64,000 nt of DNA. Source: Candidatus Lumbricidiphila eiseniae (GTDB taxonomy: Bacteria > Actinomycetota > Actinomycetes > Actinomycetales > Microbacteriaceae). The position numbers and the translations under genes were made by a program. Below are positions 1 through 64,000 of this stretch, one piece after another. The first letter of the stretch is position 1. Each line of letters starts with the position of its first letter. The stretch lies in NCBI GenBank assembly GCA_002529645.1, contig NAEP01000028.1:124001-188000 (forward strand), written 5' to 3'. Under the pieces are notes generated by a model that did not search any database, was not told the DNA's origin, and saw only the letters and a program-made list of their open reading frames with translations.

Positions 1-1
1 A

Positions 2-544
2 CCCGGTTATAGCACCCACTTCGGGCTCGTCTTCGCGCTTCTTGCCACAGCCGTAGTGTGGTGGATTCTTGTGCGGTCGGGGCTGGGGTTCCAGTTCCGC
101 GCCGTGGGGTTTAACCCGCGTGCCGCGAGAGTAGCGGGCATCAATGTCTCCCGAATGTACGTGTACGCCCTCCTCATCAGTGCTTCCCTGCTCGGCCTCG
201 CCGGTGTGAGCCAGGTGCTCGGAACGGTCAACACCGGATTTACCTCGACGATCGACGCAGGACTCGGGTTTGACGCAATTACCGTGGCGTTGCTGGGCCG
301 CTCGACCCCAATTGGAACACTGCTTGCGGCACTGCTGTTTGGGGCATTCAGAGCCGGTGGGTATTCGATGCAGGCGGTGAACCAAGTGCCGATCGAGATC
401 GTGCTCGTCGTGCAGTCGCTCATTGTGCTCTTCATCGCTGCACCGCCGCTGGTACGGTCGATCTTCCGACTACCAGATCCACGCAGGATACGCGATCAAG
501 GGCTGAGGTTACGGCGGACCAAGAAGGCAGGGGTGTCAGCATGA
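2..544 (+). CDS. Nucleoside ABC transporter permease (YufP-like), 5' end missing
   Basis: C-terminal 180 residues of an inner-membrane permease of the branched-chain amino acid/ribose/nucleoside importer superfamily; the gene starts upstream of the window and is open from base 2. The visible part has four or five hydrophobic segments and the conserved loop FRAVGFNPRAARVAGI, typical of the permease that pairs with a BmpA-type lipoprotein and a duplicated ATPase. Its stop overlaps the next permease start by ATGA. The downstream cdd, deoA and add genes make purine and pyrimidine nucleosides the likely substrate. Family assignment is firm; substrate is inferred from context. Confidence 0.88.
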   Translation, partial: PGYSTHFGLVFALLATAVVWWILVRSGLGFQFRAVGFNPRAARVAGINVSRMYVYALLISASLLGLAGVSQVLGTVNTGFTSTIDAGLGFDAITVALLGRSTPIGTLLAALLFGAFRAGGYSMQAVNQVPIEIVLVVQSLIVLFIAAPPLVRSIFRLPDPRRIRDQGLRLRRTKKAGVSA

Positions 545-1830
545 GCGTCGTGACCTCTCGTGCGAGCGATCCGGTGGTGACAATCGGTGGTGAGACTGCC
601 AACCCGGTGAGCCGGAAGGTGCCCATCGTTTTCACCGCGGTAACCGTTATTGCCGTGCTCGCGGCGATATCTGCCCGCAGTGGTGACACCGCGTTTCGGT
701 TCACCCGTTCTTCAGCCGACCCGACGCAGTTGCCCGAAATGCACCTGCCGGTTTGTCCGACCCTCTGGGTCATCGCGGTTCTGCTCGCGGTCGGCACCCT
801 GTTTGCCTGGCGCCGCCTGCTCGTTCGCCGGAAGGTGCCCATGTGGCTTGTCGCTGTGTACGGCACGCTCGCGGTCATCGGATTCCTGGTCTGGGCGGGT
901 GTGGGTCACGCTATTCCGCTTGTCGGTCTTCTCGGTGGTGCACTGAGCTTGGCTGTGCCTCTTGTCTACGGCGCACTGGCGGGCGTGATCGGTGAACGCG
1001 TCGGGGTTGTTAACATTGCCATTGAGGCGCAGTTGCTCTCCGGTGCCTTCACCGCGGCCATCGTGTCGTCGGTCACGAAGCAGCCGTTGCTCGCGCTTCC
1101 CGCAGCGATGGTGACGGGCATGCTCGTCGGAATGGTGCTCGCAGCGTTTTCACTGAAGTACCTCGTCGATCAGGTCATCGTGGGCGTTGTGCTCAACGTG
1201 CTGGTCATCGGCCTGACGAGCTTCCTCTACTCACAGGTGCTCGTGCCGCACGCAGATCAGCTCAACACCCCGGTGCGGCTCGATGCACTGCCGATTCCGC
1301 TGCTCAGCGATATCCCGGTGATTGGACCGGTGTTCTTCCGCCAGACCATTGTTGTGTACCTCATGTACGTTGCGGTCGCGGTTGTTGCCGCCGGGCTGTT
1401 TCGCACTCGGTGGGGCCTTCGGTTGCGTGCGGTGGGAGAGCACCCGAAAGCAGCCGACACGGTCGGGATCAAAGTTATCTCAACCCGACTGTGGAATGTC
1501 GCACTCGCGGGTGCGATTGCCGGACTTGGTGGCACCTTCTTCACGATCGGCTCGGGTATTGCCTTTAACAAGCAGATGACAGCCGGCATGGGGTATATCG
1601 CGCTCGCGGCGGTGATTTTCGGCAAGTGGCACCCCATCAAAGCAACCCTTGCGGCACTGCTGTTTGGCTTTGCTTCCAATCTGCAGAACACCCTCTCGGT
1701 GATTGGCTCGCCGGTGCCCAGTGAGTTCATGCTCATGCTGCCCTACGTTGTGACGATCCTTGCCGTGGCGGGACTGGTGGGCAAGTCGCGTGCGCCCGCG
1801 GCATCCGGGAAACCGTATGTCAAGGGCTGA
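541..1830 (+). CDS. Nucleoside ABC transporter permease (YufQ-like)
   Basis: Second permease of the importer, 429 aa. It has an N-terminal extension of roughly 130 residues containing about three hydrophobic segments before the conserved permease core, which begins near LVYGALAGVIGERVGVVNIA. That phrase and the loop RLRAVGEHPKAADTVGI are characteristic of the heterodimeric partner in BmpA-type nucleoside importers. The ATG overlaps the upstream stop (ATGA), and the downstream cytidine deaminase start lies inside its last 14 bases, so the genes are probably translationally coupled. Acts in the cytoplasmic membrane. Confidence 0.9.
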   Translation: MSVVTSRASDPVVTIGGETANPVSRKVPIVFTAVTVIAVLAAISARSGDTAFRFTRSSADPTQLPEMHLPVCPTLWVIAVLLAVGTLFAWRRLLVRRKVPMWLVAVYGTLAVIGFLVWAGVGHAIPLVGLLGGALSLAVPLVYGALAGVIGERVGVVNIAIEAQLLSGAFTAAIVSSVTKQPLLALPAAMVTGMLVGMVLAAFSLKYLVDQVIVGVVLNVLVIGLTSFLYSQVLVPHADQLNTPVRLDALPIPLLSDIPVIGPVFFRQTIVVYLMYVAVAVVAAGLFRTRWGLRLRAVGEHPKAADTVGIKVISTRLWNVALAGAIAGLGGTFFTIGSGIAFNKQMTAGMGYIALAAVIFGKWHPIKATLAALLFGFASNLQNTLSVIGSPVPSEFMLMLPYVVTILAVAGLVGKSRAPAASGKPYVKG

Positions 1831-2344
1831 CGCGTTGGGCTCGGGCTCGGGCTCGGATTTGGGGTCGGGCTCGGATTTGGGCTCGAGCTCGGATTTGGGG
1901 TCGGACTCGGATTTGGGGTCGGGCTCGGATTCGGCCGAGTCGAGTGTCGACTGGCCTGTTCTGCGCGAGCACGCCCGGGCCGCAATGTCGAAGGCATACG
2001 TGCCCTATTCTCAATTCCCGGTCGGGGCGGCAGCTCTTGTGGATGATGGCCGCATCGTCAGCGGGTGCAACGTCGAAAACGCGTCGTACGGCGTGACGCT
2101 CTGCGCCGAGTGCTCGCTCGTCTCGGCCCTCATCATGTCCGGTGGTGGTCAACTGCGTGCCTTCACCTGCGTTGACGGGAATGGTGCCACGCTCATGCCG
2201 TGCGGTCGGTGTCGGCAATTGCTCTACGAACACTCTGCCGAGGGAATGCTCCTCGAGACCGTTTCAGGGTTGCAGATGATTGACCAGGTCCTGCCCGACG
2301 CGTTCGGGCCACGACAATTGACCGACTACCGGGAGCCCCAGTGA
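1817..2344 (+). CDS. cdd: Cytidine deaminase with Gly-Ser-Asp repeat N-terminus
   Basis: Hydrolytic deamination of cytidine and deoxycytidine to uridine and deoxyuridine. The 175-aa product has the catalytic zinc motif around TLCAECS (Cys plus the proton-shuttling Glu) and the second zinc motif PCGRCRQ, after the substrate-pocket segment AYVPYSQFPVGAA. The ATG at 1817 is chosen because it overlaps the permease end; an upstream ATG at 1760 would run deep into that gene. Family members are about 130 aa; the extra 40 residues here are a tandem Gly/Ser/Asp/Leu repeat. No good start lies between the repeat and the domain, so the repeat is probably translated. GTGA overlap with deoA. Confidence 0.9.
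   Translation: MSRADALGSGSGSDLGSGSDLGSSSDLGSDSDLGSGSDSAESSVDWPVLREHARAAMSKAYVPYSQFPVGAAALVDDGRIVSGCNVENASYGVTLCAECSLVSALIMSGGGQLRAFTCVDGNGATLMPCGRCRQLLYEHSAEGMLLETVSGLQMIDQVLPDAFGPRQLTDYREPQ
1836..1935 (+). repeat. In-frame tandem repeat at the start of cdd
   Basis: About 100 bases made of imperfect units built from GGCTCGGATTTGGGGTCG (18 bp), reading in frame as repeated Gly-Ser-(Gly/Ser/Asp)-Ser-Asp-Leu. It lies between the cdd start and its catalytic domain. Repeat-length changes would keep the frame only in multiples of three, and units of 18 bp do so. Confidence 0.85.
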
Positions 2345-3648
2345 GAACACCCCCACCGGAACCGTTCGACACCGTCGAGATCATCCACACCAAACGCGAC
2401 CACCGCGAACTGACAACCCAACAGATTAACTGGCTTGTTGAGGCCTACACCCGCGGCTACGTCGCTGACGAGCAGATGTCAGCGCTGACAATGGCAATAT
2501 TCCTCAATGGGATGTCCCGCCGAGAGATTCGTGACCTCACCGCTGCGATGATCGCCACCGGTGAACGGATGGACTATTCCGCGCTGGGGAAGCCCACCGC
2601 AGACAAGCACTCAACCGGGGGTGTTGGTGACAAGATCACCCTGCCTCTCATGCCGCTTGTGGCAACCTTCGGGATTGCGGTACCGCAGTTATCCGGGCGT
2701 GGGCTGGGGCACACCGGTGGCACGCTCGACAAACTGGAGTCGATTCCGGGGTGGCGCGCGACCCTCAGCGGTTCCGAGATGTTCGCGCAACTACGCGACG
2801 TGGGCGGCGTCATCTGCGCGGCCGGTGCCGAGCTCGCACCCGCCGACAAGAAACTCTATGCGCTGCGTGATATCACCGGGACGGTCGAGGCGATCCCACT
2901 TATTGCGTCGTCGATCATGTCGAAGAAAATAGCCGAGGGCACACGAGCGCTAGTGCTCGACGTGAAATTCGGCTCGGGCGCGTTCCTCACGGATATCGCT
3001 CGGGCACGAGAGTTGGCTCGGACGATGGTGGAGTTGGGAACAGACGCGGGGGTTGCGACATCCGCCCTGCTCACCAACATGAACGTGCCACTCGGCCTCA
3101 CAATCGGTAACGCGAACGAGGTGCGCGAATCGGTCGAGGTGCTTGCGGGCGGTGGGCCGAGGGATGTCCGTGAGCTCACCGTTGCCCTCGCGCGGGAGAT
3201 GCTCACGATGGCGGGGCATCCTGATGTTGATGTGGCCGCGGCGCTTGACGATGGTCGGGCGATGGACACGTGGCGGCGTGCGATTCGCGCTCAGGGCGGT
3301 GATCCGGATGCTCCGCTACCGACAGCGCGCGAACAACACCCGGTCACGGCTGACCGTGATGGGGTGCTCGTGGCGCAGGAGGCACTGCCGTTCGGGATCG
3401 CTGCCTGGCGACTCGGTGCCGGTCGAGCGCGCAAAGAGGATGCCGTCTCGCACGGGGCGGGGATCGACCTGCACGCGAAGCCTGGCGATCACGTGCGGGC
3501 AGGGCAGCCGCTGTTTACGCTGCACGCTGACGATCCGGCGCGGTTTGCACGAGCCTTGGAGGCGGTTGCCGGCGCCTGGCGAATCGGGGATATCGGTGAC
3601 CCCATCGTCGACGGTGGCCCACTCGTCGCCGAACGCCTCGGTGCCTGA
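2341..3648 (+). CDS. deoA: Thymidine phosphorylase
   Basis: Reversible phosphorolysis of thymidine/deoxyuridine to the free base and deoxyribose 1-phosphate. 435 aa, the usual length. The family signature SGRGLGHTGGTLDKLESIPG is present near residue 118, followed by the phosphate-binding region with KKIAEGTRALVLDVKFGSGAF, and the C-terminal pyrimidine-nucleoside-phosphorylase domain ends around GDPIVDGGPLVAERLG. The GTG start overlaps the cdd stop as GTGA. Directly downstream of cytidine deaminase, it takes that product on to central metabolism. Confidence 0.95.
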   Translation: MRTPPPEPFDTVEIIHTKRDHRELTTQQINWLVEAYTRGYVADEQMSALTMAIFLNGMSRREIRDLTAAMIATGERMDYSALGKPTADKHSTGGVGDKITLPLMPLVATFGIAVPQLSGRGLGHTGGTLDKLESIPGWRATLSGSEMFAQLRDVGGVICAAGAELAPADKKLYALRDITGTVEAIPLIASSIMSKKIAEGTRALVLDVKFGSGAFLTDIARARELARTMVELGTDAGVATSALLTNMNVPLGLTIGNANEVRESVEVLAGGGPRDVRELTVALAREMLTMAGHPDVDVAAALDDGRAMDTWRRAIRAQGGDPDAPLPTAREQHPVTADRDGVLVAQEALPFGIAAWRLGAGRARKEDAVSHGAGIDLHAKPGDHVRAGQPLFTLHADDPARFARALEAVAGAWRIGDIGDPIVDGGPLVAERLGA

Positions 3649-3733
3649 CCGCGCACGGGGGCACGGGGCAGGGAACGCGAACGAACGTATCAACTCCAAG
3701 GCGCGACTGACCGCGCGCGGGGCAGGGGGCTTG
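3645..3733. repeat. Imperfect direct repeat, copies 62 bp apart (deoA-add boundary)
   Basis: The 10-mer CTGACCGCGC at 3645 recurs at 3707, 62 bp later, and both are followed by a G-rich tail (CGGGG...GGGC) that aligns only with a gap; part of the tail aligns better at a 54-bp offset. The first copy spans the deoA stop codon. It resembles the 61-62 bp spaced repeats elsewhere in this window but is the weakest example. Confidence 0.35.
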
Positions 3734-3755
3734 AGGGTGCGAGTATTGTTGAGCC

Positions 3756-4874
3756 GTGACCCTCAGCGAGCAGTACTGCCTTGATGGTGGGAGAATCGAC
3801 ATCCGGCGTTTGCCAAAGGTGTCGTTGCACGACCACCTTGATGGTGGTGTGCGTCCACAGACGATTATCGATCTCGCGGATGAGGTTGACCTCGAACTGC
3901 CCACAACGGATGCGGTGGCGCTCGGTGACTGGTTTGTGCAACAGGCTAGTTCCGGTTCGCTTGTGGAATACCTCACAACGTTTGAGGTGACGACGGCCAT
4001 CATGCAGACGCAAAACGGGTTGGCCCGAGTTGCGCGGGAGTTCGTGCAGGATCTGGCGGCGGACGGCGTCATCTACGGCGAGATCCGGTGGGCTCCGGAA
4101 CAGCACCTGCAGCGCGGGCTTACGCTTGACGGGGCTGTCGTGGCGGTGCAGGAAGGCCTTGAGCAGGGCGTTGATGACGCGCGACACCAGGGTCACGACA
4201 TCCGTGTTGGGCAGATTATGACGGCCATGCGTCACGAAAGTCGGTCGCTGGAGATCGCGGAACTTGCTGTTCGTCATCGTCACCAGGGCGTTGTCGGATT
4301 CGACATTGCCGGTGCCGAGGCGGGATTCTTGCCGAGGCGGCACCGCGCCGCATTTGACTACCTTGCTGCCCAGTACTTTCCAGTCACCGTCCACGCGGGT
4401 GAAGCGGGCGGTCTCGAGTCGATTCGCAGTGCACTTTTTGACGGACGGGCTCTCCGACTGGGGCACGGTGTGCGGCTCGCTGAAGATCTTGAGATTCAGC
4501 GGCAAGATGCTGAGAACAGTTATGTGACGTTGGGACCGGTGGCCGAGTGGGTGCGAGATCGAGAAATTGCTCTCGAACTCAGTCCTTCCTCGAACCTGCA
4601 GACCGGCGCGATCACTCGATGGGGAACCGAGCTCATCGACCATCCGTTTGATCTGCTCTATCAGCTCGGGTTCCGGGTCACGGTCAATACCGATAATCGG
4701 TTGCAGAGCGCCACTTCACTCACCCGAGAACTGTATCTGTTGAGTGATGTCTTTGGGTACGACCAGAGCCATCTGCTCACGTTCCAGTTGAATGCCGCGA
4801 GTGCTACGTTCCTTCCGCTCGACGAGCGCGAGGATCTGATTGACCAGATTGTGGCAGGCTTCGACCGGATGTAG
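3756..4874 (+). CDS. add: Adenosine deaminase
   Basis: Deaminates adenosine and deoxyadenosine to inosine and deoxyinosine. 372 aa with the zinc and catalytic motifs of the metal-dependent hydrolase fold: HDHLDGG near residue 25, VTVHAGEAGG around 205, LGHGVRL, the ELSPSSNLQTG strand and VTVNTDNR near 305. GTG start at 3756. It closes the nucleoside salvage set after a 107-base gap, so it could be in the same transcript or have its own promoter in the repeat-bearing gap. Confidence 0.94.
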   Translation: MTLSEQYCLDGGRIDIRRLPKVSLHDHLDGGVRPQTIIDLADEVDLELPTTDAVALGDWFVQQASSGSLVEYLTTFEVTTAIMQTQNGLARVAREFVQDLAADGVIYGEIRWAPEQHLQRGLTLDGAVVAVQEGLEQGVDDARHQGHDIRVGQIMTAMRHESRSLEIAELAVRHRHQGVVGFDIAGAEAGFLPRRHRAAFDYLAAQYFPVTVHAGEAGGLESIRSALFDGRALRLGHGVRLAEDLEIQRQDAENSYVTLGPVAEWVRDREIALELSPSSNLQTGAITRWGTELIDHPFDLLYQLGFRVTVNTDNRLQSATSLTRELYLLSDVFGYDQSHLLTFQLNAASATFLPLDEREDLIDQIVAGFDRM

Positions 4875-4903
4875 TCTTTCAGCTCGCGGGGTTCTTGCAG
4901 TCG

Positions 4904-5080
4904 TTAGGTGTTGCTCCCGCGGAGGTTGCGGGTGTGTGGGGTGGGTGTTGTGCCTCCGATGTCGGTGTGGGGTTTTTGGGCGACACGAGCCTGCGTCCAC
5001 CCCTGATCAACAACCAACTGGACCAGTTTTAGCCGGCCCACCGGGTTCAACCCAGCACGAGCATGAGTAACGTAGGACAC
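4904..5080 (-). pseudogene. IS481-family transposase, N-terminal remnant
   Basis: The reverse strand reads VTHARAGLNPVGRLKLVQLV and then VDQGWTQARVAQ, a close match to the start of IS481-family transposases (SHANAxLTPxxRLxLxxxVVxxGW pattern, beginning of the helix-turn-helix). Similarity stops after about 35 residues near 4975; no DDE catalytic part is present. A GTG at 5080 can serve as the original start. This is a truncated relic. Confidence 0.6.
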
Positions 5081-5218
5081 GAGAACCTCCTGACATCGAA
5101 TGAGTAGTTCTACCTCATCCCTCACAACCTCCGTGGGAACAGCACCTAGCTCTCCGTAGGCTTGGGGCAGTTCGGGCTTGGTTGACGAGTACCTGCTACG
5201 GTTTTCCAATTTTTTCGA

Positions 5219-5470
5219 GTGATAGCACACCAGTGGGCGCTATACCATTTTCTGCTGTATTATCTTATAGTTATAACACTCGCGGGACGACTGCCCAAGT
5301 TTGATAAAAAGCAGATTATGCCGGTGCATGATTGTCAGATGTATGTGCTTGGGGCGGTTGTGTTTAGCGTGATGTCGTTTGTAACTAGATCAAACGTTTG
5401 GAATAGCATCATAACTACCGCGCTGTGGATGGTTGTATTGATTATTAGATGGATATTTTACCAAAAATAA
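5219..5470 (+). CDS. Small AT-rich membrane protein of unknown function
   Basis: 83-codon frame with two hydrophobic segments (about residues 8-22 and 39-55) and a third hydrophobic stretch, LWMVVLIIRWIF, at the C-terminus. Codon use is strikingly AT-rich compared with every neighbour, and the patch around 5200-5600 stands out as foreign. GTG start at 5219, no convincing ribosome binding site; an internal ATG at 5318 would give a shorter product. Not recognised; it may be a fragment rather than a functional gene. Confidence 0.35.
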   Translation: MIAHQWALYHFLLYYLIVITLAGRLPKFDKKQIMPVHDCQMYVLGAVVFSVMSFVTRSNVWNSIITTALWMVVLIIRWIFYQK

Positions 5471-5655
5471 ATTAGCCGACTTCGTGTGCGCGCTAACTTA
5501 TGACGCATGAAGGTTATTCGATCAACCAATCATCTTCAAAAATGCTGAGTGCAAAGCGCGGGCTATGTCGCATTATTCACGCACTGTCTCACACGCATCC
5601 GGCATCATTCAGGAATGTGGGAGCATTGCAGGAATTTTAGGGACATCGGGTTCGG
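5471..5655. other. AT-rich intergenic stretch
   Basis: Continuation of the AT-rich patch between the small membrane ORF and the convergent permease gene. I see no gene, RNA or clear terminator here. Together with the IS481 remnant it looks like an old insertion junction. Confidence 0.4.
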
Positions 5656-6738
5656 TTATTGTGTGCGAAAGTAGCGGAATAGGTGTCGTTCTTTGATCAA
5701 GAGAGTGGTGAGCAGTGCGGCGAGTATCGTCGTCGCGGCGGCGACGGTAATGACCCGGATGCCGTGTGGGAAGGCTTCGTGAGCACCGGGTGTAGGGTTC
5801 AGAGTTAGCCATGTGGTGATTGTGGCTAGGGTCAGTATGGTGGCGGTGATAGTCCAAGCGGTCGTCTCGATGACCGTTTGGAGGGTGATGGCTGGCGTGG
5901 TTATTTTTGCGTGGAGTGCGGAGCTGATTTCAAGACGACGTAGCCATATTGCGGTGGAGCCGAGTAGGGCTGTGATGATTGCGGCTATTATTGGAGCGTA
6001 GCGGGTAAGGCGGTTGGTGAAGATTGCTTTACCGTCGTAGCTGGTTCCGTGGGTGCTGTTGAGCTGCTGGAATTTTGGGGGCTGTTCGTTACTGGTCGGT
6101 TGTGGTCGTGGAGCGAGGGTGGCAGATAGGAGAGAGCGTAGGCCCGGGGTGACTGGCCATGCTTCGGCCCAGCACTCGTCGAAGAGTTGATTACTGTTTG
6201 TGGGGAGATAAATTCCGTATCCGTAGCCGGGTCGTCTGCCGTCGTCGGGGTAATCAAAGATAGTGCCCACGGTGGTAGTGCCACCGATGAGGGTTAGTTG
6301 GCTTCCGATTTGCAGTCCGAGAGTCTGCGCGAGGTTTGCGGTAATTGCAATGCCATTGGTTACGCGGTTTGTGCCCAGCGCGGTGAAGTTGCCAAATGCG
6401 GGTGTGATATCGAAGGTTGGTATCTGTTCGGCGGGGAGGGTGGCAGCGGTTTCACTGCGGAGGTTTCTGCGAATCGCGCCTGCCGCGATGACGCCGGGGG
6501 TGCGGGCCAGGCCATCGCAGGCGGTTCCGTTGATTCCGTTGGGGAGTTGGTAGATGAGGGTTGAACCGCCGGTGGTGCGGAATCGATGGGCCTGTTGCGT
6601 GATGGTGGTGATGGTCGCGATATCGGCGACGGCGAGGGCGGTCATTGTGCCGGTAAGGAGGATGGTAAACAGCGTGGCTCGGCTCGTGCCGAGGGATAGA
6701 TTGAGCCCGGCTTCGGTGAGGATGCTTCGGAGTTTCAT
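5656..6738 (-). CDS. FtsX/MacB-like ABC transporter permease
   Basis: 360 aa. Topology matches MacB-type permeases in reduced form: one N-terminal membrane helix (about residues 20-42), a long extracytoplasmic domain (about 45-240) and three C-terminal helices (about 252-272, 290-312, 330-346). It lacks the second half seen in full-length FtsX-like lipoprotein exporters. Its start overlaps the ATPase gene stop (ATGA), and with the upstream adaptor it forms a three-part efflux or sensing complex. Last gene of a reverse-strand operon; substrate unknown. Confidence 0.72.
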   Translation of the reverse strand: MKLRSILTEAGLNLSLGTSRATLFTILLTGTMTALAVADIATITTITQQAHRFRTTGGSTLIYQLPNGINGTACDGLARTPGVIAAGAIRRNLRSETAATLPAEQIPTFDITPAFGNFTALGTNRVTNGIAITANLAQTLGLQIGSQLTLIGGTTTVGTIFDYPDDGRRPGYGYGIYLPTNSNQLFDECWAEAWPVTPGLRSLLSATLAPRPQPTSNEQPPKFQQLNSTHGTSYDGKAIFTNRLTRYAPIIAAIITALLGSTAIWLRRLEISSALHAKITTPAITLQTVIETTAWTITATILTLATITTWLTLNPTPGAHEAFPHGIRVITVAAATTILAALLTTLLIKERHLFRYFRTQ

Positions 6739-7427
6739 TGTGGGTGTCTGAGATCGATGATGTTGGTGCAGGCATCGCGGGTTCGGTGATCGTGGGTTGC
6801 GATCACGATGATGATGTTATCTTCAGCAAGAGCCGTGATCGCCTGGTTCACAGAGGTAGCGGTGTGGGTGTCAAGTTGTGCTGTTGGTTCGTCAACGAGT
6901 AGTAGATCGGGTTGCGAGGCGATAGCGCGTGCGAGCATGAGTCGTTGTGCTTCACCACCGGAGAGAGTGTGGAACGGTTGGTGGGCGACATCCGTGAGTC
7001 CTACCCGGGCGAGGTAGTCACCGGCAACAGCGCGCGCGGTGTGATGGGTTAGTCCACGTGCGAGTAGCGGGAGGGCTACATGGTCTTCGGCGGAACGCTG
7101 CGTGACGCCGTGTGGGTTCTGGAACACCCACGCTATGGAGTGGATATTGTGTCGGTCGAGTGTTCCGGCGGTTGGTGTGAGCCATCCGGCAAGGATGTTC
7201 AACAGGGTGCTTTTACCGGAGCCAGACGGTCCGGTGAGCGCGTAGGTCTCTCGGGGTTTCAGCGCGAAATCTAACCCGCTGAATAACAGCGGATTCTCAC
7301 CAAACTGATGTCCAAGCTCACGTGCCACGACCAAAGGCAGTGTGGGGTTTTGTGTTGTTGGTGTGGGGTTCTGCACTACCGGTGTGGGGTTTTGTACCGC
7401 CGGTACGGGGCCCTGTGTTACCGGCAC
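6735..7427 (-). CDS. ABC transporter ATP-binding protein (MacB/LolD type)
   Basis: 230 aa from the GTG at 7427, chosen because the longer open frame would cross far into the upstream gene; alternative TTG/GTG codons lie near 7334. Walker A GPSGSGKST at residues 66-74, signature LSGGEAQRL, Walker B LLLVDEPTAQLD and the H-loop ATHDH are intact. The first 30 residues contain a repeated QNPT unit, unusual for this family. It overlaps the adaptor gene upstream (10 bp) and the permease downstream, which supports one complex driven by this ATPase. Confidence 0.82.
   Translation of the reverse strand: MPVTQGPVPAVQNPTPVVQNPTPTTQNPTLPLVVARELGHQFGENPLLFSGLDFALKPRETYALTGPSGSGKSTLLNILAGWLTPTAGTLDRHNIHSIAWVFQNPHGVTQRSAEDHVALPLLARGLTHHTARAVAGDYLARVGLTDVAHQPFHTLSGGEAQRLMLARAIASQPDLLLVDEPTAQLDTHTATSVNQAITALAEDNIIIVIATHDHRTRDACTNIIDLRHPQ
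7340..7402 (-). repeat. 21-bp tandem repeat at the start of the ABC ATPase gene
   Basis: Three imperfect copies beginning at 7340, 7361 and 7382 (GTGTGGGGTT core on the plus strand), giving a 7-residue repeat QNPTPVV/QNPTPTT/QNPTLPL in the ATPase N-terminus. If translation starts at the internal TTG/GTG near 7334 the repeat would instead be untranslated leader. Confidence 0.75.
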
Positions 7428-8545
7428 GGGAGCGTCTTCGGTGGGCGGAGGGTTACGGTGTCGAGTGTGGCATCTTCTCGGTCGGGAATGATGAATGTTT
7501 GACCAAGCTGTGAGCTTGTGATCGTCACGGGCACACCAACACCGTGCGAGAGTACACACCCTTTGGTATCGGATACCGAGTACACTGCGGCTGCTGGCAA
7601 CGAGTACACCGTGAGAGGTTGAGCGAGTTGAAAAATAATGGACATCCCCGCCCTCGCTGTGCCGGAACCGGTTGTGGTGTCCTGGGAGGAATCACCCGTG
7701 AGGGAGTTTGCGCCCGGGTTGCTTGTTTGGTTTGCCATGTACTCCAGGTACGCAGGAGACTGGGATAACTTTGCTAAATCCTCCGGGTTGCTTACTCGAC
7801 CCTGGGCATCAACAGGTATTGTGACCTCATCGAGTTTGAGCACCCGATCTCCCGGGATGAGCCCGGAGGGGAGCTGTTTTACCTTCGCAGAGGTGAGCGC
7901 TGTTGGTAGCATCGCGAGCGGGTTTGCTGCGGAGAGGTGTGTTCCTGTTGCCGTGGTGCACGTGGCTACAGTGATGGGTGAGGCGGGTAACCACACGAAA
8001 GATTCCACCGGGATGGATCCCCACGAAGCCGCCGTGACGCTGCCCGCCGCGCGAGCGAGCGCGCGAGCGGCGTTCACCGTGCGCTGCCCGACCACCCCAT
8101 CAGCAGAAACCGCGTAGCCCAACCGGTTGAGTTCGTTCTGGAGAGCTTTCACATCAGGACCACGGTCACCAACAGTCAGATCCCGCCATAGCGGTCGTGC
8201 GGTCGCGAGAAAAACCAGCGGTTCGTCATTAATAGAAAACACCGACTGGCCCGAGGTCCACACATCACCGGGTGCGCACACCGCCCCCGTCACAATGCCG
8301 GTCTTGTGTGTCATAACCTTCACCTCAGGGGTCACAACAACCACGAGACTGGCATTCTGCTTATCCACCGTTTCAACACGCGCCACCGGTGCCTCAGTGG
8401 GCGAAATCGACCCTGACACACTCACAGGAGCGGGAACTCGGACAAGGAACGATCCCGCAATCACTCCCACGAGTCCGACCAACACAAGGAGGATTCCTAC
8501 CGCTCCGCCAGACAGTTTCCCGCCCCAAAGCCTCCGCGTCACCAT
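7418..8545 (-). CDS. Membrane-anchored peptidoglycan-binding adaptor protein
   Basis: 375 aa. One N-terminal membrane helix (about residues 11-34) is followed by an extracytoplasmic region with a PG_binding_1 motif, GDRGPDVKALQNELNRLGY, near residue 125, set inside a layout like periplasmic adaptor (HlyD/MacA) proteins. ATG at 8545 is preferred over an upstream ATG (8563) because GGGAG lies four bases before it. It stands at the head of the ATPase-permease operon and probably links the transporter to the cell wall. Such PG-binding adaptor plus ABC sets accompany bacteriocin-like peptides in other actinobacteria. Confidence 0.72.
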   Translation of the reverse strand: MVTRRLWGGKLSGGAVGILLVLVGLVGVIAGSFLVRVPAPVSVSGSISPTEAPVARVETVDKQNASLVVVVTPEVKVMTHKTGIVTGAVCAPGDVWTSGQSVFSINDEPLVFLATARPLWRDLTVGDRGPDVKALQNELNRLGYAVSADGVVGQRTVNAARALARAAGSVTAASWGSIPVESFVWLPASPITVATCTTATGTHLSAANPLAMLPTALTSAKVKQLPSGLIPGDRVLKLDEVTIPVDAQGRVSNPEDLAKLSQSPAYLEYMANQTSNPGANSLTGDSSQDTTTGSGTARAGMSIIFQLAQPLTVYSLPAAAVYSVSDTKGCVLSHGVGVPVTITSSQLGQTFIIPDREDATLDTVTLRPPKTLPCR

Positions 8546-8588
8546 ACAACTCCCACACCACACCGCGAATTACGCACTGCAACACATC

Positions 8589-8800
8589 CTAACCAGGTTC
8601 TAACCCGAGAAGATTGCGAGCACACTCGAGAGTCTCTGCTTCCAGAGTTCCTTATTCTCGAAATCACGCCGATCACACTCCACGGTATACGGGGCGGGAA
8701 CGGTTTCTTCTCCACCGGACATACGACAATTATCTCATCCTCCTCAAGACTCTGCAGATTCCGGCTCCAACTGAACCGTATGGCCATAAAATGGCACATC
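8589..8800 (-). pseudogene. Decayed paralogue of the downstream four-cysteine lipoprotein (C-terminal part)
   Basis: Three reading frames must be joined to recover similarity with the C-terminus of the lipoprotein at 9113-9805. One frame gives SRNLQSLEEDEIIVVC and VEKK (compare ARNPQHLNEDEIMVAC and VKKK), a second gives APYTVECDRRDFENK (compare ASYTAKDYRHDWETN), and a third gives ETLECARNLLGLEPG (compare FHECSLDPLGLGYG) to a TAG at 8589. Frameshifts sit near 8700 and 8650, and an in-frame stop lies just upstream. The signal-peptide half is missing. Confidence 0.75.
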
Positions 8801-9084
8801 TCGAATCATCTCATAGTTTCTAGACAGAATTCACAAAACATATGTAACATCCGCGTTTAGCTGTGTTTTCCTGAGAGGCGCTCCGAGTTGACAGAGAGCT
8901 CGGTCACGTCGAATCACCGTAGTGAGAGTGCTCCTGCCGCCAGTCGTGTTCTCGTGCTCGGTTGAACTGGCTGGTGTGAGGTGGATCAAACCGCCGAACG
9001 ATCACGGGGGTCTCAGCAGGACGTTCGTGGGCGGCGAGGCTGGCTTTGTGAGCGGCGACATCACCACGCAAATCTCACTAGGTC
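8801..9084. other. Stretch without a recognisable gene
   Basis: The reverse strand has a 52-codon open frame, 9064 down to 8904, reading DVAAHKASLAAHERPAETPV and onward with coding-like composition, but no start codon and no family I recognise; it may be another relic. A forward frame at 8922-9116 has no ribosome binding site and looks like a shadow. Confidence 0.3.
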
Positions 9085-9109
9085 TGTGCTGTGAGCAGCT
9101 CACAGCACA
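9085..9109 (-). terminator. Hairpin just downstream of the lipoprotein gene
   Basis: Perfect 11-bp arms (9085-9095 and 9099-9109) with a CAG loop, four bases after the lipoprotein stop on the reverse strand. No U-tract follows, which is common for actinobacterial terminator-like hairpins. It would separate peptide/lipoprotein transcription from the adaptor-ABC operon. Confidence 0.6.
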
Positions 9110-9112
9110 CTC

Positions 9113-9805
9113 CTAGCCGTACCCCAGCCCGAGGGGATCAAGAGAGCACTCATGAAAGGCCGGGGAATCCGCATCGTGAGCGTTTGTTTCCCAATCGTGT
9201 CGGTAGTCTTTAGCGGTATAGGAGGCAGGAACTAACTTCTTTTTCACCAGGCACGCGACCATTATTTCGTCTTCATTAAGATGCTGTGGATTTCGAGCCA
9301 TGTCGTACCTCAGCGTAGAGATGAGAGAATGATCCTGATCACATCGTTTCCACACTTGTTGAATCTGATCAATACTCATCTCAGCTGTTGCGTGGTTCAG
9401 TGGTTTTGCGCCTCTTCCTTCATCTAAGAAGCCCTCGTTCAGCATGCATTTCCGATACAGGCTCTCTGTCTGCGCAAAATCCTGGTCGGTGATGTGACCT
9501 TTTGCGAGAATCTGGCGAACCAGATCACTCGTCGTCTTGCGGTAAAACTCTGCGAACTCATCTGCCCACGGTCCCGTGAATTCTGGAATTACCGCCGGTG
9601 GATCTGGAACCTCCGGATCCGGGGAGATCTTCACCACCATCTCGGAAGTGGAAGATCCTGCAGACTCACCTTCTTCGCTGGAACATGCCACGAGCCCTAC
9701 CGCCAGCAACACCACAAAAACAGCTGAACACACCGTCTTCCCAAGGACCGCACCATCACGCTGGTTCCCAGCAGAACACGTGACACCACATCCGTCATCT
9801 TCCAT
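9113..9805 (-). CDS. Secreted lipoprotein with four cysteines, putative partner or immunity protein
   Basis: 230 aa. Hydrophobic segment followed by lipobox LVAC (modified Cys at residue 41), then a Ser/Glu/Pro-rich linker and a globular domain with four further cysteines in the contexts YRKCMLNEG, WKRCDQDH, VACLVKKK and FHECSLDP, suggesting two disulfides outside the membrane. ATG at 9805; a GTG at 9814 is the alternative. It follows the small secreted peptide gene with an 11-base overlap. Family not recognised by name. Immunity, receptor or processing function is inference from context only. A decayed second copy lies at 8589-8800 and an N-terminal fragment near 10302-10370. Confidence 0.65.
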   Translation of the reverse strand: MEDDGCGVTCSAGNQRDGAVLGKTVCSAVFVVLLAVGLVACSSEEGESAGSSTSEMVVKISPDPEVPDPPAVIPEFTGPWADEFAEFYRKTTSDLVRQILAKGHITDQDFAQTESLYRKCMLNEGFLDEGRGAKPLNHATAEMSIDQIQQVWKRCDQDHSLISTLRYDMARNPQHLNEDEIMVACLVKKKLVPASYTAKDYRHDWETNAHDADSPAFHECSLDPLGLGYG

Positions 9806-10085
9806 TGAAGCCACGCCTCACTACCCGCGACACCGGACAATAAGGCTGCGTTGACGTGGAACCCGGCCGAGCCCAATTAGCATTCCCGTGGTACTGCCCG
9901 TCAGCAGCCCGCATCCAATGCTGGATCGACCCGGTTGACCAGGGGTAGTTATATGCCGAAAAGTCGCGAACCTGAACGTGGTACCTCGCGGCATGCGCTG
10001 GGACCGCTGTCAAGGTTGCGACCATAAGAGAGATTACGATAATGGGTACGGCCGGTGCAAGTCGCTTCGTCAGTTTCCTGGTCAC
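9795..10085 (-). CDS. Small secreted peptide, bacteriocin-like
   Basis: 96 aa. GTG at 10085, with AAGAAGGG upstream, is preferred over the longer ATG frame at 10142. Basic start TRKLTKRLAP, hydrophobic core, and a likely Sec signal-peptidase site after PAHA (residue 32). The mature 64 residues are rich in Tyr, Trp, His and Arg, with a core HWMRAADGQYHGNANWARPG and a single Cys. General features resemble small secreted bacteriocins of the lactococcin-972 type (Sec leader, aromatic mature part, adjacent ABC genes), but I see no definite family motif. The core recurs in a decayed copy at 10440-10653. Function is inferred. Confidence 0.55.
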   Translation of the reverse strand: MTRKLTKRLAPAVPIIVISLMVATLTAVPAHAARYHVQVRDFSAYNYPWSTGSIQHWMRAADGQYHGNANWARPGSTSTQPYCPVSRVVRRGFNGR

Positions 10086-10301
10086 AATGAGGCCCTTCTT
10101 TCGGGTTGTATTGCCGGTTTCCGGCGCCGCAATCAGCCGCACAGGTTGAACTCACAACGTAACATAATTTTGCGTTGCCTTTGCGTCTGGTTGGAGCTGC
10201 CCCTGATACATCACACTGAGGCTGCTGCCCCACTGAGAATGACGAGCATCAACCCCGTCCGTTTGGTGATCTGACTGTACCATCACCGGGTTCGGTATAG
10301 A

Positions 10302-10653
10302 AACAGCCGAACACACTGTTTTTCTTATAGGCCATGCCATCACGCCGGCCTCCAGTGGAACACACAACACACTCCGTCATCTTCCATAGAAACCACACCT
10401 CACCACCCTCAACGTGGTGCAGTAAGGCTGTACCGCCACCGAACCCGGTCGAGCCCAGTCAGCACCCTCGCGGCACTCCCCGCAGCACTGGGTCTTCGAA
10501 TTCAACGCGTCCCGCCCAGTCAGCACCCTCGCGGCACTCCCCGTCAGCAGCCTCCATCCAGTGCTTGACCTGTCCGGCGGGACCAGTACTTAGATGATAG
10601 AGAGTGCACGCCCATTGAGGCCACAGAAAAAAGACTGGAAACAACAAACTCAC
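10302..10653 (-). pseudogene. Decayed duplicate of the peptide/lipoprotein gene pair
   Basis: DNA from about 10302 to 10610 aligns collinearly with 9722-9960. The peptide part reads GQVKHWMEAADGE and GADWAG (compare GSIQHWMRAADGQ and NANWAR) but lacks a proper leader and ends early. The lipoprotein part retains only a signal-like RKTVCSAV (compare GKTVCSAV) before falling apart. Relative to the intact copy it carries a 61-bp insertion at 10483-10543. Most of 10143-10302 is otherwise featureless. Confidence 0.72.
10453..10543. repeat. Perfect 30-bp direct repeat flanking a 31-bp spacer (61-bp unit)
   Basis: Bases 10453-10482 and 10514-10543 are identical (core GTCAGCACCCTCGCGGCACT), separated by 31 unrelated bases. 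The paralogous segment of the intact peptide gene (9841-9960) aligns on both sides but has one copy (9871-9900) and no spacer, so exactly one 61-bp repeat-spacer unit was gained here. The geometry matches a type I-E CRISPR unit. Confidence 0.9.
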
Positions 10654-10749
10654 CTGTGACTACAGAGGTATGCCCACCGGGGTCACAGAAACGAGTTGCC
10701 ACCGCAGTAGGACGCGAGAGCCGGGGATCGACGAAATCGCGAGGGGTTG

Positions 10750-12513
10750 CTACTCCAGCAGGGTTGAGAGCCCTGCCGCGAGAGTGGCGACCAGTGCGTT
10801 CGCGGCGGATCGCCGCTGGGCAACCGTCCCCGTCTCCTCGGATGCGTCAATGTAGGCCTTGAGCTTCGGCTCGGTACCGCTCGGGCGCACCATGATGCGG
10901 GCATTGCTCTCCAGCACGATTCGGAGCATGTTGGTCGGCGGCAGCGCGCCAAACCCCTGCGAGAAGTCGTCGATCTGCTGTACCCGGATGCCACCGACAG
11001 CGTCGGGCGGAGCATCCCGAAGCCTTGTCATGATCTCATCAATGCGAGCAAGCTCAGACACGCGGAGCGAGATCTGGGTCGAGGCGAACGCGCCAAACCT
11101 CGCCGTAAGTTCGTCGAGGTGGTCGGCGACGGTCTTTCCGGCTGCCCCGAGCTCAGTCGCCAGTGCGGTGAACGCGAGCGAGGCCGAGATGCCGTCTTTG
11201 TCGGTGACAGTGTCGGGATTAACAAGGTATCCGAGCGCTTCTTCAAAGCCGAAAATCAGACCGGGAGTGCGGGAAATCCATTTAAACCCGGTGAGGGTGG
11301 CGCGGAACTCGAGTCCGTACTGGTGCGCGATTCGTTCCAAACCGGGGGATGACACGATCGAACACGCGAGAGTACCACCCGCTCCCGACTCGCCCGCCGC
11401 ATCCGCCGCTGCCCGTGCCGCCCGCCAGCCGAGCATAAGACCAACATCGTTGCCGCTGAGTCGGCGGAACCCCGCAGGTTCCGTGGCATCCGGGATGGCA
11501 ACGGCGAACCGGTCCGCGTCGGGGTCGTTTGCGATGATGAGGTCTGCGCCAACCTCGCGGGCGCGGGCGAACGCGAGATCCATCGCGCCAGCCTCCTCCG
11601 GGTTGGGGAACGCGACGGTGGGGAAGGCGGCATCCGGTTCAACCTGTTCCGGCACAACCGCGGGTTGCTCGAACCCGGCGGTCCGCCACACAGCTGAGAG
11701 GGTTTCCCAACCGACACCGTGCATGGCCGTGTAGACAATGGTGGGTGGCGCAACCGATAACCCCGGTTTCGACGAGATTCCACCATTCGGGATAACTCGC
11801 ACAGCGGCGCGAACGTACGCCTCAATAACGGACTCGTCGGCTGTGGCATACTGCCCACGCGGCAACTGCGCAACGGTTATCGTCTCGGCAATGTGGGCGA
11901 TGTGGGCGGCGATTTGTATATCACTCGGACCGATGATTTGCGCGCCGTTATCCTGCCCGCCGAGGTACACCTTGTAGCCGTTGTCTAGCGGCGGATTGTG
12001 CGAAGCTGTCACCATCACACCCGCCGAGGTGCCGAGGTGGCGGACCGAGAAGGCGAGCACGGGAGTGGGCAGCAGGCGGGGTAGGAGGGTCACATTGACG
12101 CCCGCGCCCGCCATGATTTCGGCCGAATCGTGGGCGAACACATCAGAGTTCTTCCGACCGTCGTAGCCGATGACAACCGAGGGAGCAGTGCTGCTCGTTG
12201 CGTGCTCTACGAGGTAGGCCGCAAGACCGGCCGCGGCCTGGGCAACGAGCACCCGATTCATCCGGTTCGGTCCGGCACCGAGGCTGCCGCGCAGACCCGC
12301 CGTTCCAAAGGCAAGTCGAGTGTCAAAACGGTCGGTCAGATCGGCGGATGCCGCGACATCTCCCGTGCGCACGTGTTCGAGGAGCGCGCTCAGTTCTGCC
12401 CGGGTTTCTGGATCGGGATCCTGCGCGAGCCACGCCTCGGCGCGCGCGAGCCGGCCTGTCACGTCAGTGAAAGAGTCGCTGCCCGGTGTCGGGAACTGGT
12501 TGTCAGTGGTCAT
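10750..12513 (-). CDS. Phospho-sugar mutase (phosphoglucomutase/phosphomannomutase, PGM2 type)
   Basis: 587 aa alpha-D-phosphohexomutase. All four domains are marked: GTAGLRG in the N-terminal domain, the catalytic phosphoserine loop VMVTASHNPPLDNGYKVY near residue 158, the magnesium loop NDPDADRFAVAIP near 330, and the phosphate-binding RPSGTEPKLKAYID close to the end. It lies 14 bases after purine nucleoside phosphorylase. In this pairing it probably acts as a phosphopentomutase-like enzyme turning (deoxy)ribose 1-phosphate into the 5-phosphate, as some PGM2 proteins do; the exact substrate cannot be told from sequence. ATG at 12513 with GAGAGG upstream. Confidence 0.88.
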   Translation of the reverse strand: MTTDNQFPTPGSDSFTDVTGRLARAEAWLAQDPDPETRAELSALLEHVRTGDVAASADLTDRFDTRLAFGTAGLRGSLGAGPNRMNRVLVAQAAAGLAAYLVEHATSSTAPSVVIGYDGRKNSDVFAHDSAEIMAGAGVNVTLLPRLLPTPVLAFSVRHLGTSAGVMVTASHNPPLDNGYKVYLGGQDNGAQIIGPSDIQIAAHIAHIAETITVAQLPRGQYATADESVIEAYVRAAVRVIPNGGISSKPGLSVAPPTIVYTAMHGVGWETLSAVWRTAGFEQPAVVPEQVEPDAAFPTVAFPNPEEAGAMDLAFARAREVGADLIIANDPDADRFAVAIPDATEPAGFRRLSGNDVGLMLGWRAARAAADAAGESGAGGTLACSIVSSPGLERIAHQYGLEFRATLTGFKWISRTPGLIFGFEEALGYLVNPDTVTDKDGISASLAFTALATELGAAGKTVADHLDELTARFGAFASTQISLRVSELARIDEIMTRLRDAPPDAVGGIRVQQIDDFSQGFGALPPTNMLRIVLESNARIMVRPSGTEPKLKAYIDASEETGTVAQRRSAANALVATLAAGLSTLLE

Positions 12514-12527
12514 GGGATATCCTCTCG

Positions 12528-13355
12528 CTACAGCACCGTAACAATTCGGGCAAGCAGTGCACCGATGACCGGCTCAGCAGTTTTACCGATGGCAACCACC
12601 TCGTCGTGGCTGAGCGGTGTGGTCTGGATGCCCGCGGCAAGATTGGTGATGAGGGACATCCCGAGAATCTCCATTCCGCACTGTCGGGCAGCGATGGCCT
12701 CGAGCGCGGTGGACATTCCGACAATATGACCACCGATCGTCTTCGCCATCTGCACCTCGGCCGGTGTCTCGTAGTGGGGCCCCCGGAATTGCACGTAGAC
12801 GCCCTCATCAAGGTCAGAAGCAACGGAGCGCGCGATGGCCCGCAGCCGAGCCGAATAGAGATCGGTCAGGTCGATGAACGTTGCGCCCTCGAGCGGTGAA
12901 TCGGCGGTGAGGTTGATGTGATCGCTGATGAGCACGGGTGTGCCGGGTGTCCAGTGCGGCATGATCCCGCCCGCACCATTGGTGAGAATCATGGTGGATG
13001 CCCCCGCTGCTGCTGCTGTGCGCACCGAGTGTACGACGCGGCGAACACCGTGGCCCTCGTAATAGTGGGTACGCGCACCGATGACGAGAGCGCGTTTTCC
13101 AGACGGTGTGAGAATCGACCGGATGGTGCCGAGGTGCCCTGCCAGCGCTGGTTGTGAGAAGCCCGGTATTTCGGTGGCGGAGAGAGTGTGCGTCGTGTCG
13201 CCGATGAGATCGGCGGCGTGCGCCCACCCGCTGCCGAGAGTCAGTGCAATATCGTGCCGGGCCACGCCGGTGAGCTCGGCGATGCGATCGGCCGCGGTGT
13301 GAGCGAGAGCAAAGGGGTCGGCGGCAGGATCATCCAGGGGATTCAGTTGCGACAT
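12528..13355 (-). CDS. Purine nucleoside phosphorylase (trimeric class)
   Basis: Phosphorolysis of inosine and guanosine to base plus (deoxy)ribose 1-phosphate. 275 aa. Phosphate-binding LTLGSGWAHAA near residue 40, ARTHYYEGH, the base-site LTNGAGGI near 128, and FRGPHYETPAEV and GMSTALEAIAARQ identify the trimeric PNP/MTAP family. First gene of a two-gene operon with the phosphohexomutase and a functional continuation of the nucleoside genes at the window start. Divergent from the quinone reductase across a repeat-bearing 213-base gap. Confidence 0.92.
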   Translation of the reverse strand: MSQLNPLDDPAADPFALAHTAADRIAELTGVARHDIALTLGSGWAHAADLIGDTTHTLSATEIPGFSQPALAGHLGTIRSILTPSGKRALVIGARTHYYEGHGVRRVVHSVRTAAAAGASTMILTNGAGGIMPHWTPGTPVLISDHINLTADSPLEGATFIDLTDLYSARLRAIARSVASDLDEGVYVQFRGPHYETPAEVQMAKTIGGHIVGMSTALEAIAARQCGMEILGMSLITNLAAGIQTTPLSHDEVVAIGKTAEPVIGALLARIVTVL

Positions 13356-13414
13356 CCCGCTAGCATATCGGTGGGTTTGTGATCCGTGGCCTGGTGCTCT
13401 GGCACGTTTTGGTG

Positions 13415-13563
13415 GGATGTTTTCGTGTGCGCGAGAACGCGATGCACGGTACTCGGAGCGCTTCGAGACGGGGATGGATGTTTTTGCGTGCGCGCAAACA
13501 CGCCAGTGGCAGTGCAGTCACGTCGCACAGTTCTGCGAACTACCTCCGCGTGCGCGAGAATGT
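13415..13563. repeat. Degenerate direct repeats at 61-62 bp spacing upstream of lpdA
   Basis: A 26-bp segment at 13415-13440 (GGATGTTTTCGTGTGCGCGA core) recurs 61 bp later at 13476-13501 with five mismatches, and its 3' half (GCGTGCGCGAGAA) again at 13548, 62 bp on. Repeats 1 and 2 keep a weak palindrome (GTTTTCG/CGAGAAC; GTTT-GCG/CGC-AAAC), with some changes that look compensatory. The sequences between repeats are unrelated. They fill the gap between divergent PNP and lpdA. Confidence 0.65.
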
Positions 13564-13568
13564 GACAC

Positions 13569-14999
13569 ATGGCCTATGAGTTCGAGCGTACCCAGAGAAT
13601 TGCTGTCCTCGGCGGTGGGCCCGGCGGATACGAGGCAGCGCTCGCCGGGGCTCGACTCGGTGCGGAGGTCACACTCATCGAGCGGGCGGGTGTCGGTGGG
13701 GCGGCCGTGCTCACCGATGTTGTGCCATCCAAGTCACTCATCGCGACGGCCGAGGCAACCAAAGCGGTGGAAGAGGCCGCCGATCTGGGGGTACAGTTCT
13801 TCGCGAAGTCGGGCGGTAAAGCGGTCAAACCGGATGTCGCGATCAACCTCGCCGCCGTCAACAAGCGGTTGCTCGGACTGGCGGCGCAGCAGTCCGAGGA
13901 CATGCGTGTCAACCTCCTCGAGTCGGGTGTCACACTCGTGCAGGGAGAGGGACGGCTCGACGGAGCGAACGCCATCACGGTCGCCACGTCAAAGGGCGGC
14001 ACCGACTTTGATCGCATTGAGGCCGACACCCTCGTTGTCTCGGTCGGGGCATCGCCGCGGGTGCTCCCCACCGCGGTGCCTGACGGTGAGCGGATTCTCA
14101 CCTGGACCCAGCTCTATCAGCTCACCGCCATCCCGGAACACCTCATTGTCGTGGGCTCCGGCGTCACCGGTGCGGAGTTTGCCTCCGCCTACCGGGCACT
14201 CGGGGCGGCGGTGACGCTGGTCTCGAGCCGTGATCAGGTGCTGCCGGGTTCGGATGCGGACGCGGCATCCGTCATTGAAAAGGTCTTCACCCGCAATGGC
14301 ATGACGCTGCTCAACAAGTCGCGTGCGGAGTCGGTCGTGCGACAGAGCGACGGGGTGCTCGTCACCCTCACGGACGGCCGCGCGGTGACCGGGAGCCACT
14401 GTCTGATGGCGGTCGGGTCCACCCCCAACACAACGGATATCGGGTTAGAAGAGGCGGGTGTGCAGCTCGACAACTCAGGGCACATTCGTGTGAACCGGGT
14501 GGCGCGGACATCCATCCCCAATATCTACGCCGCCGGTGACTGCACCACCTTCATGCCGCTCGCCTCGGTCGCGTCAATGCAGGGACGCACCGCCGTGTTC
14601 CACGCGATGGGCGACATCGTCAATCCACCAGAAAGTCGGAACATTACCTCCAACATCTTCACACAGCCGGAGATCGCAACGATTGGCTGGACACAGAAAG
14701 AGATTGAGGATGGCGCGGTCTCCGGCACCGTCTACAAGCTGCCGCTTGCGTCAAACCCGCGGGCGAAGATGATGGGCATCCGTGACGGATTCGTGAAGCT
14801 GTTTGCCTCCGCCGGGTCGGGTGCCATTATCGGCGGTGTCATCGTCGCCCCGAAGGCATCGGAGCTCATCTTTCCGCTCGCGCTCGCGGTGGAACAACGA
14901 CTCACCGTGGATCAGTTCGCGTCGGCGTTCCCGGTGTATCCGTCACTGAGCGGGTCGCTATCGGATGCCGCGCGCGCGATGCACGTTGCTCGACAGTAG
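13569..14999 (+). CDS. lpdA: NAD(P)H-quinone dehydrogenase (LpdA/Rv3303c-like flavoprotein)
   Basis: 476 aa pyridine nucleotide-disulfide oxidoreductase fold. FAD-binding GGGPGGYEAALAGARLGA near residue 14; the usual redox-active CxxxxC is replaced by GGAAVLTDVVPSK, as in mycobacterial LpdA, so it is not a lipoamide dehydrogenase. NAD-binding VVGSGVTGAEFASAYRALGA follows near residue 193, a second FAD motif NIYAAGDCTTF near 318, and the C-terminal dimerisation domain. Expected to reduce quinones in the cytosol or at the membrane face. Single-gene unit converging with gabD. Confidence 0.88.
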   Translation: MAYEFERTQRIAVLGGGPGGYEAALAGARLGAEVTLIERAGVGGAAVLTDVVPSKSLIATAEATKAVEEAADLGVQFFAKSGGKAVKPDVAINLAAVNKRLLGLAAQQSEDMRVNLLESGVTLVQGEGRLDGANAITVATSKGGTDFDRIEADTLVVSVGASPRVLPTAVPDGERILTWTQLYQLTAIPEHLIVVGSGVTGAEFASAYRALGAAVTLVSSRDQVLPGSDADAASVIEKVFTRNGMTLLNKSRAESVVRQSDGVLVTLTDGRAVTGSHCLMAVGSTPNTTDIGLEEAGVQLDNSGHIRVNRVARTSIPNIYAAGDCTTFMPLASVASMQGRTAVFHAMGDIVNPPESRNITSNIFTQPEIATIGWTQKEIEDGAVSGTVYKLPLASNPRAKMMGIRDGFVKLFASAGSGAIIGGVIVAPKASELIFPLALAVEQRLTVDQFASAFPVYPSLSGSLSDAARAMHVARQ

Positions 15000-15043
15000 C
15001 GGCGCGGGATGCCCCGACCGCGGCCGACTAGTTCACCGGCTGG

Positions 15044-16513
15044 CTAGCTCGTCGGTAGCAGTGTGTACTTCGTGTCGAGGTATTCTTGGATACCTTCGAT
15101 GCCGCCCTCCCGACCGATACCAGACTGCTTGACACCGCCGAACGGTGCCGCAGCGTTAGAGGCCAGACCGGTATTGAGGGCCATCAGCCCCGTCGCGAGG
15201 CGATTGATCATGCGGTGCCCGCGCCCGAGGTCATTTGTGAACACGTACGACATGAGTCCGTATTCGGTGTCGTTGGCACAGCGCACCGCATCATCCTCCG
15301 AACTGAAGGTTGTAATTCCGAGCACCGGTCCGAAAATTTCCTCTTTCAACAGGCGACTTTCGGGGTGAACCTCTCCAAGAACGGTGGGGGAATAGAAGGT
15401 GCCCTCTCGGTCAAGTGGCGAGCCGCCGGTGAGAATCTGCGCACCCCGTTCGACGGCATCCTGCACCAGTTCGTGCACTGAACTGACCGCCTTTGCGTCA
15501 ATGAGAGGGCCGATCGTGACGCCATCATCGGTGCCGCGTCCAACTCGCATCGCGATCACCCGCTCGGTCACCCGCGCGGTAAATTCTGCCGCGACAGACT
15601 CGTGAACAATAAAACGATTGGCGGCGGTGCAGGCTTGTCCGGCATTGCGGAACTTCGCGAGCATCGCGCCATCCACCGCCCTGTCGAGGTCAGCGTCCTC
15701 AAAGACAATGAAGGGTGCGTTTCCGCCGAGTTCCATAGAAGTGCGCAGGACGCCCGTGGCTGCTTCGCGAATGAGTGCGCGTCCAACCGATGTTGACCCG
15801 GTGAAGGAAAGTTTCCGCAGCCGCGGGTCGGCAAGGATAGGTGCGGCGACTTTTGCGGACGTGCTTGTCGTAATGACGTTGACAACCCCCGGCGGTAGGC
15901 CGACCTGCTCGAGCAACTGAACAAACGCGAGGGTCGTGAGTGGCGTCTGAGCGGCGGGCTTGATGACGACGGTGCATCCGGCGGCGAGTGCTGGCGCGAT
16001 CTTGCGGGTTGCCATGGCGAGAGGGAAATTCCACGGGGTGATCAGGAGGCAGGGGCCGACCGGTTTTTGCGAGATGATCATGTTTCCCGTGCCCTCGGGG
16101 TTAGGGCCGTAGCGTCCGGAAATTCGCGCAGCCTCTTCGCTGTACCAGCGGAGAAATTCACCACCGTATGCCACTTCCCCTCTCGCCTCGGCGAGCGGCT
16201 TACCCATCTCAAGGGTCATCAGTAGCGCGAAGTCTTCTGCCCGTGACATAAGAGCGTCGAAGGCGTGCCGAAGCAGTTCCCCGCGAGTTCGGGGCGCTGT
16301 GGCTGCCCAAGAATCCTGGGCCGCCACAGCGGCATCAAGAGCACGCATGCCGTCTTCTGGCGAGGCGTCAGCGATGTTTTTGAGGGTCAGCCCGGTTGCT
16401 GGGTCGGTCACAGCGAAGGTGGTTCCGCGTGTCGCGGGAATCCACGTGCCGGTTATGTACAGGTCACTGGGGGTGGAGCGGAGGAGATCTTTTTCCCTGG
16501 TGGAGAGTGTCAT
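15044..16513 (-). CDS. gabD: NAD(P)+-dependent succinate-semialdehyde dehydrogenase
   Basis: 489 aa aldehyde dehydrogenase. Signature motifs: [19 protein letters not shown] near residue 140, cofactor loop [11 protein letters not shown], catalytic Glu in [18 protein letters not shown] and catalytic Cys in [13 protein letters not shown] near residue 288. Overall it is closest to the GabD group, though the aldehyde substrate is not provable from sequence. ATG at 16513 is chosen because GAGAGG lies nine bases upstream, while the ATG nine bases earlier would sit directly on it. The 119 bases back to the carboxylase gene could hold a separate promoter. Confidence 0.86.
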
Positions 16514-16632
16514 GTTGTTCATCCTCTCAGGTTTGCGCGAGACCGTCAGCAATGACGGAAAATCTCTTGTGGTGAAACTCGTTGCTGATACCGAGCGGCG
16601 GGAGAAAACCGATGACGTGCGTGTGACCGTCG

Positions 16633-18411
16633 TCAGGCGGTGGCGGAAGCCTCTGAGATTGTCGTGAGCAGATGGCCGCTGGCAACGGTGGTTCCGGTCG
16701 TCGCGTGGATGGCCCCGACGATCCCGTCTTTGTGGGCGGCGATCGGCTGTTCCATTTTCATTGCTTCGAGCACGAACAGCAGGTCACCCTTCACGACTCT
16801 CTCCCCCTCGGTCACGGCGATCTTCACAACGGTGGCTTGCATGGGTGCTTTCACCGCATCGCCCGTGGCGGTGTCAACGGTGTGACGCGCGGTGCGGCGA
16901 CGGGGCACCGGCCCGGACGATCCCGGTTGCGGGCCCGCCGCGATCCGCTGGGGCAGGGTAACCTCCACCCGGCGCCCCTCAACCTCGACAACAACGCTTG
17001 TGCGGCTGAGGGGACCGCTCGAATCAGACAGCTCACCCGACCAGGGTTCAATCGTGTTGTCGTACTCGGTCTCAATCCACCGCGTGTAGACACTGAACGG
17101 GGCATCCCCCGCCGGTGCGAACGCCGGGTTACGGACAATATCTCGGTGGAACGGCAGCACGGTGGGCAGCCCCGACACCTCGAACTCGTCGAGCGCGCGC
17201 CGGGCACGGCGGAGAGCATCCTGCCGGTTATTACCGGTGACAATGAGTTTTGCAAGCAGTGAGTCGAAGGCATCTGAGACGACATCTCCGGTTGTAACAC
17301 CAGAGTCGATGCGGATGCCCGGACCGCCCGGGAAGCGAAGGTGCTGCACCGGCCCGGGAGAGGGCAAGAAGTTACGGCCCGGGTCTTCACCGTTGATGCG
17401 GAACTCGAACGAGTGGCCCTCCGGCACGGGATCGGGGTACTCGAGTGTGCCGCCCTCGGCGAGACGAAACTGTTCCCGGACGAGGTCGATTCCGGTGACC
17501 TCTTCAGAGACGGGGTGTTCGACCTGGAGTCGGGTGTTGACCTCCAAGAACGACACGGTGCCATCCTGACCTATGAGGAATTCGCACGTCCCCGCGCCAA
17601 CATAGTTGACCTCTCGGAGGATGGCCTTGGATGCCGCGTACAGCGCGTCATTCTGGGCCTTGGTGAGGAAGGGGGCGGGCGCTTCTTCAACCAGCTTCTG
17701 GTGTCGGCGCTGCAGCGAGCAGTCCCGAGTGGAGACGACGACGACGTGCCCCCTGTGGTCGGCGAGGCACTGGGTTTCCACGTGGCGCGGCCTGTCGAGG
17801 TATTTCTCAACGAAGCACTCACCTCGGCCGAACGCGGTGACCGCTTCACGGGTGGCCGAGTCGAAGAGTTCCGGGATTTCCTCGCGCGTGCGAGCGACTT
17901 TGAGGCCGCGACCACCACCACCGAAGGCGGCTTTGATCGCAACGGGGAGGCCGTGCTCAGCGACAAACTCGAGGACTTCCGTGGAATCTTTCACCGGATT
18001 GAGTGTGCCCGGCGCGAGTGGCGCGCCGACTCTCTGCGCCACGTGCCGGGCGGATACCTTGTCGCCGAGTCGGTCGATTGCCTCGGGTGAGGGGCCGATC
18101 CAGATGAGGTTTGCCGCGATCACCGCGCGGGCAAAGTCAGAGTTTTCAGCGAGGAATCCATACCCGGGATGCACCGCATCAGCGCCCGAGCGGCGGGCGA
18201 CCGAGAGGAGCTTGTCAATGACCAGATACGTGTCAGCGCTCGTTGTGCCCTCAAGGGAATATGCGCGATCAGCGAGCCGCACATGGCGCGCATCCCGATC
18301 TTGGTCGGCGTACACGGCGACAGATTCGATTCCTGCATCACGGGCGGCCCGGATGACCCGTACGGCGATCTCCCCGCGGTTGGCAATGAGGACCCGGGTG
18401 ATACGCGGCAT
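16633..18411 (-). CDS. Acyl-CoA carboxylase alpha subunit (biotin carboxylase plus BCCP)
   Basis: 592 aa. Biotin carboxylase half has [20 protein letters not shown] at the start, the ATP-grasp region with [14 protein letters not shown] near residue 165 and [20 protein letters not shown] near 290. The C-terminal biotin carrier domain has EAMKMEQP with the biotinylated Lys at about residue 552. It supplies carboxybiotin to the beta subunit encoded at 25003-26601 to make malonyl- or methylmalonyl-CoA. It begins only 11 bases after the MFS gene on the same strand, so the two may be co-transcribed although unrelated in function. Confidence 0.93.
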
Positions 18412-18422
18412 AGTGCTTTAGC

Positions 18423-19652
18423 CTAGCCGTTGTTCCCAGGGGGGCGGTGTGTGCAGCGTGGTGCGGGTTTTCGCGACCACAGTTCAGGAACAAGCGATAG
18501 CAGACCAGCAAGCGCCATCGCGCATCCAACCCACAGTGGAGCTTGCAGTCCATACCCGGTGCTGATAGCGAGGCCGCCCAAGAATGCGCCGGTCATGATG
18601 CCCAGTGTGATTACGGAGGTGTGTACGGTGTTGACGAGGGGGCGTCCGTTTGCAACTCTCATGACCCGAGTCACCATGGCAGGGTTCATGGTGACGCCCA
18701 CCAGACCGATGCCGATCAGTGACACTGCTGCGAACGGCTTGCTGTCGGCAAAAATGCCGAACATCGCCAGGAAGGCGGTCAGCAGACAGAGGCCGATGGT
18801 GAGGGTAGACAGGGTATGGCGGTCTGCAAGCTTTCCGACCACCAGATTACCCACAACGGTGGCAGCCCCATAGGCACAGAGAAGCCCTGCGACAGCACTA
18901 TCGCTGTACCCCGAAGCTTCCTTCAGTATGGGGATGAAGTAGGTGAAAGCCGCGAACGTCGCCCCGATGATCAGCAGGCTGGTTGAGAACGCGAGCCAGA
19001 GTCGTGGGTTTTTTAGAGCCGAGAGTTCTCCGCGCAAACTGACCGAGGTTTGGGCGGGCAGAGAGGGAATGACAGCCATGCTCAGGAGCGCAGCAATTGT
19101 CGTGAGGCCGGCTGTTGCCCAAAAACTTTCCCTCCACCCGAGATGCGTTCCTATCAGGTTGGCCATCGGTAACCCCAGCACGGTGCCAGCCATGATGCCC
19201 GCCAGCACGATGGACATCGCCCAACCGCGTTGACGTTCCTTGACCAGCTGCACGCAAATTGCGAGTGCCGTTCCAAAGAATGCGCCGGACACAGCCCCTG
19301 TCACCAGTCTGGCTGCGGCCAGCATTTGATAGGACTGAGACAGCGCCCCCAGTGATTCGCCGCAGATGAAGATCGCATAGAGGGTCAGCAGGGCAGCTTT
19401 CGGTGGCTTCTTGAGCAGTGCCACGGTCAGCAGCGGGCCACCAAAAGCCATGGCACAGGCATACATGGATACCAGATAGCCGATGTGTGGGATCGGCACA
19501 CCGAGATCCGCCGCCATGACTGTGAGCATGCCGCTGACTTGAAATTCGCTCGTCACCATCGCGAAGATGCCGAACCCGAGGACATATATCGCCAGAGGCA
19601 ACGCGGAAGCGCGGTCTACGAGACGCTGATCAGCTGTTGTGGTATCGCTCAT
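18423..19652 (-). CDS. MFS transporter, DHA1 family (drug/metabolite exporter)
   Basis: 409 aa with twelve predicted membrane helices. N-terminal GFGIFAMVTSEFQVSGML followed by the helix 2-3 region matches DHA1 exporters of the Cmx/AraJ/PbuE type that export drugs, arabinose-like sugars or purines. GGGGGAA precedes the ATG by about eight bases, and the ATG overlaps the stop of the 66-aa ORF upstream as ATGA. It is the last transporter of a tight reverse-strand unit (MFS, short ORF, MFS). Confidence 0.85.
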   Translation of the reverse strand: MSDTTTADQRLVDRASALPLAIYVLGFGIFAMVTSEFQVSGMLTVMAADLGVPIPHIGYLVSMYACAMAFGGPLLTVALLKKPPKAALLTLYAIFICGESLGALSQSYQMLAAARLVTGAVSGAFFGTALAICVQLVKERQRGWAMSIVLAGIMAGTVLGLPMANLIGTHLGWRESFWATAGLTTIAALLSMAVIPSLPAQTSVSLRGELSALKNPRLWLAFSTSLLIIGATFAAFTYFIPILKEASGYSDSAVAGLLCAYGAATVVGNLVVGKLADRHTLSTLTIGLCLLTAFLAMFGIFADSKPFAAVSLIGIGLVGVTMNPAMVTRVMRVANGRPLVNTVHTSVITLGIMTGAFLGGLAISTGYGLQAPLWVGCAMALAGLLSLVPELWSRKPAPRCTHRPPGNNG

Positions 19653-19849
19653 GCTGACTGTTCCCCCAGGTTGGCCGGGCAGGAACCCGGGCAGACGATT
19701 TCGGCTGCAAGAGCAGTGTGGTGCTTGGAGGCGACCCTGACCCCTGTGAGATGCTGAATCCAGCCGTCTAGTGCCGAAATGGATGTCGCGTTGCTGCTGT
19801 GCGCTATTTGCCCCAGTGTATCTGGGGTTTTCAGTTGTGAATCATCCAC
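19649..19849 (-). CDS. 66-aa ORF between two exporter genes, possible peptide precursor
   Basis: Starts nine bases after the upstream MFS stop and overlaps the downstream MFS start by ATGA, so it is probably translated as part of the unit. The product is hydrophilic, begins MDDSQLKTPDTLGQIAHS and ends AAEIVCPGSCPANLGEQSA, with two cysteines close together near the C-terminus. A leader-plus-Cys-rich-tail layout with flanking exporters suggests a ribosomally made peptide, but there is no maturation enzyme nearby and no family I know. It could also be a coupling ORF or a remnant. Start ribosome binding site is weak. Confidence 0.45.
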   Translation of the reverse strand: MDDSQLKTPDTLGQIAHSSNATSISALDGWIQHLTGVRVASKHHTALAAEIVCPGSCPANLGEQSA

Positions 19850-19858
19850 TAGGCGGAG

Positions 19859-21253
19859 TCACACCCGCTCTAATTTCTTTCTTAGGCCCGATACAGCAAT
19901 TAATACCGTTATGAGAGCCAAAACCACCGAAAAAGCGCTACCCCACAGATAAGGGTTTCCGCCATAGTGCGAAGAGGTGCCGAAAACACTGGATGTCAGG
20001 CCCAAGATAACGCCCCCACCAATCTGGAATGCGGAGAAAAACAGGCCCGAGGCAAGTCCTGTTTTGTCTTCTTCGATGTCGCCGAGTACCGCAATCTGAA
20101 CAGAAGGAAATACCATGGCATATCCCAACCCGAGTGGAATTTGCACGAGGAAGGCCAAAATAACCGGTGATATATGTCCGTTACCGAGCGTCCAGAAGGT
20201 GTAAGCCACTACTTGGAGTGCCATACCTAGCGATATTAAGCCGGTGGCACCGCGCTTCTGAGCCATGGCCGAGAAGCGCGGAGACAATAGCATCACAAAT
20301 ATTCCGATCAGGACAAAGGTGAAGCCGGTGGCAAAAGGAGACCATCCAACGGACTGTTGGTAGTAAAGGGTGGCCACAAACTGAAATCCAATATACGCGC
20401 CCTGAAATATCGCAACCGTAATGAGAGCATGTGTTAGCTTGACCCGTCGAAAAATGCTGAGCGGAACCATCGGTGCCGCATGCTTTTTTTCCACGACCAA
20501 AAAGGTGATCATCAGAACAAGAGACGCCGCAATCGGTCCCCACGCCATGATGTCTAACCAACCGTGATCTGCCGCATTTGTGACACCGAATACAAATGAA
20601 ACTAGGCCGGCCGTAACTGTGGATGCACCAATCCAGTCAAATCGTTGGCTTTGCTCGGTTCGCAATTTATCGACCGGAAAGAAAAATGGCGTCATCACCA
20701 GGACGAGGAGCGTAACGGGAGCCCCCATCGCCATCGTCAGCCTCCAATTCACCGTCGTGATTGCACCACCGAGCAGCATGCCTAGCACAAAGCCGGTCGC
20801 GCTGGTTGAGGCAAATATTCCCAGTGCCTTCGCTCGATCAAGGCTATCTTTATAACTCGAAAGCAAAAGAGCTACCGCTGCCGGTGTTGTAAATGCTGCA
20901 GCAATCCCTTTGATCAGCCTTATGGCAATCAGAGTTGACCCGTCCGTGACGAAGCTGCCTGCAATGCTGGCTAGAGTGAAGACAAGTAATGCTGAAATAA
21001 AAACACGGCGATGCCCAAAAATATCGGCGACGCGACCGCCCAAGAGCAAAAACCCGCCAAAACCCAGGACATAAGCACTCACTGCCCACTGCGATAGAGT
21101 TGGAGAAATATTCAACCCATTCTGAATAGCGGGTAAAGTCACTCCTATCGTCGAGACGTCCATGCCATCGATAAAATTGGCGGCACACAATAGTAGAAGT
21201 GGAATTCCGACGACCGATTTTTTGAGGTCAGCATTTATTCGATTTTCAGCCAC
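19859..21253 (-). CDS. MFS transporter, DHA2 family (EmrB/QacA type)
   Basis: 464 aa with about fourteen hydrophobic helices. The first helix region NFIDGMDVSTIGVTLPAIQ contains the acidic residue of helix 1 typical of DHA2 multidrug exporters, and LGFGGFLLLGGRVADIFGHR is the helix 2-3 motif. GTG start at 21253. Base composition is visibly lower in GC than its neighbours, and together with the decayed HTH/ImmA gene upstream it looks like acquired DNA. Substrate unknown; the downstream short ORF product is one possibility. Confidence 0.85.
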   Translation of the reverse strand: MAENRINADLKKSVVGIPLLLLCAANFIDGMDVSTIGVTLPAIQNGLNISPTLSQWAVSAYVLGFGGFLLLGGRVADIFGHRRVFISALLVFTLASIAGSFVTDGSTLIAIRLIKGIAAAFTTPAAVALLLSSYKDSLDRAKALGIFASTSATGFVLGMLLGGAITTVNWRLTMAMGAPVTLLVLVMTPFFFPVDKLRTEQSQRFDWIGASTVTAGLVSFVFGVTNAADHGWLDIMAWGPIAASLVLMITFLVVEKKHAAPMVPLSIFRRVKLTHALITVAIFQGAYIGFQFVATLYYQQSVGWSPFATGFTFVLIGIFVMLLSPRFSAMAQKRGATGLISLGMALQVVAYTFWTLGNGHISPVILAFLVQIPLGLGYAMVFPSVQIAVLGDIEEDKTGLASGLFFSAFQIGGGVILGLTSSVFGTSSHYGGNPYLWGSAFSVVLALITVLIAVSGLRKKLERV

Positions 21254-21434
21254 TATACGCTCTCATTAGATTTCTGGATAGGGGAAATAGTGAAAATATT
21301 TTCTGATGAATAGGATTCTGCACTATGACATATTTCCTTCACTGCGCGTCCATGGTCACCAGTGTGGACTCGACACTATCAGTACACCACGTTCTCAGAG
21401 CACAACTGAGGTTCCACATTCAGCCGTGTCAAGG

Positions 21435-22283
21435 TCAGAACTGCCAGCCGTGGGCGCGGACGTAGTCGAAGAACTTCGCGGTCTGCACGCGGTGCTCATC
21501 GGCAATGTTCGGTAGTACTCGCCAAGTATCTGCTCCACCATGGGGAGGCGGGCATTCAGTAAGTAGGTGGTGTCCACAAGGTCTATGCGTCGATCCTTCA
21601 GCGCGCGTGCGACCACACCAATGTAGGTGGGGCTGAGGTCGCGGTATCGAAGCCGCCAGGCAGGGACGAAGCTGCCAGGCAGCTTCATTGCTTCGCGTTT
21701 TTGTGCCCAAGTCTCTTCGCTCGCTGTCCTGATTGCGTCCAGATCCTCATTGTCAATGACATCCAGTCGTCGGAGGCGGACGGCAGCGGCCAGATTGCTG
21801 ACCTTGAAATGCCGTGCCAGATGTTCGGATGCCGCGAAGGGGTCGTCGGAGTGCTTGAGATTGATGCGCACCGTTGTCTCTGGCATAAGGAAGTTAGCGG
21901 CGAAATTGTTAGCGGTGGCTTCTTCGTTCACTGTCTCATCAAGAGCACAGAGACCGCTTGTTCTGTTAATGAGATGCGCGACCTCATGAAACAGGGTGAA
22001 TGTCGGGGAGTGTGGCATGGGGGCCATGGGCTCGACCTCGGAAGTCTGCTGTACCAGGTACATCAGGGACACTCGGTGGGGGTGCAAAGAAGAAACCCAA
22101 GGGTCGGTCGAGCTTCGTAGCCAGGAGCGTAAGCTGCCGGAAGGTGGGGAGCGCTTCGCCACTCTCGAACTCATTGACTTTCGGCGGTTTCACGCCTACA
22201 GCCCTGGCGAGCTCGTCTGTAGCCATATGGCTGACCTCACGCGCCCAGGTGAGGGTCAAGGGGTTGATGGGCGCTCTCGCCAT
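21435..22283 (-). pseudogene. HTH (XRE) plus ImmA/IrrE metallopeptidase gene, broken by deletion and frameshifts
   Basis: The first frame (22283 down to 21984) encodes an XRE helix-turn-helix (DELARAVGVKPPKVNEFESG) and the linker RPLGFFFAPPPSVPDVPGTA, as in COG2856-type regulators. The zinc peptidase part FTLFHEVAHLINRTSG continues in another frame, and the roughly 60-100 residues normally between them are missing. A third frame supplies the last part, ending RVQTAKFFDYVRAHGWQF at 21435. Intact relatives derepress mobile elements or act as antitoxins. Here at least two frameshifts and a deletion make it inactive. Confidence 0.72.
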
Positions 22284-22421
22284 CGTTCAACCTCCTGGCG
22301 TCTGGGCGTGCAGGATGCCGCCGAATGCTTGTCATTCTAAGGGGAACCCCCGGCATCCCTGCGATTGCTCCTCCAGCATCGGGACACTGCAGAGCGGCGA
22401 AGGAACTATGAGCGTTGCCCC

Positions 22422-22511
22422 GATCTTTGCTGTGGGTCTCGGATGTTGAGTTTGCCTCGGATGTCGCGGGCTACCCGCGATGGAGCTTTGCTGTGCACCC
22501 CGGGTGTTGAG
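22422..22511. repeat. Imperfect 29-bp direct repeat, 61-bp spacing
   Basis: 22422-22450 and 22483-22511 share 23 of 29 bases (CTTTGCTGTG then GTGTTGAG or ATGTTGAG at the end). The 32 bases between are unrelated to either flank and contain a short palindrome CGCGGGCTACCCGCG. It lies downstream of maf and upstream of the HTH/ImmA relic. Confidence 0.5.
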
Positions 22512-22529
22512 GCTGCTGTCTTGGGCCTG

Positions 22530-22571
22530 TCCTGCCCTCGATCATGCACATACCGATGATCGAGGGCAGGA
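22530..22571 (-). terminator. Perfect 16-bp inverted repeat downstream of maf
   Basis: Arms 22530-22545 and 22556-22571 (TCCTGCCCTCGATCAT and its complement) with a 10-base loop, 22 bases after the maf stop. It can form a very stable hairpin and probably ends maf transcription, although there is no U-tract. Its length and perfection would also suit a protein-binding or element-end palindrome. Confidence 0.6.
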
Positions 22572-22592
22572 ACGAGCCGAGGTCGTCTCCTG

Positions 22593-23237
22593 CTAACGGG
22601 GACGGTTCCAGAGCGAGGGCCACGAGACATCCAGTTCGCGCACAAGGTCACGCAGTGTCGAGAGCGAGAGTCCGATGACGGTGGAAGGGTCGCCGTGCAC
22701 ACTGGTGATGAACGGACCCCCGAGGCTGTCCACGGTAAACGCTCCGGCAACAAGCAACGGTTCGCCGGTCGCGACGTAGGCCTCGATCTCCGCACCGTCG
22801 AGAGCGGCGAAGTGCACGGTCGCAGCCGCGGGCCGGCCCACCGCACGCCGTGCTGTTCCACCGCGATGATCGATGAGCCACTGGCCCGACCACAACTGCC
22901 CTGTGCCACCGGACTGTGCCCGCCACCGGGCGGTCGCGACATCCGGTCTGTGAGGTTTTCCCTGGATATCGCCTTCGGGGGTGAGAAACGCGGAGTCGCT
23001 CCCGATGATGAGACCGTCGATCGGGGTGCCGTCGGGGCACATGCCGACGACGGCCTCCGCCTTGGTTCGAGCCAAGAGCTGTACAAGATCGGCGATGGAA
23101 AGCGGCCCGTGTTCGCGCTCGTGGGCAGCCACGACGGCCTCTTCATCAACGCCGGGTGGAATCGTTATCGGTTCAATGCCTGCCTGCCGAAGAGTCTGCA
23201 GGCGGGCGGGAGAGGTGGAGGCGAGGTAGAGATGCAC
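22593..23237 (-). CDS. Maf family nucleotide pyrophosphatase
   Basis: House-cleaning enzyme hydrolysing non-canonical or modified nucleoside triphosphates. 214 aa from the GTG at 23237. Start HLYLASTSPARLQTLRQAG holds the conserved S-x-S-P-R-type loop, followed by VDEEAV, LARTKAEAV and IIGSDSAF (the catalytic Asp region), and the GGPFI segment. A longer frame to 23306 is rejected because it runs through the repeat region. Its place beside an acyl-CoA carboxylase cluster is usual in actinobacteria, where maf often sits near accD. Confidence 0.88.
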   Translation of the reverse strand: MHLYLASTSPARLQTLRQAGIEPITIPPGVDEEAVVAAHEREHGPLSIADLVQLLARTKAEAVVGMCPDGTPIDGLIIGSDSAFLTPEGDIQGKPHRPDVATARWRAQSGGTGQLWSGQWLIDHRGGTARRAVGRPAAATVHFAALDGAEIEAYVATGEPLLVAGAFTVDSLGGPFITSVHGDPSTVIGLSLSTLRDLVRELDVSWPSLWNRPR

Positions 23238-23247
23238 AGGCCCATTC

Positions 23248-23391
23248 TTCCGGGATCCGGTGGTGTGTCGTCGACATGCGCACAGATCCTGCATCAACTG
23301 CGGCAAACGCGGCAGCAGCGTCCCGGTGTCGCCGACATGCGCACAGATCCTGCGGTGGACCTATTCCTTCCGGGCTCCGGTGGTGTGTCGT
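23248..23391. repeat. Direct repeats with 61-bp spacing between maf and the RNA methyltransferase gene
   Basis: 23265-23292 and 23326-23353 match at 27 of 28 bases (core CGACATGCGCACAGATCCTG) and enclose a 33-base spacer, giving a 61-bp unit. A 24-bp stretch beginning TTCCGGG at 23248-23271 overlaps the first repeat and recurs at 23368-23391, 120 bp away. The layout resembles a small, partly rearranged repeat-spacer array in a divergent promoter region. Confidence 0.8.
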
Positions 23392-23438
23392 ACGCAGCGG
23401 CTCGCACACGAGTGTGCCACGTGTGCCACACTCGGTGA

Positions 23439-24743
23439 GTGTCCGCAACCAGGCCGATTCTTGAGCTCACCGTCGATTCGATTGCGCACGGCGGGGTGTG
23501 TGTCGCACGCCACGACGGGCGGGTTGTGTTTGTGTCCGATGCCATTCCGGGCGAGCGCGTGCGGGTGCAGGTCACAGACGACCGGCACGATCGGTTTTGG
23601 CGGGCCGTGGTGGTCGAGGTGGTGACGGCCTCACCGGATCGGCACGAGCACGTGTGGCGCGAGGCATCCTGCGGGCTGGCACCCGACAATCGGGTCGGTG
23701 GTGCCGAGTTCGGGCACATAGCTCTGCCACGACAGCGGTTGCTCAAAGCCGAGGTTGTGCACGATGCCCTCGTCCGTTTTGCGGGTATTGAACAGGATGT
23801 CACGGTCGCGGCCGTGCGCGCCGATGGCGGGCTTGTCGGCGCCAGTGTCAACGGCACTCTGATCACCGCCGACGAGGTGTCCGAGGAGGGAACGGGCTGG
23901 CGCACCCGGGTGCGATTGCACGTTGCGGGCGACGGGCTCGTTGGGCCATACGCCGCGCGCAGTCACCGGGTTATCCCCGTTGCCTCGCTCCCGCTCGCGG
24001 CGCCGGAACTGTCCGAGCTTGCTCCGCTCGGCTCCCGCCTTGACGGGGTGGGTGAGGTTCGGCTGACCATGACCAGCTGCGGGCAGGTGTCGTCGGTCGC
24101 GGTGATGCGTGACGAGCTGAACCGAAACAAGAAAACCACCTCGCCGGTCATTGTCGAACAGGTTGGTGACCGGATTTTTCACCTCAACCGGGACGGATTC
24201 TGGCAGGTTCATCGGGGCGCTGCTGTCACACTCACGACCGTTGTGCAAGAGATGATTGACGGGCAGCTTGTTGATCCGTCCGCGTCCAACCTCGATCTGT
24301 ACGGCGGGGTGGGACTGCTCGCGGCGGCGATGGGCGATCAGATTGGTGGGTCGCTGAAGATCACCTCGGTCGAGTCCGATGCCCAAGCTGCCGAGCACGC
24401 GGCGAATAACCTGGCCGAATGGGTCGGTGCTCACGTCGTCGCCGCCCGGGTTGACCACTATCTCGCCGACTTAGCATCCGGGATGTCCCGCCGCGCACCC
24501 CTCTCGTCGGCCACCATCATCCTCGATCCGCCGCGGGCGGGCGCAGGGCGGAGCGTTGTTGATCACCTCGCCGTGCTCGGGGCCCGGCAGATTATCTACG
24601 TCGCGTGCGACCCCGTCGCGCTTGCTCGCGATGCGGGACTTCTGGGTGCCCACGGATACCGGCTTGATGCGCTGCGCGCACTGGATCTCTTTCCGCACAC
24701 CCACCACGTTGAGGTGGTTGCCCGGTTTGTTCGGACGGATTGA
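23439..24743 (+). CDS. Class I SAM-dependent RNA methyltransferase (TrmA/RlmD-like, TRAM domain)
   Basis: 434 aa. N-terminal TRAM domain (DSIAHGGVCVARHDGRVVFV and PGERVRV, residues 10-65) for RNA binding, then the methyltransferase with FWQVHRGAAVTL, the SAM motif LDLYGGVGLLAAAM near residue 285, ILDPPRAGAGR near 363 and YVACDPVALARD near 388 (the last includes the catalytic Cys). Expected to make 5-methyluridine in rRNA or tRNA. No FeS cysteine cluster is obvious in the N-terminal third, so it is closer to the actinobacterial group than to RlmD proper. GTG start at 23439. Confidence 0.87.
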   Translation: MSATRPILELTVDSIAHGGVCVARHDGRVVFVSDAIPGERVRVQVTDDRHDRFWRAVVVEVVTASPDRHEHVWREASCGLAPDNRVGGAEFGHIALPRQRLLKAEVVHDALVRFAGIEQDVTVAAVRADGGLVGASVNGTLITADEVSEEGTGWRTRVRLHVAGDGLVGPYAARSHRVIPVASLPLAAPELSELAPLGSRLDGVGEVRLTMTSCGQVSSVAVMRDELNRNKKTTSPVIVEQVGDRIFHLNRDGFWQVHRGAAVTLTTVVQEMIDGQLVDPSASNLDLYGGVGLLAAAMGDQIGGSLKITSVESDAQAAEHAANNLAEWVGAHVVAARVDHYLADLASGMSRRAPLSSATIILDPPRAGAGRSVVDHLAVLGARQIIYVACDPVALARDAGLLGAHGYRLDALRALDLFPHTHHVEVVARFVRTD

Positions 24744-24751
24744 GAGCGAGC

Positions 24752-25006
24752 CTACTGCTCCGCCCGTCGCCACTGGCCGGGGCCGTGCGGCAGTGCCGAC
24801 CGGAGTCGTCCGCTGCGGCTCCACGTGCTGGTCACTGATCCGCTGCGCGCTCCCGGACCAGGGCCCGCTGATCGCGCTTCCGTGAGGGCGGCAAGAACCA
24901 CGGCGGTTGTTGCTGCTGTCTCCTCAGTGCTCAGCCGGGTGGTGACAAACCGAATCGATGTCGTGAGCTGTGTCGCGGGATCGTGGGAGATATCGTGGGC
25001 TGTCAC
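24752..25006 (-). CDS. accE: Acyl-CoA carboxylase epsilon subunit
   Basis: 84 aa. The small actinobacterial epsilon subunit has an N-terminal helix (here [20 protein letters not shown]), a Gly/Ala/Ser linker, and a C-terminal segment of the form W-x-x-x-x-R-LR-LP-GPG-W-R, here [21 protein letters not shown] less its first residue. The position directly after accD with an ATGA overlap is typical. It stabilises or activates the alpha-beta complex. The sequence is divergent, as usual for this family. Confidence 0.8.
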
Positions 25007-26601
25007 AGTGGAATATTTCCGTGCTTTTTCGCGGGCAGGTTTGCCCGCTTTGTGCGCAGGGCCCGCAGCGCCTTCAGCACGGCTACTCGGGTGGCGGCTG
25101 GTTCGATGACGCCATCCAGTTCGCCACGCTCGGCCGCCAAGAACGGGGATGCCACGTTGTACGTGTATTCGTTTGCGAGTCGGGCGCGGACCGCCGCGAC
25201 ATCCTCACCGGCCTCTTCGGCCCGCTTGATTTCGCCACGGAAAAGGATATTGACCGCGCCCTGCCCACCCATGACGGCGATCTCGGCGGTGGGCCACGCG
25301 AGGTTAATATCAGCCCCCAGTTGCTTGGAACCCATCACAATGTACGCGCCGCCGTACGCTTTCCGAGTGATAACGGTCACTAACGGCACGGTTGCCTCCG
25401 CGTAGGCGTAGAGCAGCTTCGCACCACGACGGATGACTCCGGTCCATTCCTGGTCGGTGCCGGGCAGGTAGCCCGGCACATCCACGAGGGTGAGGATCGG
25501 AATGGAGAACGCGTCACAGAACCGGACGAAACGCGATGCCTTTTCGCCCGCGGCAATGTTGAGGGTTCCCGCCATCTGGCTGGGTTGGTTCGCAATGATG
25601 CCGACCGAGCGCCCCTCCAGTCGGGCGAAACCGATGACGATATTGGGGGCGAAGAGCGGCTGAACTTCCAGAAAATCCCCGTGGTCAACGATGTTTTCGA
25701 TAATGCCACGGCTATCGTACGGCTGGTTGGGAGAGTCGGGGATGACGGTGTTGAGTCGCCGGTCCTCATCGGTGATCTCCAGTTTCACATCGGCGTCGTA
25801 GACGGGGGCGTCCGACATATTGTTGTCGGGTAAAAACGAGAGGAGGGTGCGAGCGTAGTCGAGCGCATCGGACTCATCGCTCGCGAGGTAGTGGGCGACA
25901 CCCGAGACAGTGTTGTGGGTGAGGGCTCCGCCCAGCTCCTCCATGCCGACATCCTCGCCGGTTACGGTTTTGATGACATCGGGTCCGGTGACAAACATTT
26001 GGCTCGTCTTGTCGACCATGATGACGAAGTCGGTGAGCGCGGGTGAGTACACGGCACCACCGGCGGCCGGGCCACAGATAATCGATATTTGCGGGATGAC
26101 CCCGGATGCCGCCGTGTTGCGGCGGAAAATCTCGCCGTACTTGCCGAGAGCAACGACACCCTCCTGGATGCGGGCACCGCCAGAATCGAGGATGCCGATG
26201 ATGGGCACCCCGGTTTTCAGCGCGAGTTCTTGCACCTTGATGATTTTCTCGCCCGCAACCTCACCGAGTGACCCGCCAAAGATGGTGAAGTCTTGGGAGT
26301 AGATAGCGACCTGGCGACCGTGGATGGTGCCGGTACCGGTGACGACGGAGTCGCCGTAGGGGCGGCTATCGGCCATCCCGAAGGCGTGTGTGCGGTGTCG
26401 CACGAACTCGTCGAGTTCTACAAAGGAGCCCGCATCGAGTAACTCGGCAATGCGTTCGCGGGCGGTGAGTTTGCCCTTCGCACGCTGTTTTGCGATTGCC
26501 GCTTCGCCGGCAGCCGTGACGGCCTGGTGGTATCGGTTCTTCAGATCGGCAAGTTTTCCAGCGGTTGTCGACATGTCGAAGGCGGGGGGGTCATCGGTCA
26601 C
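25003..26601 (-). CDS. Acyl-CoA (propionyl/acetyl-CoA) carboxylase beta subunit
   Basis: 532 aa carboxyltransferase from the GTG at 26601 (an ATG at 26574 is the alternative; the longer frame would pass into the birA promoter). Conserved parts: [31 protein letters not shown], the first oxyanion hole [25 protein letters not shown], the second oxyanion hole [19 protein letters not shown] and the C-terminal [18 protein letters not shown]. Takes carboxybiotin from the alpha subunit (16633-18411). Divergently transcribed from the biotin ligase gene that loads the complex. Confidence 0.93.
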
Positions 26602-26696
26602 GACGTTCACTCTACCGGCGAGCCCCTGACATCCGTGGGTGGGCCTGGCTCGAATACTGGCTGACATCGCAGATAATTCAATCCGGAGGTACGGAC

Positions 26697-27626
26697 GTGG
26701 TGTGGAGTCTCAGCGAAGCAGCGGCTGCCCGGTTTGAGTTTCTCGAGGAAGCAACCTCGACCAATGATGTTCTTCGAGAGCGGATCGCGGCAGATCCTCT
26801 CGGTTGGCAACACGGATCGGTCATTGTCACGGACAATCAAACTCAAGGCAAAGGCCGCTTGGGCCGTCGCTGGTTGGCACCGACCGGCAAAACACTCGCC
26901 ATCTCGATAGGTGTGCGCTGGCCACACCCGGGTATCGCAGGTGATGTGACCAACCGCGAAGACTCTGAGTGGGATGTCCCCACCGCTGCGGCTGCGGGCT
27001 GGATCCCGCTCATCGCCGGTGCCGCCATGACTGAAACCGTGCGCGAAGTGCTGGAGCGAAGCGCGTCTGCCGTCGTAGATCAGGTTGCACATCGTGAGTT
27101 GGGCACGACTGCGCGCGAGGTGCTGGACACGAGCGACGAGCATCCCGACGCGCGTGCTGGCCTGAGCGTGAACCTCAAGTGGCCCAATGATGTGCTCATC
27201 GCGGGATACAAGGTCTGCGGCATCCTCTGCGAAGTGGTGCCCGGCGGAATCATCATCGGTGCCGGTCTCAACCTCACGCTCGACGAGCACGACCTGCCCA
27301 CCCTCACATCCACCTCACTCTTGCTCGCGACCGGGAGAGCGCCAGAGGGCGATCAGGTACTGGCCGATTACCTGCACCGTCTTCTGTGGCGGCTGAACCA
27401 GTTTTGCGCCGCCGCCGGTGACGCGGGCCAGAGCGGAATCGCTCGGTGGGTGAGCGGGATGTGCGGCACTCTTGGCACGGAGGTGCGGGTCGAATTGCCC
27501 GGTGGTGGCGACCTGTTCGGTCGGGCTGAACGACTCGACGCCGACGGACGCCTCGTTGTGATAAATCGTGAGAACGGGAACGCGCAGGTTGTCGCCGCCG
27601 GAGATGTCACTCACGTGCGGTATTAA
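26697..27626 (+). CDS. birA: Biotin-[acetyl-CoA carboxylase] ligase
   Basis: 309 aa monofunctional BirA, with no N-terminal DNA-binding domain. Start GTG at 26697, seven bases after GGAGG. Motifs: [12 protein letters not shown], the biotinyl-AMP loop [14 protein letters not shown] near residue 45, [12 protein letters not shown] near 162 with the catalytic Lys, and [10 protein letters not shown]-terminal SH3-like domain follows. Some 40 residues around 80-145 are longer than in most ligases. Biotinylates the carboxylase alpha subunit encoded in this window. Confidence 0.92.
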
Positions 27627-27633
27627 TAAGCGT

Positions 27634-28179
27634 ATGAGTTCCGACACGCCAGCCCCCGGGTCGATCATGCCCGAGCGGGTTGTCGCCCGCGTGCGTCCGC
27701 ACGGTCGGCGGCTCATCCCCTCGGTGATCCTGTTCGTCGGGGTGGTGGGTATCACTCCGTATGCGCTCGGTCTTGACTCCCTCGAACCGTGGCGACTTGC
27801 CATCGCGATCGGGGCTGGTGTCCTCGTGTTTACCTGTGTTGTGCTGCCCTACCTCGCGTGGCTCGGAACCCGTACGACAATCACCACCCGCCGCATCGTG
27901 GTGCGCCGCGGTGTTTTTGTGCGCGAACGGCGAGAGCTATTGCACAGTCGCGGCTATGACATTAGTGTGCGCCGCACTCCACTGCAGATGGTCCTGGGTT
28001 CTGGAGATGTGCGCGTTATCAGCAGCGCCGACTACCCGCTCGTGGTGAAAGATGTCCCGCAGCCGATTCTGCTGCAGTCAGCGCTTCATGAGCTTGTCGA
28101 ATCGGCTCTTTCCGGGGCATCCGCAACCTCGGCGACAGGAATAGCACCCGTGTTCGGTTCCTCGAACAGGGATCGCTGA
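27634..28179 (+). CDS. PH-domain membrane protein (bPH2/DUF304)
   Basis: 181 aa from ATG 27634, seven bases after birA. Two membrane helices (about residues 31-48 and 58-78) precede a bacterial PH-like domain beginning TRTTITTRRIVVRRGVF, with RRTPLQMVLGSGDVRVIS typical of the family. Function unknown; these often sit beside carboxylase and biotin ligase genes in actinobacteria. Its last 94 bases overlap the convergent GtrA gene, an unusually long antisense overlap. Confidence 0.85.
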   Translation: MSSDTPAPGSIMPERVVARVRPHGRRLIPSVILFVGVVGITPYALGLDSLEPWRLAIAIGAGVLVFTCVVLPYLAWLGTRTTITTRRIVVRRGVFVRERRELLHSRGYDISVRRTPLQMVLGSGDVRVISSADYPLVVKDVPQPILLQSALHELVESALSGASATSATGIAPVFGSSNRDR

Positions 28180-28676
28180 GCCTCCTCCACTCGCGCGCTC
28201 GCCGAGAGGCCATCGGAACGATGGTGTCCGTACACCCAGTACCGGTAGAGCGCGAAGCGGAAGATTGTGCCGAGGCCGAGGCCGATAATATTGGCGATAT
28301 TGTCCGCTGCCAGGTTGACAAGGCCCAGGAGATGGTGCGAAAACCAGAGGCACCCCAGCGCAATGATCATGCCCCCGAGGGAGACAACGATGTACTCGAC
28401 CAGCTCACGGAGATAGTTTTTGCGTCGGTGAGCGCGGAAGGTCCAGTAGCGGTTGCCGACCCAGTTGAAGATGATCGCCACGCTCGTCGAGATGACCTTC
28501 GCGCCCAGTGCGGTTTGTGCCCAGTGGTCCCCTCCGAAGGCCCCGGTTCGAAGCAGGTTGAAAATTCCGAGATCGACGCCCAAACCCAGCAGGCCAACAA
28601 CTCCAAACTTGACCGCGTAGGTTACCAAGCCCTGCCACAGGGGGGTGAGGAGCGCGAGAAGGGATAGCACCGGCAC
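28086..28676 (-). CDS. GtrA family membrane protein
   Basis: 196 aa with four membrane helices in the GtrA pattern: KFGVVGLLGLGVDLGIFNLL, STSVAIIFNWVGNRYWTFRAHRR, the third helix near VSLGGMIIALGCLWF and the fourth near IIGLGLGTIFRFALYRYWVY. GtrA proteins are thought to flip or position polyprenyl-phosphate-linked sugars, which fits a chromosome segment leading into a glycan cluster. A C-terminal acidic tail of about 40 residues is extra. The 3' end overlaps the PH-domain gene by 94 bases. Confidence 0.88.
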   Translation of the reverse strand: MPVLSLLALLTPLWQGLVTYAVKFGVVGLLGLGVDLGIFNLLRTGAFGGDHWAQTALGAKVISTSVAIIFNWVGNRYWTFRAHRRKNYLRELVEYIVVSLGGMIIALGCLWFSHHLLGLVNLAADNIANIIGLGLGTIFRFALYRYWVYGHHRSDGLSASARVEEAQRSLFEEPNTGAIPVAEVADAPERADSTSS

Positions 28677-28786
28677 ATCATACCGATCGTTTCTTGCGGT
28701 TTAGACTGGTCACAGAATCCCACGGTGCAGCGCGACGGGCCGGTGATGGCGTCACGGTGCGCGAATCACTGCGAGAGGAGGCAAAC

Positions 28787-29896
28787 ATGCGGGTCGGTGT
28801 CATTGGCGGCGGCCAACTGGCTCGTATGATGATTGCTCCCGCCGTCGAACTGGGTGTCGAGATTCGGGTTTTGGCCGAAGCCGAGGGGATGTCCGCGGCC
28901 CTCGCCACCACCGCCGTCGGTGACTACCGGGATGTCGCAACCGTGCTCACCTTTGCGCGGGAGGTTGACGTGGTCACCTTCGACCATGAACACGTGCCGC
29001 AGGAAGTGCTCGCGGCCCTCGTAGACGCGGGAGTTGCCGTGCATCCCGGCCCTGATGCACTGCGCTACGCGCAAGACAAGCTGCTCATGCGCGAACGGTT
29101 GGCCGAGTTCGGCCTGCCGGTGCCCGACTGGGCACGGGTGACGACGGAGGCCGAGGTTGACCGGTTTCTTGCCGAGCACGGTGGCCGGGCCATCCTCAAG
29201 CAGCCACGCGGGGGATATGACGGTAAGGGGGTGCGGATCGTGGGCTCGGGGGCCGAGGCCTCCGACTGGTTGACGGCGGGGCCACTGCTCATTGAGGAGC
29301 TTGTCGATTTTCGGCGTGAGCTGGCCCAGCTTGTTGCCCGTCGCGGGTCTGGCGATACCGTCGGGTGGCCGCTCGTAGAGACGGTGCAGATAGACGGGGT
29401 GTGCAGCGAGGTGATCGCACCCGCCCCTCATTCTCGGGGGCGGATATCGGAGGTCGCGATGGATGTCGCTCTGACCATCGCCGAACGGGTGGGTGTGATC
29501 GGTGTGCTCGCGGTGGAACTTTTTGAAACCCGTGATGACCGGATTCTCATTAACGAACTGGCCATGCGGCCGCACAACAGCGGGCACTGGACAATGGATG
29601 GCTCGGTGACCGGCCAGTTCGAACAGCACCTGCGTGCCGTGCTCGACCTGCCACTCGGGGCAACCGGGAGCCTCGGTGAGTGGGCGGTCATGGTCAATCT
29701 GCTCGGTGGCCCGAACGGGGAAACGGTGGTGTCGCGGCTGCCCCGCGCGCTGGCGGAGCATCCCGTTGTGAAGGTGCACACGTACGGGAAGGCCCCGCGT
29801 CCGGGGCGAAAGGTTGGCCATGTCACGGCGGTGGGCACCGACCTTGATGAGGTGGGTTATCACGCCCGGGCAACTGCGGTGCACTTTCGGGGGTGA
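28787..29896 (+). CDS. purK: 5-(carboxyamino)imidazole ribonucleotide synthase
   Basis: 369 aa ATP-grasp enzyme converting AIR, bicarbonate and ATP to N5-CAIR in purine synthesis. Start ATG 28787, with GAGAGGAGG six bases upstream; the frame is open further but upstream residues are not family-like. GVIGGGQLARMM at the N-terminus, KQPRGGYDGKGV near residue 143, LINELAMRPHNSGHWTMDG near 250 and a C-terminal PGRKVGHVTAVG. It is followed by purE after a 213-base gap carrying spaced repeats. Confidence 0.94.
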   Translation: MRVGVIGGGQLARMMIAPAVELGVEIRVLAEAEGMSAALATTAVGDYRDVATVLTFAREVDVVTFDHEHVPQEVLAALVDAGVAVHPGPDALRYAQDKLLMRERLAEFGLPVPDWARVTTEAEVDRFLAEHGGRAILKQPRGGYDGKGVRIVGSGAEASDWLTAGPLLIEELVDFRRELAQLVARRGSGDTVGWPLVETVQIDGVCSEVIAPAPHSRGRISEVAMDVALTIAERVGVIGVLAVELFETRDDRILINELAMRPHNSGHWTMDGSVTGQFEQHLRAVLDLPLGATGSLGEWAVMVNLLGGPNGETVVSRLPRALAEHPVVKVHTYGKAPRPGRKVGHVTAVGTDLDEVGYHARATAVHFRG

Positions 29897-29900
29897 CGCT

Positions 29901-30053
29901 GAAGCCGCTGTGCCCGATGAGGGCCTCGCTGAAGCCGGGGTGCCGTTCTACTCCATTTCGGGGAAGCCTCTGTGCCCGATGAGGGCCTCGCACTCGGGAT
30001 CGCAGGAGCCAGTGAATGGGTGTGGGGCTGCTGTGCCCGACGATGGGCTCCTG
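29901..30053. repeat. Three direct repeats with two different spacers (CRISPR-like array) between purK and purE
   Basis: Repeat 1 (29901-29929) and repeat 2 (29963-29991) agree at 28 of 29 bases (core CTGTGCCCGATGAGGGCCTC). Repeat 3 at about 30024-30052 keeps CTGTGCCCGA but is degenerate after it, as terminal CRISPR repeats often are. Spacer 1 (29930-29962, 33 bp) and spacer 2 (29992-30023, 32 bp) are unrelated to each other. Unit lengths are 62 and 61 bp. The repeat holds a short GCCC/GGGC stem. No cas gene is in this window. Confidence 0.82.
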
Positions 30054-30109
30054 TGACCCGCTGCGCACATTCCAGGTTGTTCTCGGTGTGCGCACCTACA
30101 CTCGTTGGG

Positions 30110-30625
30110 ATGAATGCTCTTCCGAACCCGCTCGTCGGAATCGTCATGGGCTCCGACTCTGATTGGCCCGTGATGGCCGACGCGGCCACGGTTTTGGCGG
30201 AGTTTGGGATCGCCCACGAGGTTGAGGTTGTGTCGGCGCACCGAACACCGGACCGCATGATGCAGTACGGTCGCGGAGCTCGTGATCGCGGTCTGCGCGT
30301 CATCGTTGCGGGGGCGGGCGGGGCTGCACACCTGCCGGGGATGCTCGCGTCGGTGACAACGCTGCCCGTGATCGGGATCCCGGTTCCGTTGCCGCGGCTC
30401 GACGGGCTCGATTCGCTGCTGTCGATTGTGCAGATGCCCGCCGGTATTCCGGTTGCGACGATGGCGATCGGCGGTGCAACAAACGCGGGCCTTTATGCGG
30501 CCCGGATTCTTGCGGGCACTGATCCGACACTCGCGGCGGCGCTTGCCGAATATGCGGCGGCGCTCGAGGCATCCGTTGTCGAAAAAAATGAGCGTCTGCA
30601 CGCGGGGTTCGAGACAAAGCGATGA
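30110..30625 (+). CDS. purE: N5-carboxyaminoimidazole ribonucleotide mutase
   Basis: 171 aa; class I PurE converting N5-CAIR to CAIR. Start ATG 30110; the longer frame runs through the repeat array and is rejected. The active-site loop [13 protein letters not shown] is at residues 9-21, the second motif [12 protein letters not shown] near 43-54 and the flexible loop [13 protein letters not shown] near 71-83. It overlaps the LCP gene by ATGA, a coupling of purine synthesis to a wall enzyme that is common in this family of bacteria and probably only historical. Confidence 0.94.
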
Positions 30626-31983
30626 GTTTTATCGGCCCTACAATCCGAAATCCGGATGTCGCGTCCCGCTCGGCGATGACCCGTCGTGCCTGGTGGCTTG
30701 TTGCACTCAACGTGCTCATACCGGGAGCACCTCAGGTGCTCGCCGGGAGCCGGGGACTGGGGCGGTTTGGCCTGCGATGCACGTTTATGCTGTGGCTGGT
30801 TGCCATTGCCGCCCTGGCAGTGTTCATCTGGCAACGGTCAATGTTCATCTCGATTGTTGCGAATGCGTGGGTGTTGTGGGCTGTCACGGCCACACTCGCG
30901 TTCTACGCCGTGCTCTGGCTTATCCTCACCCTCGACACACTCCGACTGGTGCGCATCGTGCGCATTGCTCCGAAAGCCCGGGTATGGGTCGCCATAGTGC
31001 CCGTCCTCGTGCTTGTTGCTCTCTCTGGAACCGTGGTCTACGCGGCCTCCGTCACGAGCACCGCGAGTGGCGTTCTCGACAAGGTTTTTGTGGCGGGTCC
31101 GAGCGTTCCGCCGGAGAACGGGCGGTACAACGTCCTGCTCATGGGCGGCGATGCGGGGCCTGATCGCCAGGGCATGCGGCCCGACAGTATCACCCTCGTC
31201 AGCGTGGACGCGGCAACCGGATCAGCCGTGACCATTGGTATGCCGCGCGAGTTGACAAATATTCCGCTCAACGACAGCTCTCCGCTGAAGAAGCTGTACC
31301 CAGACGGGTATGGCACACACGGGTGCAATGTTGACGCCTGCCTGTTGAACTCGATCTACACCGAGGTGCAGCTGAAGAGCCCCGAGTTGTATCCGGACGC
31401 AACGCAGAACGGCAGCAGCCCCGGCATTGAGGGGATGCGCGATGCTGTTGAGGGCATTACCGGTTTGAAGATCCAGTTTTACCTCCTCGTCGACATGGCC
31501 GCTTTCTCGCAACTGGTCGACGCCCTCGGCGGTGTCACTGTTAGTGTCACCGACGCCGTTCCCATCCACGCCGATGACACGTTCACGACCGTTGCGGAGT
31601 GGATTAAAGCCGGCACTCAGAAGCTAGATGGTTACCACGCGCTGTGGTACGCCCGGTCACGCCACGGGTCCAGCGACTACGCGCGGATGCAGCGGCAGCG
31701 ACAGCTCGAACAGGCAATGCTGGCCGAGTTCACCCCCCTGACGCTCCTCACCAAGTATCAGGCAATCGCGGCGGCCAGCGCTGAGCTGGTAAAAACAGAT
31801 ATCCCGCAGTCGATGCTCGGATTCTTCGTCGATCTTGCCGGGAAAGCAAAAACTCAGAAGCTCACGGATGTTCCACTGACGCCGGACAACAACGTTGATG
31901 CAGACGAGCCCGACTACGGATACATCCGCACTCTCGTCCGCACTGCCGTGTATCCAACGCCCTCCCCGACACCCGCCGGATAG
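30622..31983 (+). CDS. LCP (LytR-CpsA-Psr) family glycopolymer transferase
   Basis: 453 aa. About four hydrophobic N-terminal segments (residues 25-140) are followed by the extracellular LCP domain: [20 protein letters not shown] near residue 175, the catalytic-region [26 protein letters not shown], and [20 protein letters not shown] near 350. LCP enzymes move polyprenyl-linked glycans onto peptidoglycan, so this is the probable final step for the polymer made by the downstream cluster. The additional N-terminal helices resemble the actinobacterial long form. Pro/Thr-rich C-terminal end. Confidence 0.9.
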
Positions 31984-32050
31984 CGTCGAAGATGCTCGAC
32001 AAACCGGCTGGCTCGGGTCGGCCTCCCCGACGCCCACCGGGTTGTGTCGG
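31961..32050. repeat. Imperfect 29-bp direct repeat, 61-bp spacing, over the LCP stop codon
   Basis: 31961-31989 and 32022-32050 match at 23 of 29 bases (CCTCCCCGAC at both starts). The first copy encodes the Pro/Thr-rich LCP C-terminus and its stop. The second lies in the gap before the convergent glycosyltransferase. Confidence 0.5.
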
Positions 32051-32079
32051 GCCGGAGACTCGCGCGAGGCAGGGCGGGG

Positions 32080-33036
32080 TCAGGAAATTACTCTCTGCAG
32101 CCACCGCGGGAGCTTTCCCCGGCGGCGGACGAGCCCGTGTACCGTGCCGGTGATAACCGCGAGAATCTGCGCGAGTCGTTGCGGCCCGCTGACCATCGAG
32201 ACAATCATCCCACCGGTTTCGCGTTTTGCGACCGCGAGCACCCAACGGGGGCGACGGCGTGCGTTGCGAAAGACGAGATCCACGTTATTGCGGGCGATGT
32301 AGTAGCGGCGGAACGGCGAGTGGTACTGGTACGTTGCAACCTGCCCCGACCCGCGATGGCGTATCGGGATGCCAAAGGGTCTCAGTTGCGCGCGACGCCC
32401 GATAGTGTGGCGTACGCTGGTGCCCGCGGCGATTGCAATCCGAAAACTGTGGTCAGTCGCGCGCAGGCAATACTCGGTGTCAACGCAATCGATGACGAGG
32501 CGTTCGTCGAACGGCCCGACCGTCTGGTAGCACTCGCGGCTCAGAAGCATCCCGGTTTGGATCGCTTCGGGGACCAGGTACAGGCCTTCCGGGCTGCGGG
32601 CGCTGGGTAAAGCCGACGCACCGTTGACGCCGTCGACAACGACGATGCCCACGTTGGTAACCGGGTGTGCGCGTGCAAAGATACCGAGAGCGACCGTAAC
32701 GTAGTCGGATGGTAGGTGGGTGTCTTGGTCGAGCGTCAGCACGTGGCTCGCACCCCCGTCAAAGGCGGCCTTCACTCCGGTGTTGAGGGCCGTGGCGATT
32801 CCACTGTTTTCGGCAAGACGAAGCACCGTGACACCGAGCGCGGCGATCGCTGCAAGCTGTTCGTCGGCGTCAACACCGGATCCGTCATCCACAACGACGA
32901 CCTGATCCACCTGGGGAATGACGTGCCCGAGTGTCGTACGCACATCTTCGGTGGGGTAAAAGGTGGGCACCACGGCGACAACCCCGGTGGCCGACGCGGA
33001 GGCCGGATCGCGCTGGGCACGCGAAGTCGAGGACAC
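32080..33036 (-). CDS. Glycosyltransferase family 2 (rhamnosyltransferase-like)
   Basis: 318 aa GT-A fold enzyme. VVAVVPTFYP at the N-terminus, nucleotide-binding VVVVDDGSG, the acceptor-side LAENSGIATALNTGV, and a metal motif in LTLDQDTHLP near residue 100. The N-terminal half resembles RfbF-type rhamnosyltransferases with a characteristic DQD in place of the usual DDD. It probably adds rhamnose from dTDP-rhamnose made by the rml genes 3 kb downstream. Faces a short basic-tailed ORF across a 17-base divergent gap. Confidence 0.85.
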   Translation of the reverse strand: MSSTSRAQRDPASASATGVVAVVPTFYPTEDVRTTLGHVIPQVDQVVVVDDGSGVDADEQLAAIAALGVTVLRLAENSGIATALNTGVKAAFDGGASHVLTLDQDTHLPSDYVTVALGIFARAHPVTNVGIVVVDGVNGASALPSARSPEGLYLVPEAIQTGMLLSRECYQTVGPFDERLVIDCVDTEYCLRATDHSFRIAIAAGTSVRHTIGRRAQLRPFGIPIRHRGSGQVATYQYHSPFRRYYIARNNVDLVFRNARRRPRWVLAVAKRETGGMIVSMVSGPQRLAQILAVITGTVHGLVRRRGKLPRWLQRVIS

Positions 33037-33053
33037 TAGAGTAGCTTACGGGT

Positions 33054-33419
33054 TTGCGGTTGAGCGGAGTCGACATTGCAGCGAATGAATATCCGGGTGC
33101 ATGGGCTCCGGGAGAGCCCGTGGAGACACGACCGGTGATGCCACACTGGGTTGATTCGAGGCCGTGGGCACGTGTGACACCCGGCATTGCGGAGTTCGAG
33201 CAGCGGCTCGCAACCCGTGATGCCCAGGTTGGTCAGCGGGTACGAGATCGTGAGAGGGCGGGTGAGCTCGTGTGCTCGCCCTCCGAAACTGTGTGCCGTG
33301 AGATGCCCGCAACAGGCGCGAGCGGGTCTTTTGCCTGGCGTTCTCGACGCTTCATTCTTCGTGTCGTTCGCTACGGTTTCCGCGTCGTACGACGTGCAGT
33401 GCGAAGGGTGTCACGATGA
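33054..33419 (+). CDS. Hypothetical protein with basic C-terminal tail, coupled to a glycosyltransferase
   Basis: 121 aa from a TTG at 33054. No family recognised. The middle is hydrophilic (EFEQRLATRDAQVGQRVRDR), the end is strongly basic (LRVVRYGFRVVRRAVRRVSR), suggesting membrane-surface or glycan binding. The stop overlaps the next glycosyltransferase start as ATGA, and the coding-like composition supports translation. It may be an accessory to that enzyme or the remains of a longer one. Confidence 0.5.
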   Translation: MRLSGVDIAANEYPGAWAPGEPVETRPVMPHWVDSRPWARVTPGIAEFEQRLATRDAQVGQRVRDRERAGELVCSPSETVCREMPATGASGSFAWRSRRFILRVVRYGFRVVRRAVRRVSR

Positions 33420-35053
33420 ACAACAGGATGTCTGCTGAGGCGAGTGCATCACCGGATTCCAGCGCGGTGGGGAGTGGGGCGGTGGTGAGCACATCGGTGG
33501 TAAGCGTGGCGGCGGAGGTGTGGATTGATGCGGACGGATACCGCGGGGATGTGGTCGCCGTTCTCAATTCTGTTCGTTCCGCGGGGTTCCCCGCGGAACG
33601 AACACTCGTCATGACCAATAACCGTGCCGGGCTTACCGCCGCCGCGGATGCTGTCTGCACGCAGTCTGGTGTGACGGTTGTGACTGCTACCGCAGCAGTG
33701 CTCAATGCGCGCCTTGCGCGCACCACGAGCGACCGAGTCATATGGGTGCGCGGGGGTGCGGTGCATCCCGATCTCATGTCCACCGTCGGCGCGTTCTGTG
33801 AGCGCTTCGATACGGTTGATGTTGTCTACGGCGACTCGGTTGAACCGAGCGGACACCCCGTGCGACGGCCCCTGTTTTCACCGCTGCGACTGCGCAGCCA
33901 CGATTATCTTGGCGCGGTTGTTGTTTTCCGGGTGTCGATGTTGAAGACGGTCGGGGGATTTCGCGCAGCAGCGCGGGGTGCGTACGTGCTCGACCTCGTA
34001 TTGCGGGCACAGGTGGCAGGAGACGAGGTCGAACTGCTGCCCGTGACGCTGGCAACCGCTGATCCAGCATCGAGCACCATCCACGATGACGCGGCCGAGA
34101 CCGCCGTTGTTGCGCGCCATCTGCGCAACCTCGGCAGCATCGCGACTATTGAGACGGTTCTGCCGGGTGTGCGACGGGTGCGCTACGCCATTATCGATAC
34201 CCCTCTCGTGTCGATTGTGATTCCCACTCGCGGCAGTCGGGCGGTTATTGCCGGTCGAGAACGCACACTGGTTGTAGAAGCCGTGCGCGGAATCATGGAA
34301 CACTCCACCTACCGCAACATCGAAATCGTTGTCGTCGCCGATGCCGATACACCCGAACCGGTTATCGAAAGTCTCGAAGAAATCTGCGGGAACTCGCTGC
34401 GGCTCGTGCTCTGGGATGCGCCGTTCAATTTCAGCGCGAAGGTCAATCGCGGTGCCGCGGTGGCATCCGGGCAGTACTTGCTCATTCTCAACGACGATGT
34501 CGAGATTGTATCCGGTGACTGGATTGACACCATGGTGGGTCTTATCCAGCAGCCGGGTGTGGGCCTGGTCGGTGCCGAACTCTTTTTCGAAGACAGCATG
34601 ATTCAACACGGTGGGCAACTCTATGCCGGTGGCCAGGTCGGTCACGCGGCATTTGAATGGCCCGGTGGTGTGGATGACCCGATCTGGTCACTGCACTCGG
34701 ACCGTGAGGTTTCCGGTGTGACGGCTGCGTGCCTGCTCATCGCCCGCGATCTCTTCGAGACCGTCGGTGGAATGACCAGTGAGTTGCCCGGAAACTACAA
34801 CGATGTTGATCTCAATTTGAAAGTGCGCGAGACAGGGCTGGTCGCGGTGTATTCGCCGTGGGCACGGCTCTATCACTTTGAGTCGAAAACCCGCGATCCG
34901 CGCATACTCGCATCAGATACTGCGACCCTACGCGCGCGCTGGGCGAGCCGGATAGAGGTGGAAATGTACAGTCGTTCGCTGATGGTTGGGCCGAGTTCGC
35001 GGGCTGTATCGCGGTTGCCGCAGTCATCCTATAAAGCTGTGAGAGGTTGTTGA
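33416..35053 (+). CDS. Two-part glycosyltransferase family 2 protein
   Basis: 545 aa. The N-terminal 250 residues look like a degenerate GT-A domain (VVYGDSVEP, LFSPLRLRSHDYLGAVVVFR), and the C-terminal half is a canonical GT2: VSIVIPTRGSR near residue 262, LILNDDVEIVSGDW near 358 with the metal-binding DD, and PGNYNDVDLNLKVRETG near 460. This layout matches large actinobacterial glycosyltransferases of the rhamnan/O-antigen type. Acts on the cytoplasmic side in the surface glycan pathway. It contains a 34-bp palindrome near its start. Confidence 0.85.
   Translation: MNNRMSAEASASPDSSAVGSGAVVSTSVVSVAAEVWIDADGYRGDVVAVLNSVRSAGFPAERTLVMTNNRAGLTAAADAVCTQSGVTVVTATAAVLNARLARTTSDRVIWVRGGAVHPDLMSTVGAFCERFDTVDVVYGDSVEPSGHPVRRPLFSPLRLRSHDYLGAVVVFRVSMLKTVGGFRAAARGAYVLDLVLRAQVAGDEVELLPVTLATADPASSTIHDDAAETAVVARHLRNLGSIATIETVLPGVRRVRYAIIDTPLVSIVIPTRGSRAVIAGRERTLVVEAVRGIMEHSTYRNIEIVVVADADTPEPVIESLEEICGNSLRLVLWDAPFNFSAKVNRGAAVASGQYLLILNDDVEIVSGDWIDTMVGLIQQPGVGLVGAELFFEDSMIQHGGQLYAGGQVGHAAFEWPGGVDDPIWSLHSDREVSGVTAACLLIARDLFETVGGMTSELPGNYNDVDLNLKVRETGLVAVYSPWARLYHFESKTRDPRILASDTATLRARWASRIEVEMYSRSLMVGPSSRAVSRLPQSSYKAVRGC
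33571..33604. repeat. Perfect 16-bp palindrome arms inside a glycosyltransferase gene
   Basis: Arms 33571-33586 and 33589-33604 (TGTTCGTTCCGCGGGG and its complement) are separated only by TT. In frame the DNA encodes SVRSAGFPAERT. A hairpin this strong in the first tenth of a gene would be expected to affect translation or mark a recombination or binding site. Confidence 0.85.
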
Positions 35054-35214
35054 GGGCTGGTCTTCCTGATCGCCCGCAGACCATCGCCGCGCGGGACTGT
35101 GATGCTCAGGCCAGGGTCCACCCACTGAAGCGGTCCTCGCGTCCGCCGCATCGGGCGGGTTCGTCGGTGTGTCCCAGCTTCCGGTCCTTCAACGGGCATT
35201 CACCTAACAGGGTG

Positions 35215-36065
35215 TTACTGGGCGAGGATGCCCCGCGCCGCAGCATCCTCAATGGCAGCCTGCCAACTGCGTGCGGCGGGCAGTCCCGCGGCGAGCCACG
35301 CGCCGTGACTGAGCACCGAGTAGTGTGGGCGCGGTGCCGGACGGGCACTGGCGTCGGTTGATGCGGGTGAAATGAGCTCGGGATCCGCGCCGTGTGCGGC
35401 GAGGACAGCGCGACCAAAGTCATACCACGTCGTCTCGCCTGTGTTCGTTGCGTGATAAATGCCCGGTGCCGGGCGGGCATCAACGAGTGCGACAAGCTGT
35501 GCGGCAAGATCGGCGGCGAGCGTTGGTTGGCCGACCTGATCGTTAACCACCGTCCACGGCTGTCCCTGTGCCGCGAGGGCGAGCATGGTACGCGCAAAGT
35601 TGCGGCCGTGTTCGCCGTACACCCACGCGGTGCGCACAATGTACGTGCCGTCAGGATGCTCCGCACGAGCGAGCTTTTCACCGGCTTCTTTTGTCCGTCC
35701 GTATGCCGACAGTGGTCTCGTGGTGTCGGTTTCCCGGTAGGGGGAGGTTCCTTTCCCATCAAACACGTAATCGGTGGACGGCTGCACAAACAGTGCTCTG
35801 GTCGCCGCTGCCGCCCGTGCCAGGTTCGCGGTGCCGATCGCGTTCACCGCGTACGCCTCATTTTCGTGGGACTCTGCAAGATCAACGGCTGTGTATGCTG
35901 CGCAGTTGATGACCACATCGTGACCGTGTACCGCATCGGCTACCTGGTGGCTGTCGGTGATGTCTATGAGGGAGTGACTGAGTGCGGTGACGCAGCGGTC
36001 GCCGAGAGCACGGACGATGTCGCGTCCGAGCATTCCGGATGCTCCGGTGACAAGGTAACGCACCA

Positions 36066-36066
<1 letters not shown>
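35215..36066 (-). CDS. rfbD: dTDP-4-dehydrorhamnose reductase
   Basis: 283 aa short-chain reductase for the last step to dTDP-L-rhamnose. NADP-binding VTGASGMLGRDIV at the start, TDYVFDGKGTSPYRETD near residue 100 and YGRTKEAGEK with the catalytic Tyr and Lys near 125. ATG at 36066, overlapping the rfbB stop by one base (TGATG). The gap 35054-35214 downstream has nothing I can assign. Confidence 0.93.
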
Positions 36067-37778
<1,712 letters not shown>

Positions 37779-37780
37779 GT

Positions 37781-38644
37781 ATGCGCGGAATTATTCTTGC
37801 CGGTGGTTCCGGCACGCGATTGTGGCCGATCACCAAGGGCATTTCGAAGCAACTCATGCCCATCTACGACAAGCCAATGATCTATTACCCGCTATCGACA
37901 CTCATGATGGCGGGTATCCGCGATATCCTTGTTATTACGACGCCCGAATATCAGGGACAGTTTCGCGCACTGCTGGGAGATGGCTCGGCCCTGGGTTTGC
38001 GACTCGAATACGCCGTGCAGCCCAGTCCTGACGGACTGGCTCAGGCGTTTATTATTGGCGAAGAATTCATCGGTGACTCATCCGTCGCGCTCGTGCTCGG
38101 CGATAATATTTTCCACGGCACCGGGCTGGGGTCTTCGCTGCGCGGGCACGCCGACCTTACCGGTGCCCGGATCTTTGCCTATCAGGTGAGTGATCCCAGC
38201 GCGTACGGCGTTGTCGAGTTTGACGAGAACAATACGGCAATCTCTATTGAGGAAAAACCAGCTGCTCCGAAAAGCAGGTTTGCCGTACCTGGACTCTATT
38301 TCTATGACAATAGCGTCGTCGAGATCGCCAAGTCGATAACCCCGAGTGCGCGTGGCGAACTGGAAATCTCGACCGTTAACGAGTGCTATCTCAAGCGCGG
38401 CGACCTGCGGGTGCAGGTGCTTGAGCGCGGCACAGCCTGGCTTGACACCGGCACCTTTGAGTCAATGATGCAGGCCTCCGAGTATGTGCGGGTTATTGAA
38501 GACCGCCAGGGTTTTAAGATTGGCTGCATTGAAGAGATTGCGTGGCGAGCCGGGTGGATTACCGCCGAACAGCTGCGGGAGCTGGCTGAACCGCTCGTAA
38601 AGAGCGGCTACGGCGATTACCTGCGGCGATTGGTTCAGGAGTAG
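37781..38644 (+). CDS. rfbA: Glucose-1-phosphate thymidylyltransferase
   Basis: 287 aa. Nucleotide-binding [20 protein letters not shown], then [27 protein letters not shown] near residue 108, [17 protein letters not shown] and [14 protein letters not shown]. Start ATG 37781 two bases after the rfbC stop. Makes dTDP-glucose, the entry step to dTDP-rhamnose. Confidence 0.95.
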
Positions 38645-38682
38645 TTGCAGCGCAGTGAATGTCGCGCGGGCGGGGCATCCTG

Positions 38683-39543
38683 TCACGAGTGTCGCCGTGC
38701 CATCCGCCGGGAAATGAGCGCAAAGCGCGCGTTCAGCCCCCAGCGCAGCGCCATCCGCACCGGGGCAAGCCACCAACCGTGGTAACGCTTGCTGAGGTAG
38801 CGATAAGCGCTCTCGTGGTGTACCCGCAGCATCGTGATCGATTCGGTCGTCGTGGAATGAGCACCTCTGTGAACGACCTCGCCGCGCGGGTCGAACAGGC
38901 ACACCCACCCGGCCTTACCCAGTCGATAGCCCAGATCTACATCTTCGAAGTACATGAAGTACCCGTCATCAAAGCCATCCACCGCGTCGAACGCGGTTCT
39001 GTTGATGAGCAGGCAGCAGCCGGAGAGCCATCCGCTCGGGTGTCGCGCCGTGTCATCCGTGGCGTGGTAGGCGCGACTCCACGGGTTGCTCGGCCACACC
39101 TTGCCGAACAGGGCGTGGCCGATTCCGTTGGACAGGGTTGGCAGGTTCCGGGCGGACGGGTACGAGACACCGTCCGGCGTCAGCACTCGTGGTCCAACTG
39201 CCGCCACGCGCGGTGATTCGGTCAGGGTTGTTATCAGGTGTGCCAGTGCCCCGGGTCGCAGTCTCACGTCGGGGTTTGAGACGAGAATGTGTCGAAAATT
39301 GGTGGGTATCTGTGCGATTACGCGATTGAGCGCACCACCGTAGCCGTAGTTTTCGGGCATTTCCAGGAGGGTTGCCCCCTGGGCTGCCACAAGAGTGCGC
39401 AGGGTGCCCCGATCAATGGAGCCATTGTCAGCGACCCAGACACGGTCTCCTGGCCGCAACTCCAAGCCCACCGAGGTAAGAAATTCTTCGATCTCGGCAT
39501 TGGAATTGTAGGTGACGGTGACAACCGCGAGATGCCCGCTCAC
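38683..39543 (-). CDS. Glycosyltransferase family 2 (WbbL-like rhamnosyltransferase)
   Basis: 286 aa. LAVVTVTYNSNAEIEEFL at the start, VADNGSIDRGTL, LLEMPENYGYGGALNRVI near residue 57, VSNPDVRLRPGAL near 85 with the metal motif, and YFMYFEDVDLGYRLGKAGW near 195. This pattern is that of WbbL-type dTDP-Rha transferases which begin galactan or rhamnan linker synthesis in actinobacteria. Converges with rfbA across 38 bases; 39544-39787 upstream shows no gene. Confidence 0.86.
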   Translation of the reverse strand: MSGHLAVVTVTYNSNAEIEEFLTSVGLELRPGDRVWVADNGSIDRGTLRTLVAAQGATLLEMPENYGYGGALNRVIAQIPTNFRHILVSNPDVRLRPGALAHLITTLTESPRVAAVGPRVLTPDGVSYPSARNLPTLSNGIGHALFGKVWPSNPWSRAYHATDDTARHPSGWLSGCCLLINRTAFDAVDGFDDGYFMYFEDVDLGYRLGKAGWVCLFDPRGEVVHRGAHSTTTESITMLRVHHESAYRYLSKRYHGWWLAPVRMALRWGLNARFALISRRMARRHS

Positions 39544-39787
39544 CTGCTGCTGAGGCTGAATGACGATGACCTTTCTCCTTCACACGCCGATTCGCGTGAG
39601 CGGGTCGTTTTCTGCTCCCAGGATAGCCGAGTGCCGCACGCTCCCGCGTCGGACGTGCGCGCCCGAGCTAAGTCGGTCGGAAAGTGCAGATTTCCGCCGT
39701 CTCGGTGGACTCAAGCGTGCCTCAGGGCAGACGAGCGAGATTGACCGGGGGTTCGGGTGTGCTTCACAGCGACGGGGTGTGAGTGCC

Positions 39788-41002
39788 TTACCCGGCGGCA
39801 ATCGGTCGCGGTGGTTGAATATTCTCGAAGCTGCTACCGAACGTCATGATTCCACCAGATTCGATGGGGGTGCCCGTGAGGACATCGATTCGGATCGCTC
39901 GTTGTAGGGCATCGTAGACGTGGGTGCCGGTTCTGTCTTGGATGGAGAAGGACACATCGAAGGTGCCCGGTCGCAGGGGCAGGCTGGGAATTCGCACGTC
40001 AATGCTGCCGGTGCCCGGTTTAATGCTGGAGACAACATACCCAGCGTCACGGGAATGGTGACCCCACACGAAGACCCCCTCCCTGCTGTCCAGGGATGTC
40101 CCAAATATCGGCCGCTCGATCTCAATTTCTGACTGGTAGTGCGCGCGTATTGTCACCTCATCGCCCGTGTGACAGGTGCGGGTGTCGACTCCGTCGACGA
40201 TCCACTCGAGCTTCGTGACGTAGCTCTCGCCGCTGCCGAACCGAACACCACCGGATTCGACTTTCCGGGCACGGTGTTCCTTGTTTGCGTAGGCATCGAC
40301 GATTCCCATCGCGTCACCGGTTTCGATCACTCGCCCGTTCTGTAACCAGGCGACCTCATCACAAAATGTTCGCATGAGATCGTGTGCGTGACTCACCACG
40401 ACGACGGTGCGACCATCCGCTTTTAGCTCGGAGAATTTCTCGGTGCATTTTTCCTGGAATTGCATATCACCGACGGCGAGTACCTCATCGACGAGCAGGA
40501 TATCTGGCTCCACGTGAATAGCCACGGCAAAACCCAAGCGCACGTACATGCCACTCGAGTAGTTCTTTACCGGCTGGTCGATAAAGCGCTCAACGCCACT
40601 GAAGTCGATAATGGCGTCAAATTTGCGATCAATTTCTTTTTTTGACATACCGAGGATAGCACCGTTGAGGTACACGTTTTCGCGACCCGTGAGGTTGGGG
40701 TGAAAACCGGAACCGACCTCTAGCATTGCGGCGAGCCTGCCGTCCACGGTAATTTTTCCGCTGTTGGGGGTGAGAATTCGGGCAATGCACTTGAGGAGGG
40801 TTGACTTGCCCGAGCCATTGTGGCCGAGCAATCCAAAAGTGATTCCGCGTGGAATTTCTAACGAGACATCGTCCACGGCAACAAACTCTTCGAATTTGTT
40901 TCGACCACGAGCGATAATAGCGGACTTCAGAGACTGGTTACGGTCGGTGTAGACACGGAAGGTTTTTGTCACGTTCTCGACGCGAACGGCAAAGTCGGAC
41001 AT
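39788..41002 (-). CDS. wzt: Polysaccharide ABC exporter ATPase with glycan-binding tail (Wzt)
   Basis: 404 aa. Nucleotide-binding domain (residues 1-245): Walker A GLLGHNGSGKSTLLK near 58, NYSSGMYVRLGFAVA signature, Walker B DILLVDEVLAVGD. A C-terminal beta-rich domain of about 145 residues (from VRFGSGESYVTKLE, through SIDVRIPSLPLRPGTFDVSF) matches the Wzt-C carbohydrate-recognition fold. ATG 41002 overlaps the permease stop (TGATG). Drives export of a long lipid-linked glycan recognised by its tail. Confidence 0.92.
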   Translation of the reverse strand: MSDFAVRVENVTKTFRVYTDRNQSLKSAIIARGRNKFEEFVAVDDVSLEIPRGITFGLLGHNGSGKSTLLKCIARILTPNSGKITVDGRLAAMLEVGSGFHPNLTGRENVYLNGAILGMSKKEIDRKFDAIIDFSGVERFIDQPVKNYSSGMYVRLGFAVAIHVEPDILLVDEVLAVGDMQFQEKCTEKFSELKADGRTVVVVSHAHDLMRTFCDEVAWLQNGRVIETGDAMGIVDAYANKEHRARKVESGGVRFGSGESYVTKLEWIVDGVDTRTCHTGDEVTIRAHYQSEIEIERPIFGTSLDSREGVFVWGHHSRDAGYVVSSIKPGTGSIDVRIPSLPLRPGTFDVSFSIQDRTGTHVYDALQRAIRIDVLTGTPIESGGIMTFGSSFENIQPPRPIAAG

Positions 41003-41862
41003 CAGAGTTCCTCCACAATTCGTGCCTGTTTGGCACGGAATACGAGGGTTCCAATGGTAAGACTGCCGCACGCCCACAGTGTGGTCATGAGCCAGATGTC
41101 CCAGTTGGGCAGCGCAAAATCATAGATCAGCGCACGGAACGCTTCGATGAACTGTTCAGCGGGGTTGGCGCGGAAGACAGCGAGGAGAGGGATCGGTTGA
41201 CCGTTGATCGAGATGCCGTCTTGAAACAGCCGAGTGGATGCCGATGCGACGAGTGTCACCGGGAATACCACCCCGGAGGCATACATCCAGACCTGACTGA
41301 ACAGCCCCCACAGGTGTTCAATATCCCGAAACCAAATAACGACGATCGACAGCGTCAGTGCGACACCCGTGCAGAACACCGCAAGCAGGATAATGAAGAC
41401 AACGAGGACAGGGATCATAAGAAATATCTTGGGGCCGACGATGGCTGCCACAATGACCATGATCACAGAGAGCTCTGTCAGGAAGGTTGCCGCTTTGGCA
41501 ATAACCGCGGAGACGACAAGCACAACCCGAGGGAAATGCACCTTAGTCAGCAGTCCAGCATTCCCAAGAAGTGCCGACATGCCGGCTGCAATAGAGCTGG
41601 AAAGGAACGTCCACGTGACGAGTCCAACCGCGATCCAGAGAGAGAAAAAGTGCAACTTGGAATTGATTCCGGGCGGTGCCTGTCCCGCCAGAATTAACCC
41701 AAAGACGAGGCTGTACGTTGCAATTGTGACGAGCGGGTTGACGAGGGACCACAACCGACCGAGCGCGGTTCGGTTGTACTGCGCCCGAACCTCGCGTAGT
41801 GCCAGCGTCCACGTCAGCGTTATCGCGCCGCGTACCTCAGCGGAGAAGGGGGGGTTCACCAT
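41002..41862 (-). CDS. wzm: Polysaccharide ABC exporter permease (Wzm)
   Basis: 286 aa with six membrane helices in the ABC-2 polysaccharide export pattern. LALREVRAQYNRTALGRLWS precedes helix 1, and NPAEQFIEAFRALIYD lies before the last helix, both conserved in Wzm/TagG/RfbA proteins. Partner of Wzt encoded directly downstream. Presence of an ABC exporter implies the polymer is finished in the cytoplasm before export, in contrast to a Wzx/Wzy route. Confidence 0.92.
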   Translation of the reverse strand: MVNPPFSAEVRGAITLTWTLALREVRAQYNRTALGRLWSLVNPLVTIATYSLVFGLILAGQAPPGINSKLHFFSLWIAVGLVTWTFLSSSIAAGMSALLGNAGLLTKVHFPRVVLVVSAVIAKAATFLTELSVIMVIVAAIVGPKIFLMIPVLVVFIILLAVFCTGVALTLSIVVIWFRDIEHLWGLFSQVWMYASGVVFPVTLVASASTRLFQDGISINGQPIPLLAVFRANPAEQFIEAFRALIYDFALPNWDIWLMTTLWACGSLTIGTLVFRAKQARIVEEL

Positions 41863-41930
41863 CGCATGATACCGATCTGAAGGAGGGGTGGGTCGGGATG
41901 CTGTGGCAACGACCTACCGCGGTGGTCGAG

Positions 41931-43010
41931 TCATACACGGTGTCGTGGGGGATCGGTGGCGTCCGGGTCAACACCACCAAATAGCTTGCTTGTAAGCTGT
42001 CGAGTGGCGTGACCAATGCGACGAATCGGCGACCGGGCGCGTTCCTCTCGAATGCGGTCAAGGAGGTCAAGGTTCTGATCCAACCTGTTGAGCAACTGAT
42101 CGATGCGGGCGATCTGTTCGCCCAACCGGCTGCCATAACGGTGGTCGTCGCCCTGTTCGAGACGGTCCGCGACGATGTTCAGGCGTTGCCACACTGTCGT
42201 GTCGAGATTTTTCACAAGACCGGCAATAAACGCGAGGTAGCCAACCGGGTCGCCCGTCTCAAGCGCTCTCTTGAGGTAGGTTTCGCGGATAACCTGCTCC
42301 GCCTGCAGGTGCTCGTGTGCGGCCGCGAAGACGCTGTTGCCGAGCGGACCATCCTCACTGTGTCGATGGTGCCAGAATGCTCGCGGTGGACCGTCAACGA
42401 ACCCAACCGTGTGTGCACGTAACAGCCGCAACATAAAGTCCCAGTCGGCGTTGGCGGTCTTCGATCCATCCCAGCCACCGACCGATAGGTAGGCGTCGCG
42501 GCGAACGAGCATGGAACTTGGTGGAACGTAATTGGTGTGCAGAATATCGCTGAGGGTGACTTCGTATGAACTCGGCTTCAGCATCTCGCGCCCGATCTCA
42601 ACGATGGTATCGGCATCAACTTTTTCGGTCACAACCTCGGTACGCACGGCAACAGCACCGTCTGAGTGAGTTCGGAGCCAGGACACCGTGACCTCGAGGT
42701 AATCGTTGGCCCAGGAGTCATCATCGTCCAGAATGGCAATAAATTCCGACGTTGAGCCGGCAATACCGACGGTCGCGGCCCGCTCGCGCCCGACCGACTC
42801 GGGGTTGTGGATGACCGACACCTGCGAGAGATCCGGGTGTGTGGCAACCAGCGCGTCGACTGCCGCCGGATCACCGCCGTCGTTGACGATAACGAGGTGG
42901 TAGTCGCGGAAGGTTTGCCGTGCCACCGAGTCGAGCGCTCGTCGCAGTAGCAGCGCGCGATCACGAGTCCTGGTGATGATGGCAACACTGGTTGCGTTCT
43001 TCGAACTCAT
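41931..43010 (-). CDS. Glycosyltransferase family 2 with C-terminal coiled coil
   Basis: 359 aa from ATG 43010. VAIITRTRDRALLLRRALDS, VIVNDGGDPAAVDALV, and FIAILDDDDSWANDYLE (metal site near residue 93) define the GT-A domain, with WDFMLRLLRAHT and FWHHRHSEDG in the acceptor half. The last 90 residues are heptad-rich (GEQIARIDQLLNRLDQNLDL) and end in a basic stretch, probably for membrane or partner contact. First gene of the Wzm-Wzt unit, 68 bases upstream of wzm. Confidence 0.86.
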   Translation of the reverse strand: MSSKNATSVAIITRTRDRALLLRRALDSVARQTFRDYHLVIVNDGGDPAAVDALVATHPDLSQVSVIHNPESVGRERAATVGIAGSTSEFIAILDDDDSWANDYLEVTVSWLRTHSDGAVAVRTEVVTEKVDADTIVEIGREMLKPSSYEVTLSDILHTNYVPPSSMLVRRDAYLSVGGWDGSKTANADWDFMLRLLRAHTVGFVDGPPRAFWHHRHSEDGPLGNSVFAAAHEHLQAEQVIRETYLKRALETGDPVGYLAFIAGLVKNLDTTVWQRLNIVADRLEQGDDHRYGSRLGEQIARIDQLLNRLDQNLDLLDRIREERARSPIRRIGHATRQLTSKLFGGVDPDATDPPRHRV

Positions 43011-43220
43011 TGTTTCCTGACTCCTCACCCCGAACGGACGGGGATTACCCACGTGTCGCTGAGCACGTGCGTCAGCCTCTTGCTATCCCCAGGATAACCG
43101 GGGCCGTGCAAATCATAGCGTCAGATTCCCGACCATCTCCTGTTGATCAGCAGCCCGACTAAACTCGTCTGAACGTGAACCGGAACACATCGGTCGCTGT
43201 CGGGTGGAGGGCCTGGTCGA

Positions 43221-44831
43221 ATGGAATCTGCAGTTGTGCCGGTGGCTGAGCGGCAGAGAGCGTCCAGTGCCCGTCTTGTCACGCGATACACGTGGGTGAT
43301 GTTTGTCATAGCGACATGCCTCGGTGTGCTCTGGTCGTTGGCGTCTCCCGTGTTTGGGGTGCCCGACGAGGCATCCCACTTTTATAAGGGTGCCGCGCAG
43401 GTGCGAGGTCAGGTCATCGGCAAGACCGTGCCGGGCATCAAGCACATCGTGGTGGATGTCCCACCGGGCGACGAATACTCCCCGAACCTGGTCTGTTTTG
43501 CGTTTCAACCGACACAGCCGGGCAACTGTGATGGTGTGCAGTTGGGCGACGAAAAAACGGGAACGACGTACGCAACACAGGTTGGAGCCTACAACCCGAT
43601 CTACTACTACATCGTGGGATGGCCCTCGCTCTTCATCACCGGAAATGCCGCGGTCTACGCCATGAGAATCATGGGCGCGCTGCTTGCGGCCGCCCTCATC
43701 GCCTGTGCGTTTCGGTACAGTCTGCTCAGTCGTTGCTCTTGGCTCCCCGCATCGGTGGCGTTCATCCTCGCGCCAATGAACATGTTTTTGATCGGAGCGG
43801 TGAATCCTAACGGTGCGGAGATTGCCGCGGGTGCGGCGTTCTGGATCTCGAGTCTTGTGCTGTTCACAACACCGATAACGGGTCGAGAACGGGTGTGGTT
43901 GTGGGCAACGGTGGTGGTCTCGGGGGTGTTGCTGGCAAACGCACGAGCGCTCGGTCCGCTCTGGGTTGGTTTCATCGTTGTGGTTGTCGTGATTGTCGCC
44001 GGATGGCGATCTACACGCCATATGTTCACGCGGCGTTCATCGTGGGTACCGATCGGGATTCTTGCGGCGGGGGGTGTGTTTTCGTGTGCCTGGACCGTGA
44101 TCGGTGGGTCTCTCTCAGCTCAGGCAGAGCCGAACGATGCCCCGCTTGTCGGCGGGAGCTTTGCCAGCGGATTTGCCTACATGCTCAAAGCAACCCCGAA
44201 TTTCATTATTCAGGCGGTCGGGGTTTTTGGCTGGCTAGATACGGCTTTAGTACCGACGCTGTATTGGGTGTACGCCGCTGCTGTTGGAGCCCTCGTGGTG
44301 TGGGCATTCGTGACCGCTTCGCGCCGCAGCGCTATTATTCTGGCTCTGCTCAGCCTGGCGGTTGTGCTTCTTCCGGCACTCATTCAAGCCCGGAGCGTCT
44401 CACAGACGGGAATCATTTGGCAGGGCCGGTACGGCACCGTGTTGTACCTCGGGGTGGTCATCGTTGCGGCCTACTTTGCGGGGCGGCCGAGAGTGTTGTC
44501 TCCGACGGTGGATGCCTCAGGGTTGCAGGTGTCGGCGGTGGGTGCAGGATCGCCGTGGTCGGTGGAGCGGTATACCCAACGGGCGACGGCGTGGGTGGCA
44601 TCCCTTGTTGCCGCCTTTGGATGCGTCGCGTTTGTGCACACCCTGCATCGCTACGTTGTTGGTGCTGACGGGATGGTGGGGAAGATGTTCCGGGCTCCTT
44701 TGTGGCAGCCGCCCGGTGGGTGGATGGCGCTCAGCGCGTTGTACCTTGTTGTGAGTGTTGTGGCTGTCATCGTGCTCGCTCGGTCTGTCACCCTCGCGCA
44801 GCGGTCGGCCACCGAGGCCTCGGTACCGTGA
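43221..44831 (+). CDS. DUF2142 polytopic membrane protein
   Basis: 536 aa with about twelve hydrophobic segments. The first extracytoplasmic loop has SPVFGVPDEASHFYKGAAQV, the DE-containing motif of DUF2142 proteins, which have a GT-C-like layout and occur in polysaccharide clusters. It probably acts outside on lipid-linked sugars or as a polymerase/ligase; the precise activity is not known. GTGA overlap with the following GT4 gene. The 210 bases upstream are a divergent promoter region without visible repeats. Confidence 0.83.
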   Translation: MESAVVPVAERQRASSARLVTRYTWVMFVIATCLGVLWSLASPVFGVPDEASHFYKGAAQVRGQVIGKTVPGIKHIVVDVPPGDEYSPNLVCFAFQPTQPGNCDGVQLGDEKTGTTYATQVGAYNPIYYYIVGWPSLFITGNAAVYAMRIMGALLAAALIACAFRYSLLSRCSWLPASVAFILAPMNMFLIGAVNPNGAEIAAGAAFWISSLVLFTTPITGRERVWLWATVVVSGVLLANARALGPLWVGFIVVVVVIVAGWRSTRHMFTRRSSWVPIGILAAGGVFSCAWTVIGGSLSAQAEPNDAPLVGGSFASGFAYMLKATPNFIIQAVGVFGWLDTALVPTLYWVYAAAVGALVVWAFVTASRRSAIILALLSLAVVLLPALIQARSVSQTGIIWQGRYGTVLYLGVVIVAAYFAGRPRVLSPTVDASGLQVSAVGAGSPWSVERYTQRATAWVASLVAAFGCVAFVHTLHRYVVGADGMVGKMFRAPLWQPPGGWMALSALYLVVSVVAVIVLARSVTLAQRSATEASVP

Positions 44832-46201
44832 ACGCGAGTGGACACCCACGGGTTGCCATCGCCTACGACTGTCTGTTTCCCGTCGACACCGGTGGTGGTG
44901 AGCGGGTGTATCGACGGATGGCGGAGTTGTTTGCTGAGCGTGGCGGTGAAGTCAGCTACCTCACGCGCGACGGACGAGAGCAACCGGATGCACCGTTCGC
45001 GGTGGTGGGACTGTGGAGGGGTGAGATCGCCGACAGGGAGGGCACTCGGCACTCGGGCGCGGCCCTTGGATTTGCGTGGGCGTTGTTCTGCCACCTCCTT
45101 ACGCACCGCCGCCGGTATGACCTCGTTGTGGTTGCGGCACTGCCCGTGCTCAATGTTCTCGGGGTGCGGTGCGCGCTGCTGGGCTCACGGGTTGTCATCG
45201 CGACGGATTGGTTGGAGATTTGGCACGCTCGCCGGTGGCGTGAGTATTCCGGTGCGGTGATCGGAACGGTGGCGTGGGTATTGCAGTGGTGTGGCATCCG
45301 GGTCGGTCATATTCAGAGCGTCAACAGTGACTTCACCCGTGCTCGGATGATTCGCTACCGGCCCCGCGCCGACCCGCTCGTGCTCGGGCTCATTGATCTG
45401 GTCGCCGGTTCGGTGGACGATATCAGGGTGGGTGGGGATGCCAGAGACGGGGGTGAGGCGGCCCGGGGCACTGAGGTCGGGGTCGGCGATGCCGGTGCGG
45501 CCGGGGTCGGCGATGCCGGTGCGGTCGGGGCGGCAGCCCGGGAGGCTGGAACCGGGGATTCTGCGCCGATGCCCGATGCCCCCACCAACCACCGGGCGCC
45601 GTTCATGCTCTCGATCGGACGACACATCCCCGATAAACAGATGGCGAGCCTTCCCGGTGCGCTCGCTCGTGCCCGCCGGGACATCCCGGAACTGGTGGCG
45701 GTGATCGCGGGCACCGGCCCGGACACCGACCTTATCCTCGCTGCCGCCCGTGACGAAGGGATGAGTGGGCAAATACAGCTGGTGGGGCGAGTCTCAGACA
45801 GGGAGATCGCGAGCCTGCTGAACTCGGCCGCGGTGCTTGTGCACCCGTCACGGCGGGAGGGGTTTGGACTGGTCATTGCGGAGGCGGCGGCACACGGAAC
45901 CCCGTCGGTGGTCGTTGCGGGCTCCGATAACGCGGCCGCCGAACTCGTGGTGAACGGCGTCAACGGGTTTGTCGCAGCCTCGGTAGCGCCGCACGAGATG
46001 GGCGGTGCGATTGTGCGTGTGCTGCGTGCAGATCGGTCGTTACGGGAGTCAACGCGCAGCTGGTTTGAGCGGGAACGTGTCACCCGATCGCTCGGCGGTT
46101 CGGTGGATGAGATTCTGCGGCGGTGGCAAGAGAGAGCGGGGGAGCGCTCGCCTCGCGCTACGCGGGGCGGGATGCCGCGACCAGAAGTCCTGCGCGAGTA
46201 G
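44828..46201 (+). CDS. Glycosyltransferase family 4 with low-complexity insertion
   Basis: 457 aa from GTG 44828. GT-B enzyme: N-terminal VAIAYDCLFPVDTGGGERVY binds acceptor, and the donor half has MLSIGRHIPDKQM near residue 260, VSDREIASLLNSAAVLVHPS and REGFGLVIAEAAAHGTPSVV near 340-360 (the E-x7-E motif). Between the two Rossmann domains (about residues 205-250) is a Gly/Ala/Asp-rich stretch made of a 24-bp DNA repeat (VGDAGAAG, VGDAGAVG). The last 44 bases overlap the next convergent gene. Confidence 0.87.
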   Translation: MNASGHPRVAIAYDCLFPVDTGGGERVYRRMAELFAERGGEVSYLTRDGREQPDAPFAVVGLWRGEIADREGTRHSGAALGFAWALFCHLLTHRRRYDLVVVAALPVLNVLGVRCALLGSRVVIATDWLEIWHARRWREYSGAVIGTVAWVLQWCGIRVGHIQSVNSDFTRARMIRYRPRADPLVLGLIDLVAGSVDDIRVGGDARDGGEAARGTEVGVGDAGAAGVGDAGAVGAAAREAGTGDSAPMPDAPTNHRAPFMLSIGRHIPDKQMASLPGALARARRDIPELVAVIAGTGPDTDLILAAARDEGMSGQIQLVGRVSDREIASLLNSAAVLVHPSRREGFGLVIAEAAAHGTPSVVVAGSDNAAAELVVNGVNGFVAASVAPHEMGGAIVRVLRADRSLRESTRSWFERERVTRSLGGSVDEILRRWQERAGERSPRATRGGMPRPEVLRE

Positions 46202-47288
46202 CGGTTGCCGTGGCATCCCACGAAAAGGTGGCGGCGCGGACAAGACCGGCGCGGGACATCTGATCGCGCAGTGCACTCGATGCGCACACCTCACGGATCG
46301 CGGCGGCGATGTTTGCCGGGTCGAGTGGATTAATGTACCGCGCAGCATCCCCGGTCACCTCGTGCAGCACGGGAAGGTCGGAGACGATGACCGGACACCC
46401 GCGCGCCATCGCTTCCAGCGGTGGCAGCCCGAATCCCTCGAAACGAGACGGGAACACGAGGGCGGTCGCGGTGGTGTAGAGATCGTCGAGGTCGGTGCGG
46501 CTGAGCCAGCCACGCAGTGACACCCACTTCTCCAGCCCGAGCCGCCTCACGTGTGGCGTGAGCGGGTCCCGACCGTGACTGCCCGTGATGGTGAGTGTGG
46601 GACGCTCGGCAGAATCGATGAGGGCAAGCGCATCAAGCAGGGTGGTGAACCCCTTGTGGGGCATCCGGTTCCCGACGGCGACAAGGTGGGGGCGAGCTGG
46701 TGTGGGGTGCACCGGTACGGTTGCCGGGCTCGCTGCACGCACGCCGCTTGTGTGGCGGGGTGGCGGATTGCCGGCGAGCGGTATCACCTCGACCCGATCC
46801 CGCGGCACCCCCAGGATCGCAACAATGTCTTGCGCGGAGGCCTCGCTCACGGTGAGCACGCGGGTGGCCGCGCGGGCGGCACCCCGAATCATCCATCGAA
46901 TAGCGCCTGAATATGCCCCCGGTACCCACTCCGGGTGCCGAAACGCGAGCAGATCGTGCACGGTGATCACAAGCGGCACCGGGGATGATCGAGGCCCGAA
47001 GTTGGCCGGAGCGTGCACGACATCGGCGCGCACCCGGCGTGCCCAGCGGCGTACCGCCCCGAGTTCGCCGCGTGCCCACGCAACCCGGTTGTCACCACTG
47101 ATACCAGAGTCGATGAGGTGACCGGGAAACCACGGTGCCCCGGTTGCGCTGAGCTCCGTTGACGCGAGACCGAGAAAGCTCAGCTCCGGGTCATCCGCAC
47201 GGAACCGGGAGTAGACCTCGCGGACGTAGGATTCCATACCGCCCTTTGTTCCGGTGTAGAAGAGCAGATCAACGAGGACGCGAGTCAT
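46158..47288 (-). CDS. Glycosyltransferase family 4 (mannosyltransferase-like)
   Basis: 376 aa GT-B protein. VDLLFYTGTKGGMESYVREV at the start, the HDLLAFRHPEW acceptor loop near residue 110, VAVGNRMPHKGFTTLLDAL near 205, SLRGWLSRTDLDDLYTTATA and SRFEGFGLPPLEAMARGCPV near 280-300. Similar to mannosyl- or rhamnosyltransferases of the WbaZ type. The ATG overlaps the upstream flippase-like gene stop (ATGA). Tail-to-tail overlap of 44 bases with the previous glycosyltransferase. Confidence 0.86.
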   Translation of the reverse strand: MTRVLVDLLFYTGTKGGMESYVREVYSRFRADDPELSFLGLASTELSATGAPWFPGHLIDSGISGDNRVAWARGELGAVRRWARRVRADVVHAPANFGPRSSPVPLVITVHDLLAFRHPEWVPGAYSGAIRWMIRGAARAATRVLTVSEASAQDIVAILGVPRDRVEVIPLAGNPPPRHTSGVRAASPATVPVHPTPARPHLVAVGNRMPHKGFTTLLDALALIDSAERPTLTITGSHGRDPLTPHVRRLGLEKWVSLRGWLSRTDLDDLYTTATALVFPSRFEGFGLPPLEAMARGCPVIVSDLPVLHEVTGDAARYINPLDPANIAAAIREVCASSALRDQMSRAGLVRAATFSWDATATATRAGLLVAASRPA

Positions 47289-48487
47289 AAGGCCACCGAC
47301 CCCGGTTGCTGCTCGGGTGTGCGCCTCGGTTCTGACCCGTGCCGTCGCCGTGCCGCCTCATAGATGCCCGCCGACGCAAGCTCGGCGACAAGCAGCGCGG
47401 CAAACACCGTCGAGAGCCCACCGATTTCCGTTGCGGTGCTCAACCACGGCCCCAGCGCAGCCAACCCCAGCGTCATGGCCGACACTCCGGCCCGCAGAAA
47501 CGTGAGGAGTCGCACGGCACCCGAGCGACGTAAAGCTGTGAACGGCAGTGTTGTGAGCAGCGACGCAGCCCGCCACGCGCAGGCCAGTAACAGGGGCAGT
47601 AGCGTCGGCTGCGACATCCAGGCCTCACCAAACACACACCGAAACACCCCGGTGAGCTGCAGCGCCACGAGCACCGCGACAGCGGCACACAGGGATGCCG
47701 CGGACACCACAACATCGAGTCGGGAGTGTTCCTTCAACAACCGCAGTCGCATGAAATTCAGCGGGATGGCAAGCAGTCCGGACACCGTTGAGAGTGCCGT
47801 GAACAGCACCGCATTGTGGGCACCGAGGACGGCGAGGATGACGACATTGATCAGGGGCGCGACCGCGCCACTGATCGCCGTGTCGGCCAGGACCCAGCCG
47901 AGCACATGCGGGTGCGCGCGGCTCGAACGGTGCGGGACGGGCAGACACCGGATGAGCGTCGCAAGAGCGATCCCTGCCAGCAATGGAACGAGCGCCCACC
48001 GCGCCCCGGTAAAGCCCGCGAGAACACCGGCCAGTGCGCCACTACCGACGGCGATCGACGCAAAAATTTCCCGGCGATCGAGGCGTTCAGCGACCGAGAC
48101 ACCGCGGCCCACCTCCAGCGCGGCCAGCATGACCGGCAGTCCGAGCGCGAGGATGAGCGCGTTCGGCGGGACAAAGACAAGGACAAGGGCGGTAAGCACA
48201 GCGAACAGGCCGAACCACCGGGGGAAGGTGACGCGGCGATCCGTGCCGGCTGAGCTCAATCGCGACTCCACAACGATCGCTGACCCGAGCTGCCCGGCAA
48301 AGGTTGCCAGCAGGACCGCGACCGCGAGATACCCCTGCTCGGGAACAGAGAACAGGCGCGCAGCGATGGAGACCGTTGCGGCGGGGATAACCGCGAGGGT
48401 AACGCCACCCGCGAGGGTGACAAGACTCAGCGCAGCGTGGCCGAGGTGGGGTCGCTTTGCGGTGGTCGAGGGTGCCGCGTCGGTCAC
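47285..48487 (-). CDS. Polysaccharide-associated membrane protein (flippase-like)
   Basis: 400 aa from GTG 48487 with about twelve hydrophobic segments and short loops, similar in size and helix layout to the Wzx/MATE-type oligosaccharide flippase superfamily, though no specific motif is decisive. Flanked by GTGA and ATGA overlaps with two glycosyltransferases, so it belongs to the same unit. Together with the Wzm/Wzt pair the cluster may therefore serve two different polymers or substrates. Confidence 0.65.
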   Translation of the reverse strand: MTDAAPSTTAKRPHLGHAALSLVTLAGGVTLAVIPAATVSIAARLFSVPEQGYLAVAVLLATFAGQLGSAIVVESRLSSAGTDRRVTFPRWFGLFAVLTALVLVFVPPNALILALGLPVMLAALEVGRGVSVAERLDRREIFASIAVGSGALAGVLAGFTGARWALVPLLAGIALATLIRCLPVPHRSSRAHPHVLGWVLADTAISGAVAPLINVVILAVLGAHNAVLFTALSTVSGLLAIPLNFMRLRLLKEHSRLDVVVSAASLCAAVAVLVALQLTGVFRCVFGEAWMSQPTLLPLLLACAWRAASLLTTLPFTALRRSGAVRLLTFLRAGVSAMTLGLAALGPWLSTATEIGGLSTVFAALLVAELASAGIYEAARRRHGSEPRRTPEQQPGSVAL

Positions 48488-49365
48488 CTTGTCACCGCCG
48501 CTGTCGCACCGTCGCCGAGCGTGCGACCGAGTGCACCCTCGGTGCGTCCGAGAAACACCCACCACCCGTCGAGCACGGTGTTAGTGGCCCGGTGCCGCAA
48601 CCCGAACGCGAGCCCACCGACGGTGAATGCCGCGCGCCACCAGAACGGGTAACGGTGGCGCGCCACGACACGTCCCATGCCTCGGCCATAGGCTCGAAGC
48701 TTCCGCCGTCGCTCACGGGTCGACAGCCCCGCCGGGTCGGCGACCCCACCCACCGTGATGTGCGCGGGCAACCAGGTGAAGGATGCCGCGACATCGGGAC
48801 GCGTGACCCGCAACCGCAGCAACAGGTCCGTCGCCTCCCCCGCCTGCCACGGACTGAGCGCTCCCGTGCCGAGCAGCGGGTCGAAGCCACCGATCTGATC
48901 AAACAGGGATCGCCGAATGAGTATCCCCATCTCGATGACCTGCCAGACGTTCCAGATGGTGAGCGAGCTTCCGGGCGGTGGCAGCACAAACTTGGGGCCG
49001 TGCTCATCCACGATGGTCAGGGCACCGACACCACCCTCTCCGTTCCCCATTGCCGCTCGCACGGCCGCGAGGGTGCCGGGCGGAAACCACGTCGTGTCGT
49101 TGGGGAAGTGCAGCAACCGATCGCCCGGTGGGAGGGCGGCCACGCCGACGTTTCGGCCCCGGGCCGCGCCCGGCGCGGAGGTTGTGACGGTGATCGGCCA
49201 CGGGGCATCCCGAAACCGGTTGGCGAGAGCGGTGACCTCGGCCAGACGCTGCTGCGCGACAATAACAACATGATCATCACCGGTTAGCTGATCTGTGAGC
49301 GAGCGGAGAAGTCGCTCCAGCGGCTCGGTGCGACCGAGCGTCGAGACCACCAGCCCGATATTCAT
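48484..49365 (-). CDS. Glycosyltransferase family 2
   Basis: 293 aa. NIGLVVSTLGRTEPLERLLR at the start, VVIVAQQ, then GAARGRNVGVAALPPGDRLL near residue 80 with a metal motif variant FPNDTTWFPPG, and a donor half with GVGALTIVDEHG. The usual DxD is ND-x-x here, so metal binding may differ. First gene of the three-gene reverse unit (GT2, flippase-like, GT4). Divergent from the next transferase across 103 bases with a direct repeat. Confidence 0.8.
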   Translation of the reverse strand: MNIGLVVSTLGRTEPLERLLRSLTDQLTGDDHVVIVAQQRLAEVTALANRFRDAPWPITVTTSAPGAARGRNVGVAALPPGDRLLHFPNDTTWFPPGTLAAVRAAMGNGEGGVGALTIVDEHGPKFVLPPPGSSLTIWNVWQVIEMGILIRRSLFDQIGGFDPLLGTGALSPWQAGEATDLLLRLRVTRPDVAASFTWLPAHITVGGVADPAGLSTRERRRKLRAYGRGMGRVVARHRYPFWWRAAFTVGGLAFGLRHRATNTVLDGWWVFLGRTEGALGRTLGDGATAAVTR

Positions 49366-49394
49366 GTCACCCTATTCTGTACGATTGGGCACGC

Positions 49395-49468
49395 ACCCGC
49401 GTACCGACAGGACAGCCGTCGCATCACCATATACGTAGTAGTACGACCCGCGTACCGACAGGACAGCC
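49395..49468. repeat. 23-bp direct repeat, 51-bp spacing, between divergent glycosyltransferase genes
   Basis: 49395-49417 and 49446-49468 are identical (core CGCGTACCGACAGGACAGCC). The second copy ends one base before the ATG of the next gene. Spacing is 51 bp, so it does not follow the 61-bp pattern seen elsewhere; it could be a double regulator site or a tandem duplication. Confidence 0.85.
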
Positions 49469-50641
49469 ATGCCCACACCCACCCCCTCCGTCGAACTCTC
49501 CATCGTCATGCCGTGCCTCAACGAGGCCGAAACGCTCGCGGTCTGTATTGATAAAGCGCAGGAGTACCTGCAGCGATCCGGTATCGTGGGCGAGGTTATC
49601 GTTGCCGACAACGGTTCGACTGATGGCTCGCAGGACATCGCCCGCGCGCACGGAGCTCGAGTGATTGATGTCCCCACTAAGGGCTACGGTGCCGCGCTCA
49701 TGGGCGGCATTGACGGTGCACGTGGAACGTACATCATCATGGGTGACGCTGACGACAGCTACAACTTCGCCAACCTCGACCCGTTCGTGGAGCGCCTTCG
49801 CGCCGGTGATGAACTCGTGATGGGCAACCGCTTCCGCGGCGGAATTGCCAAGGGCGCCATGCCTCCACTGCACAAATACCTCGGCAATCCGGTGCTCTCG
49901 TGGATCGGACGGTTGCTGTTTCGCTCACCCATCAAAGACTTTCACTGCGGTCTACGCGGTTTTAATCGGAAATCGATTCTTGAACTGCACCTGCAAACCA
50001 CGGGCATGGAGTTCGCGAGCGAGGTTGTTGTGAAGGCAACCCTCGGCGGCCTGCGGGTGTCCGAGGTTCCCACGACGCTCGACAAAGACGGTCGCAGCCG
50101 TCCGCCACACCTGCGGAGCTGGCGTGACGGCTGGCGTCACCTGCGGTTCCTGCTCATTTTCAGCCCCCGCTGGCTTTTTCTTATTCCCGGTGCGATTGGG
50201 TTTCTGTTCGGGTTTATTGGTGCCGGAATTCTTGCGTTTGGCCCGGTATCGTTTCAGGGAATCGGGTTTGATCTGCAGACTCAGGTGTACCTGGCCGCGC
50301 TGACGACCGTGGGATATCAGGCGGTGCTTTTCGCTATCCTCATTAAGATTTACGCTCAACACGAGGGTTACAATATTCCCCGCTCTCGCAGTTTTGATCG
50401 GCTTGAGAAACGCATCAGCCTTGAATCCGGCGCTATCGTCGGGCTTATCCTGTTCCTTATCGGTCTCGCCATTGCGATCGTACAGCTTGTGACGTGGGGC
50501 AGCGTGAAGTTCGGCGCCCTCGACGGACAGACGACCATCCACTCGGCTGTACTCGCGGCACTTCTCATGATTCTCGGTGCCCAAACGATCATGGCGGGCA
50601 TGTTCCTGGGTGCGCTCAAGGTCGGGTTGCGGCGCGGTTAG
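49469..50641 (+). CDS. Polyprenyl-phosphate glycosyltransferase (DPM/GtrB-like) with membrane tail
   Basis: 390 aa. GT2 domain of the dolichol-phosphate mannose synthase type: LSIVMPCLNEAETLAVCI, IVADNGSTDGSQDIA, GDADDSYNFANLDP near residue 90, and DFHCGLRGFNRKSILEL near 157. Four hydrophobic helices follow (about residues 233-262, 277-297, 327-350, 360-383). These proteins load sugars on undecaprenyl phosphate, often working with a GtrA protein, one of which is encoded at 28086-28676. Confidence 0.87.
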   Translation: MPTPTPSVELSIVMPCLNEAETLAVCIDKAQEYLQRSGIVGEVIVADNGSTDGSQDIARAHGARVIDVPTKGYGAALMGGIDGARGTYIIMGDADDSYNFANLDPFVERLRAGDELVMGNRFRGGIAKGAMPPLHKYLGNPVLSWIGRLLFRSPIKDFHCGLRGFNRKSILELHLQTTGMEFASEVVVKATLGGLRVSEVPTTLDKDGRSRPPHLRSWRDGWRHLRFLLIFSPRWLFLIPGAIGFLFGFIGAGILAFGPVSFQGIGFDLQTQVYLAALTTVGYQAVLFAILIKIYAQHEGYNIPRSRSFDRLEKRISLESGAIVGLILFLIGLAIAIVQLVTWGSVKFGALDGQTTIHSAVLAALLMILGAQTIMAGMFLGALKVGLRRG

Positions 50642-50653
50642 CACCGGTACGAG

Positions 50654-51769
50654 ATGGATGCCTCGGAGTCAGTGCGCGCGGCGGCGACGACCGCTCCGCG
50701 GGCGGCGACGGTGTCGGTCGCGCTGTGCACCCACAACGGCGAGCGGTTCGTGGCGCAGCAGGTGCGCAGCATCCTGACCCAAACCCACCCGGTGGTGCAA
50801 ATTGTTGTGTCCGACGATGCCTCGACCGATGAGACGGTGGCGGTGGTCGAGCGGTGCGTGGCGGAACATCGAACGGCGGGCGGTGCCATCGATCTCGTTG
50901 TGCTGCGCAACAAGATCGCACTCGGGGTGACAGCAAACTTTCAGCAGGCCCTGCGTGCCACCTCGGGCGAGCTTGTTGCACTCAGCGATCAGGATGATGT
51001 GTGGCATCCCGACCGTATCGCCCGAGCCGTTGCGGTGTCGGTGTCTCGACCGGGGATTGAGCTGGTGGCCGGTGACGCTCGGGTGGTCGACAGCGCGGGG
51101 CATCCGGTCGGTGCGACCCTTTTTGAGTCGCTCGGTGTGAACCGTGACGTGCAGCACCGACTCGGCACTGAGAATGCCCTCGACGAGCTGCTCAAACGCA
51201 ACCTGCTGACCGGTGCCACCATGCTCGTCACACGATCGCTCATCGACCGCGCCGGGCAGATGCCGACCTCGTGGCTGCACGACGAATGGCTCGCGATTGT
51301 TGCAGCCACGAGCGCGGGTATCGCGGTCTGTTCCGAGCCGCTTATTGACTATCGCCAACACGGTGGCAACCAGATCGGCGTTGAGCAACTGGGCGTGCGT
51401 GGCAAGATTGGTCGGCTTAGGATGCCCCGCACCGCCCGCAATGCACGACTGCTGAACCGGGCGCGCGATCTTGCGCGACAGCTGCCGACAGCTGCTGTGG
51501 GTCAGCGGTCTGGGTGTTCCGAGGCATCCACTGGGGTACCCGACCCGATGGCGGCGGGGAGACCGGTTGGGGGTGCGACCGATCGGGGTCTCGAGGAGCT
51601 TGGGTCGGTGCTGGCAGAAAAACTCGCACACGAGCAGGTGCGCAGTGCCCTGCCGCGTCATCGCCTCGCACGGATCGTGCCGGTGTGGCGGGAGTGGCAA
51701 ACCGGGCGCTACGCGCGCTTTGGTCTTGGTGCGCAGGATATTTTTCGCGATCTTGTGCAGCCGGACTAG
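50654..51769 (+). CDS. Glycosyltransferase family 2
   Basis: 371 aa. VSVALCTHNGERFVAQQVRS, VVSDDASTDETV, LGVTANFQQALRATSGELVA and the metal motif ALSDQDDVWHPDRI near residue 115, typical of rhamnosyl/galactosyltransferases from surface glycan clusters; WLHDEWLAIVAA near 208 and QHGGNQIG also fit. About 40 low-complexity residues (285-325, Gly/Thr/Ser-rich) interrupt the C-terminal part. It follows the previous gene by 12 bases and ends the glycan cluster. Confidence 0.85.
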   Translation: MDASESVRAAATTAPRAATVSVALCTHNGERFVAQQVRSILTQTHPVVQIVVSDDASTDETVAVVERCVAEHRTAGGAIDLVVLRNKIALGVTANFQQALRATSGELVALSDQDDVWHPDRIARAVAVSVSRPGIELVAGDARVVDSAGHPVGATLFESLGVNRDVQHRLGTENALDELLKRNLLTGATMLVTRSLIDRAGQMPTSWLHDEWLAIVAATSAGIAVCSEPLIDYRQHGGNQIGVEQLGVRGKIGRLRMPRTARNARLLNRARDLARQLPTAAVGQRSGCSEASTGVPDPMAAGRPVGGATDRGLEELGSVLAEKLAHEQVRSALPRHRLARIVPVWREWQTGRYARFGLGAQDIFRDLVQPD

Positions 51770-51802
51770 CGGTTTGCCCGGACCGCTGTCATCGTGACGG
51801 CG

Positions 51803-52792
51803 TCAACGAAGACCCTCATCGTGAGTGAGTTCTGCGGCAGAGGCACGGAACGCATCGACCCTGTCCGGTGAAAGTTCACCGGCATCAGAACCGAGACCAG
51901 CCAGCGTCAGTGCCGCTGCGGCCGCGCCGATTCGCGCCGATTCGACGGGGTTCTCACCGCGGAGGGCTCCGAGCATGACACCGGCGACGAAGGCATCACC
52001 GCATCCGGTGCTGTCTACCGGCATCGCGGCGAAGGCGGGTACAGTCTCGATCTGGTTTTTTGTGGCGACCAGTGCGCCGCGTTCGCCGCAGGTGACGTAG
52101 ACGCACCCGGCACCCAGTTCAACGAGCTGCTGTGCCGCCCGGAACGGGTCGGACTGCCCTGTCAGGCGCATGGCCTCGGCGTCGTTCGGGAAGAACGCGT
52201 CAACGTGCGGGAGGACAAGACCTGCCAGATCGAGCGCATCGTCGCGCTTGATTCCCAGGCAGTCCAGCGTTCTGAAGGCTCCGCCGCGACCTGCGGCGGA
52301 GAGAAGCTCCGCCATCGGCTTGCCGTCGAGTCCCGGAAGTGCGGTCATGCCCCCGATGTGGACAATGTCAGATGATCGAAGAACCTCCTCCGGTACGTCT
52401 GCGAGCTCGAGGAGCCTGTTGGCACCGATCACATGCCACGCGGGCCGTTGACCGGACGAGTCGATCGGAAGGATGCTCGCCGCAGTCTGGACCCGGCCTG
52501 TTTGTCGCATGAGATCCGTGAGCACACCCTCTTCCTGTAGCGTGCGCAGAACGAAATCTCCGGCCGCATCCTCCCCCACGACGCCGATAGCCGTGACCGT
52601 CATACCGAGCCGGGACATGTTCACTGCGGTTCCACCGGCGCTACCGGCGACGGTGACCTTGATCTCGTCGATGAGCTGGGTTGTCTGGCCCTTCGGCAGC
52701 GAATCCACCGGACGGCCGAGAATATCGAGGATGTAGGACCCAATGCTGGTGCAGGACCAGCCGACTCGTGGCTCGGGAACAGTGGCGGACAT
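51803..52792 (-). CDS. PfkB-family carbohydrate kinase
   Basis: 329 aa ribokinase-fold enzyme. GSAGGTAVNMSRLGMTVTAI near residue 50 is the N-terminal PfkB signature and DSTGCGDAFVAGVMLGALRG near 265 the C-terminal one, with catalytic Asp in GCGDAF. The substrate pocket is not diagnostic. The start overlaps the aldolase gene stop by one base (TAATG). With a class II aldolase and an aminotransferase in the same unit, it probably phosphorylates a deaminated sugar-like intermediate before cleavage. Confidence 0.87.
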   Translation of the reverse strand: MSATVPEPRVGWSCTSIGSYILDILGRPVDSLPKGQTTQLIDEIKVTVAGSAGGTAVNMSRLGMTVTAIGVVGEDAAGDFVLRTLQEEGVLTDLMRQTGRVQTAASILPIDSSGQRPAWHVIGANRLLELADVPEEVLRSSDIVHIGGMTALPGLDGKPMAELLSAAGRGGAFRTLDCLGIKRDDALDLAGLVLPHVDAFFPNDAEAMRLTGQSDPFRAAQQLVELGAGCVYVTCGERGALVATKNQIETVPAFAAMPVDSTGCGDAFVAGVMLGALRGENPVESARIGAAAAALTLAGLGSDAGELSPDRVDAFRASAAELTHDEGLR

Positions 52793-53457
52793 TATTCCTC
52801 CGTCGAGTACGTCTGAATACGCATGCGTTCTGCGGCGTGTGTCATCTCCTCCCGGCTGAGACGCCGGGTCGCGCCGGATGCCAGAGCAAGATAAGAAAGC
52901 TCAGCGAGCCAGTCGAGAAGGATGGCCCGATCAACTGCCTGGGTCAGGCTGTCGCCGATGCTGACGGCTCCGTGATGGCGAAGAACTGCGCCGTGACGCT
53001 CAGCGCCGAGCGCCTGTCCGACTGCGACCGCTAACTCTTCGGAGCCGAAAGGTTGATAGTCGACGACGGGGATGCTGTCGCCGATCATGGCGGCTGCGTA
53101 GTGCACATTCGGCAGCTCATCACAGAGCAGTGATGCTGCCACGGCGGCTTTCGAGTGGGTGTGGACGACGAACCGGGTGTCGCGGACGGCGTGCACGGCG
53201 CGGTGCAGGTGGATTTCCGAGGTGGGCCCGGCTTGTCCCGTTCCTTCCACCCGCCCATCGTCATGAACAAAATAGAGGTCTGCTGTGGTTAGTTCGCCGA
53301 GACGCGCGCGCCGTCCAGTGACCCACACACCACCGGTTGTGCGGGCACTCAGGTTTCCTGCACTTGCGGGCACCAGCCCCGCTTCGTGGACGCGCCGTCC
53401 GATCTCAATGAGCGCTTCGGCGTCGTGGGATGCCGACTGTGCGTTGCCGGGGTTCAT
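52792..53457 (-). CDS. Class II aldolase/adducin family protein
   Basis: 221 aa zinc aldolase fold (L-fuculose-phosphate/ribulose-phosphate type). PASAGNLSARTTGGVWVTGR near residue 33 is the phosphate-binding loop, VHTHSKAAVAASLL near 97 contributes two zinc histidines and LRHHGAVSIGDSL near 158 the third. Expected to cleave or epimerise a phosphorylated ketose or sugar acid. ATGA overlap with the aminotransferase upstream and TAATG overlap with the kinase downstream indicate one translation-coupled operon. Confidence 0.88.
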   Translation of the reverse strand: MNPGNAQSASHDAEALIEIGRRVHEAGLVPASAGNLSARTTGGVWVTGRRARLGELTTADLYFVHDDGRVEGTGQAGPTSEIHLHRAVHAVRDTRFVVHTHSKAAVAASLLCDELPNVHYAAAMIGDSIPVVDYQPFGSEELAVAVGQALGAERHGAVLRHHGAVSIGDSLTQAVDRAILLDWLAELSYLALASGATRRLSREEMTHAAERMRIQTYSTEE

Positions 53458-54710
53458 CCGGCTCGCAGAAGTCTGTCGGCACCGGGTTCTGCGGTCACCC
53501 TGGCCACTCGTGCGAACGCGAGGTCTGTCGCGTTCAGGACCCTGTCGATGACCGCGTCAGTGTGTGCGGTCCCGAGGAACCAGTTGTGGGTCGGGTGGAA
53601 GTAAGCCCCTTCATCGAGAGCTGCCCTGGCCCAGACCGCTGAAAGCTCAAACCCGGGGTCGTTCGCGAACGTCATGAAGGGAAGAGCCGGCGGTCCCGAG
53701 ACATTGACGTCGAGTCCGTATGACGCGGCCTGAGTCCTGAGGCAGTTTTGAAGCTTGGTGCCGCTTGCCGTGAGGATAGCCTGGCTCTCTGGGCGACGAA
53801 TTTCCCTGACCGTGGCGAGCGCAGCTGCCATCGGGACGGATCCGAACCAGAACGAGCCCGTGGCTGTGATTCGGGTGGCGGCAGCCTCTAGCGTCCGAGT
53901 GCCCAGAAGTGCGGCGATAGCATGCCCGTTGCCCAGTGCCTTGCTCCAAGCGCTCAGGTCGGGCTGGACACCGAGGCTCGTCCAACTGCCGACGGGGTCA
54001 ATGCGGAATCCAGTGCGGACCTCATCCAGGATCAGAACGGCGTTGTGGCGGTTGCACAGTTCGCGCGCCGCGCGGGCGAATTCGGGCGATACGGGCTCTA
54101 GGTCTCTGGAAATATCGTGTCGGAGGGGGGTCAGTACCAGAGCGGCCAGATCGTCGTCGGCCTCACTGACGGCCGCGCGCAGTGAAGCTACGTCGTTGTA
54201 TTCGATACGAATCGTGTGCGCGCGCTCGTCTGCCGGGATGCCTGCAGCCGTGGGCGAGGATGACCATGCGGCGATGCCGTGGTACGAGCCGTTGGCCATG
54301 ATGACTTTACGCTTTGAGGTTTCTGTGCGGGCCACCGCGACGGCGAGCGTCGTCGCGTCCGTTCCGTTCTTGCAGAACAGTGCCCAGTCGGCGTGGGCGA
54401 CCGTGTCGGTCAGCAGTTCCGCCAACTCCACCATGCGCGACGAGGGGCCATTGAAGCATTCACCCTGTGCGAGCTGCTGCCGAACCGCTTCATCAACGAG
54501 GGGGTTCTGATGACCGAGGATGATGGGTCCCCACGAGCACATCATGTCGATGTACTCGTGTCCGTCAGCGTCCCAGATCGAAGCGCCGAGACCCTTTTCG
54601 AAGAACTGAGGGAAGCCCGCGGGCAGGTGTGCCACGTTCTTGTGGCCGTACATTCCTCCCGGCACAGTCGTGGCGGATCGAGCACGTAACGACGCTTCTG
54701 CCTTGTTCAC
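53454..54710 (-). CDS. Class III aminotransferase (glutamate-1-semialdehyde aminomutase-like)
   Basis: 418 aa PLP enzyme. IWDADGHEYIDMMCSWGPII near residue 42, NGTDATTLAVAVARTETSKR near 116, LILDEVRTGFRIDP near 220 with the PLP-binding Asp, and AWSKALGNGHAIAALLG near 248 with the Schiff-base Lys. The similarity to HemL is at the family level; the operon with a kinase and an aldolase argues for catabolism of an amino compound rather than haem synthesis. First gene of the reverse operon, divergent from the TetR-type regulator. Confidence 0.88.
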   Translation of the reverse strand: MNKAEASLRARSATTVPGGMYGHKNVAHLPAGFPQFFEKGLGASIWDADGHEYIDMMCSWGPIILGHQNPLVDEAVRQQLAQGECFNGPSSRMVELAELLTDTVAHADWALFCKNGTDATTLAVAVARTETSKRKVIMANGSYHGIAAWSSSPTAAGIPADERAHTIRIEYNDVASLRAAVSEADDDLAALVLTPLRHDISRDLEPVSPEFARAARELCNRHNAVLILDEVRTGFRIDPVGSWTSLGVQPDLSAWSKALGNGHAIAALLGTRTLEAAATRITATGSFWFGSVPMAAALATVREIRRPESQAILTASGTKLQNCLRTQAASYGLDVNVSGPPALPFMTFANDPGFELSAVWARAALDEGAYFHPTHNWFLGTAHTDAVIDRVLNATDLAFARVARVTAEPGADRLLRAG

Positions 54711-54801
54711 AGCAAACTCCTTCGTCGATTGTGGGGCGTTTGTCAGTTGGGGGCGGCACTCAGCAGGGTCGAACCGTCTCCCGCATCACAAACTAGGACG
54801 C

Positions 54802-54849
54802 ATGCCCCACTTTTGTCAATGTGGGCATCTGTTCGACGTGGGCATCTGT
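54802..54849. promoter_or_regulatory. Candidate operator for the TetR-type regulator
   Basis: ATGCCCCAC (54802-54810) forms an inverted repeat with GTGGGCAT at 54821, and GTGGGCATCTGT (54821-54832) is repeated exactly at 54838-54849. These three related half-sites lie in the 198-base gap between the divergent aminotransferase and regulator genes, where an autoregulating repressor would bind. Confidence 0.6.
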
Positions 54850-54908
54850 CCGAGGTTCGTGCCGTAGTACATCACACGGCGCGTAATGGGAACGGTAGAC
54901 TCTGGCGC

Positions 54909-55571
54909 ATGGCTGAAGCACCCAAAACTCGGTATGCGCGAGGCGAGGCCCGCATCGCGCAGATACGGGCAGCAGCGATCAAACTCATCTATGAAGAAGG
55001 AATCCTGAGCGTCACCCATCGTGCGGTGGCCAAGCGCGCTAATCTGAGTGCGTCGGCACCGAGTTTCTTCTTTCCCTCGATTGACGACCTGATCGTTGAG
55101 GCATTCCGGTCGATCATGAAGTCAATGTTCGATGATCTGGAAGCACTGAGTGAGCGAATCCTTCGCGAGGACATGGATCGCGAAACCGCGGTTGATGCGT
55201 ACATCGAGCTGATGCGAGACGCCATGCCCAAGTACGACATCCTGCAGTTTGAGGCATACCTGCTTGCTCGACGGAAGCCCGCCCTCCAGCCTGAAGTCGA
55301 TTCGGTCATCGCGGCAACCCACCGGCCATCCAGCACGCTGGTGACAGCATCTCGGCGAAAAGACTTCGACTGGGCTGCACCCATCCTGGCATCGTTTGCC
55401 AACGGTTTCAGTCTCTACCGTTTCGGCGCGAGTGACGTTGACTACTCGATCCTCCGCAAGGGACTTCTCGCACTGATGGAGGGACTTCCTGATCAGGGTG
55501 CCGCTGCAAGGTCTGCCAGCCGCCACAAAGGGTGGCTGCGGCGGCGACATGTGCCGGAGTCTGCAGGTTGA
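54909..55571 (+). CDS. TetR/AcrR family transcriptional regulator
   Basis: 220 aa from ATG 54909; the longer frame runs through the operator-like repeats and is rejected. Helix-turn-helix of the TetR type: RIAQIRAAAIKLIYEEGILS then VTHRAVAKRANLSASAPSFF (recognition helix, usually SxSxxYxxF, here APSFFFPS). The ligand-binding half is mostly helical and unremarkable. Probably represses the divergent aminotransferase-aldolase-kinase operon and perhaps the following importer. Confidence 0.87.
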   Translation: MAEAPKTRYARGEARIAQIRAAAIKLIYEEGILSVTHRAVAKRANLSASAPSFFFPSIDDLIVEAFRSIMKSMFDDLEALSERILREDMDRETAVDAYIELMRDAMPKYDILQFEAYLLARRKPALQPEVDSVIAATHRPSSTLVTASRRKDFDWAAPILASFANGFSLYRFGASDVDYSILRKGLLALMEGLPDQGAAARSASRHKGWLRRRHVPESAG

Positions 55572-55653
55572 GCCTGCCCATCCGGTCGTGGTCGCCAAGC
55601 ACGTACCAGCCAGATCGGACGCCATTCATGATCGGCAGGTCGGCGTAGTCGGG
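55528..55653 (-). pseudogene. Cyclase family (kynurenine formamidase-like) N-terminal remnant
   Basis: Reverse strand reads PDYADLPIMNGVRSGWYVLG and DHDRMGRLNLQTPAHVAAAA, the N-terminal hallmark of cyclase-family metal hydrolases (LPxYxDLP...G..DExGTLNLLTPExVxxAA). Similarity ends where it meets the 3' end of the regulator gene and none of the HxGTHxD metal motif is present. The rest of 55654-55977 upstream of the binding-protein gene has nothing else I can assign. Confidence 0.65.
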
Positions 55654-55977
55654 CAGCGCGGATCCGACGTGGGCTGTGAACACAACTCCCTGACCGGTGG
55701 TGGGCAGTGCTGTGATCGCACAACGGATTCGGGCACGAGTTCCCGGTGAATATCGGGCATATGACCCATATTGAGTCGCGCCTGCGACGCTGTTCGGTAT
55801 ATACCGTATTGACAATCTCTGACAAGCGTCCTAGATTATCCACTACATCGGACCAGATCGCATCAACCATCCGGCCATGAACCCGGTCAAGAGATCACAT
55901 GCTCTTCGACATCGACCGGGATGCCGAGCAATCCGTATTGCACCGAACAACTCGAAAATCAACGAGGAGGCAAGAGC

Positions 55978-57588
55978 ATGGGAGAACGTCGTGGTGAACT
56001 GATCGCAACACTGGTGGTTGCGGCTCTGATGCTGACCGGGTGCGGCGGAACCGCACCCGAGTCCGGAGCGAAGACGGTCGCGAAGCCGGTAGAGCAGGCG
56101 GCCTGCAAGGCCGGTCCGGTCAAGGGTGGCAGCCTTGTTTATGCGCGTCAGCTTGCTACGGTCAGCCTTGATCCGATCGCCATTCGCAACAGCAACGGCG
56201 ACATTTTTGCGGACGGACTGATCTATGAGGGACTCGTACAGTATGACCCCAGCGGTTCGAGCAAGATCGTCCCCGGCATCGCAGAGAGCTGGGCAGTGTC
56301 GCCCGACGGCCTCACGTACACCTTCAAGCTCCGTTCGACCGCAAAGTTCTCGAACGGAGACCCGATCACGGCCGAGGATGTGAAGTTTAGCCTCGATCGT
56401 TTCGGCAACCCGAACATCAACCAGGTAATGGGTCTACTGACCAACGGCTACGGCTCGTCGAAGATCGTTGATCCGTCAACATTCGTCATCACGCTGACGA
56501 CCCCGGTTCCTTCCTTCCTCGATAACATCGCAATCTTTCCGGCGTTCGTAGTGCCCAAGAAGCTCGTCGAGGCGAAGGGTGACGCGTTCTGGGCGCAACC
56601 TGTCGGGTCCGGTCCCTTCAGGGTCGACTCGTTCACCAGCGGATCGAATCTCAAGCTCTCAAGGAACGACAACTACTGGGATGCTGGCAAGACCTATCTC
56701 GACAGTGTCACCTTCGACTTCGCCAGCGATTCCAACGCGCGTCTCTTGTCTCTGGTCAGTGGACACGCCCAGATGGCGGATGGAATGGCACCCTCGCAGA
56801 TCACGACGGTGCAGAGCAACAAGGATCTGGTCCTGCGAAGCCACGACTGGCCCGCCTGGTTCGGAATCTTCCTCAACCAGAAGCGCCCGCAGCTGGCGGA
56901 TGTCAAGGTGCGCCAGGCGATCGCGGCAGCCATCGACCGAGACACGATCAACAAGCAGATTTTCGGAGGACTCGGGACCGTCTCAAACAGTCTCTTCGCG
57001 AAGCTCCGGTACGACTCCGACGCGGTGGCACCGTACACGTTTGACCTCGACAAAGCCAAGTCACTGATGAAGGAATCGAAGTTCCCGGACGGCTTCTCCA
57101 TCAAGCTCGAGTACCCGTCCGGTTTCGACTACTACAACCAGATGACCCTCGCGATCAAGCAGTCGCTGTCGCAGATCGGCGTCAACGTTGAGCTGGTGAA
57201 AATCGACGCTAACACGATGGGAGACAACCTGCACGCCGAAACATTCGACATGAGCTTCGGCTACCCTCAGACCAGCAGCGATGTCGCGGTGCCCGACGAG
57301 TACGCGGCGTTTTTCGGAGTGCCGGAGTCAAACAACGGTTTCTACACGAGCTTCAAGGACCCGGTTATCGAAGCGGCCGTGAAGACGTTCACCACAGCGA
57401 CCAGTGAAACTGATCGCGTGAAGGAGTGGCCCGTCATTCAGCAGATGTTGATGGATGCGCAGCCGATGGTCAACGTGCTCAATTTTCCGCTCATCACTGC
57501 CCAGGCGAAGAACGTGTGCGGTGCGACGGTCAACGCCATGGGGGTCGACATGCTGCAGCACACGTGGCTTGCTCCCGTCTCCAAGTGA
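55978..57588 (+). CDS. ABC transporter substrate-binding lipoprotein (SBP family 5)
   Basis: 536 aa. ATG 55978 with GAGGAGG eight bases upstream. Signal with lipobox LTGC (Cys at about residue 21), then the family 5 signature region YEGLVQYDPSGSSKIVPGIA, ESWAVSPDGLTYTFKLR and NGDPITAEDVKFSLDRF near residue 130. These lipoproteins bind peptides, opines, amino sugars or nickel complexes. It heads a five-gene importer operon. Confidence 0.92.
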   Translation: MGERRGELIATLVVAALMLTGCGGTAPESGAKTVAKPVEQAACKAGPVKGGSLVYARQLATVSLDPIAIRNSNGDIFADGLIYEGLVQYDPSGSSKIVPGIAESWAVSPDGLTYTFKLRSTAKFSNGDPITAEDVKFSLDRFGNPNINQVMGLLTNGYGSSKIVDPSTFVITLTTPVPSFLDNIAIFPAFVVPKKLVEAKGDAFWAQPVGSGPFRVDSFTSGSNLKLSRNDNYWDAGKTYLDSVTFDFASDSNARLLSLVSGHAQMADGMAPSQITTVQSNKDLVLRSHDWPAWFGIFLNQKRPQLADVKVRQAIAAAIDRDTINKQIFGGLGTVSNSLFAKLRYDSDAVAPYTFDLDKAKSLMKESKFPDGFSIKLEYPSGFDYYNQMTLAIKQSLSQIGVNVELVKIDANTMGDNLHAETFDMSFGYPQTSSDVAVPDEYAAFFGVPESNNGFYTSFKDPVIEAAVKTFTTATSETDRVKEWPVIQQMLMDAQPMVNVLNFPLITAQAKNVCGATVNAMGVDMLQHTWLAPVSK

Positions 57589-57603
57589 CCCGCGACCGAG
57601 ACA

Positions 57604-58542
57604 ATGATGCGGTACGTGGGCAAGCGCGTTCTACAGGCCGTGCTGGTGCTCTGGGGGTTGATCACGGTGATCTTCTTCGTCCTGCACCTTATTCCGGGCG
57701 ACCCGGTGCGGGCTGTTCTCGGCGGGCGGGCCTCAGACGCGACGGTCCAGCAGGTCAGGGAGCAACTCGGACTGGATCGCCCGCTCCCTGAGCAGTACCT
57801 CCGATTTCTCACTGACATCGTTCAGGGAAACCTGGGCACCTCGCTCGCACTCAACGACCAGGTCAGCCACGTCCTCGGTCAACGGCTACTCCCGAGTATT
57901 CTGCTCATCGCGTACGGGATGTTCTTCGCCGTGCTGATCGGGGTGCCGTTGGGTATCCAGGCGGCGCTTCGGCCCAACCGCGCCGCAGACCACATCATCA
58001 GACTGCAGACGACATTTCTGTTTGGAATGCCGACGTTCTGGCTCGCCCTGGTGCTCGCGCTTCTCTTTGGCCTGGTGCTGGGCTGGTTCCCCGTGTCTGG
58101 GTATCAAACAGGACTCGGAGGCATCCTCAGGAGTCTCACCCTTCCGGCGCTGACACTGGGGCTGTCTCTCGTGGTGATTGTCACCCGAACCCTGCGATCG
58201 AATCTCATCGAGGTTCTCAAGTCGGAGTACATCGAGGCGGCACGTTCGCGTGGTTTGTCCGAACGGCGCGTGATCGTGAAACACGCCCTTCGGAACGCCG
58301 CGATGCCGACACTGACGATCCTTTCGACGATCATCGGGTACCTCATCGGTAGCACCGTCGTGCTCGAGCAGGTCTTCCGTATACCCGGAGCTGGTTCGCT
58401 CCTGGTTCAGTCGATCCTGCGCCACGACTACCAGACTGTGCGGGCGGTCGCTCTGTTGTCGGGGCTCGTGGTCATTGCCGCGGGCCTGAGCGCCGACCTG
58501 CTCCAGGCGATCCTCGACCCGCGAGTGAGGTTGGCGCGATGA
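57604..58542 (+). CDS. ABC transporter permease (DppB-like)
   Basis: 312 aa with six membrane helices. RYVGKRVLQAVLVLWGLITV at the N-terminus and LIPGDPVRAVLG in the first loop are typical of DppB/OppB proteins, as is the EAA-like loop YIEAARSRGLSERRVIVKHA near residue 215 that contacts the ATPase. Starts 15 bases after the binding-protein gene and overlaps the next permease by ATGA. Confidence 0.93.
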   Translation: MMRYVGKRVLQAVLVLWGLITVIFFVLHLIPGDPVRAVLGGRASDATVQQVREQLGLDRPLPEQYLRFLTDIVQGNLGTSLALNDQVSHVLGQRLLPSILLIAYGMFFAVLIGVPLGIQAALRPNRAADHIIRLQTTFLFGMPTFWLALVLALLFGLVLGWFPVSGYQTGLGGILRSLTLPALTLGLSLVVIVTRTLRSNLIEVLKSEYIEAARSRGLSERRVIVKHALRNAAMPTLTILSTIIGYLIGSTVVLEQVFRIPGAGSLLVQSILRHDYQTVRAVALLSGLVVIAAGLSADLLQAILDPRVRLAR

Positions 58543-59423
58543 GGGCCACTCAGCCGCCCGTGCCGGTTGCTGTAGAACAAAAATCTTTTGTCCTCCGGGC
58601 TGTCACGAGCGTGCGTGAGCTTCCGCGCTCCGTGCACATCGGCCTGGTTATCGTCATCATCATGGTCTTCGCCGCGGTTTTTGCGCCGCTCCTTGCCCCG
58701 TACGGACCGGACGATCTGAACTTCGGAGCGTCGCTGCTTCCGCCCTCGCCCGCACACCTGATGGGCACGGACGAAAACGGGCGTGACCTGTTCTCCCGCT
58801 GTCTGTATGCCCTGCGCCTGGACTTCCTCGTTGTGTTCTTCGTGACCTATGTTTCGTTGCCGTTTGGGGTTGTCGTCGGGGCGGTTGCTGGTTACTGCGG
58901 CCGCGCCGCTGACTCGGTGATCGCGCGGGTGACCGACATCATGGTGGCGGTACCTTTCCTGGTGCTGGTCGCGGCCGTGGTGGCAGTGGTTGGCCCCGGG
59001 ATGACCGGTGTTCTCATCGCTGTTCCGATCATCTCCTGGGCGATGTACGCACGGCTTGCTCGCTCTGAGATGCTTGTCCTGCGCGAACTGGCATACATGG
59101 ATGCCTGCATTGCCCTCGGGTTTTCGCGCTTCCGCACCATCTTCCGTCACGGGGTGCCGAATCTCCTGCGGTCCAGTCTGGTGTTTTCCACGGTCGATCT
59201 CATGGGCAACCTCCTGCTGCTTGCGGGACTGTCTTTCCTGGGCCTGGGTGCCCAGCCGCCGCAATCCGAGCTGGGTGCGATCATTGCCGACGGGCAGTCC
59301 TACATCCTGACCGCGTGGTGGTTGGCGACCCTTCCGGGCCTGGTCCTGGTTCTCTTCGGTATCGGTGTCGGAATGGTGGGAGAAGGCCTCTCGGATGGTC
59401 GAGTCGCGGGGAGGTCCGCATGA
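58539..59423 (+). CDS. ABC transporter permease (DppC-like)
   Basis: 294 aa. The N-terminal helix is followed by the periplasmic loop HLMGTDENGRDLFSRCLYAL, a hallmark of DppC/OppC, then five helices with the coupling loop ELAYMDACIALGFSRFRTIF near residue 190. Heterodimer partner of the upstream permease. ATGA overlap with the ATPase gene. Confidence 0.93.
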   Translation: MRATQPPVPVAVEQKSFVLRAVTSVRELPRSVHIGLVIVIIMVFAAVFAPLLAPYGPDDLNFGASLLPPSPAHLMGTDENGRDLFSRCLYALRLDFLVVFFVTYVSLPFGVVVGAVAGYCGRAADSVIARVTDIMVAVPFLVLVAAVVAVVGPGMTGVLIAVPIISWAMYARLARSEMLVLRELAYMDACIALGFSRFRTIFRHGVPNLLRSSLVFSTVDLMGNLLLLAGLSFLGLGAQPPQSELGAIIADGQSYILTAWWLATLPGLVLVLFGIGVGMVGEGLSDGRVAGRSA

Positions 59424-60433
59424 GCCTGCTCACCGTCGACAGTCTGCGTATCGAGTTTGGGCCCACCAGCAATCCGCTCACTGCGGTTGACCGGGTCGGG
59501 TTCAGTATTGAGGCCGGTGAGGTCGTGGGGCTCATCGGCGAGTCCGGTTCGGGCAAGAGCCTGACCAGCCGCGCGATCATGCGCCTGGTCAGTTACCCCG
59601 GTCGGATCACGGATGGCTCGATCATATTCGACGGCCGTAGCATCCTGGAGATGTCACCGAGGGAGCTTCGCGACTTCCGCGCTCGCGACGTGGGAATGAT
59701 TTTCCAGGATCCTTTCAGTTCCCTCAATCCCGTTTATCGGGTGGGCGCGCAACTGGCCGAGACTCTTCGTGTGAACGCGGGGCTGTCTCGCCGGGCGGCC
59801 CGGAACACTGCTGTCGAACTGCTCGATTCGGTCGGAATTCCCGACGCTCCGCGGCGCGCCATGTCCTACCCGCACGAGCTCAGCGGGGGCATGCGTCAGA
59901 GAGTCATGATCGCCTTCGCCACCGCGGCGAAGCCACGACTGCTGCTGGCCGACGAGCCAACGACCGCGCTGGATGTGACCACTCAGAAGCAGATCCTCAC
60001 GCTGCTGTCTGATATGCGGCACGACAACACAATGGCAATGCTCCTTGTGTCGCACGATTTCGGTGTCATTGCTCAGATGTGTGATCGCGTTGTCGTGATG
60101 TACGGAGGTCGCATCGTGGAGAGCGGACAGATCCTCGATGTTTACGAGTCTCCGAGGCATCCGTATACCAAGACGCTGCTGGCCTCGGTTCCGCATCTTG
60201 AAGTGGGTGAGCGTGGTCGTCGGCGGCTCATCCCGGGTGGGCAGCCTCCGCAGCCAGGAACCATTCAACAGGGATGCGTCTTCACACCGCGCTGTTCTCA
60301 GTCGCGCGAGGAATGCACTCGAGTGTCGATGACCCTCGAGCCTCCTGACTCCCTCCATCAGTCTGCGTGCCCGTTCGAGCCAACGTCGGTCGAACCGATG
60401 CCGCTGCCGCTCGTGATCGGAGGTGTGACGTGA
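59420..60433 (+). CDS. ABC transporter ATPase (DppD-like)
   Basis: 337 aa from ATG 59420. Walker A LIGESGSGKSLTSRAI near residue 40, IFQDPFSSLNPVYRVGAQ, signature HELSGGMRQRVMIAFA and Walker B LLLADEPTTALDVTTQK. The C-terminal oligopeptide/dipeptide extension has GCVFTPRCSQSREEC, with four Cys spacing typical of the FeS-like motif in this subfamily. Powers import together with the next ATPase; GTGA overlap. Confidence 0.94.
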   Translation: MSLLTVDSLRIEFGPTSNPLTAVDRVGFSIEAGEVVGLIGESGSGKSLTSRAIMRLVSYPGRITDGSIIFDGRSILEMSPRELRDFRARDVGMIFQDPFSSLNPVYRVGAQLAETLRVNAGLSRRAARNTAVELLDSVGIPDAPRRAMSYPHELSGGMRQRVMIAFATAAKPRLLLADEPTTALDVTTQKQILTLLSDMRHDNTMAMLLVSHDFGVIAQMCDRVVVMYGGRIVESGQILDVYESPRHPYTKTLLASVPHLEVGERGRRRLIPGGQPPQPGTIQQGCVFTPRCSQSREECTRVSMTLEPPDSLHQSACPFEPTSVEPMPLPLVIGGVT

Positions 60434-61251
60434 CCGAGCTCAACCGCACGGTTCTGACTGTTCAGCACCTGACGAAGGACTTTGTCTTTCGGGGCGGGCG
60501 GGCGGCATGCGGCGCAGGCCGGGTTCATCGTGCCGTTGACGGTGTGTCCCTGGACATTTCGGAGGGCGAGATCCTGGGCCTGGCGGGCGGTTCCGGCAGT
60601 GGAAAGAGCACGCTCTCCAGGTGCATTATCCGTTTGGTGGAACCGGACTCGGGGCGGGTCTTTCTCCGGGGCGAGGATGTCCGCGCAGCCAAGGGCAGTG
60701 ACCTGCGCGCGCTCCGGCGTCGCATCCAGATGGTTTTCCAGGACCCATACGCCTCGCTGGATCCACGGATGACGGTGGGTGCGGCGATCCTTGAGGTCGG
60801 TCGTGTTCACAAGATGCCGGGCAGCAGCGATCCGAACTCGTTTGTCGCCACCCTGCTCGATCGCGTGCATCTGCACCGGAGCATGGCATCACGCAGGCCG
60901 AGTGAACTGTCGGGTGGTCAGCGCCAGCGCGTTGCAATTGCACGTGCACTCGCGGCCGACCCCGACGTGTTGATCGCTGACGAAGCGGTGAGTGCACTCG
61001 ACGTGTCTGTTCAGGCGCAGCTTCTCAACCTGTTCGTGGATCTGCGTGACGAACTCGGGCTTGCGATCCTGTTTGTGAGCCATCAGCTCGCCGTTCTTGC
61101 TCAGATCTCCGACCGTATCGCGGTTATGAACGCAGGTCGGATCGTGGAACTAGCGGACACCGCGTCGCTGCTCAGTAGTCCTGAGCACGAATATGTGAGG
61201 GCACTGCTTGCCGCGCATCCCCACCCTGATCCGCGCCAGCGCATTCTGTAG
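60430..61251 (+). CDS. ABC transporter ATPase (DppF-like)
   Basis: 273 aa from GTG 60430. Walker A LAGGSGSGKSTLSRCI near residue 58, VFQDPYASLDPRMTVG, signature LSGGQRQRVAIARALAADPD and Walker B VLIADEAVSALDVSVQ. Shorter than DppF of E. coli by about 60 residues because the C-terminal extension is nearly absent. Last gene of the importer operon. Confidence 0.93.
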   Translation: MTELNRTVLTVQHLTKDFVFRGGRAACGAGRVHRAVDGVSLDISEGEILGLAGGSGSGKSTLSRCIIRLVEPDSGRVFLRGEDVRAAKGSDLRALRRRIQMVFQDPYASLDPRMTVGAAILEVGRVHKMPGSSDPNSFVATLLDRVHLHRSMASRRPSELSGGQRQRVAIARALAADPDVLIADEAVSALDVSVQAQLLNLFVDLRDELGLAILFVSHQLAVLAQISDRIAVMNAGRIVELADTASLLSSPEHEYVRALLAAHPHPDPRQRIL

Positions 61252-61303
61252 AATGGTGCGTTTGTGCACCAGCGTTAGCGTGCCTGAACCGTGAGGAATC
61301 CCC

Positions 61304-61894
61304 GTGACAGAACTCGCCCCGCCGACTTCGCCTGCTCGTAGCGCCACGCGCGCGGTTAGCCGTACGGTCGGCTCCGTCATCTTTTTCAGCCGCTGGCTGC
61401 AGGCTCCGCTCTACCTGGGACTCATCGTCACCCAGGGGATCTACGTGTACGTGTTCATGACAGAACTCTGGACTCTGGGTGCGAAGGTTCTTCACGATCC
61501 GTCGCACGTCAACGAGGTCATCATCATGCTGGCCGTGCTCGGCCTGATCGACGTGGTCATGATCGCGAATCTGCTCATCATGGTGATCATCGGCGGTTAC
61601 GAGACGTTTGTTTCACGCATCAAGGTTGATGACCATCCCGATCAGCCGGAGTGGCTCTCGCACGTGAACGCGAACGTGTTGAAGGTGAAGCTGGCGATGG
61701 CCATCATTGGCATCTCGTCGATTCACTTGCTCAAGACTTTCATCGGCGTGGCCGACATCGGTGTTCCCGGTGGTGGCACGATCGGGCCGGACCGCTATAC
61801 CAGCGAGGGCGTGATGTGGCAGGTGATCATCCACTGCGTCTTTATCCTGTCGGCAGTGGCCCTGGCTGCAATCGATCGGATGTCGAAGAAGTAG
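61304..61894 (+). CDS. YqhA/UPF0114 family membrane protein
   Basis: 196 aa with four hydrophobic segments. VIFFSRWLQAPLYLGLIVTQ near residue 25, IANLLIMVIIGGYETFVSRI near 90 and LKVKLAMAIIGISSIHLLKT near 128 are the conserved blocks of the UPF0114 family. Function unknown. GTG start at 61304, 52 bases after the importer operon; co-transcription is possible. Confidence 0.9.
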   Translation: MTELAPPTSPARSATRAVSRTVGSVIFFSRWLQAPLYLGLIVTQGIYVYVFMTELWTLGAKVLHDPSHVNEVIIMLAVLGLIDVVMIANLLIMVIIGGYETFVSRIKVDDHPDQPEWLSHVNANVLKVKLAMAIIGISSIHLLKTFIGVADIGVPGGGTIGPDRYTSEGVMWQVIIHCVFILSAVALAAIDRMSKK

Positions 61895-61940
61895 TCGCTG
61901 GCCTCGGCCAGCGGCAGCGCAAAACAGCGTCACCATGGGA

Positions 61941-61984
61941 TGTCCGGGTCGCACCGTTTGCTCGGAATGTCCGGGTCGCACCGT
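61941..61984. repeat. 17-bp direct repeat, 27-bp spacing
   Basis: 61941-61957 and 61968-61984 are identical (TGTCCGGGTCGCACCGT). On the reverse strand an open frame translates this as repeated TVRPGHxEQTVRPGHP, so it may be the remnant of a coding sequence. Lies just downstream of the YqhA gene at the edge of the IS nest. Confidence 0.7.
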
Positions 61985-62118
61985 GTGCTTTCCGTTCACT
62001 CGATGGCACTCGACGGTCTCCATGACTACGCGGCATCACGGTTACGCAGGTTCACGTAGTAGCCGAGCACGGTAAAAACGGTGCTGTAAGCGGCAAGGCG
62101 GCACGACCCCTCGCGCCT

Positions 62119-62215
62119 GCTTCCACCTCGAACTCTCTTGTTTCACAACCCGCCTTCAAGGTGGAAGCGCAACACGTGGTGGTGTTCATGTTCACTGGGT
62201 CAAGGGTTGCGCTTC
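62119..62215. repeat. Two inverted repeats at the left edge of the IS nest
   Basis: GCTTCCACCT (62119-62128) pairs with 62159-62168, and GAAGCGCAAC (62165-62174) pairs with GTTGCGCTTC at 62206-62215. The second pair involves the IS30-like terminal sequence itself, so an inverted copy of the element end is present just outside it. The rest of 61985-62203 has no gene I can support. Confidence 0.65.
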
Positions 62216-62280
62216 TACGGGTATACATGATGGTCATGTGTCGTGAGGTTGAGCGGGTCCAGGGGGGGCGTCCTGGTTAG
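62204..62280 (+). pseudogene. IS30-family element, left end fragment
   Basis: After the terminal repeat an ATG at 62236 opens MCREVERVQGGRPG followed by a stop. The same region at the right end reads MCCWVERIQIENGAG. Only the first nine or so codons match; the remainder of this copy is gone. Confidence 0.6.
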
Positions 62281-62449
62281 ACTCGAGACGGGGTTGTCCG
62301 GGTGTGTGAGTTGCGGCGCCGGGACTGGCTGCTGGGGCAGGAGAACGGGGTCTTTAGGAAGGCGGTGGTGTGTCTGTTGCAAGCGAACCTGGGTGGCGTC
62401 CTTCTTGTTGGTGGAGTTTCTCAGCACCGTGCGGGTTCAGCTTCTGTGA

Positions 62450-63471
62450 TTATGCTGCAGTGAGTTCTGGGATCGTGACCTTCTCTTCGGTGGCGTTGAG
62501 GAGCCTCATGGAGTGCTCGCTGAAGTAGCGTTGGTTGGCGCTGTCCTATTCGTTGTGTTGCTTGATCAGGACGTGCTCGGCGAGGTGCAGCAGCGCGGTG
62601 GGGTTGGGGAATGTGCCGACGAGGTCGGTGTGATGCTTTATCTTCTTGTTGACCCGTTCGAGGGGGTTTGTGGACCAGATCTGCCGCCAGTGCGCGTAGG
62701 GGAACGCCGCGAACGCGAGTAGGTCGTCGCGGGCGGACTCGAGCATCTCGGCGATCTTCGGGTGGGAGCGGGTGAGTATCTTCACGACCTCGTCGAATTG
62801 AGCGTGAATATGCTTCTTGTCGGGTTGCGCGAAGATCGTGCGGATGATCGATGCGGGCATCGGACCGGCGCTCTTCTGCAGGTTCGAGAGCACGTTCCTC
62901 ATGAAATGGACTCGACATCTCTGCCAGCTGGAGCCGACGAACACGGTCTTGATCGCGGCGATCAGCCCGCTGTGAGCGTGGCGAGATGATGAGCTTCACC
63001 CCGTCCAGTCCGCGAGCCTTCAACGACCGCAGGAAGGTGGTCCAGAACGGCTGCGATTCGGTCTCGCCGACCTCGAAGCCGAGGACTTCGCTTCTTCCGG
63101 TCTGCGGCGACGCCGACCACGACCGCCTGGGACACCACCGGGCGGCCGATCCGGGCTTTGCAATAGGTCGCGTCGAGGAACACGTACGGGTAGGTCGCAT
63201 CGGCCAGCGGGCGGTCCCGGAACGCGGCGAGGTCCTCATCGAGGTTCGCGCAGATCCGCGACGCCTCCGACGTCGAGATCCCCGTGTCCGCGCCCAGCGC
63301 CTTCACCAGATCATCGAGCTTCCGGGTCCAGACGCCGTGCACGTACGCCTCCATCACCACCGCGAACAGCGCCTGATAGAACGTTTCGGTCGCCGTCCGG
63401 ATCCGGTCGGTGACCTCGGTGAGTTTCAGTTCCCCGAGGAGCTCAAGAAGGACAGACTGGTCTAGAGCCAT
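62450..63471 (-). pseudogene. IS256-family transposase, broken by two frameshifts and a nonsense codon
   Basis: Starts MALDQSVLLELLGELKLTEV at 63471. Frame 1 runs through YPYVFLDATYCKARIG (first catalytic Asp) and VVVGVAADRK. A second frame continues SEVLGFEVGETESQPFWTTF and GLDGVKLIIS, and a third frame gives QRCRVHFMRNVLSNLQ and the catalytic-Glu region WSTNPLERVNKKIK to KQHNE. There a TAG replaces what is normally a Trp, and the conserved tail NQRYFSEHSM to TIPELTAA follows to TAA at 62450. Frameshifts are near 63100 and 62960. Confidence 0.88.
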
Positions 63472-63599
63472 CGTGCGTATGTATCTTCCTGTGAGTGACT
63501 TTGATCGGCACCCACTGACCATCACACGATGGCTCACCACGACAACGACGTGACACCCGAGCCGAAAAACCACACCAACTCCTGGGACGCCACCCGGGT

Positions 63600-63968
63600 C
63601 CGGGAACTCGATCTGAGACCTGCCCCCGAATCATCCGGGGGTGCCCACCCTGCCCGGAGCCTGTCTATCACCCACCCCATCATCCGATCCTGCACAAACA
63701 CCCACGGCCGGTGGGAGTTCAACGCTCGCTTACGATACCGGCGCTCCGTCCGTTCCGCCCGGTACTGCGTTGTGGTCACTGGACCAGATATGTAACCGAA
63801 CATCCCGGAACGGACGATATGACTCATCATTCATTCCGCGGCATCCATCTGTTCGAGACGTGTCTCTTGCGACACCATGGACACAGACCGACCCAACACC
63901 GCAGCGACCTGCCGAACAGACCACCCCGCACCATTCTCGATCTGAATCCGCTCAACCCAACAACACAT
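63600..63968 (-). pseudogene. IS30-family transposase, N-terminal part with in-frame stop
   Basis: ATG at 63968 opens 45 codons with the IS30 helix-turn-helix (GAGWSVRQVAAVLGRSVSMV) ending at TGA (63831). Another frame continues with TQYRAERTERRYRKRALNSH and VQDRMMGWVIDRLRAGWAPP, the next conserved block of IS30 transposases, before fading near 63600. The DDE part is absent. Confidence 0.7.
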
Positions 63969-64000
63969 GACCGCCATGTATACCCATAGAAGCGCAACCC

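Follow-up and report, generated by a model that had tools for sequence, protein, structure and literature searches.

The window, by which we mean the whole 64,000-nucleotide (64 kb) stretch of DNA analysed here, contains an exact pair of 30-nt direct repeats at an offset of 61 bp (10453–10482 and 10514–10543). The unit is built from a 28-nt target-site duplication (copy 1, 10453–10480), a 33-nt insert (10481–10513) and an exact second copy of the target (10514–10541), the latter placed by the repeat search and a recount against the paralog; none of the features described here is assigned a strand. The boundary of copy 1 was obtained by alignment with a donor in the same genome. All 33 nucleotides of the insert recur at C11:13968–14000 (L186:13968–14000), where the 33-mer is preceded by AAA, and on this basis the boundaries were set to 28 + 33 + 28. 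The original prediction had described 30-bp repeats around a 31-bp spacer. The unit and its length of 61 bp hold, but the true boundaries are 28 and 33, with two bases common by chance. For an exact 28-nt pair at offsets 59–63, a rough estimate of the chance expectation in 64 kb is 4e-11, and the pair at 10453 is not a product of chance. Its 30-nt repeat has no third match in the genome at up to three mismatches.

A paralogous stretch retains an empty site, a single copy of the target without an insert, at 9871–9898. The alignment between the two stretches is shifted by 582 before the insert and by 643 after it, which amounts to a gain of 61 bp, as the repeat finding also gave. Upon recounting, the left flank and copy 1 were identical to the paralog at 81 of 110 positions, and copy 2 and the right flank at 48 of 64. 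The insert itself has no match in the paralog (best 14 of 33). The proposed gain of a 61-bp repeat–spacer unit next to a paralogous empty site is therefore confirmed, as the flanks align on both sides and the insert is absent. The unit had also been placed inside a duplicated gene. The sequence around 10453 looks like a decayed copy of the open reading frame (ORF) at 9795–10142, but it is intergenic according to simple codon-based gene models. The ORF at 9795–10142 matched no NCBIfam family.

Several further units had been suggested in the window. Two of these are genuine, and each insert has a self donor that matches all 33 nt. One (23265–23353) consists of 28-nt repeats around a 33-nt insert (23293–23325; donor C5:66803–66835), the other (29901–29991) of 29-nt repeats around a 33-nt insert (29930–29962), whose exact donor at C19:9219–9251 lacks an A/T PAM. 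A third, at 22422–22511 and offset 61, is decayed; its repeats are identical at 23 of 29 positions, and its insert still has a self copy over 30 of 31 nucleotides (C56:32061–32091). The loci at 13415–13502 and 31958–32049 (31961 in the original prediction) are probable decayed units, likewise at offset 61, the former backed, as a class, by an excess of weak pairs in the sampled part of the genome described below, the latter found in the repeat scan of the window. They fall into the 61-bp class, but their inserts have no self donor within three mismatches in the whole genome. The weaker candidate at 3645 is not supported, being a 16-nt match at offset 62 and nothing more. Counting direct-repeat segments with a score of 11 or more, the window holds six at offset 61 and two at offset 62, whereas 380 offsets have 0.19 each on average. 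The window also contains an exact 23-nt direct repeat at offset 51 (49395–49468), which lies outside the 61-bp class, and tandem repeats of 18-bp (1837–1931) and 6-bp units (37091–37144).

The same spacing is strongly enriched across the genome. In a sample of 1,249,749 bases (44% of 2,847,834), pairs scoring 18 or more numbered 44, 92 and 14 at offsets 60, 61 and 62 (150 in total), compared with a mean of 0.73 and a maximum of 5 at the other 56 offsets in the 40–100 range; the excess anticipated for offsets of 60–63 is thus present. In 855,487 bases of the genome, with the native CRISPR array excluded, the corresponding counts were 28, 58 and 13. Here, the other 271 offsets averaged 0.48, and the highest value, 15 at offset 18, reflects a simple-repeat period. 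Repeat lengths of 27–29 nt dominate and rise with the offset (27–28 at offset 60, 28–29 at 61 and 29 at 62), so that the stretch between the repeats stays at about 33 nt. At offsets 59–63, we collected 158 units, from which three low-complexity cases were removed. The remaining 155 units occupy 136 sites and substantiate the suggestion of a recurrent process in this genome. Most of the sites (122) hold one unit, while 12 hold two, one holds three and one holds six. At only four of the 136 sites does the repeat resemble the repeat of a different site by 80% or more. Weaker pairs (score 12–18, at least 18 nt) number 18 at offset 60 and 22 at offset 61, with a mean of 1.2 and a maximum of 8, and this excess represents older, decayed units. 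By proportion, the whole genome would hold about 350 units, adding roughly 21 kb, at probably some 300 sites. A mini-array of seven repeats was seen at L039:750–1144, where a self donor in the sample is available for four of the six inserts and both orientations occur; 14 kb away, at L039:14798, lies one unit with a similar repeat (82%).

Other genomes were compared using a common filter (score 18 or more, 22–36 nt, arrays removed, offsets 60–62). It returned 85 pairs in 855 kb of this genome, one pair in 400 kb from four genomes of the same genus without cas1, and none in 400 kb from three other cas1-bearing genomes of the order. In each of the latter three, a native array with a period of 61 bp lies next to cas1, and it is by this period that we consider them type I-E-like. 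Around 80 Cas1e genes (1.49 Mb), 22 pairs were detected; 20 were judged by eye to be ordinary CRISPR repeats, which leaves two (in L071 and L129). As 61-bp arrays and Cas1 occur elsewhere without scattered units, possession of such a system or enzyme is not by itself a sufficient explanation.

The search for cas1, cas2 and a genuine type I-E array proposed in the original prediction revealed a type I-E cas operon with both genes and a native array. Contig C67 encodes cas3, cse1, cse2, cas7, cas5, cas6e, cas1e and cas2e according to NCBIfam matches, of which that of cas6e is weak (21.1 bits, cut-off 45.2). Cas3 and the Cascade genes are full-length ORFs, with Cas6e weakly recognised. Cas1e and Cas2e are full-length as well, and almost all of Cas1 aligns with type I-E Cas1 proteins of solved structure. 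The native array (L014:7622–11876) comprises 70 repeats of 28 nt and 69 spacers, 66 of them 33 nt long, at a period of 61 bp. It has a leader, essentially one repeat sequence and a spacer GC content of 0.52. Among 60 genomes of the genus, this one included, no other has Cas2e. The search for Cas1 covered 30 genomes, and the 18 others of the same genus lacked it. A Cas1-family search of the genome itself found the Cas1e gene at C67 only, and a comparison of Cas1 with plasmids gave identities below 60% in all 185 records matched. DNA of the window matched plasmids only distantly, and one ORF belongs to an actinobacterial family.

The native array has several features of its own. At its start (L014:7574–7727; C67:47574–47727), 49 nt of the leader and a 28-nt repeat are duplicated in tandem as a 77-bp block, and the outer repeat carries no spacer, from which we conclude that canonical acquisition may have stalled since. 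Spacers sp4 and sp36 (L014) are identical. The leader-proximal spacer sp2 (L014:7728–7760) matches the chromosome at L173:11863–11893 (31/31 aligned, one mismatch by eye) without an A PAM, and the match of sp3 is partial. A short CRISPR-like repeat cluster (GTTCACCCCCGCACGCGCGGGGTAG), which is counted among the 155 units, lies beside the cas operon at L015:1839–1987 and overlaps the start of the cas6e-like ORF. In a search of phages, the native array matched one record, Saccharomonospora phage PIS 136 (JX006077.1:15680–15895), perhaps a phage-borne array; it yielded no phage source of the native spacers.

The origin of the inserts was investigated by searching for second copies in the sampled 44% of the genome. 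Such copies were found for 66 of the 158 inserts (at least 22 nt, 85%), and for 59 the copy reached 26 nt and 93%. An equal search with reversed inserts returned self copies for 0 of 158, and control 33-mers taken beside the units had a second copy in 20 of 775 cases. Among the native-array spacers, two of 68 have a self match (sp2 and sp3; leader copy excluded), compared with 66 of 158 inserts (Fisher p = 1e-10). Dividing 66/158 by the sampled fraction of the genome gives a ratio of 0.95, which signifies that nearly all inserts may be self-derived. The 92 of 158 inserts without a self copy in the sample count against this reading; for most of them, either the donor would have to be in the 56% outside the sample or the insert would have to be too old. 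The donors are still in place in the genome, so the process copies DNA.

A total of 59 donors were aligned, and 58 were kept after one low-complexity case had been dropped. Of these, 29 span exactly 33 nt and 11 span 34 nt, and the remaining 18 vary from 28 to 41 nt, with the longest spans belonging to units whose repeats were found too short. An A at position −1 or a T at +1 flanks 27 of the 29 exact 33-nt donors (expected 36%); the other two lack it and so count against the Cas1–Cas2 explanation given below. Of the 116 donor ends, 13 + 12 have AA or TT exactly at the listed boundary, where the background is 4%. When any consistent boundary is allowed, 31 of the 58 donors show AA or TT and 27 do not. 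The A/AA flank of the donors is a PAM, and the proposed search of the inserts against self DNA thus identified many as chromosomal copies with a PAM. Within genes, 16 donors lie on the same strand, 18 on the opposite strand and 11 are undetermined, with 13 donors intergenic; no strand bias is apparent.

A target with a 32–34-nt insert could be fitted for 51 of the 58 donors, and 45 were oriented by their PAM. In these 45 units the target duplication is 28 nt long in 28 cases, 27 in eight, 29 in seven, and 26 and 30 in one each, counts that lean towards the 33-nt inserts and PAM ends favoured by the fit. The 45 oriented 28-mers share C8 (82%), C9 (67%), G20 (62%) and G21 (69%), at positions identical to those in the native repeat. 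A CC-N10-GG dyad with at least three of the four bases is present in 118 of 155 units, compared with 28% of random places. A strand-free motif search over the targets gave a weak logo; orientation by PAM and the fixed dyad make the better test. Overall, the oriented targets agree with the native repeat at about 12 of their 28 positions, where 9.9 would be expected at random, and show no native-like polarity (12.33 matches forward, 12.13 reversed; 21 targets forward, 16 reverse). AT content, the one property of the flanks looked at, is flat at 0.35–0.43 when averaged over 44 oriented units, and in these units a leader-like flank is not evident from it.

The simple codon-based gene models assign 77% of the sample to coding and 23% to non-coding DNA. 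Of the 136 sites, 94 are intergenic, 27 extend across gene ends and 15 lie inside genes; the units avoid genes. Offset 60, which keeps the reading frame, accounts for 11 of 16 units inside genes compared with 24 of 107 intergenic ones (p = 0.0004), although some low-scoring pairs within genes could be ordinary protein repeats. One unit (L025:8464; self donor L189:18930–18957) lies in purH, identified by NCBIfam. We took 15 purH loci from relatives and excluded seven in which the longest frame was wrong; all eight usable loci lack the segment. The net length difference is 30 alignment columns instead of 20, so about 10 PurH residues differ for another reason. In a genome search with purH, relatives whose DNA is contiguous also had this gap, at about 213 to 242 of the query. 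Empty sites, which the original prediction had asked for in relatives, are therefore found both in the paralog within the window and in purH of related genomes. For the unit at L188:13813–16794, the protein is poorly conserved and its comparison uninformative. Among the 155 repeat pairs, 42 are at least 99% identical and five are below 85%, and this spread suggests that insertion has probably been ongoing over a long time.

The enrichment, the geometry, the self donors and their 33-nt length, the PAM, the dyad, the empty sites, the avoidance of genes and the presence of cas2e in one of 60 genomes all point to Cas1–Cas2. We are thus highly confident that the 61-bp units are scars left, in a long-running process, by the resident type I-E Cas1e–Cas2e, which integrated self-derived prespacers off target. 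Insertion by such a complex at a non-CRISPR site had been predicted from the window, and the enrichment, the resident system, the empty sites and the PAM support it, with the anatomy of the units suggesting Cas1–Cas2 as the agent. None of the refuting findings named in the prediction turned up. It had anticipated neither the self origin of the inserts nor a number of sites that probably comes to some 300. The 28 + 33 + 28 anatomy at 10453 equals the geometry of the native array, which makes this unit one example of a genome-wide process.

In the mechanism we propose, Cas1–Cas2 would capture 33-bp fragments of the host chromosome next to an A/AA PAM by naive, self acquisition, and would attack both ends of a 27–29-bp chromosomal segment with a CC-N10-GG dyad. 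Full-site integration would place the 33-bp prespacer at the 28-bp target, and filling of the gaps by host repair would produce target–insert–target, adding 60 to 62 bp. A leader would apparently be unneeded for off-target integration. Located outside the native array, the scars would most probably give rise to no effective crRNA, and their self inserts would escape an autoimmune purging that may act selectively on array spacers. Production of effective crRNAs by the array alone would account for the survival of the scars and for an array almost without self spacers. The scars would build up chiefly in intergenic DNA, or in frame inside genes, and then decay by mutation, and some sites would be reused, forming mini-arrays of up to seven repeats. 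We suggest that this host mis-targets perhaps because its integrase was acquired horizontally without the guiding host factor. In a broader sense, CRISPR adaptation is likely to act as a general mutator here, which writes mainly self DNA into repeat-like sites and has generated several hundred 60–62-bp units, new mini-CRISPRs and in-frame protein segments even in the housekeeping enzyme PurH, leaving a long-lived record of naive self acquisition unfiltered by autoimmunity.

Asking what else could leave such units, we considered whether they are dispersed and decayed remnants of old canonical CRISPR arrays. Targets and native repeat have the CC...GG dyad in common, a few sites are mini-arrays, and the CRISPR-like cluster at L015:1839–1987 is near the cas operon. 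However, the repeats vary by site (4/136 at least 80% like another), the 45 oriented units agree with the native repeat at only about 12 of 28 positions (9.9 at random), and the 10453 repeat is found nowhere else in the genome. Many inserts are moreover chromosomal copies with a PAM. The empty sites, where the target predates the insert, contradict the idea directly, and we rejected it as extremely improbable. Replication slippage, template switching or end joining could duplicate a sequence and add filler from elsewhere without Cas proteins, and repair of this type can give duplications with templated inserts. It predicts, however, no preferred insert of 33 nt, no duplication of 27–29 nt, no donor PAM and no target dyad, and leaves unexplained why there is one pair in 400 kb of same-genus genomes without cas1. 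The fixed length and the PAM led us to reject these processes too, and we give them hardly any credence.

Casposon Cas1 homologues make target duplications. Since they also integrate DNA (described in part of PMC7786333), another transposase or a casposase-like enzyme might be thought to insert the units, but the only Cas1-family gene detected in this genome is cas1e at C67, the inserts are differing chromosomal 33-mers and not an element, and the units have the geometry of the native array. On these three grounds another transposase was rejected; its involvement would be most surprising. It is also quite unlikely, if slightly less so, that the units are functional neo-CRISPRs under selection, with self-matching crRNAs that regulate genes. 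Two or more units are present at 14 of 136 sites, six at one of them, and Cas3 and Cascade are encoded by full-length ORFs, with weak recognition of Cas6e. Against this, the targets differ from the native repeat, 122 of 136 sites are single units without several identical repeats, and the repeats decay, as only 42 of the 155 pairs still reach 99% identity. Self-matching crRNAs combined with a PAM and active Cas3 should also be lethal, as is general knowledge and as passages of PMC6990116 indicate.

A cell whose working array contains self spacers is expected to die (PMC6990116, in part), and acquisition is therefore visible in natural arrays only once selection has acted. The scars outside the array seem to retain what selection normally removes: where naive acquisition in nature draws its DNA from, which PAM and length it prefers, and the true target preference of the Cas1–Cas2 integrase. 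They also present CRISPR adaptation as a mutator that acts by insertion and as a source of new arrays, a role proposed mainly from over-expression work. If strains were compared, the rate of insertion and the way in which CRISPR arrays originate could be measured directly.

The scattered units resemble the native array of the same genome in its 28-nt repeat, 33-nt spacers, 61-bp period and C8C9...G20G21 dyad. They differ from it in that the array has essentially one repeat sequence, a leader and two self-matching spacers among 68. Off-target integration with formation of neo-CRISPRs was reportedly observed in 2018 by Nivala, Shipman and Church in E. coli over-expressing type I-E Cas1–Cas2, where a target duplication of repeat length is said to surround a spacer-length insert at chromosomal sites that resemble the native locus. 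Few natural cases (Yersinia pestis, Sulfolobus islandicus) were reportedly described in that study. The target duplication of repeat length, the spacer-length insert and the native-like target are shared with our units. Unlike in E. coli, the process described here is natural and genome-scale (155 units in 44%), its products have accumulated and decayed over a long time, they are apparently nearly all self-derived, in-frame insertions are kept in genes, and the average flank, judged by AT content, has no AT-rich leader-like character. Over-expression of Cas1–Cas2 can give non-canonical integrations (part of PMC11788318), and IHF-like motifs occur near such integrations (part of PMC9456107). 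As outlined in sections of PMC5338259, PMC7999890 and PMC8265633, ectopic acquisition in Streptococcus type II-A systems likewise puts a spacer at an unusual place, but this place is within the CRISPR array and the setting is phage exposure. Self-targeting spacers (Wimmer and Beisel, PMC6990116, in part) are likewise copied from the host chromosome; they sit in arrays and threaten autoimmunity, whereas the scattered units lie outside the array. A search of the open-licence PMC literature returned no report of natural genome-scale off-target integration or of hundreds of such units. While the integration reaction is known from E. coli, its natural scale, the self origin of the inserts and their persistence look new.
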